Assembly: GCF_000233455.1 (NCBI RefSeq)
Contig: NZ_JH376420.1
Coordinates: 396,176-460,175, forward strand
Length of the DNA stretch: 64,000 bases
DNA from: [Clostridium] citroniae WAL-17108
GTDB lineage: Bacteria; Bacillota; Clostridia; Lachnospirales; Lachnospiraceae
Direction of reading: 5' to 3'
Under the pieces are notes generated by a model. It had not been told where the DNA came from. It saw nothing but the letters and a program-made list of their open reading frames with translations, and did not search any database. Below, piece after piece: positions 1-64,000 of this stretch; within the stretch, counting starts at the first letter, position 1, and each line of letters opens with the position of its first letter. A program made the position numbers and the translations under genes.

Positions 1-2
1 AT

Positions 3-185
3 TTAGATGATAATAAAATTAAACTTATGATGAATCACATAAATAACGAAAAAAGAGACAGTCTTAATGGGCATAGCCCATATGAACTCTCTCTTTTACT
101 CTTGGACAATAAGCTTCACAAAGCAATCGGATTAAAGGCAATCGCACCTGATGACGTAATGCTTAGTCCAAACTTGTTAAAATAA
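3..185 (+). CDS. IS30-family transposase, C-terminal fragment (partial)
   Basis: The reading frame enters from the left edge and gives about 60 residues ending in a TAA at 183. The visible part contains RDSLNG, SPYELSLLLL and a PDDVMLSPNLLK end, which is the usual C-terminal tail of clostridial IS30-type DDE transposases, just after the catalytic core. The DDE residues lie outside the window, so it cannot be said whether the gene is intact. The following 240 bases contain repeated short motifs that look like element end sequence. IS30 elements move by copying out through a circular intermediate; that is family knowledge, not visible here. Confidence 0.75.
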   Translation, partial: LDDNKIKLMMNHINNEKRDSLNGHSPYELSLLLLDNKLHKAIGLKAIAPDDVMLSPNLLK

Positions 186-217
186 ATAGTTTAAGCACAG
201 GCAGATTTCACTGCACC

Positions 218-418
218 AGAATTTAGTCTTGCACAAAGGCATGTGGAATTTAGTCTCGCACACTATTTTCAGATGCCCCGTTAGCATGCAAAAAAACATC
301 AAAACTGGGTGCTTATAGGTTCATTATAAGGCAAATGTATAAATTTGTTAAGGTACAAAGTGGAAGTTAATTCCGCAAATTTACTAGAATAGTCTACAAC
401 TGGAATTTAGTTTTTCAT
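218..418. repeat. Three imperfect copies of a GAATTTAGT motif downstream of the transposase
   Basis: AGAATTTAGTCTTGCACA occurs at 218-235, GGAATTTAGTCTCGCACA at 245-262 and GGAATTTAGTTTTTCAT from 402. They lie in the non-coding tail after the IS30 transposase and probably contain or derive from the terminal repeat of that element. Which copy marks the true element end cannot be fixed without the left end. Apart from this and the promoter listed next, nothing else is visible between 186 and 663. Confidence 0.5.
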
Positions 419-517
419 TTAAGTAATGATAAAAAGTATGATCCTGCCGTCCCTGGCAGATAACCCGTCCAATCCCTAAAAACAAGATATTTCATGGAAT
501 TTATTTCTAATAATAGC

Positions 518-546
518 TTGACAACCATATAAGAAAGTTTTATAGT
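518..546 (+). promoter_or_regulatory. Sigma-A-type promoter of the PerR-like gene
   Basis: A perfect TTGACA at 518-523 is separated by 17 bases from TATAGT at 541-546. It faces the Fur-family gene and sits directly upstream of a palindromic PerR-type operator. Confidence 0.75.
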
Positions 547-550
547 GAAA

Positions 551-565
551 TTAGAATTATTCTAA
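551..565. promoter_or_regulatory. PerR/Fur-type operator
   Basis: TTAGAATTATTCTAA is a perfect 7-1-7 palindrome that closely resembles the known PerR box (TTATAATnATTATAA). It begins 5 bases after the -10 hexamer, where a bound repressor would block transcription, so the regulator downstream probably controls itself. Confidence 0.7.
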
Positions 566-663
566 TTTTAATTTTATCTTCTAGGAAGATGAAAATTGCA
601 AGGCAGAACTTGATGCAGTCTTCCTTAAAGATCTTCAATTATTAAAAAAACGAGGGATATAAC

Positions 664-1023
664 ATGACTCGCTATGGACAGAGTATATTGGAAATCGTTA
701 ATTGTACAGATGAACACATGACCGCGGAACAGATATTTTTTACACTGAAGAAGAAATTTCCCGCCGTGGTCATGGCAACCGTTTATAATAATCTGAACAG
801 TCTTTACCAGAAGGGAATGATCCGCAAGATCAGCGTGGAAGGCCAGCCGGACCGGTATGATAAAAACACCAGGCATGACCATTTAGTCTGCCGCCGCTGC
901 GGAAAACTGGCTGATCTAAACCTCTCAGATATGACTGCTGAACTGGAAAAGCAAGTGGGTTTCAAGATCGACATCTATGACCTGAAGATATACTATCTCT
1001 GCCCCGAATGCCGTAAAGCATAA
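664..1023 (+). CDS. perR: Fur-family peroxide-type repressor (PerR-like), short form
   Basis: A DNA-binding metalloregulator of 119 residues. The winged helix includes the family signature ATVYNNL near residue 40. Two CxxC pairs (C76/C79, C113/C116) form the structural zinc site. By hand alignment with Bacillus PerR, all five regulatory-metal ligands appear present: H18, D66, H71, H73 and D84. It is about 25 residues shorter than usual at the N-terminus and begins within what would be the first helix; an ATG with a weak GAGGG upstream supports this start. A promoter and a PerR-type palindrome immediately upstream suggest autorepression. Fur or Zur are alternatives, but the ligand set and the operator favour PerR. 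Confidence 0.8.
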   Translation: MTRYGQSILEIVNCTDEHMTAEQIFFTLKKKFPAVVMATVYNNLNSLYQKGMIRKISVEGQPDRYDKNTRHDHLVCRRCGKLADLNLSDMTAELEKQVGFKIDIYDLKIYYLCPECRKA

Positions 1024-1126
1024 CATTCTACTGCAGATGTATTTACTGTCCGGAAGAACCATTTATCAGATGCAAGCGTATGCGGGCGCGTAACCCCGTA
1101 AATATAAATACAAAGGAGAAAATATC

Positions 1127-1693
1127 ATGAGGAGTATTACAACATTGGATCTGCAGTACGCTCATAGGTTCTACGGTTTTAAGGGCGAGGCGCAGTATCT
1201 GCACGGACATACGGGTATTTTAACAATCGAGGTGGAGGATTCAGTGGAGCCTGGTGTTAACATGGTTTTCCCATGTAATGAAATTCAAAAAACAGCCTGG
1301 GCGCTGTTGAAGAATTTTGACCATGCCCTGATCTTAAGAGAAGACGACCCACTGCTACCCGCAATCCTTGGCGTGTATGAGGCACAGGGTATCCGCGATG
1401 GCGCTCCCAACAACCAGATGAAGGGACCGGCATTCAAGACAGAGCTTGCAACCGCATATCCGGAATGTCGGTTAGTGGTTACAAAAGAGACTATGACAGT
1501 TGAAGGAATGATCAAGATCGTCTATGATCTTCTGAAGGACAAGCTGAATATTGCAAAGATCACCTTTAGCAGCGGCGTCAATGCTGCGTCAGAGGAATTT
1601 AAACCCACCCTTAAGGTGGACCGCTGCCCGCTGTGCGGCATTGCCCTGAACGAGAACGGCGTATGTCCCAAGTGTGGATATAAGAAGAGCTGA
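1127..1693 (+). CDS. 6-pyruvoyl-tetrahydropterin synthase/QueD-family protein with C-terminal zinc ribbon
   Basis: QueD-type enzymes convert dihydroneopterin triphosphate to 6-carboxy-tetrahydropterin in queuosine synthesis. The zinc triad H13, H26 and H28 (AHRF ... LHGH) is visible. The family's catalytic cysteine, four residues before the HGH, is Ala22 here. Residues 167-184 carry two CxxC pairs (CPLC, CPKC), an added zinc ribbon not found in minimal QueD, and the 188 residues exceed the usual 120-140. AAAGGAG precedes the ATG. It follows the PerR-like gene by about 100 bases and ends in a strong terminator. No other queuosine gene is nearby, so its reaction is uncertain. Confidence 0.7.
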   Translation: MRSITTLDLQYAHRFYGFKGEAQYLHGHTGILTIEVEDSVEPGVNMVFPCNEIQKTAWALLKNFDHALILREDDPLLPAILGVYEAQGIRDGAPNNQMKGPAFKTELATAYPECRLVVTKETMTVEGMIKIVYDLLKDKLNIAKITFSSGVNAASEEFKPTLKVDRCPLCGIALNENGVCPKCGYKKS

Positions 1694-1708
1694 TATTGAT
1701 TCGATTGC

Positions 1709-1756
1709 AAATAAGACGGATGCCATACAGTTGTATGGTGTCCGTCTTATTTCGTT
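1709..1756 (+). terminator. Rho-independent terminator after the QueD-like gene
   Basis: A long hairpin with arms AAATAAGACGGATGCCATA and its near-perfect complement around a short TTG loop, followed by a T-rich stretch. The remaining bases to 2022 are AT-rich and hold no gene that I can support. Confidence 0.8.
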
Positions 1757-2022
1757 TCGTTCGATTGACTATTTACAGGATCAGCTTATTATCATGTTGT
1801 TGACAGCCTTACCCATTACTCTGTTTGATATAACTGAACAGATCTTTATTTACACTCACTTGCCATGGTGATATACTGAATCTGCAAGACTAATATATCA
1901 ATCGCCAGACCTCTCCGTCTCCTAAAGTACCACTATAGCTGCAATAAAACGGCCTGGGTAAAATACCTTCTTTATATCAAAACACAACCAGTGTTATATT
2001 TTAAGAATGAGGAGAAGATAAG

Positions 2023-2648
2023 TTGAAAACAAATTTCGTTGTACCTTTTATAATTGCTATTTTTATTTCTGGTTGTGCTGAAGCACAATCAGGAATCAGA
2101 GGACAAAATGTTAATGATTACACAGAAGAAAAATCGGTTGTGATAGAAACAAGTGATCAAGAATTAAATGTTAATTTACCAAATGGAGATGAGAGAGTGT
2201 TTATAGATTTATCTTATTTAGAAGGTGTATATAATATAAGTTACACAATGCGTTACACTGCACTTGATCTACATCCGGATGAAGAATTTACATGGTGGAA
2301 TTACTATACAGTTGATGAATTCTTATCATCAGAATACTACGATGACCGTTTTTCTGCTGAATTAGATAGGGAAAAAATGATATAATCATTTCTTTTGGAC
2401 GTAAGTTAAAATACCTTTATTATTATGAAAAAGATTATTTGTCAGATACTAGATGGCAATTAAAAGGGTATCGCGCCAGACCTGTTTTTGAGAGCGACTA
2501 TCTGCATAAAAGTGCTTATATATATTTAATTAACAAAACCCATTTAACAGATAGTGAGCTTGCAAGTGATGACATGAATACCTTTTTAGAAGGAAACATC
2601 CCTTTTGAGCTTCCACCCATAGAGGAGGAAATAAGAGAATCAGAATAA
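2023..2648 (+). pseudogene. Frameshifted lipoprotein of unknown function
   Basis: GAGGAG lies 8 bases before a TTG start. The N-terminus is a lipoprotein signal peptide with lipobox ISGC at residues 15-18. The first frame stops after 120 residues at 2385, but the -1 frame continues without a break through NDIIISFGRKLKYLYYYEKDY and on to a stop at 2648, giving about 207 residues in all. The switch lies in GGGAAAAAATG at 2369-2379 and is explained by one missing A. It does not form a standard slippery heptamer, so a mutation or an assembly error is likelier than programmed frameshifting. The gene is AT-rich compared with its surroundings, suggesting acquisition. I do not recognise the family. 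Confidence 0.6.
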
Positions 2649-2820
2649 TTTATATACAATCCTCGATTTATTATGAGTAGTTGGAATAAAAGTAATGGGG
2701 CTTAATTATTGGGAGTCTTCTAAACTAATCTAGAGGGAAATCAGAAATTATATAATAGGTCTCCCCTAGAAGTAATAAATATAATTAATGTTTCACCGTC
2801 AAGAAAGGACGAAATTAAAT

Positions 2821-3267
2821 ATGATTAAATGCAATAAGAAAATAGGTATTATTATCGGAATTGTAATCATTGCATTGCTGATGTTTATTCATCCTCTTTT
2901 ATTCAAGAAAAATTATATTGAGAAAATTGCAAAAATAGATCTTCCCAAATCAGCAAATCTGATAGATTCTAAGTTTTATGTAGACTTATATGGTGTTCAA
3001 TTAACGTATGCAAAGGTAGAGATAGATGACAATACATATAATTCAATGAATGTGTCTGTTGCATCATCTTTATTTGATTCTCTTCAAAATTATGTTGATA
3101 AGTCCAATTATAATTCACTAAATCTAAATAATGCAGATGAACTGAAATGTAGTGAGATAATGGATAGCAAATATTCACTAGTTGCAGGTGCTACAACAAG
3201 GGTAACATATTGTATTGCCGTAAAAGAGAATAATGAAAAATATTACATTTACATTTTATCATATTAA
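2821..3267 (+). CDS. Membrane-anchored protein of unknown function
   Basis: 148 residues. The ATG at 2821 is preceded by GAAAGGA with good spacing; an in-frame ATG at 2788 lacks a ribosome site. After a short basic stretch (KCNKK) comes one hydrophobic helix at about residues 7-26, then a polar extracytoplasmic domain rich in Asn, Asp and Ser with two cysteines. No family was recognised. Base composition is AT-rich like the broken lipoprotein upstream, so the two probably arrived together next to tRNA-Ala. Confidence 0.6.
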   Translation: MIKCNKKIGIIIGIVIIALLMFIHPLLFKKNYIEKIAKIDLPKSANLIDSKFYVDLYGVQLTYAKVEIDDNTYNSMNVSVASSLFDSLQNYVDKSNYNSLNLNNADELKCSEIMDSKYSLVAGATTRVTYCIAVKENNEKYYIYILSY

Positions 3268-3520
3268 TTATGCAGTTCAACACCCAGAAGTTTAAACCAA
3301 TCATTGAATGTGCATTAACAAAAAAGGTAGATTGACTTTTCTATCTCTTTCATTGTTTTCAAGCAGTTCTCATACTGTACACTCACTTTATCAAACGCCT
3401 GATTGTGCATATCCCAGACAAGCATTTTAAAATGGTCCGATACCATGGCATTTATACAAAGCACCATAAACAGGAAAGAATCTCCAAAAAATTGCCGATT
3501 TGCGAAGTTTTCTATAAAAC

Positions 3521-3546
3521 AAAAAAGCAGCCTTAAACGGCTGCTT
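3521..3546 (-). terminator. Terminator downstream of tRNA-Ala
   Basis: Arms AAGCAGCC/GGCTGCTT with a six-base loop, followed on the minus strand by TTTTTTGTTTT. It lies about 100 bases after the tRNA in its direction of transcription. Nothing else is supported between 3268 and 3645. Confidence 0.75.
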
Positions 3547-3645
3547 AAAATCAAAATAGTTACAGTTGGGTAGCTATGGGTAATTTTTCATCAAATACAG
3601 ATTGATGATATACAGAAGCCCCTCCTATTTACGTACTTTATTTAA

Positions 3646-3718
3646 TGGAGCATACGGGATTCGAACCCGTGACCTCCACACTGCCAGTGTGGCGCGCTCC
3701 CAGCTGCGCTAATGCCCC
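3646..3718 (-). tRNA. tRNA-Ala(GGC)
   Basis: A full 73-nt cloverleaf: 7-bp acceptor stem, GCGC D stem, 5-bp anticodon stem with loop CTGGCAG (anticodon GGC), ACGGG/CCCGT T stem with TTCGAAT loop, and discriminator A. The acceptor carries G3:T70, the identity element of alanine tRNAs. CCA is not encoded. Its 3' end faces the AT-rich islet at 2.0-3.6 kb, a common arrangement for integration sites, although I saw no duplicated 3' end. Confidence 0.95.
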
Positions 3719-3727
3719 GACCAGAAG

Positions 3728-3756
3728 AATATATCATAAATACACTCTAAAATCAA
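3728..3756 (-). promoter_or_regulatory. Promoter of tRNA-Ala
   Basis: On the minus strand TTGATT, 17 bases, TATATT, ending about 10 bases before the mature tRNA 5' end. Confidence 0.65.
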
Positions 3757-3804
3757 GTATTTTTTACTATTTATACCTTTTTTCTTTCATTTTCTTATTT
3801 TGCC

Positions 3805-4131
3805 TCATTTTGTCAGGTCGTAACTCTCACCGATCATCCGCTTAATGTCCTTGTCAGGCACCGTGCCGTCCAGCACCACCGTGTTCCAGTATTTCTTATT
3901 CAGATGATATCCCGGCCTCACTGCAGTAAATGCATTGCGCCAGAATTCGATCCACTCCGGGGCGCATTTCAGGTTAATGCATACCTCATCATTTCTGCGG
4001 TAGATCCAGGCAAACACCTTTTTATTCTTCCTGTGGCGTATCACCGCCCACTCGTGGTCACGGAACGGATAATCCTCATAAACGTCCTTGTACGTCAGGC
4101 AATATTGGATCAGATCCTGCTTTGTCTCCAT
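3805..4131 (-). CDS. MmcQ/YjbR-family protein
   Basis: A 108-residue protein of the YjbR fold, a small alpha/beta domain that resembles DNA-binding modules but whose role is unknown. Typical features are YPFRDHEWAVIRH near residue 22, VCINLKCAPEW in the middle and NKKYWNTV with DGTVPD near the end. The ATG at 4131 is chosen because GGAGGAGGAGG ends 6 bases upstream; the frame is open further upstream but has no ribosome site there. It lies between tRNA-Ala and the cyclopropane synthase, with no functional link apparent. Confidence 0.85.
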   Translation of the reverse strand: METKQDLIQYCLTYKDVYEDYPFRDHEWAVIRHRKNKKVFAWIYRRNDEVCINLKCAPEWIEFWRNAFTAVRPGYHLNKKYWNTVVLDGTVPDKDIKRMIGESYDLTK

Positions 4132-4260
4132 CCGTACCCTCCTCCTCCGTATATTCGTGTACTCCTGGAATCCCAGCTGCAAAGATAGGGGCCGAGGAGA
4201 CTCCGGGAGTACAACATTATTCATTCTTTTAAACTATATCTGCCGCTGTCCGCTGAAGCC

Positions 4261-5451
4261 CTAATACCACCTCACCATAGGCAGGCTGTTGTTCACGCCC
4301 TTACTCACCAGCACCTGATGCAGGTCGATCACCCCATTATGAAAGGTAGCCGCACAGGAGCACAGATACAGGTCCCACATGCGCACAAACTCCTCGTCAA
4401 ACATTTCCCTTATCTCATCCTGGTGTTCTTTAAAATTCTTCTCCCAGCACAGCAATGTCCTGTTATAGTGATTCCTCAGGTTTTCCACATCCAGGATGTG
4501 GAAATCATGCTCTGCCATCAGGGAAATAATCTCTCTCAGGCTGGGAATAACGCCTCCGGGAAATATATACTTTTTGATCCACGGATCACCTGCATGTTCC
4601 TTCTGGCTGCTGATAAAGTGAAGGAGAAAGACACCTCCCGGCTTCAGGACCTTATCCATACAGTCCAGAAATCTTCCGTAGTTTTCCCGCCCCACATGTT
4701 CCACCATGCCTACGCTGACTATACGGTCAAACTTCATGCCGCTTGAAGGAAGATCCCTGTAATCCATCAGCTTTACGGTTAACAGGTCTTCCAGCCCTTC
4801 CTCCTTAATGCGGTTTGTAAAACCTTCATACTGTTCCCTGCTCAGGGTAATACCGGTTCCATGGATGCCATATTCCTTGGCTGCACGGATCAAAAGAAAG
4901 CCCCACCCGCATCCCACGTCCAAAAGACTCATTCCTTTTTCCAGTGACAGCTTCTTCAAAATGTAATCAGTCTTGTTCACCTGTGCCTGGTACAATGTAT
5001 CTTTTTCCGTCTTGAAATAGGCGCAGGAATAATTCATGGTTTCGTCCAGCCACAGCCTGTAGAAATCATTTCCAATATCATAATGGGATGAAACCTCCGC
5101 CTGCTGGTTCTTCTTGGAATTGGAGGGATGGAGCAGCTTTTTCAGCCGTGTCTGGTTGACTGAAAATTTATCCATCTGTCCCAGAAAATGGTCCAGCGCC
5201 TCATACAGGTCGCCTTCCACCTCCAGCCTTCCTTTCATATAAGCCTCCCCCAGTGCCAGGGACGTACTGTCCGTCAATTCCTTTACCGGAATATTGTCCC
5301 GGATATTAACTGCAAATATAGGGTTTCCATGACCGATCCGGTCCTCGTGTCCTTCCCATTTCAATAAAAAGGGATAATCGGTAAAACGGTTTAGAAAATG
5401 AACCATGGCTCTCTCTTCTAACATACTGGTATGACACATCCTCTCTGTCAA
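4261..5451 (-). CDS. cfa: Cyclopropane-fatty-acyl-phospholipid synthase
   Basis: Transfers a methylene from S-adenosylmethionine to the double bond of unsaturated acyl chains in membrane phospholipids. The 396 residues match the family. An N-terminal lipid-binding domain (EAYMKGRLEVEGD near residue 70) is followed by SSHYDIGNDFYRLWLD, the SAM-binding LDVGCGWG near 178, and the active-site region with VSVGMVEHVGRENY and FISSQKE. A TTG at 5451 has a weak GGAAG upstream; ATGs at 5439 and 5424 are alternatives. It is separated from nifJ by a terminator and so is probably transcribed alone. Confidence 0.92.
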   Translation of the reverse strand: MTERMCHTSMLEERAMVHFLNRFTDYPFLLKWEGHEDRIGHGNPIFAVNIRDNIPVKELTDSTSLALGEAYMKGRLEVEGDLYEALDHFLGQMDKFSVNQTRLKKLLHPSNSKKNQQAEVSSHYDIGNDFYRLWLDETMNYSCAYFKTEKDTLYQAQVNKTDYILKKLSLEKGMSLLDVGCGWGFLLIRAAKEYGIHGTGITLSREQYEGFTNRIKEEGLEDLLTVKLMDYRDLPSSGMKFDRIVSVGMVEHVGRENYGRFLDCMDKVLKPGGVFLLHFISSQKEHAGDPWIKKYIFPGGVIPSLREIISLMAEHDFHILDVENLRNHYNRTLLCWEKNFKEHQDEIREMFDEEFVRMWDLYLCSCAATFHNGVIDLHQVLVSKGVNNSLPMVRWY

Positions 5452-5496
5452 TCTTTATTTCTTCCAGTATTATCCCCTTTTGGAAACAGAATATAC

Positions 5497-5530
5497 AAAA
5501 CCCCAGAGAGCAATATGCTCTCCGGGGCCC
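5497..5530 (-). terminator. Terminator of nifJ
   Basis: Hairpin with arms CCCCAGAGAGCA and TGCTCTCCGGGG around a short AT loop, with TTTTG following on the minus strand, 33 bases after the nifJ stop. Confidence 0.7.
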
Positions 5531-5562
5531 TGTTTTATAGAATTAACTATTCACTATCAGGA

Positions 5563-8500
5563 TTAGTCATTACCATATAATGTAACCAGCTTCTCTAAGT
5601 AAGCGTAACGCTCCTTAGCCTCTGCCTCGTTACGTGCGAACAGCTCAGCTGCTCTCTCAGGATTCTTCATGGTCAGGGACAGGTAACGAACCTCACCCTT
5701 CAGGAATTCCTGATAATTGTCCATCTTAGGTGGCTTGGAATCCAGGGAGAATTTCTTCTCAGCTGCTGGGTTGTAACGGAAGTTATTCCAGTAACCGCAC
5801 TCTACAGCCAGCTTCTCCTCTGTCTGAGCCTTGTCCATACCCTTCTTAATACCATGGTTGATACATGGAGCATAAGCAATGATCAGGGATGGTCCCGGAT
5901 AAGCCTCTGCCTCGGCAATTGCCTTAACAGTCTGAGCCATATCAGCGCCCATACAGATCTGTGCAACGTATACATAACCGTAGCTCATGGCAATACCAGC
6001 CAGATCCTTCTTCTTGGTGTCCTTACCGCCGGCAGCGAACTGTGCAACAGCACCTGTCTTGGTTGCCTTGGAGGACTGACCGCCTGTATTGGAGTAAACC
6101 TCAGTATCATAAACCATGATGTTGATGTCCTTACCGGATGCCAGCACGTGGTCTACACCGCCGAAGCCGATATCGTAAGCCCATCCGTCACCACCGAATA
6201 CCCACTGGGACTTCTTAGCCAGGAAATCTTTATTCTTTACAATGTCTTTGCAGGTTGGGCAGTCAATACCGTCCAGAGCTGCAACCAGCTTGTCAGAAGC
6301 AGAGCCGTTGAGAGCACCAATACCAAATGTATCCAGGTATTCCTTGCATGCAGCCTTAACTTCATCAGAAGCCTGCTCACTTGCCATTACTTCCTCAACC
6401 TTAGCCTTTAAGCCGTCTCTGATCGCGTTCTGAGCCAGTAACATACCGTAACCAAACTCAGCGTTATCCTCGAACAGGGAGTTGTCCCATGCAGGACCCT
6501 GGCCTCTGGAGTTAACAGTGTAAGGAGTAGATGGTGAGGAGTTGCCCCAGATAGAGGAGCATCCTGTTGCGTTGGCAATGTACATTCTGTCACCGAACAG
6601 CTGGGTGATCAGTTTTGCATAAGGAGTCTCGCCGCATCCTGCACAAGCACCTGAGAATTCAAGCAGAGGCTGCTTAAACTGGCTGCCCTTAACAGTGTTC
6701 TCTTTGAACTTGGCAAGAACTTCTTCCTTAACCGGCAGGGACTGACCAAAGTCAAATGCTGCTGCCTCACCCAGGTTCTCTTCCAGGCTCTTCATCTCCA
6801 GAGCCTTGTTGCCCTTCATACCAGGACACACATTAGCACAGGAACCGCAACCGGTACAGTCTAACGGAGAGATGGTCATGGCAAACTTGTAGCCTGGCAT
6901 ACCAGTCATATCCTTCATCTTCATATCTGCAGGAGCCTTAGCTGCTTCATCAGCAGTCATGGCAACCGGACGGATTACTGCATGAGGACATACATAGGAA
7001 CAGAAGTTACACTGGATACAGTTCTCAGGAACCCATGTAGGAACCTTAACTGCAATACCGCGCTTCTCATATGCAGAAGAACCGGATGGTGTGGAACCAT
7101 CTGAATAATCTACAAATGCGGATACAGGCAGGTTGTTGCCTTCCTGAGCGTTAACCTTGGACTGGATATTGTTAACGAAATCAACTACATCCTTTCTTCC
7201 ATGGCTTACAACTGCATAGTCAAGACCTTCGTCTTCACAATTCTTCCAGCTCTCCGGAACCTCTACCTTGTGAACGCCCTTAGCGCCTGCATCGATAGCT
7301 GCCCAGTTCTTCATAACCACATCTTCGCCCTTACGTCCGTAGGTTGCCTTTGCAGCAGCCTTCATCAGCTCGTTTGCCTTCTCTGCAGGAATGATACCTG
7401 TCAGTTCAAAGAATGCGGACTGAAGAATGGTGTTGATACGTGTTGGTCCCATGCCTGTCTCAATACCGATCTTAACACCATCGATGGTGTAGAAGTTGAT
7501 GTTGTGATCAGCAATGAACTTCTTAACCTGGCCTGGCAGATGCTTCTCAAGGCCTTCCTTATCCCATGGGCAGTTCAAAAGGAATGTACCGCCGTCAACC
7601 AGCTCCTGAACCATGTTGTACTTGCGTACATAGGCAGGATTGTGGCAGGCAACGAAGTCAGCCTTGCGGATCAGGTAGGTGGACTTAATAGGAGTATGTC
7701 CAAAACGCAGGTGGGACATGGTTACGCCGCCTGACTTCTTGGAGTCATAGTCAAAGTATGCCTGTGCATACATGTCTGTATTATCACCAATGATCTTGAT
7801 GGAGTTCTTGTTTGCACCTACGGTACCGTCAGCACCCAGACCCCAGAACTTACAGTTGGTGGTTCCTTCCGGAGTGGTTACAAGAGGTGCGCCCAGTTCC
7901 AGTGACAGATTGGTCACATCATCCACAATACCAACGGTAAATGGAGACTTGGTGGTGTTCTCATATACGGCAACGATCTGAGCAGGTGTGGTATCCTTGG
8001 AACCTAAGCCGTAACGGCCTGTAAGGATCTTAACCTGATCAAACTTAGTTCCCTTAAGAGCAGCAACAACATCCAGGTACAGAGGCTCGCCTAAAGCGCC
8101 TGGCTCTTTTGTTCTGTCTAATACGGAGATAACCTTAACGGTATCAGGGATTGCATCGATCAGTGCCTGTGCACAGAATGGCCTGTACAGACGAACCTTA
8201 ACAACGCCGACTTTCTGTCCCTGCTTAGCCATGTAATCAATGGTCTCTTCAATGGTATCATTAACAGAACCCATGGAGATGATCACACGCTCAGCATCCG
8301 GAGCGCCATAGTAGTTGAACAGCTTATAGTCTGTACCGATCTTAGCATTAACCTTGTCCATGTACTCCTGAACGATTGCAGGTAATGCATCATAATATGG
8401 GTTGCAGGCCTCTCTTGCCTGGAAGAAGATGTCGGGGTTCTGGGCAGATCCTCTCTGGCAGGGATGGTTTGGATTCAGGGCATTCTTACGGAACTCGTCA

Positions 8501-9099
8501 ATGGCATCCATATCAACCATATCCTTCAGTTCATCATAATCCCAGGTCTCGATCTTCTGGATCTCGTGGGATGTACGGAAACCGTCAAAGAAGTTGATAA
8601 AAGGAACTTTGCCCTTGATAGCTGCCATATGGGCTACTACAGTCAGGTCCATAACTTCCTGTACACTGGACTCGCACAGCATAGCACAGCCTGTCTGACG
8701 ACATGCGTAAACATCGGAGTGGTCACCGAAAATAGATAATGCATGGGTTGCAAGTGCACGGGCGGAAACCTGAATCACGCCTGGAAGCTGCTCACCAGCA
8801 ATTTTGTAAAGGTTTGGTATCATCAACAACAGACCCTGTGACGCTGTGTAGGTAGTTGTCAGCGCACCTGCTGCCAGAGCGCCATGTACAGAACCTGCTG
8901 CACCAGCCTCAGACTGCATCTCTGTAATCTGCACTTCACGACCGAAGATATTGGTTCTTCCGTCTGTGGCCCATTCATCTGTGGCTTCTGCCATAGGTGA
9001 GGATGGGGTAATTGGGAAAATAGCCGCAACATCGGTAAATGCATAGGAAGCATGAGCCGCTGCGTGGTTACCATCCATGGTTTTCATTTTTCTTGCCAT
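5563..9099 (-). CDS. nifJ: Pyruvate:ferredoxin (flavodoxin) oxidoreductase
   Basis: Oxidatively decarboxylates pyruvate to acetyl-CoA and CO2 while reducing ferredoxin, the central fermentative step in clostridia. The 1178 residues are the normal length of the fused homodimeric enzyme. In order: N-terminal domain I with ITPSSPMAE; the gamma and EKR regions; a two-cluster ferredoxin domain with IQCNFCSYVCPHA and CTGCGSCANVCPG near residues 690-760; a CAGCGETPY cluster ligand; and the thiamine diphosphate domain with GDGWAYDIGFGG and DTEVYSNTGGQ near residue 970. AGGAGG precedes the ATG. It is monocistronic, between its own promoter and terminator. Confidence 0.97.
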   Translation of the reverse strand: MARKMKTMDGNHAAAHASYAFTDVAAIFPITPSSPMAEATDEWATDGRTNIFGREVQITEMQSEAGAAGSVHGALAAGALTTTYTASQGLLLMIPNLYKIAGEQLPGVIQVSARALATHALSIFGDHSDVYACRQTGCAMLCESSVQEVMDLTVVAHMAAIKGKVPFINFFDGFRTSHEIQKIETWDYDELKDMVDMDAIDEFRKNALNPNHPCQRGSAQNPDIFFQAREACNPYYDALPAIVQEYMDKVNAKIGTDYKLFNYYGAPDAERVIISMGSVNDTIEETIDYMAKQGQKVGVVKVRLYRPFCAQALIDAIPDTVKVISVLDRTKEPGALGEPLYLDVVAALKGTKFDQVKILTGRYGLGSKDTTPAQIVAVYENTTKSPFTVGIVDDVTNLSLELGAPLVTTPEGTTNCKFWGLGADGTVGANKNSIKIIGDNTDMYAQAYFDYDSKKSGGVTMSHLRFGHTPIKSTYLIRKADFVACHNPAYVRKYNMVQELVDGGTFLLNCPWDKEGLEKHLPGQVKKFIADHNINFYTIDGVKIGIETGMGPTRINTILQSAFFELTGIIPAEKANELMKAAAKATYGRKGEDVVMKNWAAIDAGAKGVHKVEVPESWKNCEDEGLDYAVVSHGRKDVVDFVNNIQSKVNAQEGNNLPVSAFVDYSDGSTPSGSSAYEKRGIAVKVPTWVPENCIQCNFCSYVCPHAVIRPVAMTADEAAKAPADMKMKDMTGMPGYKFAMTISPLDCTGCGSCANVCPGMKGNKALEMKSLEENLGEAAAFDFGQSLPVKEEVLAKFKENTVKGSQFKQPLLEFSGACAGCGETPYAKLITQLFGDRMYIANATGCSSIWGNSSPSTPYTVNSRGQGPAWDNSLFEDNAEFGYGMLLAQNAIRDGLKAKVEEVMASEQASDEVKAACKEYLDTFGIGALNGSASDKLVAALDGIDCPTCKDIVKNKDFLAKKSQWVFGGDGWAYDIGFGGVDHVLASGKDINIMVYDTEVYSNTGGQSSKATKTGAVAQFAAGGKDTKKKDLAGIAMSYGYVYVAQICMGADMAQTVKAIAEAEAYPGPSLIIAYAPCINHGIKKGMDKAQTEEKLAVECGYWNNFRYNPAAEKKFSLDSKPPKMDNYQEFLKGEVRYLSLTMKNPERAAELFARNEAEAKERYAYLEKLVTLYGND

Positions 9100-9198
9100 T
9101 TTGATTTCCTCCTACAAATAGTGAATATGTATATGTAATGGTATACATGTGAGTCCGCCTCCGGGGCATAAAACCCTATGCAGACTGACCTGTCTACT

Positions 9199-9226
9199 AT
9201 TATAGCAATTATTTAACAAATTGCAA
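9199..9226 (-). promoter_or_regulatory. nifJ promoter with a possible Rex half-site
   Basis: On the minus strand TTGCAA, 16 bases, TATAAT, leaving a leader of roughly 95 bases. The spacer contains TTGTTAA, one half of the Rex redox-repressor site (TTGTTAAnnnnTTAACAA); the other half is poorly conserved, so Rex control is only a suggestion. Confidence 0.55.
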
Positions 9227-9415
9227 ATGCTTAATCGCAATTACTCCAAAAAATACAATATATATCATTAAAAAATTATAAACTCCCACAAAAAAGAAAG
9301 GGCTGCTGTTTGCGTGTCAATACTCGGCATGATCCTTCTATAAGCTGTCTTAATGACAGCTGGGGGGGAGGAATAAATCAGGCTTTCCAACAGGCTGAAA
9401 GCGGCCCCGTCCTTC

Positions 9416-9553
9416 TCATCCGGGTTCTCGGGCCCCTCCATCTCTGATTTCCGAACAGGAGATGTTCTTCTTGCGGATCCGTTCTAATGGCTTCGAGCCC
9501 GTGCTCAAGGATTCGGGAATCACTTTCTTTTGATTTTCATTTTCTTTTTTCAT
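9416..9553 (-). CDS. Possible 45-residue ORF in the nifJ-vanW intergenic region
   Basis: A short ATG frame giving a polar, Lys/Glu-rich start (MKKENENQKK) and a KPLERIRKKNIS segment. GGAGGGG lies upstream but at about 14 bases, which is long. I do not recognise it. The surrounding 9227-9593 stretch has no other gene; it includes a GACAGC/GCTGTC inverted repeat near 9345 and a GGGGGGGAGG run at 9362. Confidence 0.2.
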   Translation of the reverse strand: MKKENENQKKVIPESLSTGSKPLERIRKKNISCSEIRDGGAREPG

Positions 9554-9593
9554 AAATTGTTTATTCCCCTCCACTTATTTGGGCGCCGAACCA

Positions 9594-9625
9594 AAGAAAA
9601 AGGAACCAAAAATACGGTTCCTCTT
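9594..9625 (-). terminator. Terminator of the VanW-family gene
   Basis: Arms AGGAACC/GGTTCCT with TTTTTCTTT after it on the minus strand, about 35 bases beyond the stop codon. Confidence 0.75.
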
Positions 9626-9655
9626 TCTCATAGACACTATTTGTTAAATTTTAAA

Positions 9656-11500
9656 TTATTCCTGTTTCAGGGGAGCAACGATCACCGCATTGTCGCCTCC
9701 CGGTCCGGCGGAACCGCTGCTCTCTGTCCCTGGCGCGGATGGTGCCGGGGATGAGGGTGCTGTGGTCGGCGCCGCCGTAGGTGCCGCGGTGGGATCCACT
9801 CCCGGTCCGTTCTCCTGCGGCGTGCTCTCAGCGGGCGGTACAACAACATTGTCGCCTGGAACATATCCGTCAGGCATTCCGTCCACGGTTGGGATCGCTG
9901 TATCTGCCGGCGGAGTGGTCTCCTCAGGTGCAAGCACCACGCCGGTGGTGTTGCGCAGGATAACGGGAGCATGGCCTTTGTATGTGGTCTTGTGGTCCAG
10001 TTCCCTGGACACTTCCTTGCCGTCCTTGTAGATCACCTTGTACGTCTCCCAGCGGCTGCCCATGGTACCGGCGCTCTTTTGAACCTCCACCCCCGGCTGG
10101 AGTGTCTGGTCCTCCTGGTAGGTGGGGGCCGGCGGATCCAGGTCCTCCACTTTTTTGGACTCCAGGTCCAGCTTCATTCCATCCTCCAGAATGGGGATGC
10201 CGTAAATGGAAACCGTCATCTTCTGGTCCCCATAACTGGCCCTGATGCCAATGGATGTGCTGGTGGTGTTCTTAAACCGGAAATCCGGCTGTTCCCAGCT
10301 CACGGTTGCATCCTGTCCCGGTGTAATGTAGTTGGGTTCAAAGGTATGGGAGCGCCTGAAGGAAATGCTCTCCTCCCCAAGTCCGGAGCGGTATACCGCA
10401 TTGTACAGTGTGGTGGAAACCTGGCACACGCCGCCGCCGATCTCCTGGACTACTTCCCCGTTATTATAGGCAGCGGCCCCTTTATAGCCCTTTGCCTCTG
10501 TTCTTTGTCCCACTGCGCTGTTAAAGGAAAACTCCTCCCCCGGATGGACTACGGTCCCGTTCAGGGCTTCCGCCGCCAGCCTGATGTTGGTGTTGCGGTT
10601 CTTATTGGCCGTTGTCTTAGTGGTAAATGTACTAATGGTCTTATATTTTTCCTTTGCCGCAGCGGCACTGATATCAGGTGTGGTCTCACTCCCCGTGGCC
10701 TTGATGGCAGCATCAAACTTCTTATCCTTCATTGCCTGGACAATATCCTGTGCCAGCTGTTCCTGGTTAATGGAGAATCCGTTCTCCTCTCCCTTAAACA
10801 CAAATTCGCCTTTTTCCTTGTCAAAGGAATCAATGGAGCCGTTCTTTGCTTTCTTATCCCACTTGGCTGCGCAGGCGGCTGCTTCCTTGGCGGCTGCCTC
10901 TTCCATCCCATCCATATCAAGGGTATAGCTTTCCTCCGGCTCCCCGCCATATATCTCTTCCAGAAGTGCGTCTACTTTTTCAGCCACCAGGTCTGTCACA
11001 TCATAGGTGCTGTCACCGTATGTAACCGTCATGCTCCATGCATATTCTTTTAAGATCGCATTTCTCGCCTGGTTCCTGGACATGCCGGTGATGGTAATGC
11101 CGTCCACCTTTACTTCCTTCGTGATCTCGGTTTCCGTAGGAGCCGCCGTGCTGGTCTCATCCGGATTTCCCATCCTGCCCTTTGCCTTCAGCACCAGGGC
11201 TATACATGTGATGAGAACAAGGAGCACCACTCCAATGGCTGCTATCTTCTTATAATCAGGTCCCTTCTTTCTTCTGTGGGCACTGTTTCTCCTGGCATTC
11301 TGAGCCGCGTTCATCCTGCCGGCCTGTCCTGAGCGGTAGGAGGATGAACCGCGGGAACTTCCGCCCCCTGAACTGCTCCTGCCTGTATTTCTAGCGGAGT
11401 GTCCTCCGGTACTTCTATTATTATTAACCTTTCCCCGGCTTCTGCCAGGGTTGGAGGTTCTGCGTTCTCGGTTATTCTCTAATTGATTCATCTTATTCAC
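9656..11500 (-). CDS. VanW-family protein with G5 domain, membrane-anchored
   Basis: 614 residues. A basic, Ser/Gly/Asn/Arg-rich cytoplasmic head (1-83) precedes one membrane helix at about 86-107. The extracytoplasmic part has peptidoglycan-binding-like segments, then the VanW domain (VVHPGEEFSFNSAVGQ, EIGGGVCQVSTTLYNA, RRSHTFEPNYI), a G5-type domain (about 460-515, YKDGKEVSRELDHKTTYKG), and a Pro/Ala/Thr tail ending in APLKQE. These proteins act at the Gram-positive cell wall; their exact role is not known. It is divergent from the PHP gene and has its own terminator. Confidence 0.88.
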   Translation of the reverse strand: MNKMNQLENNRERRTSNPGRSRGKVNNNRSTGGHSARNTGRSSSGGGSSRGSSSYRSGQAGRMNAAQNARRNSAHRRKKGPDYKKIAAIGVVLLVLITCIALVLKAKGRMGNPDETSTAAPTETEITKEVKVDGITITGMSRNQARNAILKEYAWSMTVTYGDSTYDVTDLVAEKVDALLEEIYGGEPEESYTLDMDGMEEAAAKEAAACAAKWDKKAKNGSIDSFDKEKGEFVFKGEENGFSINQEQLAQDIVQAMKDKKFDAAIKATGSETTPDISAAAAKEKYKTISTFTTKTTANKNRNTNIRLAAEALNGTVVHPGEEFSFNSAVGQRTEAKGYKGAAAYNNGEVVQEIGGGVCQVSTTLYNAVYRSGLGEESISFRRSHTFEPNYITPGQDATVSWEQPDFRFKNTTSTSIGIRASYGDQKMTVSIYGIPILEDGMKLDLESKKVEDLDPPAPTYQEDQTLQPGVEVQKSAGTMGSRWETYKVIYKDGKEVSRELDHKTTYKGHAPVILRNTTGVVLAPEETTPPADTAIPTVDGMPDGYVPGDNVVVPPAESTPQENGPGVDPTAAPTAAPTTAPSSPAPSAPGTESSGSAGPGGDNAVIVAPLKQE

Positions 11501-11677
11501 CTGTCATTTCCGTCCATCAAAATATTCACAGATTGTAGTATAACATACTTTATGTAAAATGGAACCGTCTTTTTTGTTTTTTTTCCGCCAATTTTACTTA
11601 TTGTGAAATTCATGTTACTATATATAAAGCAAGTATTATCAAGATGTTAAAAATTGGTTACATTTGGAGGTTTTACC

Positions 11678-12523
11678 ATGGGATTTGTGGATCTGCACGT
11701 TCATTCAAACGCATCTGACGGCACCTTCTCACCGTCTGAGGTGGTCAGGCTGGCTGCCCGGACCGGACTGGACGCAATTGCGCTGACCGATCACGACACC
11801 ACCGCCGGAATTGCCGAAGCATCCCGGGCCGGCGTCCAATATGGTGTGGAGGTCGTCCCCGGCATCGAGGTATCCAGTTCCTACCAGGGACGTGAGATCC
11901 ATATCCTCGGATTCTTTGTCCATCCGGAAGATCCCGCACTGGAACACGTCCTGGAACAGTTCCGCGAACGCAGGGATGAACGGAACAGGAAAATGCTCCG
12001 GCGTTTTGCTGCGGACGGCATCATTCTTACCAATGAGGAACTGTGCGCCGGCAACCCCAACACGGTCATAACCAGGGCACATGTGGCCAGAGCGCTTCTG
12101 GCCCGGGGACTTGCCTCCTCCATGGACCAGGTATTTAAAAAATACCTTCAGTATGACGGGCGGTATTGTCCTCCCAAAGCTTATCTGTCTCCCGGCAAGG
12201 TTATGGATGCACTGCTGTCGGGAGGAGCATTTGTGGCCCTGGCCCATCCCTTCCAGTACAAACTGGGAGACAAGGGTACGCAGGAGCTGACCGCGTTCCT
12301 GGCCGGTATGGGCATGAAGGGGCTGGAAGTATACCACTCCTCCCACAACCGCCTGGAAAGCATGAAACTTCAGGCCATGGCTTCCGCTTACGGGCTGCTT
12401 TCCACAGGAGGCTCGGACTTTCACGGCAGCAATAAGCCGGATATCGCCATCGGCTGGGGCAGAGGCGGATTAAAAGTGTCCTCCCTGCTGTTAGATGATA
12501 TAAAAAAAGCCCGCCAATCCTAG
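11678..12523 (+). CDS. PHP-domain phosphoesterase (RNase AM/YciV-like)
   Basis: 281 residues of a single PHP domain, a metal-dependent phosphoesterase. The metal motifs are visible in order: DLHVHSNASDG at residue 5, LTDHDT near 35, EVSS, LAHPFQY near 190 and GSDFHG near 245. The length and the inserted helical lid (EQFRERRDERNRKML) match the 3',5'-nucleoside bisphosphate phosphatase/5'-3' exonuclease group. GGAGG lies 8 bases before the ATG at 11678; an earlier in-frame ATG at 11654 would place that site inside the gene. The substrate is assigned from the family only. Confidence 0.85.
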   Translation: MGFVDLHVHSNASDGTFSPSEVVRLAARTGLDAIALTDHDTTAGIAEASRAGVQYGVEVVPGIEVSSSYQGREIHILGFFVHPEDPALEHVLEQFRERRDERNRKMLRRFAADGIILTNEELCAGNPNTVITRAHVARALLARGLASSMDQVFKKYLQYDGRYCPPKAYLSPGKVMDALLSGGAFVALAHPFQYKLGDKGTQELTAFLAGMGMKGLEVYHSSHNRLESMKLQAMASAYGLLSTGGSDFHGSNKPDIAIGWGRGGLKVSSLLLDDIKKARQS

Positions 12524-12544
12524 TTTTTTTATCTAATATTGTAA

Positions 12545-12573
12545 TTGTGCAGGGGTTGATATTTTGATATAAT
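12545..12573 (+). promoter_or_regulatory. Possible promoter of the HPr-like small gene
   Basis: TATAAT at 12568-12573 with TTGTGC 17 bases upstream. The leader then contains a small hairpin at 12599-12618 (CTTTTCCA/TTGGAAAAG) just before the ribosome site. Confidence 0.45.
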
Positions 12574-12641
12574 CATATATGTTAAAAGATTAACCAGGCT
12601 TTTCCAGATTTGGAAAAGTACTACAAACAGGAGGAATTGCC

Positions 12642-12878
12642 GTGAAGATCCAGAACATAACTGATGTAGAGAAGTTTTTTGAAGTGGTAGACCAGTGCAA
12701 GGGAACCGTGGAACTTGTGTCTCCGGAAGGCGACCGTATCAACCTGAAGTCAAAACTGGCCCAGTATCTGTCAATGGCTACAATCTTCTCCAACGGATAT
12801 ATCAAAGAATTAGACTTGATCGCACACGAAAAAGAGGACATCGAACGTTTAATCAAATATATGTACCAGGGAGAATAA
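12642..12878 (+). CDS. Small conserved protein resembling the HPr fold
   Basis: 78 residues from a GTG start 8 bases after AGGAGG. It is typical of short conserved Lachnospiraceae proteins that databases often mislabel. By eye the stretch from TVELVSPEGDRINLKSKL to ERLIKYM follows the second half of the phosphocarrier HPr (strand, NLKS helix, strand, final helix), but the HPr active-site histidine region is absent. It would therefore not be a working phosphocarrier. The fold assignment is inference; the gene itself is well supported by its start signal and a strong terminator. Confidence 0.7.
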   Translation: MKIQNITDVEKFFEVVDQCKGTVELVSPEGDRINLKSKLAQYLSMATIFSNGYIKELDLIAHEKEDIERLIKYMYQGE

Positions 12879-12890
12879 GGTTTTGATCCA

Positions 12891-12926
12891 GACAGCCCGG
12901 AACTTGAGAACAGTTCCGGGCTGTCT
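12891..12926 (+). terminator. Bidirectional terminator
   Basis: Perfect 14-bp arms (GACAGCCCGGAACT and complement) with a seven-base loop, between the HPr-like gene and the convergent GNAT gene. Confidence 0.8.
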
Positions 12927-12941
12927 GTCATTTATGCTGCT

Positions 12942-13442
12942 TTACCTGTCCCGGGGCCATGATCTTAAATTCTCACCCAAGGCATCTTTAACCATTCGAT
13001 AAAATGTTCCCTTTCCAATCGGCGTTGACTGTTCAAAGGGCATTCCGTCCATTTGAAACCCTGCTTTTTCGTAACAGCGGACCGCCCGTTGGTTCCATGT
13101 CCTGACTTCTAAGCACAACGGCTTACCAGGATAGAGTGTTTGGGAAATTTCAGCGGCCAGCATAAGAATTTCCTCTCCATATCCCCGTCCGCATATCTTT
13201 GGATCAATTCCTATTCCTATGGATACTTCCTTTTCTTTCTCTAAAATGCTCGTGAATCCGATCAAACGGTCCCCGTCACAGTATGTATAGTAATTTTGTA
13301 CCCTCTCCGGATTTCCGAAGGCGGTCCTTTGTTCTTTTTGTTCCCGGTATGGCGGCATATTATATAATCCGTATTCGCCTTCGTATTTCCAATTGCTAAT
13401 GATCTCTTTTTCCCTTTCATCCATCAGATGATATTTAAGCAT
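12942..13442 (-). CDS. GNAT-family N-acetyltransferase
   Basis: 166 residues with the acetyl-CoA binding fold: IGIGIDPKICGRGYGEEIL (the RGxG-type pyrophosphate loop) near residue 75-93, and the closing LEVRTWNQRAVRCYEKAGFQ near 110-130. The substrate cannot be told from sequence. The start at 13442 has AAGGAGGA upstream. It is convergent with the HPr-like gene and preceded by a second hairpin that reuses the same stem sequence. Confidence 0.85.
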   Translation of the reverse strand: MLKYHLMDEREKEIISNWKYEGEYGLYNMPPYREQKEQRTAFGNPERVQNYYTYCDGDRLIGFTSILEKEKEVSIGIGIDPKICGRGYGEEILMLAAEISQTLYPGKPLCLEVRTWNQRAVRCYEKAGFQMDGMPFEQSTPIGKGTFYRMVKDALGENLRSWPRDR

Positions 13443-13524
13443 AATGCTGCGTCCTCCTTAAACCTGCAAATGGCAGCCATCAAAACCGCCTCCGCAAATT
13501 TCGATTTCCTCCTGTAAGCCGCAC

Positions 13525-13557
13525 AGCCCGGAACTCATGGCAAGTCCGGGCTGTTTT
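13525..13557 (+). terminator. Terminator-like hairpin with T-run on the plus strand
   Basis: Arms ACAGCCCGGA/TCCGGGCTGT followed by TTTTTG on the plus strand. Both flanking genes run on the minus strand, so the T-run points against them. The stem nearly repeats the terminator at 12891-12926. Confidence 0.5.
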
Positions 13558-13563
13558 TGTTAT

Positions 13564-14828
13564 TTATTTCTTCTTCCGGCTGGTTCCTGACACGTTTCCG
13601 GCTGTCCCCGTGGGTGGAGCCATCCCCTTGGCACCAGGTTTTCCCGAATCCAGGACTGACTGCGTTTCGGCCCGGGCAGTCTGAGGCCCGGCCTGTCCAT
13701 ACCCACGTTCCCTCTTACGTATCTCCCTCACATTCACCTCATCCCTTAACAAGGCATATAGGACGGAACACAGAGGGATGAATATGAGCATTCCCACGAT
13801 CCCCATCATGCTGCCGCCCAGGGTCACTGCCACCAGCACCCAGATAGAGGGAAGCCCAACGGAATTGCCCACCACATAGGGATAGATCAGATTGCCTTCA
13901 ATCTGCTGGAGCACAAAAAAGGTAATGGTAAAAATAAGGGCGTCCATGGGATCCACCATCAGCATCAGGAACACTCCCACTCCCAGCCCCACAAAGGCAC
14001 CGAATATGGGGATCAGGGCTGTAAATGCAATGAGCACCCCGATCAGCAGCGCGTAGGGAAGTCGCAGCAGGCTCAGCGCGATAAAGAACATGGTTCCCAG
14101 GATCACTGCTTCCACACACTGCCCGGTCAGGAAACTGGAAAAGGTCCGCTCGGTCAGGGCAGTGATCTCCACTACCCGTTTTGTCACAGCCTCAGGCAGG
14201 AACGCATTCAGCAATTTTTTCACCTGACGTCCCAGGGTTTCCTTTTGTAGAAGGATGTAGATGGCAAAAATGAATCCGATCAAAAAGGTGGATACCCCGC
14301 TCACAATGGAGATGGCCGCTGAAAAGGTGGTGTTCAGCATGGTGCCTGCACCGCTTTTTAAAAATGCCACCATGTCCTGCAGTATCTGCTGCCAGTCGAT
14401 CTCCACATTGTTTAAATATTCCAGCATCTGCGGGTAGCTTGCAAACAGACGCTCAGCTTCGGCCTGCACCCCTGCAAAGAAAAGAGGCACGCTGCTCTGA
14501 AGGTTTAAAAATGTCTTGACCAACTGCGGCGTCACAACAAAGGTAACCAGAAACAGGATGCCCGCCACCAGAAATATGGTCATCACCAGACTCAGCGGGC
14601 GTCTTAGTTTACTATTTTTTCCAAATATTGTCATGTGACGTTCTATGTTGCGCATGGGCACATTTAAGATAAATGCAATGGCTGCCCCCAGTATAAACGG
14701 CCATGTAATGTGAAACAGAGCTGCCGCCACATCAAACAGCCGCCTGTAATTGACCCCTGCCACCACCACGACCACGGTGAACAGGATCAGTCCTCTGATT
14801 TTTTTAATGTATCCCGATTTAGTTCCAT
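13564..14828 (-). CDS. AI-2E-family transporter, apparent frameshift near the start
   Basis: A multi-helix membrane protein of the AI-2E/PurR-permease family with the usual eight helices; the conserved segments WPFILGAAIAFILNVPMRN at the N-terminus, IPIFGAFVGLGVG and LQQIEGNLIYPYVVG near the C-terminus are present. The intact frame is open from about 14811 but has no good start. An ATG at 14828 with AAAGGA upstream opens MELNRDTLKK, then stops after 13 codons. Adding one A to the A7 run at 14799-14805 (minus strand) joins it to IRGLILFTVV, the usual N-terminus. It lies 17 bases after the AlaX-type gene, probably in one operon. Confidence 0.8.
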
Positions 14829-14845
14829 ATTATCATCCTTTATTT

Positions 14846-16039
14846 TCACTGGGCGCCTGTTTCCATTAACAGGGCGCTCTCTTCCAGGAACACCTTTGTC
14901 ACAGACTGCCTGTCCGCCCGAAAGGTTCCCTGGGACATGAGGGCGCTTCCGCCGCCCCGGCCGTTCAGCCGCCGGTTCATAGCCTTGCTCAGGGCACGCA
15001 TATCACAGCAGCCGCTTCCCAGGGCATACTGATATTCCTCATTTCCATTGCCGGGGGAGCAGACCATTACAATGCTTCCCCTTTTCCTCTCATATAAAAG
15101 GGTGGACAGCTGGCGTATCTGCACCATATTCAGTCCCTCCTCAAATAAAGCCAAGGGCGCTTCTCTCTCCGGGTACTGCTCTGTCCTGAGGGAAAAGATC
15201 TGTCCGTACAGGCGGCCCATGAGCATTTCCCTGTCCTGCAGATCGTTCTTAAGCTTTTCCACTGCCTCCGGCACCAGGTCAAGTCTGGCTGAGAGAAGGT
15301 TGGAAAGCCTGATCTCATCCTTCAGCCTGTCCCTGTAATCCAGAAGGGCCCTGCGGCCGCAGAGCAGAAAAATGCGGACGCCGCCTTTGTAGTGGATCAT
15401 GCTCCTTATCTTAATGATGCCCACTTCTCCTGTATTTTCTACATGTGTTCCGCAGCAAGCGCACATATCCGCATCCGGTATTTCCACGATCCGCACCAGT
15501 CCGGTCAGTTCCTTCTTGCTTCTGTAATCCAAGGAATCCAGTTCCTCCTTGTCAGGATACAGAACCTTTACCGGGACATTGTCATACACTGCCTGGTTGG
15601 CTTCATTCTCCAGCTGATCCAGCTGTTCCGGAGTGATGGGGCCGTTAAAATCCACGGTCACTTCCTCCGACCCCATATGGAACCCTACATTATCATATCC
15701 AAACCGCCTGTGGACCAGCCCGGACAGGATGTGCTCCCCTGTGTGCTGCTGCATGTTGTCATACCGCTTCTGCCAGTCAATGATGCCCTCTGCCAGTGTT
15801 CCCGGTTCCAGGGGCGCTGCCAGCTCATGAATGATCACATCCCCCCTTTCATGCACGGAAAGCACGGCAACCCCGTTCAGCGTTCCTGTGTCAAAGGGCT
15901 GTCCTCCTCCCTCGGGATAAAAGCCTGTCTGATTGAGAACAGCCAGCCAGGTGCCTTTCCCGCTTTCCTCACACTGTTCTATGGTACACATAAAAGACTT
16001 CACATAGGGAGTCTGGTAATATAATCTGCTCTTATCCAT
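14846..16039 (-). CDS. Alanyl-tRNA editing protein, AlaX long form with DHHA1 domain
   Basis: Removes wrongly attached serine or glycine from tRNA-Ala in trans. The 397 residues cover a tRNA-synthetase class II second additional domain with zinc motif HTGEHIL (about residue 98) and CACCGTH (about 190), an N-terminal barrel with FYPEGGGQPFD, a helical linker, and a C-terminal DHHA1-type domain (RRLNGRGGGSALMSQGTF). This matches AlaX-L/AlaRS-like editing factors. It is followed 17 bases later by the AI-2E transporter. Whether it edits tRNA-Ala in this organism is family inference. Confidence 0.88.
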   Translation of the reverse strand: MDKSRLYYQTPYVKSFMCTIEQCEESGKGTWLAVLNQTGFYPEGGGQPFDTGTLNGVAVLSVHERGDVIIHELAAPLEPGTLAEGIIDWQKRYDNMQQHTGEHILSGLVHRRFGYDNVGFHMGSEEVTVDFNGPITPEQLDQLENEANQAVYDNVPVKVLYPDKEELDSLDYRSKKELTGLVRIVEIPDADMCACCGTHVENTGEVGIIKIRSMIHYKGGVRIFLLCGRRALLDYRDRLKDEIRLSNLLSARLDLVPEAVEKLKNDLQDREMLMGRLYGQIFSLRTEQYPEREAPLALFEEGLNMVQIRQLSTLLYERKRGSIVMVCSPGNGNEEYQYALGSGCCDMRALSKAMNRRLNGRGGGSALMSQGTFRADRQSVTKVFLEESALLMETGAQ

Positions 16040-16135
16040 CTTATAAGCCCCTTTTCTTTAATGCTTTCATGATTATACTATAGATTGGCTGGTTGTACCA
16101 TTTAAAAATTTATAAAAATATTTGAAAACCAGGAA

Positions 16136-16163
16136 ACATGAGCAAGCAGGGGTTCATATGATA
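16136..16163 (+). promoter_or_regulatory. Possible late mother-cell (sigma-K-like) promoter
   Basis: CATATGATA at 16155-16163 fits the sigma-K -10 consensus CATAnnnTA, and an AC dinucleotide lies 17 bases upstream at 16136. The match is short and could be chance; it would fit a spore-coat role for the cysteine-rich protein. Confidence 0.35.
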
Positions 16164-16196
16164 CAGTGTAATTAAACTTTATATGGAGGAACTAAC

Positions 16197-16451
16197 ATGA
16201 GTGATGTAGCAGCAACAAACTGCGGTTGTGACTGTGGATGTGGATGTGGAACAGGAGGAAACGGGTGCAACCTGATCTGGCTCATCCTGATTCTGTGCTG
16301 CTGTGGCGGAGGCGGCGGTGGATGCTTTGACCACAACAACTGCGGAGGCGGTTGTGGATGTGGTTGCGGAAGTGGAAGCGGCTGTGATTTTATTTGGATC
16401 ATCCTGCTTCTGTGCTGCTGTGGTGGCGGCGGTGGCGGCTTCTGCTGCTAA
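16197..16451 (+). CDS. High-cysteine, high-glycine small protein with two tandem units
   Basis: 84 residues, of which 20 are Cys and 27 are Gly by my count. The N-terminus MSDVAATNCGC is typical of the clostridial proteins labelled chorion class high-cysteine HCB protein 13. Two units repeat the same plan: a CGCGCG block, then (N/D)(L/F)IW(L/I)I(L)-type nine-residue hydrophobic stretch (25-33 and 64-72), then CCC and six glycines. The hydrophobic stretches are too short to cross a membrane. TGGAGGA precedes the ATG by 8 bases. Function is unknown; disulfide-linked coat assembly or metal binding are possible. A strong terminator follows. Confidence 0.8.
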   Translation: MSDVAATNCGCDCGCGCGTGGNGCNLIWLILILCCCGGGGGGCFDHNNCGGGCGCGCGSGSGCDFIWIILLLCCCGGGGGGFCC

Positions 16452-16486
16452 TTCCCACCTCTGAGAATCCTCTACAAAAGACAAAT

Positions 16487-16520
16487 AAAACAGGGAGTGG
16501 CTTCATCACTCCCTGTTTTT
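16487..16520. terminator. Bidirectional terminator
   Basis: Perfect arms AAAACAGGGAGTG/CACTCCCTGTTTT with T-runs on both strands, between the cysteine-rich gene and the convergent 50-residue gene. Confidence 0.85.
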
Positions 16521-16673
16521 CTATTTTTCAGAGCCTGCAGAACCAGGAGATCCATAGGCATTGCCGGTTCCCCGGTTCTTGCCTCCATATCCTTTTCTGC
16601 CCTGCTTTCTTTTCAAACATTCATCATCTATCTCATAAACCGCGTTTCCATCGATCACTAAACGGCTATACAT
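16521..16673 (-). CDS. 50-residue conserved hypothetical protein
   Basis: A small gene with ATG at 16673, GGAAGGAG ten bases upstream and stop at 16521 next to the shared terminator. The N-terminus MYSRLVIDGNAVYEIDDECL resembles short proteins common in Lachnospiraceae; the C-terminal half is basic and Gly/Ser-rich (GYGGKNRGTGNAYGSPG). Function is unknown. No signal peptide or membrane helix is visible. Confidence 0.65.
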   Translation of the reverse strand: MYSRLVIDGNAVYEIDDECLKRKQGRKGYGGKNRGTGNAYGSPGSAGSEK

Positions 16674-16817
16674 GGATCTCACTCTCCTTCCATATTATTA
16701 ATATATGCAGTGTCCAGGCTTTGGCGCATCCAATCACTTCTCAACTCAAATATGTGGCATTGTTTGCCGTCCCTTTGCATAAACTTAAGCAAAGAATGAA
16801 AAGGCCGGTGGAAAGAT

Positions 16818-17234
16818 ATGAACCCATCTGATGACTATAAACTTACTGATTTGGATTATCTCATAGGGGACCACCATCTGCAGATGATAAAGGCTGCCCT
16901 CCCCTACCTGGGCGTGCAGGAACAAAAAGCCATATCCCTTTTTGTAAAGGCGCAGGAGCTGCGAAAGACAGTTGAACTTTTTGAAACCGAGGAAGTGGCT
17001 TCCATGGGCATATGCTCCCTGGAAAGTTCGGAAGGGACCGGGTCTTTGCGGGATCTTCTGAAAGCCATACGTCCCTACGGCAATCCCATGGAACGGGATA
17101 TGATCGATATGGCCCAGAATTTCATGGACGGCCAGACTCCCATGGACCAGATGCGCAGGTTCCTGACACCGGAACAGCAGTCCCGTTTCGAGACCATGGA
17201 AATGATGATGACCGCGTTCCAGGCCATGTCGTAA
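16818..17234 (+). CDS. Conserved hypothetical protein, helical
   Basis: 138 residues predicted largely alpha-helical, with HHLQMIKAALPYLGVQEQKAI near the start and a Met-rich end (FETMEMMMTAFQAM). No catalytic motif or membrane segment is visible. It is followed 33 bases later by a second helical protein, and the pair end together, suggesting a two-gene unit whose products may interact. I do not recognise the family. Confidence 0.7.
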   Translation: MNPSDDYKLTDLDYLIGDHHLQMIKAALPYLGVQEQKAISLFVKAQELRKTVELFETEEVASMGICSLESSEGTGSLRDLLKAIRPYGNPMERDMIDMAQNFMDGQTPMDQMRRFLTPEQQSRFETMEMMMTAFQAMS

Positions 17235-17267
17235 TCACATCTTATTTAAGAAAGGATACATAACAGT

Positions 17268-17549
17268 ATGGATGCAAACTGGAAAAAAGATCCACGCCTG
17301 AAATCCATGAGCAAGGAAAAGCTTGCCCTGCTCACAGAATTTGCGGACCGCATTGAACACACGGAAAAAAACAAGCTGATGGAGGCGTTCATGTCCATTA
17401 ATCTGGAAGCCAGGCAAAAGGGGATCCAGTTTAATGACAAGGAGACAGCTCTCCTTGTAACCATCTTAAGTTCAGGCATGCCCTCTACTGAAAAGAAGAA
17501 ACTGGATATGCTGAAAATGTTGTCAAAAAAAATGGCAGGGCCGCGCTGA
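17268..17549 (+). CDS. Conserved hypothetical protein, helical partner of the upstream gene
   Basis: 93 residues, charged and helical (SKEKLALLTEFADRIEHTEKNKLMEAF), ending in LSKKMAGPR. AAGGA lies before the ATG. No recognised domain. Both this and the previous protein share a plan of short helices with a Met-rich C-terminus, which suggests but does not prove related roles. Confidence 0.7.
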   Translation: MDANWKKDPRLKSMSKEKLALLTEFADRIEHTEKNKLMEAFMSINLEARQKGIQFNDKETALLVTILSSGMPSTEKKKLDMLKMLSKKMAGPR

Positions 17550-17592
17550 TCAGGCGCACCCTGCCTTAGAAAATATCAAATGATCCAACTCA

Positions 17593-17614
17593 ATGATTCG
17601 GACCCTGTGTCCGA
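17593..17614. terminator. Hairpin between convergent genes
   Basis: Perfect ten-base arms TGATTCGGAC/GTCCGAATCA with a short loop and only weak T-runs, between the helical pair and the L,D-transpeptidase-like gene. Confidence 0.5.
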
Positions 17615-17626
17615 ATCATATGTTTA

Positions 17627-18424
17627 TCATTTCAGCTGAGTTATATCAGCGGCGATCACGATCCTGGTCTTCTCCGTGGCTGTCTGCACCAATTCCTTGG
17701 CTCTGGATTCAGGAAGCCGGATGCAGCCTGCAGAACCATTATCCGCTGATGCGGTAAAACAGTGAAGGAAAATAGCCGATCCCTTTCCCGGCACACGGTC
17801 CGAATTATAGTCCAGCGCAAGGGCATAATTATAGTAGGGAGAGGCTGCCGCCAGGTTCTCAGCCGAGTTCCAGGACCGGGAAGTCACGGACGTATTCACC
17901 AGCTGATTATAGTAAGAGCTGGAGGGATCATCCACCCAGTAATCCCCCTTTACCACCTTATGATAGGGAAGCATGCTGCCGGGATCCTCCTTCAGGCCAA
18001 AGGCCATGGTAAAACCATAGGTGCCGGACGGGGTCTTGCCATCCCCTTCCCCTTTATCCGAAGTGATGCCTCCCCGTCCCACAACGGATGCCTCTTTCCA
18101 CACCAATTCAAAGGAATCTTCAGACTTGGCGTAATAGTAAGTATCTGCATTGCACCCGCCGGTGCCCACCACCACGATCATCTGGTCCGCCTCCCTGGCA
18201 GCTTCCAGATTCTGGGGCTGAATCACACCGTCCACCACGGCCGGAGCCTTTGTATCCCGGCTGATCTCCACCATCCCGGGGCCTCCTCCCTTATCAGCGC
18301 CCTGCACCCCCTGCACCAGGACTGCCGCATACGCCGTACCGGCTGTTTGCCCTGGCGCCGCTGCCGGGACTGCCGCTGCCAGGACCGCCATTGCCAGGAC
18401 CGCCATTCTTCTATATCGTTTCAT
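17627..18424 (-). CDS. Secreted L,D-transpeptidase-like (YkuD-type) protein
   Basis: Likely forms or edits peptidoglycan cross-links outside the cell. A signal peptide with a long Ala/Val core (AVLAMAVLAAAVPAAAPG) is followed by a domain ending in AIFLHCFTASADNGSAGCIRLP, the His...Ser/Gly-Cys-hydrophobic-Arg pattern of the YkuD catalytic site, with Cys as nucleophile. GDGKTPSGTYGF is also typical. The start at 18424 is favoured by AGGAG 8 bases upstream; an in-frame ATG at 18442 lies in a near-duplicate of the same sequence (ATTCCATATGAA twice) and would add MKRRFH. The gene is alone on its strand. Confidence 0.82.
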   Translation of the reverse strand: MKRYRRMAVLAMAVLAAAVPAAAPGQTAGTAYAAVLVQGVQGADKGGGPGMVEISRDTKAPAVVDGVIQPQNLEAAREADQMIVVVGTGGCNADTYYYAKSEDSFELVWKEASVVGRGGITSDKGEGDGKTPSGTYGFTMAFGLKEDPGSMLPYHKVVKGDYWVDDPSSSYYNQLVNTSVTSRSWNSAENLAAASPYYNYALALDYNSDRVPGKGSAIFLHCFTASADNGSAGCIRLPESRAKELVQTATEKTRIVIAADITQLK

Positions 18425-18576
18425 ATGGAATCTCCTCTTCATATGGAATCTCTCTTAACATAAAATTTCTTTTCCTATTATAACCTGCACCGGTTATAAT
18501 TGGTATTTCTTTTTTCTTACAATTCTCTTTGTAAGGAACCTGATTCCGACCCAAAAAATTGTTAATAAAATTTAAC

Positions 18577-18605
18577 TTGAACATATCCTAAGACCGGCCT
18601 ATAAT
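18577..18605 (+). promoter_or_regulatory. Promoter of the DarA gene
   Basis: TTGAAC, 17 bases, TATAAT, about 60 bases before the start codon. Confidence 0.8.
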
Positions 18606-18666
18606 AAATCCAACATTACATTCAAGGATCCTATTTTCAGGTGATTTCTTGAAAGGAGGCGCGCAT

Positions 18667-18987
18667 ATGCAGTTATTGATCATCATCATTCAGGAAGTTG
18701 ACTACGAACGGCTTTCCAGGGAATTCATCAGGCACCGGATACTGGCTACCAAGTTCTGTACCGAGGGACTGTATCTGAACAAAAAGAACATCACACTGAT
18801 GGTGTGCATTGAAAAAGAACGGGAAAAGGAAATTCTGGAATATATAAAGAACAGCTGTACGGAACGGGTGGAGGAACGCCAGGTATCCGAATATAACGGT
18901 CAGATGTTTGTGGATACATTAAAGGGCGTCAAGGTTGGAGGCGCCACTGTATTTACAGCAGACGTGGACAAGATACTGAAATTCTGA
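18667..18987 (+). CDS. darA: Cyclic-di-AMP receptor, PII-like (DarA/PstA)
   Basis: 106 residues of the PII-like fold that binds c-di-AMP as a trimer. MQLLIIIIQEVDYERL forms the first strand and helix, ATKFCTEGLYL the nucleotide-contact region, and VKVGGATVF near the end matches the characteristic close of DarA. It lacks the longer T-loop of classical nitrogen PII proteins. AAAGGAGG lies 7 bases before the ATG at 18667. It has its own promoter and terminator. The downstream process in this organism is unknown. Confidence 0.85.
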   Translation: MQLLIIIIQEVDYERLSREFIRHRILATKFCTEGLYLNKKNITLMVCIEKEREKEILEYIKNSCTERVEERQVSEYNGQMFVDTLKGVKVGGATVFTADVDKILKF

Positions 18988-19038
18988 TCCTGAGTTTCAG
19001 CTTCCGGTCAGGGAACCGGTTGAACAGGACAGCACAAG

Positions 19039-19078
19039 GAATGGCATGCCGCAGACAACACGGCATGCCATTCTTTTT
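19039..19078 (+). terminator. Terminator of darA
   Basis: Perfect 13-base arms GAATGGCATGCCG/CGGCATGCCATTC with a nine-base loop, then TTTTTAT. Confidence 0.9.
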
Positions 19079-19110
19079 ATCAATCTCTGTTACATAATCC
19101 GCGACCGCTT

Positions 19111-21525
19111 TTATTTGCAGACAATATTGATGATCTTGCCCGGTACGTAGATTTCCTTTACAATATTACCGGCCAGCTTGTCCTTAACAGCTTCCCTGCC
19201 GGCTGCCAGCGCATCCTCTTTGGAAATGTCGGCGGGCAGATGGATCACGGAACGGGTCTTGCCATTTACCTGGACCGCCACCTCAATCTCATCATCCTTC
19301 ATGGCTTCCTCGTCACATTCCGGCCACTGGGCATGGAATACGCTGTCCGTGCCGCCCAGCTGCTGCCACAGTTCTTCTCCAATATGAGGGGCAAAGGGTG
19401 CCAGGAGAATGACAAATGTCCTCAGTGTCTCCTTGTCAATGCCGCCCTCCTTCTTTGCCAGATCGATCATCTTGTTGTTGTATTCCATAAAACCGGAGAT
19501 AACCGTATTCAGGCTGAACTGGTTAAAGCGGTACTCAATATCGTATACCAGTTTATGGCGCAGCTTGATCATTTCCCTGGTGGCCTCTATCTCCTTGTCT
19601 TTGTTGTCCATCACAAGGTTCCAGAATCGGTTCAGGAACCTGGAAACGCCTTCGATCCCCCTGTCGTCCCACTCTGCATCCAGTTCAGGCGGTCCCACAA
19701 ACAATTCATACAGCCTTAAGGAATCACAGCCATAGTCCCTTACCAGATCGTCAGGGGATACCACGTTGCCTTTGGACTTACTCATCTTGATTCCGTTTTT
19801 GCCCGTGATCATGCCCTGGTTAAACAGCTTCTTAAAGGGTTCGTCAAAGTCAATGGCCCCGATGTCACACAGGAATTTTGTGTAAAAACGCGAGTACAGC
19901 AGATGGAGCACTGCATGCTCTACACCGCCGATATACATATCAACCGGCAGGTACTTGTCTGCCTTTTCCCTGGATACAAGCTCCTCTTTATTATGGCTGT
20001 CCACATAGCGCAGGAAATACCAGGAGGAACCAGCCCACTGGGGCATGGTGTTGGTTTCACGTTTGGCAGGCGCCCCGCAAACCGGGCAGGTGGTATTCAC
20101 CCACTGGTCAATGGCTGCCAGAGGTGATTCTCCTGTTCCGGTAGGCTGATAGCTCTCCACCTCGGGAAGCCTTAAGGGAAGCTCTTCCTCAGGCACAGGC
20201 ACGCAGCCGCACTTGGGGCAGTGGATAATGGGGATGGGCTCTCCCCAGTAGCGCTGGCGCGAAAATACCCAGTCGCGCAGCTTATAGTTAACCGTCTTGT
20301 GGCCGAATCCCTTTTCCTCGATCATATGGGGCGCTTCCTTTTTAAGGACAGCTGACTCCATGCCATTCCAATCACCGGAATTGATCATGATGCCGCTTGC
20401 CTCCGTGTACGCCTCGGTCATATCTTCGATCTCAACGCCGTCCTTTGCAATAACCTGTACAATGGGAAGGCCGAATTTCTTTGCAAACTCAAAGTCCCTG
20501 TCGTCATGGGCAGGCACGCACATGATGGCTCCCGTGCCGTAGTCTGAAAGTACATAGTCGGACAGCCAGATGGGTGTCTTTGCGCCGTTTAACGGGTTGA
20601 TGGCATAGCTGCCTGTAAACACGCCCGTCTTATCCTTGGCCTGCATACGGTCTACATTGGAGCGCATGGAGGAATCAAAGATATACTGTTCAACCGCCTC
20701 CCTGGTCTCATCCGTGGCCAGGCTCTTGGCCAGCTCGTGCTCAGGGGCAAGCACCATAAAGGTGGCGCCGTACAGGGTGTCCGGTCTTGTGGTGTAGACC
20801 GTGATCTTCTCCTCACGTCCATCAATGGGGAAATCCACCTCTGCGCCATAGGATTTACCAATCCAGTCTGTCTGCATCTTCTTAACTTTCTCAGGCCAGT
20901 CCAGCTTGTCCAGGTCATTTAACAGGCGCTCTGCATAGGCAGTGATCTTTAACATCCACTGGCGCAGGTTCTTTTTGGTCACGGCAGTGCCGCAGCGCTC
21001 GCAGCAGCCGTTTACCACTTCCTCATTGGCAAGGCCGGTCTTACAGGAAGGACACCAGTTAATAGGGAACTCCTTCTCATAGGCCAGGCCCTTTTTGAAC
21101 ATCTGTACAAAGATCCACTGGGTCCACTTGTAGAAATCAGGGTCCGTGGTGTTGACCTCCATATCCCAGTCATAAATGGCGGCAATCTGTTTGATCTGCT
21201 TTTTAATATTGGAAATGTTGGCTTCCGTGGACTTAGCCGGATGAACCCCCATCTTGATCGCGTAGTTCTCAGCAGGAAGGCCGAATGCGTCCCAGCCCAT
21301 GGGATGGATCACATATTTTCCCTTTAACAGCTGGTATCTGCTCCACACATCGGAGATTACATATCCCCTCCAGTGGCCCACATGAAGGCCGCTGCCTGAC
21401 GGATATGGGAACATATCCAGACAATAATACTTTTCTTTCTTGCCATCATTGACATTGATGGGCTTTTCCTCCCAGTTTTCACGCCACTTTTTCTCAATCG
21501 CGCTGTGATTGTACTGTGTTGCCAT
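19111..21525 (-). CDS. leuS: Leucyl-tRNA synthetase
   Basis: Charges tRNA-Leu. The 804 residues are standard for bacterial LeuRS. The class I signatures are present: HVGH in PYPSGSGLHVGHWRGY near residue 45 and KMSKSKGN near 570. The CP1 editing domain contains TTRPDTLYGATFMV near 245 and the zinc-type CxxC insert (CPKCGC, CPVCGA). AGGAATGAAAT precedes the ATG. Expression is controlled by a T-box leader with a Leu (CTG) specifier and by an additional palindrome between that terminator and the start codon. Confidence 0.98.
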   Translation of the reverse strand: MATQYNHSAIEKKWRENWEEKPINVNDGKKEKYYCLDMFPYPSGSGLHVGHWRGYVISDVWSRYQLLKGKYVIHPMGWDAFGLPAENYAIKMGVHPAKSTEANISNIKKQIKQIAAIYDWDMEVNTTDPDFYKWTQWIFVQMFKKGLAYEKEFPINWCPSCKTGLANEEVVNGCCERCGTAVTKKNLRQWMLKITAYAERLLNDLDKLDWPEKVKKMQTDWIGKSYGAEVDFPIDGREEKITVYTTRPDTLYGATFMVLAPEHELAKSLATDETREAVEQYIFDSSMRSNVDRMQAKDKTGVFTGSYAINPLNGAKTPIWLSDYVLSDYGTGAIMCVPAHDDRDFEFAKKFGLPIVQVIAKDGVEIEDMTEAYTEASGIMINSGDWNGMESAVLKKEAPHMIEEKGFGHKTVNYKLRDWVFSRQRYWGEPIPIIHCPKCGCVPVPEEELPLRLPEVESYQPTGTGESPLAAIDQWVNTTCPVCGAPAKRETNTMPQWAGSSWYFLRYVDSHNKEELVSREKADKYLPVDMYIGGVEHAVLHLLYSRFYTKFLCDIGAIDFDEPFKKLFNQGMITGKNGIKMSKSKGNVVSPDDLVRDYGCDSLRLYELFVGPPELDAEWDDRGIEGVSRFLNRFWNLVMDNKDKEIEATREMIKLRHKLVYDIEYRFNQFSLNTVISGFMEYNNKMIDLAKKEGGIDKETLRTFVILLAPFAPHIGEELWQQLGGTDSVFHAQWPECDEEAMKDDEIEVAVQVNGKTRSVIHLPADISKEDALAAGREAVKDKLAGNIVKEIYVPGKIINIVCK

Positions 21526-21612
21526 AATTTCATTCCTCCATTGGTTATCTCAGGGCAGGTGAACCATATAACATTCGGGACTTCTTACCCGCAGTGCGAT
21601 TCCGGCGGAGCG

Positions 21613-21661
21613 TTTTTTATATCATAGGGAACTCCAGAGAAATCTCCTATGATATAAAAAA
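21613..21661. repeat. 16-bp perfect palindrome between the T-box terminator and leuS
   Basis: TTTTTTATATCATAGG at 21613-21628 pairs perfectly with 21646-21661. It overlaps the T-run of the T-box terminator and would form a second strong hairpin with its own T-run, about 90 bases before the leuS start. Confidence 0.75.
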
Positions 21662-21930
21662 GCCCTGCGTCTCTATCCTCTAGAGACGCAAAGCCAATGT
21701 CCTCGCGCGGTACCACTCTGGTTCATGCCTTCTGACGCATGCACTTGTTCCTCTTATAACGGTAAGGGTTCCGTCCTGTCCTACTGAGATCCGATCCCGA
21801 TGGGACATCTCCTTTGGGCCAGGCTACTCCAGGGCCAGTTCAACAACCTTCTGTCACCGGCTCACACCAGCCGCCGGCTCTCTGTATCCATAGGGTTATC
21901 TACTATTCCCCTTCTGCGTATTTGCACTAA
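21662..21930 (-). promoter_or_regulatory. T-box riboswitch leader of leuS (Leu specifier)
   Basis: The conserved antiterminator sequence TGGTACCGCG is at 21706-21715 on the minus strand, after AGAG. It is followed by a terminator hairpin (GCGTCTC/GAGACGC at 21667-21689) and T-run. Upstream, the stem I region includes AGAGAGCCGG. The likely specifier is CTG (Leu) at 21836-21838, in the context TGAA-CTG. Uncharged tRNA-Leu would favour readthrough into leuS. Confidence 0.88.
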
Positions 21931-21935
21931 AGCAT

Positions 21936-21964
21936 AATTTAGCACATTTCCATGACAGTGTCAA
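21936..21964 (-). promoter_or_regulatory. Promoter of the leuS leader
   Basis: Perfect TTGACA, 17 bases, TAAATT on the minus strand, immediately before the T-box leader and overlapping the end of the upstream gene's trailer. Confidence 0.75.
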
Positions 21965-21967
21965 CCT

Positions 21968-22327
21968 CTACAGGCGAAAAAAGTCAGCTGCTGTCATCTC
22001 TGACCAGGCCGCTTTATAAGGGGTTCTGGCGCACCGGGCTGTCCGGGCATGCCGGTGGGGCTTAGCCGCCTTAGCCCACTTGGCCGGCGTCTCATGTCTG
22101 GAAGGTTTGGCCGGACCTCCGATACGCGCCTCATCTGTGAAAAGGACGCAGTAACCTTCCAGGTCACGGATCCATCCCCTGTCAAACCAACCGTACTGTA
22201 ATCCTTCAAAACTGTAAACAGCTCCTTCAGCAATATAGGCCGCTGGCGTTCCGTCAAACAGGTAGATGTGCTCCCTGTCCTTGTCCAGATACGCTGCCGG
22301 CATTCCTTCCTTATTATAAAATGTCAT
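21968..22327 (-). CDS. 4-fold beta-flower-type protein
   Basis: 119 residues. The N-terminal half repeats a short strand-turn-strand unit (PAAYLDKDREHIYLFDG, PAAYIAEGAVYSFEG, GWFDRGWIRDLEG), the pattern of proteins named 4-fold beta flower, whose function is unknown. The C-terminal half is basic and low-complexity (Ala, Lys, Arg, His, Pro). It ends at the leuS promoter, so its transcript may read into the T-box leader. Confidence 0.65.
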   Translation of the reverse strand: MTFYNKEGMPAAYLDKDREHIYLFDGTPAAYIAEGAVYSFEGLQYGWFDRGWIRDLEGYCVLFTDEARIGGPAKPSRHETPAKWAKAAKPHRHARTARCARTPYKAAWSEMTAADFFRL

Positions 22328-22514
22328 GTCCCGGTTCTCCCATTTTCTTTTTTACAATGGATTTATTATACTACGCCCTTTCCCCACATTCAATCTTTAT
22401 CTTTTCTTAACATTTTTCTAACGCCCCATTCACTTGCTTTGACCGTTGTCCCTATGCTAAGCTTTATATAAGGCATATCCTAAAACAAAATAACGGACAA
22501 CAGGAGGTAACTTA

Positions 22515-24053
22515 TTGAATCAGAAACTCAAAGAAAAAATCACAGAATCCCTATCATCTGTGCTGCCCGTTACCTGTATCGTATTGATACTTGGAATCAC
22601 CATTGCCCCCATTCCCCTGGACCCGCTGATGCTGTTTTTGGCAGGGGCCGCTTTCCTTATTATAGGTATGGGATTTTTCACACTGGGGGTAGATATGGCC
22701 ATGATGCCCATCGGGGAAAAGGTAGGGGCACAGCTGGCCAAGGCGAAACGACTTCCAATCATCATACTGGCATGTATTATCATGGGCGCAATTGTAACCG
22801 TTGCCGAACCGGACCTTCAGGTCCTGGCAGGACAGACGCCGGCCGTACCTGACATGGTACTGATCCTCACCGTAGCCGCAGGCGTGGGTCTGTTTCTGGC
22901 CCTGGCATTCCTCCGCTCCCTTTTCGGATGGAGCCTGTCCCATATTCTTATGGTCTGCTATCTCATTCTGTTCATCATGGCCTTCTATATTCCAGGTGAC
23001 TTTCTTGCAGTGGCATTTGACTCCGGAGGCGTGACCACCGGCCCCATAACAGTTCCCTTTATTATGGCTCTTGGCATGGGTCTGTCCTCCATCGGCCAGG
23101 GGAAAAATCAGGACAGTGACAGCTTCGGCCTTGTTGCCCTGTGCTCCATCGGTCCCATCCTTTCGGTTATGATCCTGGGTTTTATCTACCAGTCATCCTC
23201 AGGCACCTATGAGCCAACGGTTATTCCCTCCATCAGCAATTCCCAGGATTTATGGCTGGCATTTCAGAATGAGTTGCCCGAATACGCCATGGAGGTATTT
23301 ACCGCCCTGTTCCCCATCCTGATATTCTTTATCATTTTCCAAATCTTTTTCTTAAAAATGCGTAAAAGACAGGTTGTGAAGATCCTGGTGGGAATGTTAT
23401 ACTCTTATATTGGACTGACGCTGTTCCTCACAGGGGTCAACGTAGGGTTCATGCCCGCGGGCAGTTACCTGGGCAAGCAGATCGCTTCCCTTTCCTACCG
23501 GTGGGTCCTGATCCCCATCGCCATGCTCATTGGTTTTTACATTGTAAAGGCGGAACCTGCCGTGCAGGTATTAAACAAGCAGGTGGCGGAGGTGACGGGC
23601 GGCACCATATCCGAGGCAACCATGATGAAAGGCCTGTCCATTGGAATGGCTCTTTCCCTGGGATTATCCATGCTTCGGGTCATGACCGGACTTCCTCTTA
23701 TGAGCCTGCTCTTACCAGGATATGCTCTGGCCCTGGGGCTGTCATTTGTGGTTCCTCCTGTCTTTACTTCCATTGCATTTGACTCTGGCGGTGTTGCATC
23801 CGGTCCCATGACCGCAACCTTCCTGCTCCCCTTTGCAATGGGCGCATGCGAAGCGCTGGGCGGGAATATCCTGACAGATGCATTCGGCATTGTGGCCATG
23901 GTGGCCATGACGCCCCTTATTATCATACAATTTATCGGCTTATCCTATGAGATCAAGACGAAAAGGGCAAAAAGCGATTCACGGCTGTCCTACGTTGATA
24001 TGAACAGTGAATTTATCGAATTAGAAAAGGAGGACTCCGATGAACATGAATAG
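22515..24053 (+). CDS. DUF1538 membrane protein, internally duplicated
   Basis: A 512-residue integral membrane protein, probably a transporter, with two homologous halves. The same signatures appear twice: a G-V-(D/N) ... MPxG segment (LGVDMAMMPIGEKVG; TGVNVGFMPAGSYLG) and FDSGGV(T/A)(T/S)GP(I/M)T (near residues 168 and 420). Each half has about six helices, suggesting an inverted or tandem repeat fold. The start is TTG with AGGAGG 7 bases upstream. It overlaps the next gene by 14 bases, a tandem PII-like regulator. The substrate is unknown; the pairing suggests signal-controlled transport. Confidence 0.82.
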   Translation: MNQKLKEKITESLSSVLPVTCIVLILGITIAPIPLDPLMLFLAGAAFLIIGMGFFTLGVDMAMMPIGEKVGAQLAKAKRLPIIILACIIMGAIVTVAEPDLQVLAGQTPAVPDMVLILTVAAGVGLFLALAFLRSLFGWSLSHILMVCYLILFIMAFYIPGDFLAVAFDSGGVTTGPITVPFIMALGMGLSSIGQGKNQDSDSFGLVALCSIGPILSVMILGFIYQSSSGTYEPTVIPSISNSQDLWLAFQNELPEYAMEVFTALFPILIFFIIFQIFFLKMRKRQVVKILVGMLYSYIGLTLFLTGVNVGFMPAGSYLGKQIASLSYRWVLIPIAMLIGFYIVKAEPAVQVLNKQVAEVTGGTISEATMMKGLSIGMALSLGLSMLRVMTGLPLMSLLLPGYALALGLSFVVPPVFTSIAFDSGGVASGPMTATFLLPFAMGACEALGGNILTDAFGIVAMVAMTPLIIIQFIGLSYEIKTKRAKSDSRLSYVDMNSEFIELEKEDSDEHE

Positions 24054-24732
24054 TATCAGATGGATGGCCGCCATTGTGGACCGGGGCAAGGGCAACAAGG
24101 CTGCATCCATTTTCCATGAACACCACCTGGAAATCCTTCTGGCAGTCAGGGGACACGGAACTGCCAGCTCCGCCATCATGGACTGCCTGGGACTGGATGA
24201 ACCGGAAAAGGATCTGGTTCTGGGAATCGCAACCGGCACCGATGCCCATCAGGCAATGGAGGCTCTAAAACACAAGATGGAGTTTGACAAGCCAGGACAT
24301 GGAATTGCATTTTCCATCCCGCTTTCAGGAATCAGTATTGCTGCTTCCAATTTTCTAAAGGATTGGGATACATCCCAGACACAGATCACAGCTTGTGCTA
24401 AGGAGGATACATCTATGCCAGACAGCAAACACTACGAATTAATCGCCACAGTTATCAATACGGATCTGTCCACACCGGTCATGGAGGCTGCCAGAAAGGC
24501 CGGCTGCCACGGTGGCACCCTTGTAAAAGCCAGGGAGATCGGCACCGATGAGGGAAAGAAGCTCTTCGGCCTGACCCTTTCCCAGGAAAAGGCCATCCTC
24601 CTTATCCTTACCCCTGTTTCCGGAAAACAGCCCATACTCAAGGCGATCTGCGAGACGGTACTGCAGGAGACCGGGGAACATGCGGTCGCATTTTCCATGC
24701 CGGTGGATGAGGTGCAGGGAATCAGCGGTTAG
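24040..24732 (+). CDS. Tandem PII-like signalling protein
   Basis: 230 residues comprising two PII-fold halves. The first half runs to about residue 115; the second begins near MPDSKHYELIATVIN and contains ARKAGCHGGTLVKAREIG and LSQEKAILLILTP, resembling the GlnB ordering. Classical T-loop tyrosine is not evident. It overlaps the DUF1538 gene and is therefore probably made with it, like GlnK with AmtB or SbtB with SbtA. Which ligand it binds cannot be told from the sequence. Confidence 0.72.
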   Translation: MNMNSIRWMAAIVDRGKGNKAASIFHEHHLEILLAVRGHGTASSAIMDCLGLDEPEKDLVLGIATGTDAHQAMEALKHKMEFDKPGHGIAFSIPLSGISIAASNFLKDWDTSQTQITACAKEDTSMPDSKHYELIATVINTDLSTPVMEAARKAGCHGGTLVKAREIGTDEGKKLFGLTLSQEKAILLILTPVSGKQPILKAICETVLQETGEHAVAFSMPVDEVQGISG

Positions 24733-24736
24733 GATC

Positions 24737-24778
24737 TGACAAATAGGCCGGGCGGATGATTTTGCCCGGCCCTTGTCA
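24737..24778. terminator. Hairpin between the PII and GGDEF genes
   Basis: Arms GGCCGGGC/GCCCGGCC extended outward by TGACAA/TTGTCA; convergent genes lie on either side. Confidence 0.65.
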
Positions 24779-24799
24779 ACTGAGGGTATGTTTTTCAAT

Positions 24800-26008
24800 C
24801 TAATAACTTTCTTCCATATCGGAAAATATCCACAATGTTTCCTGGGAACTGCTGAAATATGAGTTGCATCTCAGAACCCTGAGTTTCAACCGGCTTCCAT
24901 CCCTTTTCTGATATGTAAATCCAGGTATCTCATCCCCGTCCAGCATCATCTCCAGATTCCCATAATCGCAGAACTGTTCAAATAAACGGACGTATTCCGG
25001 CTCCACCATCCGGTTGGCATACATCAGCAGGGCCTTGCTGAAACTGTCCCTGGATTCCTCCAGCATTTTCTCAAAATAGGACGGAATAAAGATCCGGCGC
25101 AGGGTATCTGTTTCCAGATTCACAAAATAAACGCCTTTAAACACAGGTGCCAGAACCCGCAGGAAACGCTCCGCATCCCTTTTTTCAGTGATTACCCGTT
25201 CCATCTGGCTGTCCAATGACCGCTGCTGGCGCTCACCCCCCTGGGCGGAGTAATATTCCTCTTTACGCATCTGCATATCTGTCTCCGCAGCCTGGATTAT
25301 CTCATTGATATCCAGACCCTCCTCCCTCCATTCAAGGCCCACGGAAATAGAATAGCCCGCACGCTCCACCGCCTGTCGGACATCCTCCAAATTCTCCGTC
25401 ACTGTCTGATGCAGAACATCCCTACAGAGCACTACAAACTCATCTCCCCCAATGCGGAAGACGGATTCCCTGCCAAAATTCTTTAAAAGGATCGCCGCAA
25501 CTGTTTTCAGCATGACGTCTCCTGCCTTGTGCCCTAAATGGTTGTTGATCTCATGCAGTCCGTTTACATCAATATAAACACAGGCAAGTGAAAGGGTATC
25601 CGGCTGCGTTAATGTCCGTATCGCCTTTTTATAGCTGTTTCTGTTCTGGATGCCTGTCAGCGCGTCCGTTAGCGCCTCTTTGCTTAAGATCTTATTGGCA
25701 GCCTCGATCTGCTGGTACTGCCTTCGGATGGTGATCTCATCCTTCTTTGACTGGATCCTGGAATTATACAGGCTGGTGGCGATCCCAATTGCCACCAGTG
25801 AGAGAAACAGGCTGTTCATCAGGTTATTATACGTATGGTTTAACCCTGCGGGATCAGGAAAATATGGCAGAAGCAGATTAAACAGCAGAACATCCGCCAG
25901 AAACAGCAGCGCCGTCTTCCACGGCTTCATCATGGACAGGATGGCCAGGATCAGGATCACATAGTTATAGACCGTCAGTCCATTCCCCCCCCCCCCCCAG
26001 CTGGTCAT
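24800..26008 (-). CDS. Diguanylate cyclase, GGDEF-containing part (3' part of a split gene)
   Basis: 402 residues in this frame. After the G tract come two or three hydrophobic segments (VYNYVILILAILSMM, ALLFLADVLLFNLLL, LFLSLVAIGIATSLY), a coiled linker, and a GGDEF domain with DALTGIQNRNSY, VYIDVNGLHEINNHLGHKAGD and FRIGGDEFVVLC near residues 130-230. This signature is intact and should make c-di-GMP. The C-terminal 150 residues resemble a PAS-type module. In the present sequence this frame has no convincing start: its first ATG is at 26008, inside what should be the N-terminal membrane domain. It continues the gene at 25965-26372 after a one-base length change in the G tract. Confidence 0.85.
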   Translation of the reverse strand: MTSWGGGGNGLTVYNYVILILAILSMMKPWKTALLFLADVLLFNLLLPYFPDPAGLNHTYNNLMNSLFLSLVAIGIATSLYNSRIQSKKDEITIRRQYQQIEAANKILSKEALTDALTGIQNRNSYKKAIRTLTQPDTLSLACVYIDVNGLHEINNHLGHKAGDVMLKTVAAILLKNFGRESVFRIGGDEFVVLCRDVLHQTVTENLEDVRQAVERAGYSISVGLEWREEGLDINEIIQAAETDMQMRKEEYYSAQGGERQQRSLDSQMERVITEKRDAERFLRVLAPVFKGVYFVNLETDTLRRIFIPSYFEKMLEESRDSFSKALLMYANRMVEPEYVRLFEQFCDYGNLEMMLDGDEIPGFTYQKRDGSRLKLRVLRCNSYFSSSQETLWIFSDMEESY

Positions 26009-26372
26009 TCAGCGTGACGGCGATTCCCCAAAAGCTGAAAAACACCAAATAGGCGTGTTCAATCCAGAAATAATAACGGTGGCTGTTCTCCTTCTTTCTG
26101 TCAACCCAGGCCTGCCCTGCCATCACACACAATGTGACCAGGATCAGGATGAGATACATGAGAAAATAAGCGGTGCGCCTCGGTTTCAAGAAGGGGCCGC
26201 CCGGACGCAATGAAATGGAAACCAGCATGACCAGTTCATATATAATGATAAAAAGATGAAAAAAGAAGTTCCTGTTCACCACATCCCGGTGAAGGGAACA
26301 TTCAATTTCATCAAAATCCCGGAGCCCGGCGTCTATTCCTAAAAGACACTTTAGTTTCATCCACATCCACAT
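25965..26372 (-). CDS. N-terminal membrane part of the split diguanylate cyclase
   Basis: 135 residues from an ATG just after AAGGAGTGAA. It holds three predicted membrane helices (FFFHLFIIIYELVMLVSIS, YFLMYLILILVTLCVMAGQ, AYLVFFSFWGIAVTL) and stops a few codons after a run of 14 G. With 13 or 16 G the frame would join the GGDEF part and give a protein of about 520 residues with six or so helices and a cytoplasmic cyclase. As written, translation yields only this membrane stub. Confidence 0.65.
   Translation of the reverse strand: MWMWMKLKCLLGIDAGLRDFDEIECSLHRDVVNRNFFFHLFIIIYELVMLVSISLRPGGPFLKPRRTAYFLMYLILILVTLCVMAGQAWVDRKKENSHRYYFWIEHAYLVFFSFWGIAVTLNDQLGGGGEWTDGL
25985..25998. repeat. Poly-C/poly-G tract of 14 bases within the diguanylate cyclase gene
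   Basis: Fourteen consecutive C on the plus strand (G on the coding strand). The tract separates the two frames; 1+3n G residues are needed for the full-length protein, so 14 is an OFF length. Confidence 0.9.
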
Positions 26373-26574
26373 TTCACTCCTTCATTCCCCTTTGGGACAT
26401 TCATCTCAAACGCCTGATACATGCCCTCTTTTTTAAAGTATATCATACTTTAGTTCCATGGAATATGTAAATTTCAATTTTCTCCCCCCACACGCTATTT
26501 CCATACTCATCCTCTTCCATTTTCCAAGAAATCCATTATAATTATTACTATCAAAGGAAAGCAGGTGCAATTAA

Positions 26575-29500
26575 ATGTACATAGGCGATTTACATATCCA
26601 TTCCCGTTATTCCAGGGCCACCAGCAAAGAGCTGACACCGGAGCATCTGGATCTCTGGGCCCGCAAAAAAGGGATTCATATAGTTGGAACAGGGGATTTT
26701 ACCCACCAGGCATGGAGGGCTGAACTGGAACAGAAACTGGAGCCGGCCGAGTCCGGCCTTTACGTGCTCAAAAAAGAATGGGAAATACGCCATTCCTCAG
26801 CTGCCGCCGGAAATAAACCACGTTTTGTGATTACCGGGGAGATCAGCTCCATTTATAAGAAGAACGGAAAGGTGCGCAAGGTTCACAGCCTGATCCTCCT
26901 TCCCAGCCTGGAGGCTGCGGAAGTTCTCTCCCGGCGGCTGGAGGCCATTGGCAACATCCACTCCGATGGGCGTCCCATCCTTGGTCTTGACTGCCATGAT
27001 CTTCTGGCGATCACACTTGATGCGTGTCCGGAGGCGATTTATGTGCCTGCGCATATCTGGACGCCTCATTTTTCCCTGTTCGGCGCATTTTCCGGTTTTG
27101 ATACCATTGAAGAGTGCTATGAGGAGCTGACGCCCCAGATCCACGCCCTGGAGACAGGGCTGTCCTCGGACCCGGCCATGAACTGGCGCCTGTCCGCTCT
27201 GGATTCCTATCAGCTGATCTCCAATTCAGATGCCCATTCCCCAGCCAAATTGGGGAGGGAGGCCAATCTGCTTGATATCGCCATGTCCTATGAAGGGCTT
27301 TACGGCGCGATCCAAAGAGGCGAGGGGCTGGCCGGAACCATCGAGTTTTTCCCGGAGGAGGGTAAATACCATTTTGACGGCCACCGCAAATGCCACCTGT
27401 GCCTGAGTCCGTCCCAGGCCAGGCAGTATAACGGTATATGCCCTGTGTGCGGCAGAAAGCTGACCACAGGTGTGCTTCACAGGATCGAACAGCTGGCCGA
27501 CCGCCAGGAAACCTTCCGGCTGCCGGGCGGCAGGCCTTATGAGAACCTGGTACCCCTTCCTGAAGTGATCGCCGGCTGTATGGGCACCTCCTCCGGCAGT
27601 GTCAAGGTGGCGCGGCAGTATGAGCACATGCTGGAGGAGCTGGGAGATGAATTCCACATACTCAGGAAAGCGTCCCTGGATGATATCAGCCGGATCGGAG
27701 GCCAGCTCACAGCCCAGGGCATCCGCCATCTGCGGGAAGGGCAGGTGGAATGGAGGCCCGGGTATGATGGGGAATACGGCACCATGAAGCTGTTCGGGGC
27801 AGCGGAACTGGACAGCGTGGAGGGACAGCTGTCATTTATTCTGGATGAAGAGGATACCCCATCTGATGACAGCAGTCTCCTGTCCGCGGACCTGTCTTAT
27901 GCCGGGGAAAGCAAACAGCCGCAGATGCTCTCTGCCTGCACCAGTGAACCGGATCCCATTTCCTCCGCTGTTGCTGCCCCCGTCATCCTGGATCCCTCTG
28001 ACAACCATCCATCCCTGGCAGGACTCAACCAGGGTCAGCGCCAGGCAGTCCAGTCCATCGCCCCTGTAACCGCTGTCATCGCCGGTCCGGGCACGGGAAA
28101 GACCAAGACCCTGGTGTCCCGCCTTGCTTATCTTCTGGGTGAACGGGGCGTAAAACCCGGTGAGATCACCGCAGTCACCTTCACCAACAAAGCTGCCGAG
28201 GAGCTGCGCCAGCGTATCCACCAGCAGCTGCCGGGCAAGGGCCGCCTCACCCAGATGCAGGTGGGGACTTTTCACTCCCTGTGCTACCGGATGCTGCTGG
28301 CGGATGGGACCGACCTGGTCCTGGCCGATGAAGGCCAGCTGGAGGAATGCGCGTCTCAGACAGTGGAACAGCTGAGCCTCTCCTGCTCTGCCCGCCAGTT
28401 TCTCGCCATGGTATCCCTGCACAAATCCGGGATCCAGACCCCTGACATGGAAGAGGCATTCCGCCTGTATGATACACTCCTGGCAGACCGTCATATCATG
28501 GACTTTGACGATCTGCTCCTGAACGTACTGGAACGGCTGGAGTCAGAGCAGTCCAGCCAGCTCCGCAAAAAACACTTTTTCTATCTTCTGGTGGATGAAT
28601 TCCAGGATATCAGCCCGGTCCAGTACCGCCTGATCCGTGCCTGGTGCAAGGGAGGCAAGGAATTATTCCTGATCGGCGACCCGGATCAGTCCATCTATGG
28701 GTTCCGCGGCTCCCAGAGCAATTGTTTCGACTTTCTGAACGCGGATTTTGAACAGATAAATACACTGCGCTTAAAACCTAACTACCGTTCCACACCGGAG
28801 ATCCTGGCAGCCGCCCTTCCCCTCATCTCCCACAACCCAGGTGGGAAAAGGGAACTGGAACCAATGCTCTCCCACGGCTCCCCGGTCCGGGTGGCCGCTG
28901 CCAAAACCAGCCTGTCGGAAGCCATCTTTATTGCCAAGGAGATCGGACACATGGTGGGAGGCATCGATATGCTGGACGCCCACACAAATACCGCCCATTT
29001 CTCAGATACCCCCAGAAGTTTCGGAGATATCGCTATCCTGTACAGGACCAACCATCAGGCAAAGCTGCTGGAGGAGTGTCTGAGAAAAGAAGGGATTCCC
29101 TATGTGGTGTCCGGGCGTGAGGATTATCTGTCCGATCCATCTGTTCAGGGAACCATCTGCTTCTTTCATGGTCTGCTGCAGTATTTCCGGGATGAAAATG
29201 CTTCCCAATGGAAACAGACAAAGGCATTGTGCTGTAAACTGCTTTCATCATCCCACAACTATGAGACCTTAAAAGAGGCATATTCCGGCCGTTTAAAGCG
29301 TGAAAAGCCTTGGAAGATCCTGGAGGACTGGAGGCACGGTCTGAAGCTGTGTGACAGCAAGGCCATGGAGACTTTGGTGTGCATGTCATATTTCCACAAG
29401 ACCATGGAGGATATGATCCATACCCTTACCTTTGGACAGGGAAATGATGTCACCAGAAGCGGCCAGGACTCCTGTCCATCGAGCGCGGTCACCCTGATGA

Positions 29501-29787
29501 CCTTCCACGCCTCCAAGGGCCTGGAATTTCCCACCGTGTTCCTGTACGGACTCAAGCAAGGGCTTATGCCTCTTAAGTCAGGCAGCGGCCCTGTGGACTG
29601 GGAGGAGGAGCGGCGCCTTCTGTACGTGGCAATGACCCGTGCAAAGGAAGAACTGGTTCTGACCACCTCCGAGGAGCCATCCCCCTTCCTGTCCGAAATC
29701 CCCCAGGACGCATGCCGCACAGAGCAGGCCCATATACCGGGGGATGGGATGAAGCAGCTGAGTTTATTTGATTTTAATTTGATGTAA
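26575..29787 (+). CDS. Fusion of an EndoQ-like PHP domain and a UvrD-type helicase
   Basis: 1070 residues. Residues 1 to about 400 form a PHP nuclease domain resembling endonuclease Q, which nicks beside deaminated bases: GDLHIHSRYSR with D5, H7, H9, GTGDFTH near 38, and a four-cysteine zinc motif (CHLC ... CPVC) near 272-290. A variable linker of about 50 residues precedes a superfamily 1A helicase: Walker A AGPGTGKTKT near 503, LVDEFQDISPVQYR, GDPDQSIYGFRGS, LKPNYRSTPEIL, TFHASKGLEFPTVF and EERRLLYVAMTRAKEEL. It ends with LSLFDFN. Likely acts in DNA repair, coupling incision and unwinding. It is monocistronic. Confidence 0.88.
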   Translation: MYIGDLHIHSRYSRATSKELTPEHLDLWARKKGIHIVGTGDFTHQAWRAELEQKLEPAESGLYVLKKEWEIRHSSAAAGNKPRFVITGEISSIYKKNGKVRKVHSLILLPSLEAAEVLSRRLEAIGNIHSDGRPILGLDCHDLLAITLDACPEAIYVPAHIWTPHFSLFGAFSGFDTIEECYEELTPQIHALETGLSSDPAMNWRLSALDSYQLISNSDAHSPAKLGREANLLDIAMSYEGLYGAIQRGEGLAGTIEFFPEEGKYHFDGHRKCHLCLSPSQARQYNGICPVCGRKLTTGVLHRIEQLADRQETFRLPGGRPYENLVPLPEVIAGCMGTSSGSVKVARQYEHMLEELGDEFHILRKASLDDISRIGGQLTAQGIRHLREGQVEWRPGYDGEYGTMKLFGAAELDSVEGQLSFILDEEDTPSDDSSLLSADLSYAGESKQPQMLSACTSEPDPISSAVAAPVILDPSDNHPSLAGLNQGQRQAVQSIAPVTAVIAGPGTGKTKTLVSRLAYLLGERGVKPGEITAVTFTNKAAEELRQRIHQQLPGKGRLTQMQVGTFHSLCYRMLLADGTDLVLADEGQLEECASQTVEQLSLSCSARQFLAMVSLHKSGIQTPDMEEAFRLYDTLLADRHIMDFDDLLLNVLERLESEQSSQLRKKHFFYLLVDEFQDISPVQYRLIRAWCKGGKELFLIGDPDQSIYGFRGSQSNCFDFLNADFEQINTLRLKPNYRSTPEILAAALPLISHNPGGKRELEPMLSHGSPVRVAAAKTSLSEAIFIAKEIGHMVGGIDMLDAHTNTAHFSDTPRSFGDIAILYRTNHQAKLLEECLRKEGIPYVVSGREDYLSDPSVQGTICFFHGLLQYFRDENASQWKQTKALCCKLLSSSHNYETLKEAYSGRLKREKPWKILEDWRHGLKLCDSKAMETLVCMSYFHKTMEDMIHTLTFGQGNDVTRSGQDSCPSSAVTLMTFHASKGLEFPTVFLYGLKQGLMPLKSGSGPVDWEEERRLLYVAMTRAKEELVLTTSEEPSPFLSEIPQDACRTEQAHIPGDGMKQLSLFDFNLM

Positions 29788-29899
29788 GCAGCGGGGAGGG
29801 AGTTCCATTCGTGAGGGGAACAGGTCGCGGGCCTGGGACAGATGGAAAGGCGGAAAATGTAAAGGGCTTTAGATAGCAAACGGCCTCGTATGGTATAAA

Positions 29900-29961
29900 A
29901 CAGCCGGAAACAGTGCTGCGGCCCCCCTTAACCGGCGGGGTGCGGCACTGTTTCCGGCTGT
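29900..29961. terminator. Large hairpin between helicase and citrate synthase
   Basis: Perfect 17-base arms (29900-29916 and 29945-29961; ACAGCCGGAAACAGTGC) with a GC-rich inner stem. The flanking genes are convergent. Confidence 0.75.
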
Positions 29962-30033
29962 CTTGATGGTGCAGAGTATGTGGAAGCTGATACCGGCGGC
30001 GCAGGTAACCTTTGCAGGAGGAAGACGGTGGCC

Positions 30034-31374
30034 TTACCGCTCTTCCATGGCCACATAATCCATGTTGTCACCCACATATTTGGTGGCAGGACGCATGATA
30101 CGGCCGTCATACAGCTTGTTTTCGATGTTGTGCGCTACCCAGCCAACGATACGGCTGCACACAAACAGAGGGGTATACAGGTCCCTGGGGATGCGGAGCA
30201 TGCCATAGGCAAAGCCGCTGTAGAAGTCCACATTGGTGGGAAGGGCTTTGCCCTTGATCTCCTCCATGACCTCCTTGGCAATGCGCTCGAAACGCATATA
30301 GTAATCCAGCTCCTTCATGTGATTCTGTTCCTTGGCAACTTCTATGCAGCAGGCCCTTAAGACTTCCGCACGCGGGTCGGATACGGTGTAAACAGCGTGG
30401 CCAAAGCCGTATACAAGGCCTGACTTGTCATAGAGGTCGCCTGACATGATCTTTCTTACGGCCTGACGGATCCTGGCATCGTCCGCATCATAGCCTCCGG
30501 TCTCCTCCAGGACTGCGTCCATCATCTCAGCCACCTTGATGTTGGCTCCGCCGTGGCGCGGTCCCTTCAGGGAACCGATGCCGCCGCATACGGTGGAATA
30601 AATATCTGTTCCGGTGGATGCGATCACTACATTGGTGAAGGTGGAGTTATTGCCGCCGCCATGGTCCGCATGAAGCATGAGTATGGTGTCTAAAAGGCTG
30701 GCCTCCTTTGTGGAGAACTTCTGATCCTTTCTCAGCAGGCTCAGGAAATTCTCGGCAATGGAATATTCCGGATTTGCATAATGGATAAAAAGGCTCTCAC
30801 GGTCATAGTAGTGCACCTTGCTCTGGTAAGCGTAACAGGCAATGGACGGCAGCTTTGCCAACAGGTTCACGCCCTTGATCAGGGTCTGGTAAACATCCGT
30901 ATTGTCCGGATCATCATCATAATTATACAGGGTCAGGACCGCATCCATAAGCTTGTTCATCAGGTTCTTTCCCGGCAGGCGCAGCAGGTTCATTTCCACA
31001 AACTCATCCGGGATCTCGTAGCAGCGTCTCACCACGTTGCAGAACTTTTCCAGTTCCCCCTTTTTGGGAAGATAGCCGAACAACAGCAGGAAACATACCT
31101 CCTCATAGCCGAAGTGGCTTCCCTTTTTGCCGTTCACCAGGTCCAGCACATCGATTCCTCTGTAAAGCAGACGGCCGGGTATCGCCTTGATGCCTTCCTC
31201 AGTCTCCTCATATCCCACCACATCGGCCACTCTGGTAAGTCCTACACGGACACCTGTTCCGTCTTCGTTTCTCAGGCCCTTCTTTACATTGTACTCTTTA
31301 TACCACTTATTCGGAATATCTGTATAATTCTGGGATTTTCCATAAAATTGAGCAAGATAGCTTTCCTTGACCAT
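30034..31374 (-). CDS. gltA: Citrate synthase
   Basis: Condenses acetyl-CoA with oxaloacetate. The 446 residues are of the clostridial type I fold. The active-site segments are LHADHGGGNNSTF (about residue 237), GPRHGGAN, GLVYGFGHAVYTVSDPRA (about 320) and NVDFYSGF (about 382, catalytic Asp). 2-Methylcitrate synthase cannot be excluded. It follows the aconitase gene by 48 bases in the same direction, so the two form an operon for making isocitrate, presumably towards 2-oxoglutarate and glutamate. AGAGAGG precedes the ATG. Confidence 0.93.
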   Translation of the reverse strand: MVKESYLAQFYGKSQNYTDIPNKWYKEYNVKKGLRNEDGTGVRVGLTRVADVVGYEETEEGIKAIPGRLLYRGIDVLDLVNGKKGSHFGYEEVCFLLLFGYLPKKGELEKFCNVVRRCYEIPDEFVEMNLLRLPGKNLMNKLMDAVLTLYNYDDDPDNTDVYQTLIKGVNLLAKLPSIACYAYQSKVHYYDRESLFIHYANPEYSIAENFLSLLRKDQKFSTKEASLLDTILMLHADHGGGNNSTFTNVVIASTGTDIYSTVCGGIGSLKGPRHGGANIKVAEMMDAVLEETGGYDADDARIRQAVRKIMSGDLYDKSGLVYGFGHAVYTVSDPRAEVLRACCIEVAKEQNHMKELDYYMRFERIAKEVMEEIKGKALPTNVDFYSGFAYGMLRIPRDLYTPLFVCSRIVGWVAHNIENKLYDGRIMRPATKYVGDNMDYVAMEER

Positions 31375-31422
31375 TGTTATTACTCCTCTCTGAAATTGGT
31401 GCTGCGGGGATATCCCCTTCCA

Positions 31423-33732
31423 TCAGTGCCTTGTGCGGTTATAATTGATCAGGCATCCGGCTTTCACGATCTTCCGTTCCTCCGCTGTCATATCCGCAAT
31501 ATATAAATCCAGAACCTTAACCGGTGCGTCTTCTTCCCCGCTTCCCAGCACATACGCCTTGATCTGTTTCATATCTCCGTCCAGAGCCGCTTTAATGCCC
31601 GGCACATAGATGTAATCTCCCACTTCAAACTCAGGGTCAGCCTCCATCTGGAAAGGAACCATGCCCCAGTTCATCACATTGGAGCGATAACGCTTAGTGG
31701 CGTATTCCTTACAGATATTTGCCAGTCCGCCGATCACCCTCTGACAGCTGGCCGCCTGTTCCCTGGCTGAACCGTCACCAGGCTTCACGGCGTAGATCAT
31801 GCTTCCGATCTCCGTATCCTTCATGGTCACATGTTCGTTTCCTTCAATCCTGTTGATCAGCTGGAAAATAGTCCCAAGTTTCGGCTCCAGCTCCAATTCT
31901 TTTTCAGGGCCTTCCTTAACCCTTGCCTTTTCCAGCCGGTCCACTTCCTTGGTCCTGCCAACGTATTCAGGATCCCTTCTGGATAAAGTAAACTCCGCCA
32001 GCCCCAGTGGGTTGGAACGGTAGGATGATGTCTCACCGGACGGGATCAGCTCATCCGTGGTGGTTACGGGATCCATGATCTTGGAACATACCTTTAACAG
32101 GATATTGTCCGCCAGAGGACTCATCTGCGGCCAATCCTTGATGTTGGGACCATAGATCAGGCCCTTCTTCGTATCGCCCTTGCCGTATCCCATATAGACG
32201 CGGTTCTTATAGGAAATATCGTCAAACTCATATTCAGGCACATTGCCCCAGCAATCCATCTCCCATGCGGAGGTGAGGATGCCTCCATTGGCCGCTGTTG
32301 CGGCAATGGAACGTGCGTCCATGAGCGCCACTGCAGCCATCTGGCCGTTCCCCGGCTTGGAGCCCTCCCGGTTGGGGAAGTTCCTGGTGGTGTGACGGAT
32401 ACTGAGTCCGTTGTTGCAGGGCGTGTCTCCCGCGCCAAAGCAGGGTCCGCAGAAGGCGGTGCGGATGATCGCTCCCGCATCCATCAGATCCGACACAGCC
32501 CCTTTCTTCACCAGGTCTGCAAATACAGGCTGTGAAGAAGGATAAACTGCCAGTGAGAATTCATCACATCCGCAGTTCTTTCCCTTAAGGGCCCGGGCTG
32601 CTTCTATTACATTGCTGTAGGTTCCGCCTGCGCAGCCTGCGATCACTGCCTGCTGAACCAGAAGCTGGCCGTCCACCACCTTGTCAAGAAGGGTGAATTC
32701 CGCCTTGCCTCCGGAGATTCTGGCAGCTTCCGTTTCAACTTCCCTGAGGATATCTGTCATATCAGCTTTCAGCTGGTCAATCTCATATGTATTGCTTGGA
32801 TGGAACGGCAGTGCGATCATGGGCTTAACCGTGGACAGGTCCACGTAGACGCAGCCGTCATAGTATGCCACATCCGCCGGGGACAGTTCTTTGTAATCCT
32901 CTGCCCTGTTGTGCATTGCAAGATATTTCTTTGTATCCTCATCCGTCTTCCAGATGGAGCTGAGGCAGGTGGTCTCTGTGGTCATTACATCCACCCCATT
33001 GCGGTAATCCGTTGTCATGGATGCAACACCTGGGCCTACGAATTCCATCACCTTATTCTTTACATATCCGTTCTTAAACACCGCCCCTATAATGGCAAGG
33101 GCAATATCCTGAGGACCTGTACCCGGTCTCGGCGCCCCGTCCAGGTAAACCGCCACAACGCCCGGATAAGCCACATCATATGTATCGCGAAGAAGCTGCT
33201 TCACCAGCTCGCCTCCGCCCTCGCCCACTGCCATGGTTCCCAGGGCGCCGTAACGTGTGTGGCTGTCAGAACCCAGGATCATCCTGCCGCAGCCGGCCAT
33301 CATTTCCCTCATATACTGGTGGATCACCGCAATGTGGGGCGGCACATAGATACCGCCGTATTTCTTAGCAGCGGAAAGGCCGAACATGTGGTCGTCCTCA
33401 TTGATGGTCCCGCCCACTGCACAGAGAGTGTTATGGCAGTTGGTCAATACATAAGGTATGGGAAATTGTTCCATGCCCGATGCCTTGGCTGTCTGGACAA
33501 TGCCTACGAACGTAATATCGTGGCTGGCCATGCTGTCAAAGCGGAGCTTCAGATGTTCCATATTGTCAGATGTGTTATGGGCTTCCAGTATGGAATAGGC
33601 AATCGTCCCTTTTCTGGCAGCCGCCTTATCCGCCTCCACACCGGTGAGGGCCTTTACTTTCCCGCTTTCTGCTTCCGGTACGATCTCTGTCCCGTTTATC
33701 AGGTAAATACCGTTTTCATACAATGATACCAT
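31423..33732 (-). CDS. Aconitase-family hydratase
   Basis: Probably interconverts citrate and isocitrate with a [4Fe-4S] cluster. The 769 residues contain the family motifs [15 protein letters not shown] near residue 150, [15 protein letters not shown] near 365, and [19 protein letters not shown] near 425 with cluster cysteines, plus a C-terminal swivel domain with [14 protein letters not shown]. This is the clostridial 'hydratase' subgroup, which differs from AcnA/AcnB. GGAGGT precedes the ATG. It is co-transcribed with citrate synthase. No isocitrate dehydrogenase is in the window. Confidence 0.88.
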
Positions 33733-33792
33733 TTACGTTACCTCCGGTCTTATTTATTTTGTAACTGTTCAGGACGGTTACTTTATTTTTAT

Positions 33793-33831
33793 AAAAAGGG
33801 CGCGGCTTCTTTGAATGGCGCCTGCCCTTTT
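33793..33831 (-). terminator. Terminator after the CPBP protease gene
   Basis: Arms AAAGGGC-GGCGC with near complement, then TTTTTATAAAAA on the minus strand. The rest of 33733-34020 holds no supported gene; it contains the upstream region of the aconitase gene. Confidence 0.65.
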
Positions 33832-34020
33832 ACGTTCATTGTTTAATACTATAAAGCAAAAATTTCGATTTGTCCAGTCTTTTCGCTGTAGTTTCAACAG
33901 CTTTTGCATTGTGGTTCATTTTATATCCCACATGTCCATTACTGTCGTTCATCACAGCTTTACCACTGCAAAGCATCCATCTGAGTATAACAGATGTAAG
34001 GGCCGCAGCGCAATACCATG

Positions 34021-35046
34021 TTACCAATTCAATACAAATAATCCTATACATATAAGAAAATAGATGATCATTCCCGGATTCAAAAACACGGTCCTGAATC
34101 TCTTTCCCCTCTGGATGGGCCATATTCCAGGCGCAAAACGGATCTCTTTCCGATACAGGATTAAAATTGTGATGCCACCGATCAGGCATGCCACCATAAA
34201 CAGAAGGTATCCGGTGATCAGAAGCCCTGACAGGGCTGATATGATCCCGCTAAAGTCAAGATCTAACAGATGCTCCATTTTCCGCAGAAACCACGGCAGA
34301 TCCATAAGACCCTTTGCCCCTTTTGACAGTTCCACTGATATGGCCCCGCCCAGAAAATTAAAGATCATATGAAGGGCGATGGTATAACTTACCTTCCCCG
34401 TCTTGGCATACACATATGCCCACAGCAAGCCGATCCCAAATGCATAGAAAAACTGCGAGAAATTCCCGTGGGCCATTCCAAACATCAGGCCCGACACCAG
34501 TATCGCCGGTCCTTCCCCAAATCCCAGCAGCCGGTCCATGAGCAGTTTTCTGAAAAGCAGTTCCTCTATGACCGGCGCGGCAACCACTGTAAATAAAACA
34601 GTCATCCATATTCCTGAATTCATCAGGATACGGTCCAACTCACCATCTCCCAGACCTGAGGGCTTAAACCATTCCACCAGCTGTCCCAGCAGGTTGCCGG
34701 CCAGCCCCATACCCACTGTGATCACAAGGCAGGCCGTAAACTTCCCCATTCCCCAGCGCTGCCTCTGGGAACCGCCGCACTTGGGGACTAGCTGGATCAG
34801 AGCCACCGATACCGGAAATGCAACCAGGTACATGGGTATGGCTGATATAAGGACAAGACCACGCCCGCTGAAAAGATCCATCACTCCCCCAAGCAACATG
34901 TTGACCATTCCCACAAAAAACATCATCACGACCTGGGCCAGAACTGTTACCAGCATAAAGGAGGCGGCCACCAACCCCACGTGTGAAAACTGCCTTCTCT
35001 GCCATCTCCCGAGCGCCTGTTCGTTCTCTTCCTGTATCATATGCAA
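34021..35046 (-). CDS. CPBP-family intramembrane metalloprotease
   Basis: A polytopic membrane protein with the CPBP (CAAX/bacteriocin-processing-like) protease core: EELLFRKLLMDRLLG (EExxxR motif), FGMAHGNFSQFFYAFGIGLLWAYVYAKTG and HMIFNFLGG, which supply the metal-binding Glu and His residues. About eight helices are predicted. The start is uncertain: a TTG at 35046 has AGGGAG nine bases upstream and is preferred here; ATGs at 35040, 35076 and 35136 are in frame but lack ribosome sites. It is divergent from the Crp/Fnr gene and shares its operator region. Its target is unknown. Confidence 0.82.
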   Translation of the reverse strand: MHMIQEENEQALGRWQRRQFSHVGLVAASFMLVTVLAQVVMMFFVGMVNMLLGGVMDLFSGRGLVLISAIPMYLVAFPVSVALIQLVPKCGGSQRQRWGMGKFTACLVITVGMGLAGNLLGQLVEWFKPSGLGDGELDRILMNSGIWMTVLFTVVAAPVIEELLFRKLLMDRLLGFGEGPAILVSGLMFGMAHGNFSQFFYAFGIGLLWAYVYAKTGKVSYTIALHMIFNFLGGAISVELSKGAKGLMDLPWFLRKMEHLLDLDFSGIISALSGLLITGYLLFMVACLIGGITILILYRKEIRFAPGIWPIQRGKRFRTVFLNPGMIIYFLICIGLFVLNW

Positions 35047-35081
35047 ATGTCTGTTCTCCCTAAAAGTTTTTGTCATATTAA

Positions 35082-35097
35082 TGTTGCATTTGCAACA
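35082..35097. promoter_or_regulatory. Operator candidate for the Crp/Fnr regulator
   Basis: TGTTGCATTTGCAACA has perfect 7-base arms and is of Crp/Fnr size. It overlaps the probable -35 of the regulator gene. A 13/16 match stands upstream of rubredoxin at 38787-38802. Confidence 0.65.
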
Positions 35098-35125
35098 GAA
35101 AAGTATTATGATATTGAATATCATA
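35084..35125 (+). promoter_or_regulatory. Promoter of the Crp/Fnr gene with a second palindrome over the -10
   Basis: TTGCAT at 35084, 17 bases, TATGAT at 35107. The -10 is embedded in a perfect 19-base palindrome, TATGATATTGAATATCATA (35107-35125). Binding at either palindrome would block the promoter. Confidence 0.5.
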
Positions 35126-35153
35126 ACACAAAACAAGGCAGGGTAAAAGAGAG

Positions 35154-35804
35154 ATGACAGAATATTTTCAGAAAAACTTATTTAAAGACATTTCCATGGA
35201 AGAATACAAACGCCTGCTTACCTGCCTGGACGGAAGGTCGAAACAGTTCCGGGCCGGCGAGACCATCTGCGATTACGACCAGGGCTTTAATGACATCGGT
35301 ATCATTGGAAAAGGCACCGCCTCCGTGGTGCGCTATGAATTCAACGGGGCCAGGACCATATTGGAACGGCTGGGTCCCCAGGACATCTTTGGCCATCTGC
35401 TGTCCTATGAGGGCAGCGAGAATGCCGGCATCAGCGTGGTCAGCGACAGTGCCTGTGATGTGCTTTTTATCCACTATGCCACCATCAGTTCCCCCTGTAC
35501 AAAAGCCTGTACCTACCACCATCAGCTGACCCAGAACCTTCTGGATATGATCTCCGAGCGCGCCCTGAACTTAAGCCGCAGGGTGGAGGTCCTTTCCCAG
35601 CGCACCATCCGCGAAAAACTGATGTGTTATTTTCTCCAGCTGGCCGCACAGGCAAAAAGTTCCTCCTTCCGCCTTCCCTTTACCATGGTGGATCTGGCCG
35701 ATTATCTCTCCATCGACCGCAGCGCCATGACCCGGGAACTGAAGCGTATGAAGGAGGAACGTATCATTGAAATGGACAAGCGCAGTGTCCGTTTATATAT
35801 TTAA
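35154..35804 (+). CDS. Crp/Fnr-family transcriptional regulator
   Basis: 216 residues: an N-terminal cyclic-nucleotide-binding-type barrel (1-125), a dimer helix, and a winged helix with VDLADYLSIDRSAMTRELKRMKEE (about 180-205). The barrel lacks a clear cAMP-binding signature and contains PCTKACTYHH near residue 118, with two cysteines and two histidines that might bind a metal, haem or cluster. The recognition-helix style and the linked rubredoxin operator resemble HcpR/nitrosative-stress regulators, but this is inference. It ends 12 bases inside the convergent EAL gene. Its own promoter carries its probable operator. Confidence 0.85.
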   Translation: MTEYFQKNLFKDISMEEYKRLLTCLDGRSKQFRAGETICDYDQGFNDIGIIGKGTASVVRYEFNGARTILERLGPQDIFGHLLSYEGSENAGISVVSDSACDVLFIHYATISSPCTKACTYHHQLTQNLLDMISERALNLSRRVEVLSQRTIREKLMCYFLQLAAQAKSSSFRLPFTMVDLADYLSIDRSAMTRELKRMKEERIIEMDKRSVRLYI

Positions 35805-38357
35805 TCCGTATTTCTGTTCAAATTCCACAGGTCCTGCAGGGCGTCCAAAATAAAAGCCCTGTATGGACTCCATTCCAAGCTCCCTCACCGCCAGGTATTC
35901 CTCCTCGGTCTCCACGCCCTCCAAACACACCTGCTTGCCAACATCATGGCACAGCGCTGTGATGGAACGGATAAATGTGGCGTTGAATATATCTGTGGTG
36001 ACCCCTTTCACAAACCCTCTGTCTATTTTAACAATATCCACCGGAATGTTCTTCAGGGAAAACAGTGAGGAATAGCCCACTCCAAAATCATCCATGGCAA
36101 CCTGTATGCCAATGGCCTTCATGTCCCTTAGCATCTGCAGGATGCGGTCATCCGCCTTGGCCAGATAGGTTTCTGTCAGTTCCATGACCACATGGGATGC
36201 CTCCAGATCAAGCTCCTTTAAGGTATCGCCAATATACGGTATGATATCCCCCTCTGTCAGCTGGACATAGGAGAGATTGATGCTCATGCGGAAATCAGGC
36301 TTAAAACCGCACCATTCCCTGCACTGGGCAGCCGCATGGCAAAAGATCCACCGCCCCAGCTGGATAATCAGTCCGTTCTGCTCCAGAAGGGGAATGAACT
36401 CTCCCGGGGAAATGTCCCCGTACTTGCTGCAGTGCCATCTGGCCAGCGCCTCCGCTCCCTGCAGCACACCTGTCCTGGTATCCACCTGAGGCTGATAATG
36501 AATGGTAAATCCCGCAAATCCCCGCTCAATGCTTTCCCTGAGAAGCTCCAGCAGTTCCAGCCGCCGCTCCCGTCCGGCAAGGATGTCCTTGGAAAATACA
36601 GTCATCCTGTTCCTGCCGGTCAGCTTAGAGTGCTCCAGGGAATAGTTGGCACATTTAAGAAGTTCCAGGTAATTGTCCCCGTCCCTGGGGTAAATGGTGA
36701 AGCCCGCTGAACATGTACAGTAGTACTTCCTCCCGTTATACTCCTGCTGCTTATGGAAATTCTGCTGTATCTTATGGAAAATATCCTGTCCATCTTCCTC
36801 ATTGCTGCCAAGGCAGAGGACGCCGAACTCATCCCCATCCAGGCGGTACAGCTTGGCATTGGCCGGAAGCATGGACGACACCTTTTGCGCCGTGATCCGC
36901 AGGACCTCATCCCCAAAGGACCGGTCATAGAGATCGTTGATATTCTTGAACGAATCCAGGTCCAGGATCATAAGCCCAATCATATCCACTTCCTTGTGGT
37001 CCACCAGATATTTTTTTATATCCCCCTCAAACTCATACTTATTATAAAGGCCGGTCATATGGTCAATCTGATTCCTCTTTCCCAGATTGCTGATCATGCC
37101 TGCAAAGAGTTCCGGCCTTCCCTCCTCATCCCGGACCATCTTGCCCCGGCAGCGCAGCCATATCCACTCTCCCTTTACATTCCTGGCCCTGTATTCAATG
37201 TTGTGGTAGTCTTCCCTGCCGTCCGCTATATTCTGGTTGCTCTCCAGAAAATACGCCTCATCATGGGGATGGATCAGGCCGCCCCAGAATGCAGCCGCAT
37301 TCATAACCACCTGACCGGGCAGTCCAAACTCCTCCACCATGGCCTGAGGATAGCGGAACACACCGGTTTTCATATTGCCCACAAATATATAGTCCTCGGT
37401 GCTGGATGTCAATGCATTATAAAACGTTTCATTGTCATATTTAAAAAGATCGGCGCTTGTGCTCTGTCCGTTTTCACTGAGTTTCTTTTTTGCCCGGATG
37501 ATATGGTAAGCCCTTTTCTGTATATACATCTGCTCATCCGCCCTGGCGATCATATCATCCATGGAGCTGTTATCCCCCGGATATATCTCGGTCATCCCGT
37601 AGCTGAAAGGCACGCCGTAGTCAATGCCTACCCGCTCCCGGTCCTGCCTTGCCCTCTGAAGGACCCGTTTCATGCTTTCTTCCACCTCAGCCCGGCTGCG
37701 CCCATAAAAAAGCATGACAAACTCATCTCCGCTTAAACGGAACATAAAGTCCAACCTGCCCAGGCATTCCCTGGTGATGGATGCAACATAGCGCAGCAGG
37801 CTGTCTCCGGCGCTGTGGCCGTACTTGTCATTCACCTGCTTCAGTTCATTGATATCATACAGTACCAGGGTGAGGATCTGATTCTCCCGCGCCGCCTGTT
37901 CAATGGCCTGGGCCAGGCGTTCATTGCCGCCGCGGCGGTTGAGCATCTGGGTCAGCTCATCGGTGCGGGCTGAATTCGACATCCTGTCATATTCCGTCAC
38001 ATCAATGGAGTTCTGGATATGATAGGTCCTCCCGTTCCACTTGATCAGACTGTCATAATTGTGATAGACGCGCCCTGTTAAGGTATTGTTTTCCTGCCAT
38101 ACCCATCCCTTTTCAGACTTCTTTTCCATCAAACGGTCAATGGGACAGAATTCACAGCGCCTGGATATTCCGTGCTGCAGGACCTGCCAGCAGACTTTCC
38201 CTTCCGGATCCTCAAGCCCAAAAGCATGTTTCATATTCTCATTCATGTACAGAATTTCATCTGTCTCCAAATCCGTTATATAGATATGGGTATCCATCCG
38301 GTCAAGCACGCTTGAAAGGAATGTATCCTCAAACAGCTTTCTCTGCTCCTCAGTCAT
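35793..38357 (-). CDS. Multidomain c-di-GMP protein: PAS-GGDEF-PAS-GGDEF-EAL
   Basis: 854 residues, soluble. An N-terminal PAS with a CEFCPIDRL cysteine motif (about 10-115) precedes a first GGDEF with FRLSGDEFVMLF (about 210), a second PAS (about 310-420), a second GGDEF with YRLDGDEFGVLC (about 510), and an EAL phosphodiesterase with GAEALARW (about 640), YVQLTE and DDFGVGYSS (about 770). The EAL residues look intact. The SGDEF and DGDEF variants leave cyclase activity open; one may be a GTP-sensing domain. No membrane segment, so the signal is probably intracellular. It overlaps the convergent Crp/Fnr gene by 12 bases. Confidence 0.9.
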   Translation of the reverse strand: MTEEQRKLFEDTFLSSVLDRMDTHIYITDLETDEILYMNENMKHAFGLEDPEGKVCWQVLQHGISRRCEFCPIDRLMEKKSEKGWVWQENNTLTGRVYHNYDSLIKWNGRTYHIQNSIDVTEYDRMSNSARTDELTQMLNRRGGNERLAQAIEQAARENQILTLVLYDINELKQVNDKYGHSAGDSLLRYVASITRECLGRLDFMFRLSGDEFVMLFYGRSRAEVEESMKRVLQRARQDRERVGIDYGVPFSYGMTEIYPGDNSSMDDMIARADEQMYIQKRAYHIIRAKKKLSENGQSTSADLFKYDNETFYNALTSSTEDYIFVGNMKTGVFRYPQAMVEEFGLPGQVVMNAAAFWGGLIHPHDEAYFLESNQNIADGREDYHNIEYRARNVKGEWIWLRCRGKMVRDEEGRPELFAGMISNLGKRNQIDHMTGLYNKYEFEGDIKKYLVDHKEVDMIGLMILDLDSFKNINDLYDRSFGDEVLRITAQKVSSMLPANAKLYRLDGDEFGVLCLGSNEEDGQDIFHKIQQNFHKQQEYNGRKYYCTCSAGFTIYPRDGDNYLELLKCANYSLEHSKLTGRNRMTVFSKDILAGRERRLELLELLRESIERGFAGFTIHYQPQVDTRTGVLQGAEALARWHCSKYGDISPGEFIPLLEQNGLIIQLGRWIFCHAAAQCREWCGFKPDFRMSINLSYVQLTEGDIIPYIGDTLKELDLEASHVVMELTETYLAKADDRILQMLRDMKAIGIQVAMDDFGVGYSSLFSLKNIPVDIVKIDRGFVKGVTTDIFNATFIRSITALCHDVGKQVCLEGVETEEEYLAVRELGMESIQGFYFGRPAGPVEFEQKYGLNI

Positions 38358-38475
38358 AAATAAGATTTCCCTTTCCCCCTATTGTTAACCGATCTTACCG
38401 TTAACCGTTTTCTATCCTTAACTTCTTCCTCTATTGTAAACTCTTCCCAGTTTATACTCAAGGACAATTTCCAAA

Positions 38476-38518
38476 AAAGCACCTCTTTTCGGTTAAAATA
38501 GCCGAAAAGAGGTGCTTT
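38476..38518 (-). terminator. Terminator of rubredoxin
   Basis: Perfect 17-base arms (AAAGCACCTCTTTTCGG and complement) with a nine-base loop; TTTTTTGG follows on the minus strand. Confidence 0.85.
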
Positions 38519-38538
38519 GTTTTCCGTATGAACGTATC

Positions 38539-38703
38539 TTATTCTTCGATCTCAGAGAACATATCCTTGCCAACTCCGCACAGAGGACATACCCAGTCAT
38601 CCGGAATATCCTCAAATGCTGTTCCAGGTGCAATACCGCCGTCAGGATCGCCAACCTCCGGGTCATATATCCATCCACATGGATCACATACATATTTTTT
38701 CAT
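38539..38703 (-). CDS. Rubredoxin
   Basis: A 54-residue electron carrier with one iron held by four cysteines: VCDPCGW near the start and [12 protein letters not shown] near the end. The middle [25 protein letters not shown] is the standard rubredoxin core. AGGAGG lies 9 bases before the ATG. In clostridia it delivers electrons to oxygen- and peroxide-reducing enzymes. It is transcribed alone, and its promoter region carries a near copy of the operator found at the Crp/Fnr gene. Confidence 0.95.
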
Positions 38704-38786
38704 TGTTATTTCCTCCTTGAATTTATGTTATAAATTTTGTTTTTCCTTTTGATGACATTAATATATCATACTCGTTCCTGTTTTTC

Positions 38787-38802
38787 TGTGACATTTGCAA
38801 CA
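38787..38802. promoter_or_regulatory. Crp/Fnr-type operator upstream of rubredoxin
   Basis: TGTGACATTTGCAACA, matching the palindrome at 35082-35097 at 14 of 16 positions. On the minus strand it lies about 29 bases (centre to start) before a TATATT -10 candidate, the usual place for activation by this family. Confidence 0.5.
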
Positions 38803-38899
38803 GTTTGAAGTATTTTATATTGCTTTGTTTATGATATGCAGCTACATGCAATTGAATCCATTTAATCCGATCAAACTGCATCCAATCTGAGGCAAAACA

Positions 38900-38924
38900 A
38901 CTGCCCGCAGATAACGCGGGCAGT
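38900..38924 (-). terminator. Terminator of the EF-G-like gene
   Basis: Perfect nine-base arms ACTGCCCGC/GCGGGCAGT, followed on the minus strand by TGTTTTGCC. Confidence 0.7.
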
Positions 38925-38981
38925 CTTGCACCTTTGTTCAGTGACTTTGCTACATCTATAATCGGCTGTCCATCAGGCGGA

Positions 38982-41078
38982 TCACTCAGAATCCTTAGCT
39001 GCGGCCCTTGCCTCTACCTCACGCTTTTGTACATCGCCGGGAGCCTGCTCATAACGGGTAAACTCATAGCTGTAAAGACCGATGCCGCCTGTCATGGAAC
39101 GCAGGTCTGTGTTATAGCCAAAAAGCTCAGACATCGGAATATCCGCCTCTATCACCTGTTTGCCGTTGTGGTCTGAGTTCATTCCCAGAACACGGCCTCT
39201 CCTGCGGTTTAAATCGCCCATAACATCACCGGTGAACTTATCAGGAACCGTCACCTTAAGGGATGCGATCGGCTCCAGAAGCACTGGATTGGCATCCATA
39301 AAGCCCTGTTTAAAGGCCAGGATTGTTGCCATCTTAAATGCCATTTCAGAGGAGTCCACAGGATGATAGGAACCATCTAAGAGGGTTGCCTTTAATCCAA
39401 CCACCGGATATCCTGCAAGAGGTCCTTTCACAACGCATTCCTGAAGTCCCTTTTCCACTGCCGGGAAGTAGTTTCTCGGAACAGAACCGCCAAATACCTT
39501 TTCCTCAAATACAAACGGTGTCTCAAGATCGCCGGATGGCTCAAATTCCATAATAACATCACCATACTGGCCGTGGCCGCCGGACTGTTTCTTATGTTTA
39601 CCCTGAACCTTAACCTTCTTGCGCAGGGTCTCACGGAATGCAAATTTAGGCTTGGACAGGATAATGTCCACCTTGTAACGGCTCTGAAGCTTGCTTACAA
39701 CAACATCCAGCTGCTGGTCGCCGATGCCGTAGAGCAGTGACTGGCGGTTTTCAGCATCATTGACAACCTTCAGGGTCAGGTCTTCTTCCATCATACGTGC
39801 CAAAGCGGTGGATACCTTGTCATCCTCGCCCTTGTTGGCTGCCTTGTAAGCCATATAGGTATACGGTGTGGAGGTCTGCGGCTTATGGTACACAATGGGA
39901 GCTGTGCGCACCGCCATGGTATCGCCTGTCTGGGTAACGGTAAGCTTTGCAACAGCGCCGATATCGCCTGCCCTTAACTCCTGTACCTCGATCTGCTCCT
40001 TGCCGCGGAGTATATAAAGCTTTCCAATCTTCTCTTCCGCATCCTTATTAACATTATATACCATGGTGTCCCCTTTCAGGGTACCGGTACAGATCTTCAT
40101 CAGTGAATATTTGCCGATAAAGGGATCCACAATGGTCTTAAATACCCTTGCGGACAGGGATACATCATCATTGTACTTGGCAGTAAAGCGCTCGCCTGTG
40201 GATACGTCCACGCCAATGCACTCAAAATGGTCAGGTGACGGGAAATACTTGTCAATGGCCTGAAGCAGTACCTTAAAGCCCTGGCAGTTGATGCCGGATC
40301 CCATCATAACAGGTACAATGTCGCCTTCGATCACATGCTCGCGCAGAGCGGTGGAAATCTCCTCCTGAGTAAATTCTTCGCCCAGGAAATAGCGCTCCAT
40401 ATATTCTTCATTAGTCTCGGCAACAGCCTCGATCAGAGCATCTCTTGCAATGGTCAGGTTCTTCTGAACATAATCAGGGATCTCGCACTCTTCATAATCG
40501 CTCAGCTTAGTAAAACGGCGGCCGGCCATCTTAACCACGTTGACGAAACCTACAAATTTTTCATTCTCACGGATCGGCAGCTGGAACGGCGCGATCTTAC
40601 GTCCAAAACGGGTCTCCATCTTCACTACCAGTTCACGGTAGCTGGCATGGTCATCATCCATGTTGGTAACAAAGATCAGCCTGGGCAGGTTGTACTTTTC
40701 ACACATCTCCCATGCCTTCTCTGTTCCCGGTTCAATGCCTGCCTTACAGTTTACTACGATAATGGCTGCATCAGCAACGCTGATCGCCTCCTCTACTTCT
40801 CCTACAAAATCAAAAAATCCCGGCGTATCCAGAAGGTTAATCTTAATTGGTCCGTCCTCGCCTGCATATTCCAGCGGGATCAGCGTGGTGGAAATAGAAA
40901 ACTGTCTCTTGATCTCTTCTTTGTCATAATCGCTGATGGTATTGCCGTCAGGCACCTTTCCCATGCGGGTCGTCATGCCTGTGATCAGCGCCAGTGCTTC
41001 CGCAACAGTCGTCTTACCTGCGCCTCCATGTCCAAGTAATACAACGTTGCGGATTTGTTCAGTCCCATATACGTTCAT
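38982..41078 (-). CDS. Elongation factor G-like translational GTPase (second EF-G type)
   Basis: 698 residues with all five EF-G domains. GTPase motifs: LGHGGAGKTT (G1), LLDTPGFFDF (G3) and FVTNMDDDH (G4, with TNMD instead of the usual NKMD). Later parts include GSGINCQGFKVLLQAI, SGGHGQYGDVIMEFEP (domain IV) and the C-terminal MTGGIGLYSYEFTRYE. The sequence is the divergent EF-G2/FusA2-like group rather than the housekeeping EF-G in the str operon. Its role, perhaps recycling or stress translation, is not known here. AGGAGGGAAATAT precedes the ATG. Confidence 0.88.
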   Translation of the reverse strand: MNVYGTEQIRNVVLLGHGGAGKTTVAEALALITGMTTRMGKVPDGNTISDYDKEEIKRQFSISTTLIPLEYAGEDGPIKINLLDTPGFFDFVGEVEEAISVADAAIIVVNCKAGIEPGTEKAWEMCEKYNLPRLIFVTNMDDDHASYRELVVKMETRFGRKIAPFQLPIRENEKFVGFVNVVKMAGRRFTKLSDYEECEIPDYVQKNLTIARDALIEAVAETNEEYMERYFLGEEFTQEEISTALREHVIEGDIVPVMMGSGINCQGFKVLLQAIDKYFPSPDHFECIGVDVSTGERFTAKYNDDVSLSARVFKTIVDPFIGKYSLMKICTGTLKGDTMVYNVNKDAEEKIGKLYILRGKEQIEVQELRAGDIGAVAKLTVTQTGDTMAVRTAPIVYHKPQTSTPYTYMAYKAANKGEDDKVSTALARMMEEDLTLKVVNDAENRQSLLYGIGDQQLDVVVSKLQSRYKVDIILSKPKFAFRETLRKKVKVQGKHKKQSGGHGQYGDVIMEFEPSGDLETPFVFEEKVFGGSVPRNYFPAVEKGLQECVVKGPLAGYPVVGLKATLLDGSYHPVDSSEMAFKMATILAFKQGFMDANPVLLEPIASLKVTVPDKFTGDVMGDLNRRRGRVLGMNSDHNGKQVIEADIPMSELFGYNTDLRSMTGGIGLYSYEFTRYEQAPGDVQKREVEARAAAKDSE

Positions 41079-41239
41079 ATATTTCCCTCCTGTACATAAT
41101 ATTTAAGCCCATGCGTATATTTTACTAAATTTTTCAGAATTTTTCAAGCTTTTTATATCATTTGCACAACATTCTTATATGAACAATCTGAAAACCCTTA
41201 AAAGCCTTGTAAATGCTAATAGAATCAATAACCATCCAT

Positions 41240-41509
41240 CTACCAGCTCTTCTCCAGCGGCATATTCCAGTCCAGGCTAAACGGATTGAAAGCGCTTGTC
41301 TTCAACTGTTCATAGATATATCTGCGGTCAGAAGCATCGGTTCCTGACCAAGACGCATACCCTGCCAGGTAACTTTCCACAAACTCATCCCAGGAACTGA
41401 TTTTTGTCTGAATAGTTTTTGCTGTCTCAAGGGATTTATCCAAGGTTTCCTCAATGGTATAGTATCCTGCGATATAATAAAATCCCAGGTTTGACATGGA
41501 TTGCCACAT
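41240..41509 (-). CDS. Short DUF1266-like protein, probably truncated
   Basis: 89 residues resembling the C-terminal part of DUF1266 proteins: TIEETLDKSLETAKTIQ, WDEFVESYLAGYASWSG and the closing PFSLDWNMPLEKSW. Full-length members are usually above 200 residues, and no upstream frame restores the missing part within the next few hundred bases, so this is a remnant or a short variant. The start lacks a convincing ribosome site. Function is unknown. Confidence 0.5.
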   Translation of the reverse strand: MWQSMSNLGFYYIAGYYTIEETLDKSLETAKTIQTKISSWDEFVESYLAGYASWSGTDASDRRYIYEQLKTSAFNPFSLDWNMPLEKSW

Positions 41510-41591
41510 AAAATCCTAGCCTCTTCATAAGAAAACCCCCTCTATGTAATTGCCTTATTCTATCTTATTATACTATTTCTGAAATACAAAA

Positions 41592-41614
41592 GCCACCGGA
41601 ATTTATCCAGTGGC
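41592..41614 (-). terminator. Terminator at the end of the TRAP operon (distal)
   Basis: GCCACTGG/CCGGTGGC arms on the minus strand followed by TTTTG. Confidence 0.6.
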
Positions 41615-41679
41615 CTATGTGTACAATCTTATCTTTTTCCCGCCGGAATTGTATGAATAGCATTGGGGAATCCGGCAAA

Positions 41680-41715
41680 GGGGAATAGCAGAATGGATAC
41701 CATTCTTCTATCCCC
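41680..41715 (-). terminator. Terminator-like hairpin just after the TRAP permease
   Basis: Arms GGGGATAGAAGAATGG and near complement with a two-base loop, then TTTG on the minus strand, directly after the permease stop. Confidence 0.55.
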
Positions 41716-41722
41716 CGCTTTA

Positions 41723-43711
41723 TTAACCTTGCTTCTGCCGTATCAACAGTCTATTCTGGGATAGTCCTGTCACTACCATCACCGTTACACCGATCACATC
41801 TGTCAACGTAGTTGGTATTACCATCAAAATGGCGGCCACTGCAACAACGGCCCTTTGCCATCTCTGCATTTTTGTAAGCATCCATCCCTCTACCGCCGTG
41901 CTAAGCAGCATAACTCCTATCACCGCAGTAACGATCTTTTCAATAACCCAAATAGTGACTAGGCCATCGCAAAACAGAAGGTCAGGTGAATTAATGAATA
42001 TCATGGGAACCAGAAAGCCGCCCAACGCTAATTTAAATGCCTGCCATCCTGTCTTTCCCGGATCAGCATTTGCTAATCCGGCCGCCGCATAAGCTGGTAT
42101 TGCCACTGGCGGAGTCACATTAGCCAATAAACCAAAATAAAAAACAAACATATGCGCTGCCAAAACCGGCACATTAAATCCACTGATAAGAGCAGGGGCA
42201 GCTACGGTTGAAAGCAGCATATAGACAGATATGGTAGGCAGTCCCATCCCCATGACAATACAGATAACTGCGATAAGTATGCAGGAAATCGTGAAGTTTC
42301 CCCCAGCCAATTTCAATATGACGTTACTCAGTGTCTGAGTAATACCCGTCAAATTACAGACTGCCGTAATCATATTGATACCACAGCACATTGCCGCTAC
42401 GCTCACCAACCGTTTGCCGGACAATTGCAGGCACTGCCATATATCTTTTAAACCCAAACGCGTCTTTTTCTTACACGCAGCTATGAGGACACAAAGTGGT
42501 ATGGCACGAACTCCCACCCAGGTAACCGTGTAGCCAACGCACAGCATAACTACAACAAATATAAACGGCAGGAATAGATATCCATCTTCTTTGAGAACCA
42601 AAAGCAGCTTCGGGCAATCCTCTTTTGCAAGCCCCCTAAGGCCCAGTTTACAGGCTCTAAGATGTACCATTGCAAAGCAGCCCGTATAATATAATAAGAC
42701 GGGTACAATGGCTGCCAGACATATCTTGCTGTAAGCGATTCCTGTGATATCCGCCATAATAAAAGCACTGGCTCCCATAATAGGAGGCATAAGCTGACCG
42801 GCTGTGGATGACACTGCTTCCACAGCTCCTGCGAATTCCGGTTCGTAACCTGTCTTTTTCATTAACGGAATGGTAAATGCGCCTGTAGTTACCACATTGC
42901 TAACTGCATTGCCGCTAATTGTGCCAAACAATGCGCTGGTTACTACGGAAACTTTTGCCGGGCCTCCGGCAGACTTTCCGGCAATGGAAAGGGCAAAATC
43001 ATTGATAAACTGCCCTGTTCCCGTTTTTTCCATAAATGTTGCAAAAATAAGGAACAGACTAAGCACCCCGGCCACCGTACCCACATTAGATCCAAACAGT
43101 CCCTCACTGGTCAATAAAAGCTGGGAAGCGATCCGCTTTATGCTAAGGCCTGAATGCTTGAGAGCTCCCGGAGCATATTTTCCAAAATAGGCATATGCCA
43201 AAAATATTGCGATAATGATCACAATACTGGTTCCTCCAGATCTGCGTATTGCTTCCATAACTGTCAGTACCAGCAGTATGCAAAGAAATATTTCCAATTT
43301 AGAAGCAATACCGCTTCCCGTTGTAATTGAGCGGTGATTTGAGATCACATAGCCACATACAACCAGGACCGTTGCTATCATTATAAAATCATACCATCTT
43401 GGCAGCCTTCCTGTATCCTGTTTGCGCAATGCATACAGCAGAAAGATCATAGTAAGACAAAAGCACATAAATATGGCTCTGTGCATGAGCGCTTCAGGGG
43501 CGCCCACCGCACAGGTAATGTAGACATACAGGCAGAGTATTCCCCCCATAATATCCGATACCTTATATCTCCAGTCCTTACTTTCCTTCTCTACCGCAGA
43601 ATCCCGATCATATTTATCCAGTAATTCCTGCTGAGTATCTGCATCCACTGTTTCAACAGAACTTAAGGAAACCGTATCCTGCCCTAAAGTTTTATTACCA
43701 GCATCTGCCAT
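41723..43711 (-). CDS. TRAP transporter fused permease (4TM/12TM, TAXI type)
   Basis: About 662 residues and some 16 membrane helices. It is a fusion of the small and large TRAP permease subunits, with the DctM-type core showing NVGTVAGVLSLFLIFATFMEK, LFGTISGNAVSNVVTTG, AVSSTAGQLMPPIMGASAF and MGMGLPTISVYMLL. It drives secondary uptake of an organic solute with ions. The ATG at 43711 has GGGGGAT upstream; an in-frame ATG at 43729 has none. The TAXI binding-protein gene ends about 20 bases before. Last gene of a five-gene operon with purine-nucleoside enzymes. Confidence 0.92.
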   Translation of the reverse strand: MADAGNKTLGQDTVSLSSVETVDADTQQELLDKYDRDSAVEKESKDWRYKVSDIMGGILCLYVYITCAVGAPEALMHRAIFMCFCLTMIFLLYALRKQDTGRLPRWYDFIMIATVLVVCGYVISNHRSITTGSGIASKLEIFLCILLVLTVMEAIRRSGGTSIVIIIAIFLAYAYFGKYAPGALKHSGLSIKRIASQLLLTSEGLFGSNVGTVAGVLSLFLIFATFMEKTGTGQFINDFALSIAGKSAGGPAKVSVVTSALFGTISGNAVSNVVTTGAFTIPLMKKTGYEPEFAGAVEAVSSTAGQLMPPIMGASAFIMADITGIAYSKICLAAIVPVLLYYTGCFAMVHLRACKLGLRGLAKEDCPKLLLVLKEDGYLFLPFIFVVVMLCVGYTVTWVGVRAIPLCVLIAACKKKTRLGLKDIWQCLQLSGKRLVSVAAMCCGINMITAVCNLTGITQTLSNVILKLAGGNFTISCILIAVICIVMGMGLPTISVYMLLSTVAAPALISGFNVPVLAAHMFVFYFGLLANVTPPVAIPAYAAAGLANADPGKTGWQAFKLALGGFLVPMIFINSPDLLFCDGLVTIWVIEKIVTAVIGVMLLSTAVEGWMLTKMQRWQRAVVAVAAILMVIPTTLTDVIGVTVMVVTGLSQNRLLIRQKQG

Positions 43712-43732
43712 GATATCCCCCTTCACCATAGA

Positions 43733-44830
43733 TTATTCCGTAACCCAACCTATTTCTTTAAAATACCGGACAGCACCGGGATGCATTTCCACATATGGGT
43801 CATTGTAAGTCAGTTCAAATACATCTTTGGCCGTAGTGCCGGCAAACAGACTGTGCATCCCTTCAAGTTCCTCCCAATGCTCTACAATCAGGCGTGTGAT
43901 CCAATACACCTCTTCTTCATTGCAGGATGCCTTGCATGCCAAACCTGCCACGCTGACTACGCTGGACAGCTCCTCTTTTATCTCCCCCTCATAGGAGCCT
44001 GCCGGTATGACTGCTTTTGAATATCCGATTTCAGCGTTAACAATTGCTTCAACCTGCTCCTCTGTAAAATCGATCAGATAAATATCTTTTGTGGCAAACA
44101 GCTGTGAATAATTAGTCATAGGGACTGTCCCTGTCATAATCATGGCATCTGCCTGGCCATTTTGAATAAGCTCAACGCCATCTGCCGGGCTGGAATATTC
44201 AGCTTTAAACTTATAGCCGTCTGCTTCCGTATAAAAACCGCAGATTCCCATAAGATCATGGCACATATTTTCATTTCCGCTGCCCGCGGTGCCTACCACC
44301 ACCTTTTTCCCAACCAGGTCATCCAAACTGTTAATTTCAGAACCTTTACGGCACGCAATCTGAACAATGCTGGAAGAATACATCATAACCAGCTTTGCAT
44401 CCAGGTCAACCGGTGCATCCTTGTAGCTCCCTATACCGTTTTTGGCGCAATATAAATAGTAACTCACATTAAATCCATAGTCTCCGTCCCCGGCTTCCAT
44501 TAAGTAAGGATTTTGGGCTGAACCGGCTGTAACCTGGGCTGTACAGGTAGAATCCGTATATTCAGAAATAATTTGGGCAATCGCACTCATGCTGAGCTGT
44601 GCATTCCCTCCTGAGGAAGCTCCCAACATTGTTATAAAGTCCGGCCAGTCATAACTGTCCGTAGTTTTGTTTAGTTCCTCATTTGAGGGTTCCGTGGCTT
44701 TATCTGTTGCTGCCACACTGGTTTCAGGGACTTTGGATGAAGCAATCGGCTGACCTGTACCGGAATTGCCGCAAGCTGTCATTGAAATCATGGTTACTAA
44801 CGCCAATCCCATCCTGAATATTTTTTTCAT
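43733..44830 (-). CDS. TAXI-family TRAP solute-binding lipoprotein
   Basis: About 365 residues. The start at 44830 follows AAAGGAGG; upstream in-frame codons lack a ribosome site. The signal peptide ends in a lipobox (SMTAC), then a Ser/Thr-rich linker leads to the TAXI fold: GASSGGNAQLSMSAIAQIIS, AGSAQNPYLMEAGDGDYGF, DLVGKKVVVGTAGSGNENM and YIVEHWEELEGMHSLF-like C-terminus. TAXI proteins deliver their ligand to the fused permease encoded next. The ligand cannot be read from the sequence; genomic company suggests a nucleoside-related compound. Confidence 0.9.
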   Translation of the reverse strand: MKKIFRMGLALVTMISMTACGNSGTGQPIASSKVPETSVAATDKATEPSNEELNKTTDSYDWPDFITMLGASSGGNAQLSMSAIAQIISEYTDSTCTAQVTAGSAQNPYLMEAGDGDYGFNVSYYLYCAKNGIGSYKDAPVDLDAKLVMMYSSSIVQIACRKGSEINSLDDLVGKKVVVGTAGSGNENMCHDLMGICGFYTEADGYKFKAEYSSPADGVELIQNGQADAMIMTGTVPMTNYSQLFATKDIYLIDFTEEQVEAIVNAEIGYSKAVIPAGSYEGEIKEELSSVVSVAGLACKASCNEEEVYWITRLIVEHWEELEGMHSLFAGTTAKDVFELTYNDPYVEMHPGAVRYFKEIGWVTE

Positions 44831-44871
44831 TTTTATCCTCCTTTGGGTTCTTTCCCCTAACAACATTTGTA

Positions 44872-45690
44872 TTAAAAATACCACTCCGGCCTTATGCCAA
44901 AAAATCCTTTTTCAGGCAAACCGGCGCACAAACAATCCGTTCCTTCCGGCAGCCTGCCGGCCAGATTTTTTAAAACGCGCTCTACCTTGTCTTCCATACC
45001 GTTCTTCTCATAGGCTGTCATCAGCCCCTCATCACCGCTTTGATAAATGGCAGGGCCCATTCCTGTACACATATTAATTACCATTGAAAGAGATGCATAA
45101 CACATTCCAGCTTCCTTGGCAAGGACCAGTTCAGGAAACATGGGGGTTCCTATTATATCCCCTCCTATGGAATTATAATATCGAACCTCCGCAGGTGTCT
45201 CAAACCTGGGACCTTCAGTACAGATAAATGTGCCAGTGGAACAGACCGGTATCCGTTCATCAGCGCAGGCTTCAAGGAGGTATCCGCGCAGATTCCCACA
45301 GAAGGGCTCACTCATGTCCACTCTAACCCAGCAGGCATGATCTTCAAAAAAACTGAGTACCCGCTTTTTCGTAAAATCCATGGCATCATCCGGCACCACA
45401 AAATCTCCCGGACGGATATGAGGATTACAGGAACCGATTGCATTTTGGGAAATAATCTGTTTTACTCCCAATTTTTTCAATCCCCATATGTTGGATCGAA
45501 AATTTACCAAGTGGGACGCCATATCTGCATGATCTCCATAGCGCAGTATCACAGCTGTATTTACTCCATTTACCAGGCCTGTATACACCTTTGCCTCTCC
45601 CCATGGCGTAGAAACCATTTGAGACTGTCTGTTTTCCAAAAATCCTTCGGACATATGGCTTGTTATAATGCCGAACTTACAATAACTCAT
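44872..45690 (-). CDS. MTAP/PNP-family nucleoside phosphorylase, probably for 6-oxopurine substrate
   Basis: 272 residues of the methylthioadenosine phosphorylase family: AVILRYGDHADMASHLVNFRSN (phosphate and base region), NAIGSCNPHIRPGDFVVPDD, TGTFICTEGPRFETPAEVRYY and MFPELVLAKEAGMCYASLSM. After MCYA the adenine-specific TDYD of MTA phosphorylases is replaced by INMC, so the base-recognition Asp pair reads Asn and Cys, as in inosine-type enzymes. I therefore expect cleavage of methylthioinosine or inosine rather than the adenine form. Its start overlaps the deaminase stop by 4 bases, which supports this. Confidence 0.85.
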   Translation of the reverse strand: MSYCKFGIITSHMSEGFLENRQSQMVSTPWGEAKVYTGLVNGVNTAVILRYGDHADMASHLVNFRSNIWGLKKLGVKQIISQNAIGSCNPHIRPGDFVVPDDAMDFTKKRVLSFFEDHACWVRVDMSEPFCGNLRGYLLEACADERIPVCSTGTFICTEGPRFETPAEVRYYNSIGGDIIGTPMFPELVLAKEAGMCYASLSMVINMCTGMGPAIYQSGDEGLMTAYEKNGMEDKVERVLKNLAGRLPEGTDCLCAGLPEKGFFGIRPEWYF

Positions 45691-47012
45691 AACACTTTCC
45701 TCCTGTAGTGATCCATGATGGCTTTTTTCATCAACGTTTCGTCTTCCTTGATCACCTTACCTTCCGTATACACCAGATTCCCATCAATAAAAATTGAATC
45801 AACAGACGATCGGTCCATATAAAATACAACATCAGAAAGAAAACGTTCTTTATTATATCCCAAAGGGTGCCATGGCTTAACTAAAAGAACATCTGCTGCA
45901 GCCCCCTGCTCCAGCACTCCAATGTTACCCATTCCCAACACTTTGGCACATTCTGAAGTAGCCATCTTTACAAGTTTTTCATTTGATAATGCCTGATCTT
46001 TGCCTTTCAGACGACTGGCTAACGCCGCCATTTTGATTTCCTGGAACATGTCCAGCGTATTATTGCTCAGCATACTGTCAGTGCCCAGCCCTACATTAAT
46101 CCCATTTTCCAGCATCTTCTTAACTGGAGAAATACCATTTCCCAGTTTCGCATTGCTGACCGGACAGTGGATAACATTGCTGCCGGTACGCCTGAGTATG
46201 GCTATATCTTCATCGTTCATTTGTACACAATGTATGAGTACTGTGCGTGGAGATAATACTCCCAGATCAGCCAGCCATTGGATAGGACGCATTCCCGTAC
46301 GCGCTTTTATAGTCATCTCTTCATCCAGCGTTTCTGCAGCGTGGATTATGAACCGTTTCCCAATCATCTTTGACTTTTCATAGGTCTGCTTGATCATCCG
46401 TTCCGTGCAGCTATAGGTTGCATGGGCGCCTAAAAAGAATTGGATCCTATTATCTTTCTGATATTTTTCCTTGTACAGCTGCGTACTGTCTACAATGGAA
46501 TCATAATTAGGCTTTCCATTTTTTCTGTATTCCGGAGAATTAGCCATTCCGCCTGCCAGACACCGCATCCCTGCCCGGGAACACGCATCTGCCATCAGGC
46601 CTGCTTCATATCTGGTGCAGTCACAAATACAGGTAGTCCCCCCCTTCAGCATCTCAAATACAGACATCTCGTTATTCTTTTCAATATCTTCCTGTGTAAG
46701 GGTGGATGTATAGGGAGCCAATTCCTCTGCCCACTGGGTAAAGTCTTCCGCATCGCTGATGGCGCGGTAACTATTCAGGTTACTGTGTCCATGACCATTG
46801 ATCAGCCCAGGCATAGCGATCCGGTCCGATGCATCATATTCCATATAACCATCTCTCAGCAGCTCCTGTGGTGCATCCCTTCGCTCCCCAACCCAGTCGA
46901 TCTTGCCTTCTGACATGAACAGCACTGCATCCGTATAAAAATGCCCTTTTTTATCTGCAGTATATAAATGTTTACAGATGATCTTATACTTTGTATTTAC
47001 CATTTGTTCCAT
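45687..47012 (-). CDS. Amidohydrolase, MTA/S-adenosylhomocysteine deaminase type
   Basis: 441 residues of the metal-dependent amidohydrolase barrel. Metal and catalytic motifs in order: MPGLINGHGHSNLNSYR (HxH), LGAHATYSCTE, FIIHAAET, HCVQMNDEDIAIL and VGLGTDSMLSNNTLDMFQEIK (Asp). This is the order of MTA/SAH deaminases, which turn the 6-amino group into 6-oxo; guanine-deaminase or chlorohydrolase relatives are alternatives. The ATG at 47012 follows GGAGGT; the frame is open further upstream without a site. It overlaps the hydrolase gene before it by 29 bases and the phosphorylase after it by 4. Confidence 0.88.
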   Translation of the reverse strand: MEQMVNTKYKIICKHLYTADKKGHFYTDAVLFMSEGKIDWVGERRDAPQELLRDGYMEYDASDRIAMPGLINGHGHSNLNSYRAISDAEDFTQWAEELAPYTSTLTQEDIEKNNEMSVFEMLKGGTTCICDCTRYEAGLMADACSRAGMRCLAGGMANSPEYRKNGKPNYDSIVDSTQLYKEKYQKDNRIQFFLGAHATYSCTERMIKQTYEKSKMIGKRFIIHAAETLDEEMTIKARTGMRPIQWLADLGVLSPRTVLIHCVQMNDEDIAILRRTGSNVIHCPVSNAKLGNGISPVKKMLENGINVGLGTDSMLSNNTLDMFQEIKMAALASRLKGKDQALSNEKLVKMATSECAKVLGMGNIGVLEQGAAADVLLVKPWHPLGYNKERFLSDVVFYMDRSSVDSIFIDGNLVYTEGKVIKEDETLMKKAIMDHYRRKVL

Positions 47013-47679
47013 AATTGCATACCTCCAAAGGCGCATTTGTCTTAATCCAATGTGCGGTGTTAATGTTGTCGGCAAATGGGGTTCCATCTGGAAGCAGCGG
47101 ACAGTCATGCCCCGGTATTATATAATCTACAATGCCAACCATCCGGCCCAATGACGATAAATAAAAGGGTGTACCCCAAATATCCTCCCTGCTTTTTATC
47201 GCATCTGCACACAGTAAGATCCTTTTTTTGTCATATACCGCTAACAAAGAGCATGAACCCTTTGTATGTCCGGGCGTATGTATCATTTCTATGCCTGACA
47301 TGATCCCCATCCTGGGTTTGCGGACTACGATCAGATTAGGTTGACGCAGTATCCATAATCGGTAGGGCTCCGGTACAGGATCGCCTGGTTTGCCGCTCTC
47401 TTCTATTTCTTCCTGATGTATGTACCACTTCGCCTTTTTAAAAAGATCAATATTCCCTATATGGTCAAAATGAAGATGGCTGATTATTACGGAATCAATG
47501 TCATCGGGACTCAGATGATGATCAGCCAGTTTCATCAAAAGTCCCGGACGGTCATTAAACGCGCCTGTATCAAACAACAGATTGCGTCCGTTATCCTGAA
47601 TCAGCACGACCGTACTCCATCCCAGCCATCCTCTCTCGCTGCCTCCCCCAATCCCATAAAAAAGTCCTGTGACCCTCAA
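46984..47679 (-). CDS. Metallo-beta-lactamase-fold hydrolase (lactonase-like)
   Basis: 231 residues with the dinuclear metal motif SHLHFDHIGN (HxHxDH, about residue 66), a further His in TPGHTKGS and Asp in LLCADAIKS, and PGHDCPLL. It resembles N-acyl-homoserine-lactonase-type enzymes, but the substrate is unknown. The start is TTG at 47679 with GGGGGTG seven bases upstream. First gene of the operon; its end overlaps the amidohydrolase. In this setting it might hydrolyse a lactone or phosphoester produced from the sugar part, but this is speculation. Confidence 0.8.
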   Translation of the reverse strand: MRVTGLFYGIGGGSERGWLGWSTVVLIQDNGRNLLFDTGAFNDRPGLLMKLADHHLSPDDIDSVIISHLHFDHIGNIDLFKKAKWYIHQEEIEESGKPGDPVPEPYRLWILRQPNLIVVRKPRMGIMSGIEMIHTPGHTKGSCSLLAVYDKKRILLCADAIKSREDIWGTPFYLSSLGRMVGIVDYIIPGHDCPLLPDGTPFADNINTAHWIKTNAPLEVCNYGTNGKYKV

Positions 47680-47732
47680 ATCAATTCACCCCCTTCCCGC
47701 CCCTGCCAAATAGCATCCTATGGACCAAATAG

Positions 47733-47761
47733 ATTATAGCATGATGCAGGCGGATTCCTTT
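47733..47761 (-). promoter_or_regulatory. Candidate promoter of the MBL-amidohydrolase-TRAP operon
   Basis: A perfect TATAAT on the minus strand at 47733-47738 but only a poor -35 around 47756-47761, consistent with a promoter that needs an activator. Confidence 0.45.
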
Positions 47762-47797
47762 GACGCATACGAGCCATAAAGATGATTTTAAATGTAA

Positions 47798-47877
47798 ATT
47801 ACCTGCCTTTTTCAATTGTCATTAGGTAAAAATAATAGTATAATGGCCTCAATCTGAAAGGACATGCAGGTAATTAC
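47798..47877. repeat. Inverted 9-mers flanking the Crp/Fnr promoter
   Basis: ATTACCTGC at 47798-47806 and its exact complement GCAGGTAAT at 47866-47874. Each has a further GTA/TAC on the outer side. They bracket the promoter of the regulator and lie between the divergent genes. Confidence 0.7.
47816..47844 (+). promoter_or_regulatory. Promoter of the second Crp/Fnr gene
   Basis: TTGTCA, 17 bases, TATAAT. Confidence 0.75.
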
Positions 47878-47879
47878 AA

Positions 47880-48575
47880 ATGAGTTATAACTATTTCTGG
47901 CGAAATGGATATTTTGAATCATATCGTGATCAGATTTTGGAGGCCGGCGGACAATTTAAAACCTTCCCTGAAGGCATGGACATAGGTCCTTATATGAAAT
48001 CTCACCGAATGGCTATTTATATTGATTGCGGACGTGTAAATATACGTGTTGTGCGAAATGACGGCAGTATCCACAATGTGATGAGTTATGGCAAGGGTAA
48101 TATAATACCGATCGCCAACAGGCATGAAGAATTTATCTTAGCTCCCTATTGGCGCACGGAACCCGCTTACGGAGATATGAAAGCCATCGTATTTTCAAAA
48201 ACTTTATTATGGGATTTAATGCGCTCAAATCAGGATTTTTCAGAACGTGCAGATAAAGAAATTGCCGGACGTTTGGCCTATCTCACCTTTGTACCAGTAT
48301 TATACCAGGATGGTGAATGTATCAGCCGCGTATGTAATTATCTGATACATTTGGATATTTGTAAAAATATGGATAATACCATACCTAATACCACCCAGGA
48401 AGAGCTGGCCGATGCCGTGGGTAAATCCCGAAGCCAGGTTGTACGCGCCTTATCTCAGCTGCGAACTGCCGGTGCCATAAAAACACAGAGAAAAGACATT
48501 ATCATTAAGGACCGCAGGATATTGATGCGGTATGCTACAGATATCATAAAAGATCTGGAGGACCAGGTATTTTAA
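47880..48575 (+). CDS. Crp/Fnr-family regulator of the divergent TRAP/nucleoside operon
   Basis: 231 residues: a barrel-type sensor (about 1-140) and a C-terminal winged helix with TQEELADAVGKSRSQVVRALSQLRTAGAI (about 177-205). The sensor is divergent and shows no cAMP signature. It is divergent from the MBL-amidohydrolase-phosphorylase-TRAP operon, a typical place for a pathway-specific regulator. Its ribosome site (GCAGGT or AAAGGA) overlaps one of the inverted 9-mers, so translation or transcription could be self-limited. The sensed ligand is unknown. Confidence 0.82.
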   Translation: MSYNYFWRNGYFESYRDQILEAGGQFKTFPEGMDIGPYMKSHRMAIYIDCGRVNIRVVRNDGSIHNVMSYGKGNIIPIANRHEEFILAPYWRTEPAYGDMKAIVFSKTLLWDLMRSNQDFSERADKEIAGRLAYLTFVPVLYQDGECISRVCNYLIHLDICKNMDNTIPNTTQEELADAVGKSRSQVVRALSQLRTAGAIKTQRKDIIIKDRRILMRYATDIIKDLEDQVF

Positions 48576-48645
48576 TTTGATCCTTGTTTTATTCCCCTTT
48601 TTTACTAATATACATAAAAGCGTAAAAGTTTAACGTGATAAAGTA

Positions 48646-48674
48646 TTGACATTTAAGCCCACATGGCTTACACT
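48646..48674 (+). promoter_or_regulatory. Promoter of the aroF-tyrA-aroA operon
   Basis: Perfect TTGACA, 17 bases, TACACT, about 60 bases before aroF. No T-box signature is visible here. Confidence 0.65.
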
Positions 48675-48736
48675 GGAACGTGTTTGAAAATGGCGGGAAG
48701 TATTTCCCTGTATGACATAATAAGGAGTAATATAAT

Positions 48737-49759
48737 ATGATTATCATCATGAAACCAAACGCTTCCGAGGAAGCAGTGAGAAAGGTCACACATATCATTG
48801 AATCCAAAGGGCTTCAGGTTCATCTGTCCAAGGGTTCACAGGTTACAATTGTAGGCGTTGTGGGCGATAAGACCAGGCTTCAGGGCAGCAACATTGAAAT
48901 CAGCGAGGGAGTGGACAAAGTGGTGGCTGTCACCGAGTCCTACAAGCTGGTCAACAAGAAATTCCATCCCGAGGATTCCATTGTTCCCGTGGGCAACACC
49001 CATATCGGGCCTGGAACCATGACGGTGATGGCCGGTCCCTGCGCCATTGAGTCCAAGGAACAGCTGATGGAAACCGCATTTGCAGTTAAAAAAGCAGGCG
49101 CCACCTTCCTGCGGGGAGGCGCATACAAGCCCCGCACCTCTCCTTACTCCTTCCAGGGTCTGGAAGAAGAAGGACTCAAGTATATGAAGGAAGCCAGGGA
49201 AGCCACAGGTCTTAATGTGATCTGTGAGGTCACCAGCCTTCATGCAATTGAGGCTGCCTCCCGGTACGTTGACATGCTCCAGATCGGCGCCAGGAACATG
49301 CAGAACTTTGAACTTTTAAAGGAAGCCGGCAAATCCGGTATCCCTGTATTGTTAAAACGTGGTTTGTGTGCTACCATAGACGAATGGCTGAATGCTGCTG
49401 AATACATCATTTCCGAAGGGAACCCAAATATCGTACTGTGCGAAAGAGGTATCCGTACCTACGAAACCTCCACCAGAAACACTCTGGATATCAGCGCGGT
49501 TCCCGTGATCCGGCAAAAGAGCCATCTGCCCATTATTGTGGACCCCAGCCATGCAACCGGCGTAAGGGCCTATGTGGAGCCGCTGGCCAAAGCATCCATT
49601 GCAGTGGGCGCAGACGGACTGATGATCGAAGTACATCCCTGCCCTTCCAAGGCACTGTCTGACGGACCTCAGTCCCTGACATTCCCGGCCTTTGAACAGC
49701 TGATGGCTGATCTGAAACCGTATGCGGATCTGGCCGGACGTACCTTTGAAGCAAAATAG
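48737..49759 (+). CDS. aroF: 3-deoxy-7-phosphoheptulonate (DAHP) synthase
   Basis: First step of the shikimate pathway: phosphoenolpyruvate plus erythrose 4-phosphate. 340 residues: an N-terminal ferredoxin-like regulatory domain (1-75, KVTHIIESKGLQVHLSKGSQ) and a barrel with VMAGPCAIES (about 98), GAYKPRTSPYSFQGL (about 132), QIGARNMQNFELL, LKRGLCATIDEWL and VDPSHATG. This is the type I-beta class with a feedback domain, as in Thermotoga. AAGGAG precedes the ATG. First gene of aroF-tyrA-aroA. Confidence 0.95.
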   Translation: MIIIMKPNASEEAVRKVTHIIESKGLQVHLSKGSQVTIVGVVGDKTRLQGSNIEISEGVDKVVAVTESYKLVNKKFHPEDSIVPVGNTHIGPGTMTVMAGPCAIESKEQLMETAFAVKKAGATFLRGGAYKPRTSPYSFQGLEEEGLKYMKEAREATGLNVICEVTSLHAIEAASRYVDMLQIGARNMQNFELLKEAGKSGIPVLLKRGLCATIDEWLNAAEYIISEGNPNIVLCERGIRTYETSTRNTLDISAVPVIRQKSHLPIIVDPSHATGVRAYVEPLAKASIAVGADGLMIEVHPCPSKALSDGPQSLTFPAFEQLMADLKPYADLAGRTFEAK

Positions 49760-49768
49760 ACCAGATTG

Positions 49769-49814
49769 GAGCACTCCGGAACCTGAGAGTGCTCTTGTGT
49801 ACTCTAGCGTACAC
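49769..49814 (+). repeat. Two small hairpins between aroF and tyrA
   Basis: GAGCACTC/GAGTGCTC at 49769-49794 and GTGTAC/GTACAC at 49797-49814, with no T-run. They may stabilise or process the polycistronic RNA. Confidence 0.5.
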
Positions 49815-49837
49815 GCTTCTTTAACGGAGGATACCGT

Positions 49838-50971
49838 ATGGACAAATTATCAATGACCGATTCCACCATAGGATTTATTGGCCTGGGGCTCATTGGAGGT
49901 TCCATTGCCAAAGGCATTAAGCGTTCCCGGCCGGACATCAAGATCATGGCCTATATGCGATCCCGCTCCCGCCTGGAGCAGGCCAAAAGGGAGGGCATTG
50001 TGGATGTGATCCTGGACGGGATCGATGAACATCTGCGGGAATGCGATCTTATTTTCCTGTGTACGCCTGTGGAGTATAATGCGGGCTATCTGTCCGCCAT
50101 CCGTCCGTTTCTCAAGCAGGGGGCCCTGATCACGGACGTGGGAAGCACCAAGCAGGGAATCCACCAGGAGATCATCCGCCAGAAACTGACCCACTGTTTT
50201 GTAGGCGGTCATCCCATGGCCGGTTCTGAGAAAACCGGATACGAAAATTCCACGGACCATCTTTTGGAAAATGCCTACTATATAGTCACTCCCCCCAGGG
50301 GCTGCGATCCTTCAGGCAGCACCTCCCTCAGTGAAAATGACCGGCGGATCATCGCCGTTGCCCACACCATCGGAGCCATACCTTTGGTGCTGGATTACCG
50401 GGAACACGACAAGGTGGTGGCTGCCATCAGCCATCTCCCCCATCTCATTGCCTCCAGCCTGGTCAATCTGGTAAAGGATAACGATACCTCCGATGGTATT
50501 ATGAAGCAGGTGGCTGCCGGCGGTTTTAAGGACATAACAAGGATTGCTTCCTCCTCCCCTGAGATGTGGGAACAGATCTGCATGACCAATGTGGATCCCA
50601 TAGCGGATATACTTGAGAAATATATCGCCTCCCTGAACCAGGTCCTGGACCAGATAAAACATCACAGCGGCCAATCAATTTACCAGCTGTTTGAGACCTC
50701 CAGGGATTACCGCAATTCCATTACGGAAAAGGCGAAGGGTTCTGTGGAGCCATCCTATGAGTTCACAGTGGATGTGGCGGACGAGATCGGTGCAATCTCC
50801 ACGATCTCCGTTATTCTGGCTGCCAAAGGCATCAGTATCAAGAACATCGGCATCAACAACAACCGCGAGCGGGGTGAGGGCGCTTTGAAGATCGCTTTTT
50901 ATGATGAAGCATCCATGGAAGCTGCCTGGCAGCGGCTGGATCAGTATAAATATGAAATGTTCCGTATGTAA
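49838..50971 (+). CDS. tyrA: Prephenate dehydrogenase with ACT domain
   Basis: Oxidative decarboxylation of prephenate to 4-hydroxyphenylpyruvate for tyrosine. 377 residues: Rossmann motif FIGLGLIGGSIAKGI near residue 12, TDVGSTKQG, GGHPMAGSEKTGYEN (about 127), and a helical dimer domain with ISHLPHLIASSL. The C-terminal ACT domain (about 300-375, VADEIGAISTISVILAAKGISIKNIGI) is a likely tyrosine sensor. CGGAGGAT precedes the ATG. It lies between aroF and aroA. Confidence 0.94.
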   Translation: MDKLSMTDSTIGFIGLGLIGGSIAKGIKRSRPDIKIMAYMRSRSRLEQAKREGIVDVILDGIDEHLRECDLIFLCTPVEYNAGYLSAIRPFLKQGALITDVGSTKQGIHQEIIRQKLTHCFVGGHPMAGSEKTGYENSTDHLLENAYYIVTPPRGCDPSGSTSLSENDRRIIAVAHTIGAIPLVLDYREHDKVVAAISHLPHLIASSLVNLVKDNDTSDGIMKQVAAGGFKDITRIASSSPEMWEQICMTNVDPIADILEKYIASLNQVLDQIKHHSGQSIYQLFETSRDYRNSITEKAKGSVEPSYEFTVDVADEIGAISTISVILAAKGISIKNIGINNNRERGEGALKIAFYDEASMEAAWQRLDQYKYEMFRM

Positions 50972-50998
50972 TCTTTTGAAAGGGCATGGTATCTGTTT

Positions 50999-52276
50999 AT
51001 GGAATTTACTAAATCACATGGATTGCGCGGGGAGATCACTGTCCCGGGTGATAAATCCATCTCCCACCGGGCAGTGATGTTCGGTTCCATTGCAAAGGGA
51101 CTGACTGAAATTCATAACTTTCTCCAGGGCGCGGACTGCCTTTCCACCATTGCGTGTTTTGAAAAAATGGGGATTTCCATCGAAAACAGGGGCGACCGGG
51201 TCCTGGTCCAGGGAAATGGACTCCACGGCCTGAAAAAGCCTGACTGTGTTCTGGACTGCGGCAACAGCGGCACCACCACACGTCTTATCTCAGGCATTCT
51301 CTGCGCCCAGGATTTCACTGTGACACTGACCGGGGATGAATCCATTCAGAAGCGCCCCATGAAACGCATCATGGACCCCTTGTCCCTGATGGGGGCGGAT
51401 ATCACAAGTTTACAGGGTAACGGCTGCGCTCCCCTGCTGATCAAGGGCGGTCCCGTACATGGAATCCATTACCCGTCTAAAGTGGCTTCCGCCCAGGTAA
51501 AATCCGCTATCCTCCTGGCCGGATTATACGCGGACAGCCCCACCAGCGTGACTGAGCCCTATGTTTCCAGAAACCATTCGGAGATCATGCTGGATCTCTT
51601 TGGGGCACAGGTCTCCGCTGAGGACACAACAGCCACGATCCAGCCCGCCTCTGAGCTCAACGGCGCCAAGGTCATGGTGCCGGGCGATATCTCCTCAGCC
51701 GCCTATTTTATCGCGGCCGGCCTTATGGTTCCCGGCTCCCAGGTGCTGATCAGGAATGTGGGAATTAATCCAACCAGGGATGGAATCCTTCGGGTATGCC
51801 AGGATATGGGGGCTGACCTTCAGCTCCTGAACCGAAGCGAAGGCGCAGGGGAACCCACTGCAGATATCCTGGTGCGCTGGGGCGCCCTTCACGGAACAGA
51901 GATCGGCGGAGCCATTATCCCAACCCTGATCGATGAGCTGCCCATGATCGCGGCCATGGCCTGCCTGGCTGAAGGACGGACTGTGATCCGTGATGCAGCT
52001 GAGCTTAAAGTGAAGGAATCCAACCGCATTGCCGTCATGGTGGAAAGCCTGAGGTCCATGGGCGCGGATGTGACTGAGACAGAGGACGGCATGATCATCC
52101 AGGGCGGCAGGCCTCTTCACGGAGCTTCCATTGACAGCCGCGGGGATCACAGGATCGCCATGACATTTGCAGTCACCGCCCTTTGCGCGGACGGGGCTAC
52201 GGACATCAGGGGAGCCGACTGTGTGACCATCTCATATCCACGGTTTTATGAGGATCTCCAGGGGCTGATGGTTTAA
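50999..52276 (+). CDS. aroA: 3-phosphoshikimate 1-carboxyvinyltransferase (EPSP synthase)
   Basis: Joins shikimate 3-phosphate and phosphoenolpyruvate, the glyphosate-sensitive step in many organisms. 425 residues. Signatures: VPGDKSISHRAVMFGSIA (about 17), LDCGNSGTTTRLISGIL (about 84), KRPMKRIMDPL, KSAILLAGLYA, and DELPMIAAMACLAEG with KVKESNRIAVM near the C-terminus. The start lies 27 bases after tyrA with AAAGGGC upstream. A strong terminator closes the operon. Confidence 0.96.
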   Translation: MEFTKSHGLRGEITVPGDKSISHRAVMFGSIAKGLTEIHNFLQGADCLSTIACFEKMGISIENRGDRVLVQGNGLHGLKKPDCVLDCGNSGTTTRLISGILCAQDFTVTLTGDESIQKRPMKRIMDPLSLMGADITSLQGNGCAPLLIKGGPVHGIHYPSKVASAQVKSAILLAGLYADSPTSVTEPYVSRNHSEIMLDLFGAQVSAEDTTATIQPASELNGAKVMVPGDISSAAYFIAAGLMVPGSQVLIRNVGINPTRDGILRVCQDMGADLQLLNRSEGAGEPTADILVRWGALHGTEIGGAIIPTLIDELPMIAAMACLAEGRTVIRDAAELKVKESNRIAVMVESLRSMGADVTETEDGMIIQGGRPLHGASIDSRGDHRIAMTFAVTALCADGATDIRGADCVTISYPRFYEDLQGLMV

Positions 52277-52295
52277 TGGTCTGTACGATAAGTAA

Positions 52296-52332
52296 AAAAG
52301 CTGCATCCTCAATTGCGCGGATGCAGCTTTTA
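52296..52332 (+). terminator. Terminator of the aro operon
   Basis: Arms AAAAGCTGCATCC/GGATGCAGCTTTT with a ten-base loop. Confidence 0.85.
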
Positions 52333-52379
52333 TGTTTCATATCAGAAGACCGCAGCGGTCTTGCCTAATGGCGCAGCTC

Positions 52380-53153
52380 CTATCCCAGAGCCACATCCAG
52401 TATCATCATCACCACAAACCCTGCGGCAAACCCAATGGTCGCCACATTGGAGTGTTCTCCCTGGGCCGATTCCGGGATCAGTTCCTCCACCACCACATAG
52501 ATCATGGCTCCTGCGGCAAATGACAGGAAATACGGCAGCGCAGGCCCCAGGACCTCGGACAGCGCCAGCATAAGGAAGGCTCCAATGGGCTCCACAATAC
52601 CGGACAGCATACCGTACACAAAGGCCTTTTTCTTACCCACCGCCTCCTTTAGGGGGAGGGAAATGATCGCGCCTTCGGGAAAATTCTGAATGGCAATGCC
52701 AACTGACAGCGCCAGTGCCCCTGCCATGGTGATGGAGCTGTTCTCTGACAGGAGTCCTGCAAAGGCCACGCCCACAGCCATGCCTTCCGGTATGTTGTGG
52801 AGGGTCACTGCCAGCACCAGCATGGTACTCTTTTTCCAGTTGCCCTTGGGCCCCTCTGGTTCATCCGTGTCAATGTGCAGATGGGGGATCACCTCATCCA
52901 GCAAAAGCAGAAAACCAATACCCAGCAAAAAGCCCGCTGAGGCCGGAACAAACGCCATCTTGCCAAGATGCTCACTCATGTTCATGGAAGGGATCAGCAG
53001 CGACCACACGGACGCGGCCACCATGACCCCTGACGCAAAGCCCAGAAATGCCTTCTGCACCCTTGGCTTTAATGCATTTTTCAGGAAAAACACGCAGGCA
53101 GCGCCTGCTGTGGTTCCGATAAAGGGAATCATAATTCCCGCAAATATATTCAT
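52380..53153 (-). CDS. ZIP-family metal transporter
   Basis: 257 residues with about eight membrane helices. The metal-binding signatures are LHNIPEGMAVGVAFAG (about 135) and QNFPEGAIISLPL (about 170); a cytosolic loop contains HLHIDTDEPEGPKG. This is the ZupT/GufA-like group that imports zinc or other divalent metals. No metal-responsive operator is visible. It is convergent with aroA and runs in the same direction as the kinase-like gene upstream. Confidence 0.92.
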   Translation of the reverse strand: MNIFAGIMIPFIGTTAGAACVFFLKNALKPRVQKAFLGFASGVMVAASVWSLLIPSMNMSEHLGKMAFVPASAGFLLGIGFLLLLDEVIPHLHIDTDEPEGPKGNWKKSTMLVLAVTLHNIPEGMAVGVAFAGLLSENSSITMAGALALSVGIAIQNFPEGAIISLPLKEAVGKKKAFVYGMLSGIVEPIGAFLMLALSEVLGPALPYFLSFAAGAMIYVVVEELIPESAQGEHSNVATIGFAAGFVVMMILDVALG

Positions 53154-53218
53154 ATCTTATCCCTCGATTCTATCTAAAACATGGGGATCCTCAGACAGAA
53201 CCCCCATGTTCCATAAAC

Positions 53219-53854
53219 TTATAGAAATCCCCGCAGCTTCAGATAATCCTTGATCAGCTGGATCATCTGGTCATAGTCAATACGGCTGGCGTTAATGGGA
53301 AGGTCATAGTTCTCCATGTCCATCCATTCCCTGCCTGTAAAATAGCGGTGATACTCCGTCCTTTCCTTGTCGATCCTTCTCATACGGCGCAGCGCCTCGG
53401 CCTCATCCACCTTATCCACGTCCATGACCCTGCGGATCCTTGTAACCGTGTCCCCATAGACAAAGATGCGGATCACATTTTCCATCTGGTCCTGCAGTAC
53501 ATAGTTTCCGCAGCGTCCCACGATGATACATGTTTCCGAAGCTGCAAGGCTGCGGATCACAGAGGACTGGAAGCGGAACAGGTTCTCCGGTGATGTGATA
53601 TGATGTCCGTCCCTGTCCGGCTCTGTCAGTTCCGGCTTCATACTGGTTACAATGCGGTACAGCAGATTGTTGCCCGCCTTTTCATCTGCCAGCCGGAAAT
53701 ACTGCTCTCCGATCGCGCTTGTCTCCGATGTCATCTTAAGTATTTCCTCATCATAAAAATGGATTCCCAGCTCCTCAGCCAGCCTTTTGCCCGTAAGCCT
53801 GCCGCCGCTGCCGTACTGGCGTTCAATCGTAATTACAAAATGCCTGTCATTCAT
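53219..53854 (-). CDS. Cytidylate-kinase-like family protein
   Basis: 211 residues beginning MNDRHFVITIERQYGSGGR, the P-loop-like start of this family, followed by AEELGIHFYDEEIL, an IIVGRCGNYVL core and RIRRVMDVDKVDEAEALRRMRRIDKER. Such proteins are common in clostridia and are not the essential cytidylate kinase; their substrate is unknown. The ATG at 53854 has a GGGGG run upstream; an in-frame upstream extension lacks a site. It is 22 bases downstream of the cysteine-hydrolase gene, so they probably share a transcript. Confidence 0.85.
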   Translation of the reverse strand: MNDRHFVITIERQYGSGGRLTGKRLAEELGIHFYDEEILKMTSETSAIGEQYFRLADEKAGNNLLYRIVTSMKPELTEPDRDGHHITSPENLFRFQSSVIRSLAASETCIIVGRCGNYVLQDQMENVIRIFVYGDTVTRIRRVMDVDKVDEAEALRRMRRIDKERTEYHRYFTGREWMDMENYDLPINASRIDYDQMIQLIKDYLKLRGFL

Positions 53855-53876
53855 AATAAAACCCCCTTGCTTATGT

Positions 53877-54416
53877 TTATCCCAAATCCTGTGATCCATT
53901 TCCATCTACAATATTAATATGGCACATCTTCATGGCGTTCAGCGCGTTCTCATGGCTCTTTGGCGTTACTCCCGCACAACAGGACCCATCCACCTGAATG
54001 GTCATTTCCGGGACAGCTGCCTTGATCACCATGGCGTTGGAGATCACGCAGATATCCGTGCACAGTCCCACCAGTTCCACAGTGTCATAGGATCCTTTTT
54101 CCACATACGCCGCCAGTTCCATGCTGCCAAAGGTGTGTTTCTCAAATTTCTTTCCGGTGAATGCTTTGAGTTCACCGGCAAGTTCCCATCCGGGAGTTCC
54201 CTTGACGCAATGGACTACAGGAAGTTTCTTGCCTTCCATGGTATCCAGATAATTGTCAAAATGTGTGTCCAGGGTAAATACCACCTCCTGGCCATCTGCC
54301 TCGTATTCCTTTATCTTACGGATCACATAAGGGACAATGGCCTGGGCTTCCTTGGTTCCCAAGGCTCCGTCCACGAAATCCTTCTGCATATCCACTACTA
54401 TAAGTAAACGTCTCAT
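53877..54416 (-). CDS. Isochorismatase-like cysteine hydrolase (nicotinamidase type)
   Basis: 179 residues. LLIVVDMQKDFVDGALG supplies the catalytic Asp, DTHFDNY part of the metal site, HCVKGTPGWEL the substrate loop, and VGLCTDICVISNAM the nucleophile (Cys). This pattern fits nicotinamidase-like amidases in NAD salvage, although the usual second metal His (DxHxxxH) reads Tyr here (DTHFDNY), so another amide is possible. AGGAGGA lies 8 bases before the ATG at 54416. It heads a two-gene unit with the kinase-like protein. Confidence 0.85.
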   Translation of the reverse strand: MRRLLIVVDMQKDFVDGALGTKEAQAIVPYVIRKIKEYEADGQEVVFTLDTHFDNYLDTMEGKKLPVVHCVKGTPGWELAGELKAFTGKKFEKHTFGSMELAAYVEKGSYDTVELVGLCTDICVISNAMVIKAAVPEMTIQVDGSCCAGVTPKSHENALNAMKMCHINIVDGNGSQDLG

Positions 54417-54549
54417 GCAGTTTTCCTCCTTGTTATGGGCACCCATTATCTGTGGTCCAGAAGCTGTGTGCACTATATTTCTTACCATCTACAGTCTACC
54501 ACATTTTGACAACCAATTAAAGTAATTTTCACAAAATTTAAAAAACCTA

Positions 54550-54578
54550 TTGACAAATGCACTCCATTGTATTAAGAT
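54550..54578 (+). promoter_or_regulatory. Promoter of the Trp T-box leader
   Basis: Perfect TTGACA, 17 bases, TAAGAT. Confidence 0.7.
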
Positions 54579-54584
54579 ACGGGT

Positions 54585-54860
54585 TAATAAAATAAACCGT
54601 AGAGAAAGAGGAGTAAGCTTCCAAAGCATTAACACAGAGAGCCGCAGGTGGTGGGATTGCGGTATAAGGCTGGCAGCTGAATGGACTTTTGAGGGCGGTC
54701 CTGAAAGATTTTTCCGTATGGACCGACGGATTCCGCAACCGTTATGCATGCGGCACATATGATAGTATGTGTAAAGTGGACTTTTTAGTCAATTTGAGTG
54801 GCACCGCGGATTTAATTTCGTCTCAATTATGGTCAATACCATAGTTGGGGCGTTTTTTTA
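54585..54860 (+). promoter_or_regulatory. T-box riboswitch with Trp specifier upstream of trpXYZ
   Basis: The conserved TGGCACCGCGG antiterminator is at 54799-54809, followed by a terminator at 54819-54852 with GT wobble pairs and seven T. AGAGAGCCGC lies in the stem I region. The likely specifier TGG (Trp) is at 54682-54684 in the context TGAA-TGG, the same context as the CTG in the leuS leader. Uncharged tRNA-Trp would turn on the importer. The stretch 54861-55020 shows nothing further. Confidence 0.88.
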
Positions 54861-55045
54861 TGCAGTAAACAGGCTGTCATACATGGCAGCTGCAGTTTTT
54901 TGCCAACCTATGCCCCACTGACACCCGGTAATTTCAGGCAGCGCGCACCTGGGGTTCCAGGAAAAAGCCTTCTCCAACGGAATTTTATTGATGAATCAAC
55001 TGAGAAACGATCAAACATTTTAGTATATTCAGGAGGATATTTATT

Positions 55046-56182
55046 ATGAAAAAGACAATTGCAATGCTTTTAACCGCAGCCGTAAGCGCATCCCTGTTAG
55101 CCGGATGCGGATCATCTTCACAATCATCTTCACAATCATCTTCACAAAATACAACCACTGCCCAGGCAGGTGCGGAGACCAATTCAGCGGCAGACACCCA
55201 ATCCGGGAATTCCGCCAAGGAGACTCCGGAGTCTTCATCCGAAGCCGCTGACAAGGCAGAAAGCAATGCTTCCTATACCATCGGCATTGGCCAGTTTGCA
55301 GAGCACGGTTCCCTGGACAACTGCCGCGAGGGCTTTTTGGCCGGTCTGGCCGAGTCCGGCATCCAGGAGGGGAAAAACCTGACCATCCTCTATGAAAACT
55401 CCCAGGCAGACGGCGGAACCGCAAGCCAGATCGCAACCAACTTCGCCGGTAAGGAAGTGGACCTGATGTGCGGCATTGCAACCCCTATGGCACAGGCGGA
55501 ATACGGCGTGGCCAAGAAGTCAAGTACCCCGGTCATCTTCACAGCTGTAACAGACCCGGTTGCCGCAGAGCTGGCCAATGCGGACGGAACCCCCGTGGGT
55601 GAGATCACAGGAACCAGCGATAAGCTTCCAGTGGAACAGCAGCTTAAAATGATCCGCGCCATCCTTCCCGATGCAAAGAAGATCGGAATCATGTACACCA
55701 CCAGCGAGGTAAATTCCGAATCAGCCATTGCCGAATACAAAGAGCTTGCACCAAACTATGGATTTGAGATCGTGGACACCGGTGTCTCCTCCTCAGCCGA
55801 CATTTCCCTGGCTGCCGATACATTGATCAATAAAGTGGACTGTATCACAAACCTTACAGACAATACCGTTGTTGCATCCCTTCCTGTGATCCTTGACAAG
55901 GCCGCCGCCAAGAATATTCCCGTATTTGGAAGCGAAATAGAGCAGGTAAAGATCGGTTGCCTGGCTGCCATGGGACTGGATTACATTGAACTTGGAAAAC
56001 AGACCGGAAAGATGGCTGCACAGGTTTTAAAGGGCGAGAAAAAGGCCAGCGAACTGAATTATGAAACCATTAAGGAGGCTGCATTCTACGGCAATACCAA
56101 GGTGGCTGAAAACCTGGGCATCACCCTGCCGGAGGATCTGACAACAGGCGCAGCAGAGCTCTTCTCAGAAATCACACAATAG
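55046..56182 (+). CDS. trpX: ABC transporter substrate-binding lipoprotein, TrpX type
   Basis: 378 residues. Lipoprotein signal with lipobox SLLAGC (about residues 16-21), then a Ser/Gln linker built from three copies of SSSQ encoded by a 12-base tandem repeat (55112-55147), then the ABC_sub_bind (DUF534) domain: IGIGQFAEHGSLDNCREGF, LTILYENSQADGGTASQIATNF, KKIGIMYTTSEVNSESAI and GCLAAMGLDYIELGKQTG. AGGAGG precedes the ATG. The Trp T-box upstream identifies tryptophan as the probable ligand. Confidence 0.9.
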   Translation: MKKTIAMLLTAAVSASLLAGCGSSSQSSSQSSSQNTTTAQAGAETNSAADTQSGNSAKETPESSSEAADKAESNASYTIGIGQFAEHGSLDNCREGFLAGLAESGIQEGKNLTILYENSQADGGTASQIATNFAGKEVDLMCGIATPMAQAEYGVAKKSSTPVIFTAVTDPVAAELANADGTPVGEITGTSDKLPVEQQLKMIRAILPDAKKIGIMYTTSEVNSESAIAEYKELAPNYGFEIVDTGVSSSADISLAADTLINKVDCITNLTDNTVVASLPVILDKAAAKNIPVFGSEIEQVKIGCLAAMGLDYIELGKQTGKMAAQVLKGEKKASELNYETIKEAAFYGNTKVAENLGITLPEDLTTGAAELFSEITQ

Positions 56183-56205
56183 ATATAATTAAGAAGCGCT
56201 CATAC

Positions 56206-56234
56206 GTGTATTCCGGGAATCTCCCGGAGTACAC
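56206..56234 (+). repeat. Hairpin between trpX and trpY
   Basis: GTGTA-TCCGGGA paired with TCCCGGA-TACAC around a three-base loop, without a T-run; probably an RNA stability element within the operon. Confidence 0.5.
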
Positions 56235-56256
56235 ATAACGGATTGGGAGGAACATC

Positions 56257-57183
56257 ATGACAACGATTATTTTTGGTATCTTTGAAGAAGGCCTGGTTTA
56301 TGCCATCATGGCTCTAGGCGTATACATCACCTATAAGATTCTGGATTTTCCGGATCTTTCCGTGGATGGAACATTTCCCCTGGGCGCCGCCCTCACTGCC
56401 ATCGGCATTGCAAACGGCTTCCTGCATCCATTTGCCGCCCTTATCCTGTCCTTTGCGGCAGGAGCTGCGGCAGGATGCATCACAGGATTGATCCACGTGA
56501 AGCTGAAGGTCCGGGACCTGCTTTCGGGGATCATTGTCATGACCGCTCTCTATTCCATCAACCTGCGGATCGCGGGCAAGTCTAATCTTCCCATTTTCAG
56601 CAAGGACACCATTTTCAGCAACTCATTCCTGTCTGAACATGTGCCCGCTGCCATGTCCCCCTATGTTGTGACCATCATCCTGCTTGTCATTGTCCTGGTC
56701 TGCAAACTGCTCCTGGACGCCTATCTGAAAACCAGGTCCGGTTATCTGTTAAGGGCCGTGGGCGACAATGATGTGCTGGTCACCTCTCTGGCCAAGGACA
56801 AGGGAATGGTAAAGATCGTGGGCCTGGCCATTGCCAACGGCTTTGCCGCCCTGGCAGGCAGCGTATACTGCCAGCAGAAAGGATTCTTTGATATCTCCAT
56901 CGGCACAGGGACCATTGTCATCGGCCTGGCCAATGTAATTATCGGAACCCAGCTGTTTAAGCGGTTTGGATTTGTCAAGTCCACCACGGCTGTCATCATC
57001 GGCTCCATCATCTACAAGGCCTGTGTATCCCTGGCCCTTTTGCTGAACGATATCAAAATAGGAAGCCTGACCATCTCCATCCCGGTAACAGCCTCGGACC
57101 TGAAGCTGATCACCTCCATCCTGTTCCTGATCATCCTGGTGTTAAGCACCTCCAGGGGAAAGAAGGTAAAGAGCCATGCTTGA
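56257..57183 (+). CDS. trpY: ABC transporter permease, TrpY type
   Basis: 308 residues with about eight membrane helices, in the branched-chain/BmpA-like permease class (DFPDLSVDGTFPLGAALTAIG, GLIHVKLKVRDLLSGIIVMTALYSIN, GLANGFAALAGSVYCQQKGF-like segment, VIIGSIIYKACVSLALL). Such permeases pair with DUF534 binding proteins. It overlaps the ATPase gene by 8 bases. GGGAGG precedes the ATG. Confidence 0.9.
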   Translation: MTTIIFGIFEEGLVYAIMALGVYITYKILDFPDLSVDGTFPLGAALTAIGIANGFLHPFAALILSFAAGAAAGCITGLIHVKLKVRDLLSGIIVMTALYSINLRIAGKSNLPIFSKDTIFSNSFLSEHVPAAMSPYVVTIILLVIVLVCKLLLDAYLKTRSGYLLRAVGDNDVLVTSLAKDKGMVKIVGLAIANGFAALAGSVYCQQKGFFDISIGTGTIVIGLANVIIGTQLFKRFGFVKSTTAVIIGSIIYKACVSLALLLNDIKIGSLTISIPVTASDLKLITSILFLIILVLSTSRGKKVKSHA

Positions 57184-57949
57184 GTTAAAACATATCAATA
57201 AATATTACAATGCCGGCACCGTCAACGAAATGTGCCTGTTTGAGGATTTTAACCTCACCATCAAGGATCATCAGTTTGTGTCCGTGGTGGGCAGCAATGG
57301 TTCGGGAAAGACCTCCATGCTCAACATTATCTGCGGAAGCATTCCCCTGGACCAGGGCCGCATCATCATAGGCGGCCAGGACATCACCAGAATGCCTGAA
57401 TACAGGCGCCAGCGCCGCATAGGCCGCGTATACCAGAACCCAGCCATGGGCACCTGCCCTTCCATGACCATCTTAGAGAACATGTCCCTGGCTGACAATA
57501 AAGGCAAAGCGTTCAACCTTTGCCCCGGAACCAATAAACAGCGCGTGGAGGCTTACCGCGAAGCCCTACACTCCCTGGGATTAGGGCTGGAGGATAAAAT
57601 GGACGTAAAGGTAGGAGTCCTCTCCGGCGGCCAGCGCCAGGCCATGGCACTGCTCATGTCCACCATGACCCCCATCGAATTCCTGATCCTGGATGAACAC
57701 ACCGCTGCTCTGGATCCCAAAACAGCTGAGACCATCATGGAACTCACCGGCAAAATCGTAAAAGAAAAACAACTGACCACCATCATGGTAACACACAACC
57801 TGCGCTATGCCGTGGAATACGGGGACCGTCTTCTCATGATGCATCAGGGACACGCCATCATAGACAAGGAAGGCAGTGAAAAGCAGTCCATGTGCATTGA
57901 GGATATTTTGGCGCGGTTTAATGAGATCAGCATTGAGTGCGGGAATTGA
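57176..57949 (+). CDS. trpZ: ABC transporter ATPase, TrpZ type
   Basis: 257 residues with Walker A VVGSNGSGKTSM (about 40), Q-loop RVYQNP, signature LSGGQRQAMALL (about 147), Walker B FLILDEHTAALDP (about 168) and the switch His in MVTHNL. Pro in the usual LSxGQ position is normal. It powers the TrpXY importer and is the last gene of the T-box operon; a bidirectional terminator follows. Confidence 0.93.
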   Translation: MLELKHINKYYNAGTVNEMCLFEDFNLTIKDHQFVSVVGSNGSGKTSMLNIICGSIPLDQGRIIIGGQDITRMPEYRRQRRIGRVYQNPAMGTCPSMTILENMSLADNKGKAFNLCPGTNKQRVEAYREALHSLGLGLEDKMDVKVGVLSGGQRQAMALLMSTMTPIEFLILDEHTAALDPKTAETIMELTGKIVKEKQLTTIMVTHNLRYAVEYGDRLLMMHQGHAIIDKEGSEKQSMCIEDILARFNEISIECGN

Positions 57950-58011
57950 GTAAAGAGTAATGGGGATTAGTAGAGGGAATTGAGCGGTCGTTTGGAATCG
58001 TTATAAATATT

Positions 58012-58060
58012 AACAAGAGCCGGCAAATGAATGTTGCATCATTCGCCGGCTCTTGTTTAA
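58012..58060. terminator. Bidirectional terminator between trpZ and the sugar ABC operon
   Basis: Arms AACAAGAGCCGGC and complement, with an inner GAATG/CATTC stem and T-rich flanks on both strands. Confidence 0.8.
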
Positions 58061-59806
58061 TTATTGCTGCTCAGAATAGCGATCATAGATTGTTTGGAAA
58101 AGCTCCATTAACTGGGGTAATCCGGCAGCGTCAAGTTCTTGCAGATATTTATCCCAGGTCGCATCCGCGTCTCCATCTAAAATCCACTGCATACGGTATG
58201 AATTTACAATGTTCTTGATCTGAGGCTGAATCTGAGAAATAGTTGCCATCTCTTCTGCTGTTTTTAATACAGGGGGCATACTTTCAATCTCCTCAAGCCA
58301 CTCATCCTTACCATTCACCCTCTGGTATTTTAACAGATTTTGTGCTGCATAATCATATTCCACCTTATCATCATAATAGCTGTTAAAAATAGCTGTAGGT
58401 CCCTTAGTACCACGCGTGTTATTACTCACCTCTGAAATAGTAGACCATGGCTCAGGAATTATAATGTTTCCGTTATCATCAAACTGGAATACCCATTTTC
58501 CTGTCTCATCTGCATGATAAACATATCCTTCCGGACTCCAGTTAAAGCTGATAGACATATCCGGGCTATATATATAGTCTACCATACGTGCTAACACTTC
58601 CGGATGCTCACACGCAGAAGTGATCACAAATCTTGCAGCCCTCTGCATTTCAGAGTTGTTTACCACCTCTCCGATCTTTCCGTTCGGACCCTCTAAACGC
58701 GGAAGGGGTGCATACTGTGCTCTTACATCTGCATTTGGAATTTCATTTTCAGGAGACCATGTACCAAAACAGCCATATAATGCGGTATCTCCCTTTATCT
58801 GATCCCAATATAAAGCATATCGTGGATTAGGAGATGGTGAAAATGCATTTACATCAATCAGACCTTCCTCATATAACTGATTGAAGAACTTTGCTGTCTC
58901 CTTATAGGCCGGATCCGCTGCCGTAAACGTCACTTTTCCGTCAATCACAACCATGTTATCATCTGCACGCTCATCTCCGGATGTTGTGGGAGTTCCGAAC
59001 GCCATACAGAAACGGTTGAACACATCGTAAGAGTCATACATATCGGTTGATGCCAAACCTAAGGTAAACGGTATCTCATCATCAATACCATTTCCATTTA
59101 AATCACCCGCCGCCTTGAAAGCTCTCAGACAATCCACCCACTCATCTAACGTAGTAGGCATTTCTTTACCCACCTTATCAAGCCAGTCCTGATTGATTAA
59201 GAATGGTCCCGGTGTGCGGACAAGTCCATACATTTCTTCGATATATGGAAACCCATAACGATTTCCATCCGGAGCAGTAGCAAGTGCTTTATATTCCGGG
59301 TGTTCTTCATATATCTTTGTTAAATTAGGCATATACTTTTCTTCCAGTTCATTTACGGGAATCAGCAGATCCTGGCCCATATAAATGCTGATCATATCAT
59401 TACTGATACAATCCCAGAAAGCATCAGGAAGATCGCTTCCCGTCATCATCAGATTTATTTTTTCTGTCAACCCTACTGTCGGCACCTCTTCCCACTCAAT
59501 CCTGATACCTGTATCTTCCTCTAATTTTTTGGACATGGGAAGTTCCGATGTATTTACAGTCTGCAATGGATCTCTCGACCGTACAATATGGAATACAGGC
59601 GCATTTTCCGAATCTGTAACAATCGGCATATTTCCGGGTGTCAGGTCAAACATCTCTGCTGCATCTGATGATTCAGTTCCTGAGGTGGATGCTGCAGCGG
59701 GCCCCCCTCCGCCTTCCAGCGCATTAGTTCCTCCTCCGCAACCTGCAAGAGACGATAATGCCATAACCATAGTTAAAGCAAGTGACATAACTTTTTTTCT
59801 CTTCAT
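58061..59806 (-). CDS. Extracellular solute-binding lipoprotein of a CUT1-type sugar importer
   Basis: 581 residues, long for the family but normal for LplA/YtcQ-type oligosaccharide binding proteins. Signal peptide and lipobox (LSSLAGC), then a periplasmic-binding fold with SGSDLPDAFW-like (GSDLPDAFWDC), DLNGNGIDDEIPFTLG (a calcium-type loop), and RYALYWDQIKGDTALYG. Last gene of the ROK-permease-permease-binding protein operon. AGGAGG precedes the ATG. The sugar is not determined, but the divergent GH32 enzyme suggests a fructose-containing oligosaccharide. Confidence 0.9.
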   Translation of the reverse strand: MKRKKVMSLALTMVMALSSLAGCGGGTNALEGGGGPAAASTSGTESSDAAEMFDLTPGNMPIVTDSENAPVFHIVRSRDPLQTVNTSELPMSKKLEEDTGIRIEWEEVPTVGLTEKINLMMTGSDLPDAFWDCISNDMISIYMGQDLLIPVNELEEKYMPNLTKIYEEHPEYKALATAPDGNRYGFPYIEEMYGLVRTPGPFLINQDWLDKVGKEMPTTLDEWVDCLRAFKAAGDLNGNGIDDEIPFTLGLASTDMYDSYDVFNRFCMAFGTPTTSGDERADDNMVVIDGKVTFTAADPAYKETAKFFNQLYEEGLIDVNAFSPSPNPRYALYWDQIKGDTALYGCFGTWSPENEIPNADVRAQYAPLPRLEGPNGKIGEVVNNSEMQRAARFVITSACEHPEVLARMVDYIYSPDMSISFNWSPEGYVYHADETGKWVFQFDDNGNIIIPEPWSTISEVSNNTRGTKGPTAIFNSYYDDKVEYDYAAQNLLKYQRVNGKDEWLEEIESMPPVLKTAEEMATISQIQPQIKNIVNSYRMQWILDGDADATWDKYLQELDAAGLPQLMELFQTIYDRYSEQQ

Positions 59807-59840
59807 TTCTTTTCCTCCTACAATATATGTTTTTCTGCTA

Positions 59841-60734
59841 CTACCCCTTAACCGCTCCCACAGTCACTCCCTTGACAAAATATTTCTGAAGGAACGGGTA
59901 TACACATAATAACGGTATTGCCGAAACTACGATAATACCATATTTCATCTGTTCTGCCATCTTTTGTCTCATAGCCGCATCCAATGCATCCGCACTCATA
60001 GAAGCAGCTTGATTAGACAGAACAAGGTTTCTTAACACCACCTGAAGCGGCATCTTATCTCCTGTCCTTAAAAACATAAGAGGATTCATAAAAGAGTTCC
60101 ACTGCGCCGTTGCATAAAACAAGATCATTACTGCTATGATTGTTGTTGATATTGGTATTACTACCCTGAAAAAAATCTGAAACTCATTACATCCGTCAAT
60201 TTTGGCCGCCTCTGTAATTTCTACAGGTATGCTGGATTCAAAGAATGTACGGCAAATTATAAAATTCCATACGGAAACTGCCGTTGGCATTGTAACTGCC
60301 CATATTGAATCATAGATACGAAGTTTATTAATGACCAAAAATAATGGTATCAAACCTCCTTGAAAGAACATTGTAAAAGTAAATAAAAACATAATCTGTT
60401 TACGCCCCATTAAATCTCTTCTGGAAAGTGCATAAGCGCCAGGAATTGTCAAACATATTGAAAGTACCGTACCTACTACTGTATATTTAATCGTATTCCA
60501 GTATCCACTCCATATATCTCTGTACTCAAAAATCTTTTTATAGCCATCCAGATACAACTTCTTGGGATACAGCAGCATTTTGCCCGTATTGACAATATCC
60601 GGATCCGTAAAAGATGCTACCAGCACATAATACAAAGGATACAGAATCATAATACAAAGCACAGTTAAAAGTATGATAATTACAATGTCAAATCCCAAAT
60701 CCCCTTTTTTTATTATTCTTTTCTTAGCTTTCAT
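59841..60734 (-). CDS. Carbohydrate ABC permease (LplC/MsmG type)
   Basis: 297 residues, six membrane helices, with the permease EAA-like loop EITEAAKIDGCNEFQIFFRVVIPIS near residue 185, which contacts the ATPase. It belongs to the CUT1 class with the partner permease upstream. AGGAGGC precedes the ATG. No ATPase gene is present in the operon, so a shared MsmK/UgpC-type ATPase elsewhere must serve it. Confidence 0.92.
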   Translation of the reverse strand: MKAKKRIIKKGDLGFDIVIIILLTVLCIMILYPLYYVLVASFTDPDIVNTGKMLLYPKKLYLDGYKKIFEYRDIWSGYWNTIKYTVVGTVLSICLTIPGAYALSRRDLMGRKQIMFLFTFTMFFQGGLIPLFLVINKLRIYDSIWAVTMPTAVSVWNFIICRTFFESSIPVEITEAAKIDGCNEFQIFFRVVIPISTTIIAVMILFYATAQWNSFMNPLMFLRTGDKMPLQVVLRNLVLSNQAASMSADALDAAMRQKMAEQMKYGIIVVSAIPLLCVYPFLQKYFVKGVTVGAVKG

Positions 60735-60816
60735 CGCCCTGCCTCCTATTCAGCTTTTATCCCATCCCCCGTGTATAACAGATTAGAACTTTCATTGTGA
60801 AGTAATTTTATGTTCT

Positions 60817-61761
60817 CTAGAATAAGCTGATATCCGTAGTTTTTTTGGAAATGAAATTTGTACTGGCCAAAAGTATAAAATTTACAACCGAGTTAAACAA
60901 ACCAACTGCTGTTGCAAAACTGTATTGTGCTTTTAACAGTCCGCTTTTATATACATATGTAGAAATAATCTCACTGGTTGCCAGATTGGATCCAGCCTGC
61001 ATCAGGTATGCCTTCTCATATCCGATCGTCATCAACTGCCCGACTGCAAGTATCAACATTATAATGATTGTAGGAAGTATCAATGGGATATCAATATAAA
61101 GAATACGCTTTAATTTAGAAGCTCCGTCCATAATGGCCGCTTCATAATAATCAGGTGATATGCCTGCCAATGCCGCAATATATATAATTGCATTAAATCC
61201 CATCATCTGCCAGATACCGGATATGATATACAGCGGCCTAAAATATTCCGGACGTGACATGAACATAAGAGGACGACTTCCCATATTCTGGATCAAAATA
61301 TTAACAAATCCAGTTCCTGGCGCTAATATTACCTGCATAATAGATACAATAACAACTGCTGATACGAAGTAGGGTGCATAGGATACTGTTTGTACAAATT
61401 TTCTGAAATGTTTCTGCGTTATTTGGTTCACCATCAAAGCAAACACAATTGGTATAGGAAAAGAGATCGCTAGTTGCTGAAGGCTTAATATCAATGTGTT
61501 GGAAATCACCTGCCGAGCAATATTGGTGGAAAAAAATTGCTTGAAATACTTTAACCCTGCCCAGTGGCTTCCCATGATACCATCTGCAGCCCTATAGTCC
61601 TTAAAAGCTATGAGCAGACCATACATTGGTCCATACATAAATGCTGCCAGCCATATCAATGAGGGGAGCAATAGAACATACAACTGCCAACTGTGCCTAA
61701 ATCCTCTTTTCAGCCATCCATTTTCTCTTACTTCATGTTTATCAGTAATCCCCTTGTTCAT
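60817..61761 (-). CDS. Carbohydrate ABC permease (LplB/UgpA type)
   Basis: 314 residues with six membrane helices and the EAA loop YYEAAIMDGASKLKRILYIDIPLILPT near residue 208. The N-terminus ends a basic segment before the first helix (LYVLLLPSLIWLAAFMYGPMYGL), typical of LplB/YteP proteins. It pairs with the next permease. AGGAGG precedes the ATG. Confidence 0.92.
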   Translation of the reverse strand: MNKGITDKHEVRENGWLKRGFRHSWQLYVLLLPSLIWLAAFMYGPMYGLLIAFKDYRAADGIMGSHWAGLKYFKQFFSTNIARQVISNTLILSLQQLAISFPIPIVFALMVNQITQKHFRKFVQTVSYAPYFVSAVVIVSIMQVILAPGTGFVNILIQNMGSRPLMFMSRPEYFRPLYIISGIWQMMGFNAIIYIAALAGISPDYYEAAIMDGASKLKRILYIDIPLILPTIIIMLILAVGQLMTIGYEKAYLMQAGSNLATSEIISTYVYKSGLLKAQYSFATAVGLFNSVVNFILLASTNFISKKTTDISLF

Positions 61762-61793
61762 ATTATTTCCCTCCTAACTTGTTAACCATTTCC

Positions 61794-63014
61794 TTAATGC
61801 TTCCCTATCGACAAGAAACTTGACGGATTTTTAAGGAAACGATCCGTAGCTAAAGCAGCTGCACCGTATAAGACCGGATCAATTTTAAATGTTGAAAAGT
61901 CCATGGAAAGTTTGGAGTATATCTCTGGCAAAATCCGTTCTCTCACTACTTCACGTATACTGTCCATAAGAAGTGTACCGCCCTTTGCCATTGTATTTCC
62001 AATGACAATAGCGGAAGGGTCATAGGCATTAACTAGTGTAACTATGCCATAGCCTAAGTATCTCCCCGCATACTCTACCATACTGCATGCCAGTTCATCC
62101 CCTGCGTAGGCTGCGTCAAATATATGCTCAGCTGTCAATTGATAATGAATTGAAAGTATACTCTCCGGATGTTCCTTTAACAGCTCGCGCGTTTTTTTCA
62201 CAAATGCCAGAGACGAACAGTATCCTTCCAGACATCCATAATTTCCGCATCCACACCGCTGTCCATTCACATTAACACTGATATGTCCAATTTCAGCTGC
62301 AATTCCATTAGCGCCGGTTAACATACTGCCGTTTACCACAACCCCTGCTCCGATTCCTTCATCTGCCAAAAGATAAACTAATGTTCCTGTAGCCATGGCA
62401 AATTGCCCGAACCACCATTCTGCAATTGCAGCGGCATTGGCATCGTGCTCAATAAAAACAGGTACTCCTCCTAAATCTGAAAACTCCTTTTTTAGATTAA
62501 GAAAATTCCATCCTGTTGTTTCAGTCATAACAGCAATCTTCGACTCTTTACGAAGATATGGTCCTGGTACAGTAACTCCTACAGCTATAATACCTTTACT
62601 ACGGCTGATATAATCTTCCGCCACTTCCCGGATTTTGCGTATACTGGTCTGGGGACTCTGATCTTTCGGAATGGCTTCTTTATAAATATCATAGTCATGT
62701 CCTCCTATATCAAACAAGCCAATAGAGAACGAACGTCTTGATATCTTGATTCCAATCACCTTATAATCTGCCGCATTGAGTATAACCCCACGTGACCGTC
62801 TACCCAACTCTCCGGTAATGAATCCTGTCTCATGAACAATATTCAGTTCGATCAGCGCGGACATAATTTTGGAAATTGTAGCCTGGGTAAGTCCAGTTTC
62901 CTTAGCCAAATCCGCTCTGGAGCATACACCATTACGTTTCAAGCATTGAAGAATGACCGCACGATTTGACATCAGCAAATCTTCATTATTCAGCCCCTTG
63001 ACAGATTTGTTCAT
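61794..63014 (-). CDS. ROK-family transcriptional regulator (NagC/XylR type)
   Basis: About 406 residues: an N-terminal winged helix (SRADLAKETGLTQATISKIMSALIEL, about 33-58) and a ROK sugar-binding domain with EHDANAAAIAEWWFGQ, EGIGAGVVVNG, and the zinc-type motif CGCGNYGCLEGYCS. The ATG at 63014 directly follows GGAGGT; an upstream ATG at 63035 has no site. First gene of the sugar ABC operon and divergent from GH32. Two matching operator candidates lie in the shared intergenic region. The likely inducer is the transported sugar or its phosphate. Confidence 0.9.
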   Translation of the reverse strand: MNKSVKGLNNEDLLMSNRAVILQCLKRNGVCSRADLAKETGLTQATISKIMSALIELNIVHETGFITGELGRRSRGVILNAADYKVIGIKISRRSFSIGLFDIGGHDYDIYKEAIPKDQSPQTSIRKIREVAEDYISRSKGIIAVGVTVPGPYLRKESKIAVMTETTGWNFLNLKKEFSDLGGVPVFIEHDANAAAIAEWWFGQFAMATGTLVYLLADEGIGAGVVVNGSMLTGANGIAAEIGHISVNVNGQRCGCGNYGCLEGYCSSLAFVKKTRELLKEHPESILSIHYQLTAEHIFDAAYAGDELACSMVEYAGRYLGYGIVTLVNAYDPSAIVIGNTMAKGGTLLMDSIREVVRERILPEIYSKLSMDFSTFKIDPVLYGAAALATDRFLKNPSSFLSIGKH

Positions 63015-63058
63015 TTTACCTCCAACATTTTGCATTTTTTATTTATTTTCATTTATAG

Positions 63059-63073
63059 CTTAACACAGTTAAG
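63059..63073. promoter_or_regulatory. ROK operator candidate 1
   Basis: CTTAACACAGTTAAG, perfect six-base arms around ACA, 45 bases upstream of the ROK start; continues TAAT as does copy 2. Confidence 0.6.
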
Positions 63074-63197
63074 TAATGAAATCAATATTATATACAATTA
63101 TTTTCAATTAAAATTATATTTTTGTATCTTTTTAACAAATAATATTTCAAATTTTAGATAATACATCAATTGAAAATCATTTTTTTCATGTTACCAT

Positions 63198-63212
63198 ATT
63201 AATAGAGTTAAG
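63198..63212. promoter_or_regulatory. ROK operator candidate 2
   Basis: ATTAATAGAGTTAAG (then TAAT), 12 of 15 identical to copy 1, 44 bases upstream of the GH32 start. The rest of 63074-63255 is AT-rich without other features. Confidence 0.55.
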
Positions 63213-63255
63213 TAATATCTTATCTGTCAACCTTTGTTTTGGAAAGGAATATCTT

Positions 63256-64000
63256 ATGAAACAGACTTATGAAAAGAAATATGTTTCTAAAATCCCACAA
63301 GAATACTATCCCCAAGAAAGCGAAGCACAGTATGAAGCGTTAAAAGGCAGTGCCCAATTAAAGGAATTTGCAGAGTACAGGCAGGAGATGAAAGATCATC
63401 CGTATATGCCCTCTTACCATTTCTGGGCCCCAAACGGAAAGATAAACGATCCCAATGGCTTATGTTACTGGAACGGAAATTATCATCTGTTCTATCAAGC
63501 TTATCCTCCCAATGATCCCAGACAGCACTGGGGACATACAGTGAGCAGCGATATGGTGCATTGGAAGGATCTTCCATTAGCCATCTATCCGGATATAGAG
63601 TATGCAGTATTCAGCGGTTCTTCACTTGTAGAGAATGACAGGGTGATTGCCATGTACCATGGACGTGGAATTGGTAATATGATCGCCACTTCCCATGATC
63701 CTATGCTGCTAAATTGGGAGAAAAATGAGCATTGCCCCGTTATACCCCTGACTCCAAATAGTTCAGACGGCAGGCCCTACCGCGTATTTGATCCATTTAT
63801 CTGGAAAGAGGATGAAGGCTATTATGCTCTATCCGGCTGCTACTATGGAGAAGAGGAAGCCCGTCATACAGGTTATAATAACAAAATGGTGGAGCACCTG
63901 TTTTTCTCTCAAGATTTGTCCCGTTGGACTTATATGGGCGAATTGACAGAAGACGGATTTCCCCAATTGGAATTAGGCAATGATGGCGCCTGCCCTTATT
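63256..64000 (+). CDS. Glycoside hydrolase family 32-type enzyme (partial, runs off window)
   Basis: 248 codons visible. GAAAGGAAT precedes the ATG. The five-bladed propeller start is clear: FWAPNGKINDPNGL near residue 57 holds the nucleophile Asp, YHLFYQAYP follows, then HWGHTVSSDMVHWKDLP and VFSGSSL. The second motif reads RVFDPFIW (usual FRDP). Where GH32 enzymes have Glu-Cys-Pro with the acid/base Glu, this protein reads GACPY near residue 247, so the Glu is not in its usual place. Fructan, sucrose or difructose-type substrates are likely by family; the reaction is uncertain. It is divergent from the ROK-ABC operon. Confidence 0.85.
   Translation, partial: MKQTYEKKYVSKIPQEYYPQESEAQYEALKGSAQLKEFAEYRQEMKDHPYMPSYHFWAPNGKINDPNGLCYWNGNYHLFYQAYPPNDPRQHWGHTVSSDMVHWKDLPLAIYPDIEYAVFSGSSLVENDRVIAMYHGRGIGNMIATSHDPMLLNWEKNEHCPVIPLTPNSSDGRPYRVFDPFIWKEDEGYYALSGCYYGEEEARHTGYNNKMVEHLFFSQDLSRWTYMGELTEDGFPQLELGNDGACPY

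Follow-up and report, generated by a model that had tools for sequence, protein, structure and literature searches.

Six genes occupy the locus under study, which lies in a window of 64,000 nucleotides from [Clostridium] citroniae WAL-17108, the window being the whole stretch of DNA analyzed. Five share the minus strand and encode an MBL-fold hydrolase, an amidohydrolase, an MTAP-like protein, a TAXI-family solute-binding protein and a fused TRAP permease, and a Crp/Fnr-like regulator diverges from them on the plus strand (Table 1). A first-pass annotation had described this arrangement, and it was borne out: all six genes were confirmed at the stated positions, and their families were confirmed by matches to Pfam and curated models (Lactamase_B, Amidohydro_1, PNP_UDP_1/MTAP-like, TAXI, TRAP_fused and HTH_Crp_2, the last being the sole Pfam match of the regulator at an E value of ≤0.001). 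The MBL and amidohydrolase genes overlap by 29 nucleotides, given the amidohydrolase start at 47012, the amidohydrolase and MTAP-like genes overlap by 4, and a gap of 3 nucleotides separates the TAXI gene from that of the permease. The TAXI lipoprotein likely starts at 44830 rather than at the listed 44884. The stem-loop downstream of the permease is one of 7 terminator-like sites in the scanned region, against 6.1 expected after shuffling.

Table 1. Coordinates of genes and other features at the locus, numbered from the first nucleotide of the window
Feature	Position	Strand	Remarks
MBL-fold metallo-hydrolase	46984..47679	-	231 aa, TTG start; first gene of the operon
Amidohydrolase, MTA/SAH-deaminase-like ATZ/TRZ group	45687..47012	-	441 aa from likely start 47012; ORF open to 47108
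MTAP-like protein, PNP/MTAP superfamily	44872..45690	-	272 aa; clade-specific Y51, R123, T182-P183
TAXI-family TRAP solute-binding protein, probable lipoprotein	43733..44884	-	383 aa from GTG as listed
Fused TRAP permease	41723..43729	-	668 aa
Crp/Fnr-like regulator	47880..48575	+	231 aa; divergent
Terminator-like stem-loop	41590..41616	-	Downstream of permease
Perfect 10-nt inverted repeat, candidate operator	47797-47806 / 47866-47875		Divergent promoter region
Sigma-70-like site	47816-47844		11/12 matches; same divergent promoter region
Stretch in window, absent from G007	41179..48609		Genome comparison

The importer components scored well above the cut-offs of their families (TAXI protein against TIGR02122, 188.1 bits and cut-off 84.35; permease against TIGR02123, 612.2 bits and cut-off 320.65). 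With the curated MTAP and deaminase models, all listed matches fell below the cut-offs (MTAP-like protein, all 11 of the 11 models; amidohydrolase, the 25 models listed out of 40). The MTAP-like protein has the PNP/MTAP superfamily fold (Pfam PNP_UDP_1, 120.5 bits), and a Foldseek search with its model, which is of modest confidence, gave MTAPs in all 50 matches listed, at TM scores of 0.66 to 0.75 by query length. It scored 204.5 bits against TIGR01694 (cut-off 274.85) and 159.1 against the MTIP model NF006599 (cut-off 223). In sequence as well as in fold, the amidohydrolase comes nearest to MTA/SAH deaminases (4f0r, 4dyk, 4gbd), followed among structural neighbors by proteins that include isocytosine deaminase and triazine hydrolases; its scores were 263.5 bits against NF006549 (cut-off 540) and 171 against NF012037 (cut-off 779). 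The MBL enzyme reached neither the AiiA cut-off (53.6 bits against 375) nor that of the pyridoxolactonase model (61.9 against 325).

It had been proposed that the same five genes be sought in relatives of the organism. The unit proved not to be conserved there, and conservation was found instead in another phylum. The amidohydrolase profile scored 705 bits in the window genome and 316 in the next among 397 genomes of the family, and by this measure the window genome is the sole carrier of a module-type amidohydrolase in that set; the corresponding values for the MTAP-like profile were 486 and 216 bits among 391 genomes of the class. The best non-self match of the MTAP-like protein among 195 relatives was 143 bits (33% identity), and among 398 genomes of the phylum it was at least 211 bits (43%), with shorter ones reaching at least 45%, among the matches listed. 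Of the 274 genomes in the phylum that gave a match, 29 were inspected (L039 to L067), and in every one canonical residues stood at positions 51, 123 and 183. Two other genomes from the order place a deaminase-type gene next to an MTAP-like one. Elsewhere in the genus the genomic slot is either empty or occupied by something else: in G007 the sequences flanking the unit (40990-41178 and 48610-48777) lie only 130 bp apart, and G001, G008 and G015 carry other cargo there. We infer that the five-gene unit is an island gained by acquisition, rather than one lost elsewhere.

Outside the window, the carriers are distantly related plant and soil bacteria of the Hyphomicrobiales. The order MBL, amidohydrolase, MTAP-like was identical in all nine loci found (eight genomes and one megaplasmid), a recurrence that is not due to chance, and this core is a genuine module that spans phyla. 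A scan of genome contigs with the single MTAP-like protein as the query returned no match; with a two-row profile (A3), which detects only members that retain one of two short motifs, it yielded eight loci from 75 pattern matches, and a scan of viral contigs found no module. The window proteins are 46 to 49% (MTAP-like), 37 to 40% (amidohydrolase) and 32 to 38% (MBL) identical to their Hyphomicrobiales counterparts. The window and Hyphomicrobiales proteins form a clade with support of 100/99 in the tree of MTAP-like proteins, and likewise (100/99) in that of amidohydrolases, which carries a long-branch warning that includes the window row. Across 84 plasmid records, an MBL protein from Shinella scored slightly higher against the window MBL enzyme (142 bits) than did the Neorhizobium module MBL (136 bits), to which it is 61% identical, with the next among the matches listed at 106; amidohydrolase and MTAP-like genes were absent from the 25 kb examined around it. 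Its neighbors are a GHL6-type and an enolase-superfamily protein, which hints that the MBL enzymes might act in sugar-acid or lactone chemistry.

Residues shared across the module set its MTAP-like and amidohydrolase enzymes apart from their outgroups. The counts that follow use ten module rows, nine of which are close relatives and so are not ten independent observations; those for the MTAP-like protein leave out the query copy and L009, which is the window protein itself, and those for the amidohydrolase leave out L092, L069 and L071, each identical to another row, along with L009 and second copies of module rows. In the MTAP of Schistosoma, phosphate ligands include Arg54, His55 and Thr207, and His131 of the neighboring subunit lines the ribose/methylthioribose site (PMC5147791). 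When these residues were matched to the MTAP-like protein by alignment, the phosphate-site Arg was retained, and the His and Thr were replaced by Tyr51 and Pro183. Tyr51 occurs in 10/10 module rows, against His in 33/33 MTAP-type rows, and Pro183 in 10/10, against Ser or Thr in 58/58 outgroup rows; the adjacent Thr182 (10/10) is Met in 57 of the 58. Around the Ser/Thr of the phosphate site (S12), the loop sequence is different and the alignment has gaps. Arg123, again in 10/10 module rows, stands where 32 of 33 MTAP-type rows have His and 25/25 PNP-type rows have Phe. HMMER introduced gaps that separate it from the corresponding His in human MTAP, yet aligned it without gaps to archaeal MTAPs. 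Asn206 and the E159-G-P-R stretch are retained. We take an Asn at the base site to denote 6-oxopurine recognition of the MTIP kind, with which Asn206 (10/10) would fit; it was no longer treated as distinctive of the module, being common to 57/58 outgroup rows. The absence of a Thr equivalent to human Thr93 was likewise discarded as evidence that phosphate is no longer bound, because Asn occurs there in 25/25 PNP-type rows and in the Schistosoma enzyme. A reading of the pocket from AlphaFold models was abandoned because pLDDT was below 50 at positions 103 to 129 and 182 to 184.

The amidohydrolase has H74, H76, H224, E227, H261 and D312 in 10/10 module rows, presumably the HxH, His, His, Asp and catalytic Glu set of MTA/SAH deaminase active sites. 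Its Thr102 (10/10) replaces a Glu found in 18/18 outgroup rows, which we take to be the ribose contact of the P-x-E motif. The metal site of the MBL enzyme (H68xHxDH73, H138, D159, H191) is complete and invariant in 10/10 module rows.

We infer the class of substrate, the order of steps, the MBL chemistry and the regulation. A purine-type nucleoside, or a compound resembling one, that is unusual and perhaps anionic would be taken up by the dedicated TAXI-TRAP importer. The amidohydrolase would strip this compound of its exocyclic amino group, and the MTAP-like enzyme would split the 6-oxo product at its glycosidic bond, either through phosphorolysis, the phosphate site having been rebuilt, or through hydrolysis. 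The MBL enzyme would act as a hydrolase on a lactone or ester found either in this same substrate or in the sugar product, and the Crp-like protein probably regulates the unit. We give an even chance to this reading as a whole, that of an acquired island for import, deamination and glycosidic cleavage of such a nucleoside with a lactone or ester hydrolase. An anionic 5' group is perhaps indicated by one residue together with the general substrate habit of TRAP importers. A narrower version is doubtful: that the MTAP-like clade has ceased to be an ordinary phosphorylase and, its phosphate site and 5' pocket rebuilt, cleaves a purine nucleoside that bears a carboxylate, such as a nucleoside uronate or 5'-acid, perhaps hydrolytically. 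The paired deaminase would supply this compound, and the MBL enzyme would open the sugar lactone that results. The futalosine pathway was considered because its 5' group is also carboxylated, and it was set aside since, to our knowledge, these bacterial groups do not use that route to menaquinone.

Four alternatives were weighed against import and cleavage of an unusual nucleoside. The first, in which MTA, 5'-deoxyadenosine or adenosine is salvaged in the ordinary way, being deaminated and then phosphorolyzed as in Pseudomonas aeruginosa, with the pathway here having an importer of its own, agrees with the nearest families of both enzymes, with the deaminase-MTIP series already described (PMC6302742), and with two mtnA-type isomerases scoring above cut-off elsewhere in the genome, which could accept the sugar phosphate. 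We regard it as unlikely in view of the clade-wide changes at the MTAP-like phosphate site, the 5' pocket and the amidohydrolase Glu, the missed equivalog cut-offs, a separate MTA/SAH nucleosidase elsewhere in the genome, and the absence of mtnA and mtnK from the five-gene unit. The residue changes and the nucleosidase weaken a reading of the locus as converting MTA to MTI, and they likewise weaken a plain purine nucleoside as the substrate. The first-pass annotation was partly supported, in that the importer, deaminase-type and nucleoside-cleaving-type genes do form a unit with a divergent regulator. An improbable second alternative is a non-nucleoside plant or microbial heterocycle (isocytosine, a triazine, a pterin-like compound or a glycosylated pyrimidine) hydrolyzed by the amidohydrolase, the MTAP-like protein being a repurposed PNP-fold enzyme. 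Isocytosine deaminase and triazine hydrolases are indeed among the next structural neighbors of the amidohydrolase, and the clusters in Hyphomicrobiales also contain a GHL6/GH42M-type protein and another amidohydrolase; against this, the best matches are still nucleoside deaminases, Asn206 and E159-G-P-R are retained, and deaminase-type and MTAP-like genes adjoin in the two other genomes. S-Adenosylhomocysteine or a relative, deaminated to S-inosylhomocysteine and then cleaved, is very unlikely: the deaminase family includes SAH deaminases, and Arg123, at the 5' pocket by alignment, could hold the homocysteine carboxylate, but the Glu kept by every outgroup row is missing, the genome has its own nucleosidase, and the MBL enzyme would be left without a role. 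That these are fortuitous neighbors collected in a slot with varying cargo is hardly credible, given that genes overlap and that the three enzymes recur in identical order in a different phylum.

If the carboxylated-nucleoside version is true, Hyphomicrobiales and the window bacterium share an undescribed catabolic pathway with importers swapped. The top-scoring models for the three module enzymes are those of MTAP, TRZ/ATZ-hydrolase and lactonase, and the module would be misassigned to methionine salvage. If the importer does take up such a compound, both the nucleoside-like nutrient and the TAXI-TRAP substrate class would be new. Consistent with the earlier view that the unit had not been described, no description of an importer with deaminase-type and nucleoside-cleaving-type enzymes appeared among the matches listed in the open PMC literature, nor did a nucleoside-type TAXI-TRAP among those listed in the open-access literature.

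Several known systems resemble parts of the locus. VcGluP, a TAXI-TRAP glutamate transporter, likewise relies on a TAXI binding protein of a TRAP-type importer (PMC11574862). In an alignment to chain 8s4j, which judging from residue numbering would be VcGluP, the window protein carries Ala, Val and Ser at the glutamate contacts Y45, Q93 and E125 and retains Ser75, so that 3 of 4 checked contact positions are altered, these positions not being defining for all TAXI proteins. The DHAP shunt, an accessory island that uses exogenous carbon derived from nucleosides, includes a transporter gene and in E. coli has CRP among its regulators (PMC12632272), resembles the window unit as a transporter-bearing island, but its mtnK-mtnA-ald2 operon is not in the five-gene unit, which has no mtnK, mtnA or aldolase genes, and the transporter and enzymes differ. 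The P. aeruginosa MTA deaminase and methylthioinosine phosphorylase, which convert MTA to MTI and then to hypoxanthine (PMC6302742), bear out the statement that such enzymes act in series in some bacteria, and they belong to the same two superfamilies in the same logical order; the module enzymes form their own clades with altered phosphate, 5'-pocket and Glu positions, and the window unit includes an importer and an MBL enzyme. The Hyphomicrobiales clusters (L076 to L084), for which no name appeared among the matches listed in the literature, share the MBL-amidohydrolase-MTAP-like core order with the window, but their importer is a peptide-type ABC system (SBP_bac_5, OppB/C-type), not TAXI-TRAP. 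Where the sequence extends far enough, they also have a GHL6/GH42M protein, a second amidohydrolase and a LysR regulator, whereas the window has Crp.

The five minus-strand genes and the one divergent plus-strand gene reported by the first-pass annotation lie exactly where it placed them, as seen in the ORF listing. The protein families it assigned were upheld by Pfam and NCBIfam, but none of the MTAP and deaminase models listed by NCBIfam reached its curated cut-off. Since the five minus-strand genes overlap or abut, the arrangement suggests a single transcript; terminator-like sites in the region were no commoner than in shuffled sequence. Between the elongation factor G (EF-G)-like gene and the permease, at 41240-41540, no ORF of at least 100 amino acids was listed, and inspection by eye indicated that the minus strand there may carry a gene remnant.

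Features of the locus, with positions in the window
Feature	Position	Strand	Source
MBL hydrolase	46984-47679	-	ORF listing
Amidohydrolase	45687-47108; start at 47012 agrees with homologues	-	ORF listing
MTAP-like protein	44872-45690	-	ORF listing
TAXI protein	43733-44884; lipoprotein start at 44830 likely	-	ORF listing
Fused TRAP permease	41723-43729	-	ORF listing
Crp-like regulator	47880-48575	+ (divergent)	ORF listing
Terminator-like stem	3' of TRAP permease gene		Terminator scan

The neighborhood did not prove to be conserved in relatives; by profile score, among the family genomes scanned only the window genome has this amidohydrolase. The module amidohydrolase profile gave 705 bits for the window and 316 for the runner-up among 397 family genomes, and the MTAP-like profile likewise gave 486 versus 216 bits among 391 class genomes. 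Only distant matches to the MTAP-like protein were found among 195 relatives and 398 phylum genomes, and the top non-self match to the TAXI protein, among 116 relatives, was 28% identical. Two further genomes from the order (L069 in G164 and L071 in G145) have diverged amidohydrolase and MTAP-like genes as immediate neighbors, and these MTAP-like proteins have His and Thr where the module has Tyr and Pro.

The core of MBL, amidohydrolase, and MTAP-like genes is a genuine unit in another phylum. On a Neorhizobium galegae megaplasmid, found by plasmid search, adjoining genes encode an amidohydrolase and an MTAP-like protein 39% and 48.5% identical to those of the window, with an MBL gene before them. 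Eight more Hyphomicrobiales genomes with the module came from a genome-collection scan using a two-row profile, which detects only members retaining one of two short motifs. In all nine loci the three genes are consecutive in the window order. Upstream of them are genes for a binding protein of the SBP_bac_5/Opp type and for two permeases, directly so except in L079, L081, and L083, where they are about 2 to 3.3 kb away. Where the fetched stretch extends far enough, a GHL6/GH42M protein, a second amidohydrolase, and a LysR regulator also lie upstream. The MTAP-like module sequences form one clade (support 100/99), as do the amidohydrolases (100/99), although that tree flags long branches meeting, including that of the window.

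The MBL relationship was judged from alignment and bit scores. Among the best 60 of 84 plasmid-collection records, the top matches to the window MBL were from Shinella (142 bits) and the Neorhizobium module (136 bits), with the next at 106; these two proteins are 61% identical to each other. On the plasmid of Shinella sp. HZN7 (L097:893-13196), the module-type MBL gene sits beside LysR genes, an ABC importer, a GHL6/GH42M protein, and an enolase-superfamily protein, and no amidohydrolase or MTAP-like gene was present in the 25 kb read. This company, without the other two enzymes, hints that the MBL substrate may be a sugar-derived lactone or ester. On a Thermus thermophilus plasmid (L096:3280-7452), a related MBL (37%) comes immediately after a TRAP transporter, with a gene for 5-oxoprolinase subunit PxpA following it.

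The island (41179-48609) lies between EF-G-like and DAHP synthase genes, in a slot whose content varies across the genus: some genomes have almost nothing there, and others carry different cargo. Both flanking genes occur in 17/17 genus genomes. They are on the same contig and at most 8 kb apart in 11, including three (G006, G007, and G011) with less than 400 bp between them; they are 22 kb apart in G005 and on separate contigs in five. Junctions were compared in G001, G007, G008, G014, and G015 (L135-L139). The sequences that flank the island in the window (40990-41178 and 48610-48777) are separated by 130 bp in G007, so the island was either gained in the window genome or lost in G007. The slot is differently occupied in G008, G001, and G015. 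In G008 it holds a permease together with another amidohydrolase, a MerR-type regulator, and an AGCS symporter, and in G001 its genes include selD and a class-V aminotransferase. The G015 slot has a single open frame (L137:875-2965) fusing iron-only hydrogenase large and small subunits with rubrerythrin and rubredoxin-like domains. In 1-kb steps, the island has 41 to 47% G+C, versus 52 to 57% in the next four steps downstream, but low G+C also occurs outside it, at 41.5% in the upstream step at 38 kb.

Structure models of the MTAP-like protein (mean pLDDT, 66.2; pTM, 0.70) and the amidohydrolase (72.5; 0.77) recovered the expected folds in searches, though not the pockets. Isocytosine and triazine hydrolases were among the next structural neighbors of the amidohydrolase model, so a non-nucleoside heterocycle is a possible substrate. 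Classical MTA salvage by the window enzymes is also possible because two mtnA-type isomerases in the genome could allow use of the sugar phosphate, but that salvage has another candidate enzyme in the genome, an MTA/SAH nucleosidase (190 bits; cut-off, 74). Elsewhere in the genome, a second MTAP-like protein (33% identical to the window's; G000:C3, L068:5118-11536) is encoded together with a HAD hydrolase, an ABC importer of the PnrA/Bmp type, and a LacI regulator. This group is another candidate unit for nucleoside uptake, distinct from the island, and a similar MTAP-like protein occurs in G008. The genome is also TRAP rich, with 32 DctM matches, 26 of them with E values below 1e-70.

In Schistosoma MTAP (PMC5147791), the phosphate site comprises S12, R54, H55, A88, and T207, and the ribose site N205, M206, D232, and Q289 with A88, H131, and V246, H131 and Q289 coming from the neighboring subunit. 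The module clade retains the phosphate-site Arg as Arg50. Among 10 module sequences, nine of them closely related to one another, all have Tyr51 after it, versus His in 33/33 MTAP-type outgroup sequences, and all have Pro183 at the phosphate-site Thr position, versus Ser or Thr in 58/58 outgroup sequences. All 10 likewise have Arg123 at the 5'-pocket His position (His in 32/33 MTAP-type and Phe in 25/25 PNP-type sequences), a match ungapped against archaeal MTAPs and gapped by HMMER against human MTAP. All 10 also have Asn206, as do 57/58 outgroup sequences; adenine-specific MTAPs have Asp there. The amidohydrolase keeps all metal and catalytic residues, but the module has Thr102 where 18/18 outgroup sequences, five of them less surely aligned second amidohydrolases, have Glu, which we take to be the ribose-diol contact of TM0936. 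The window TAXI protein differs from VcGluP in missing three of the four glutamate contacts checked (PMC11574862), and these MTAP-like, amidohydrolase, and TAXI residues, taken together, argue, short of proof, for a 6-oxopurine-type product, an altered sugar, and possibly an anionic 5' group.
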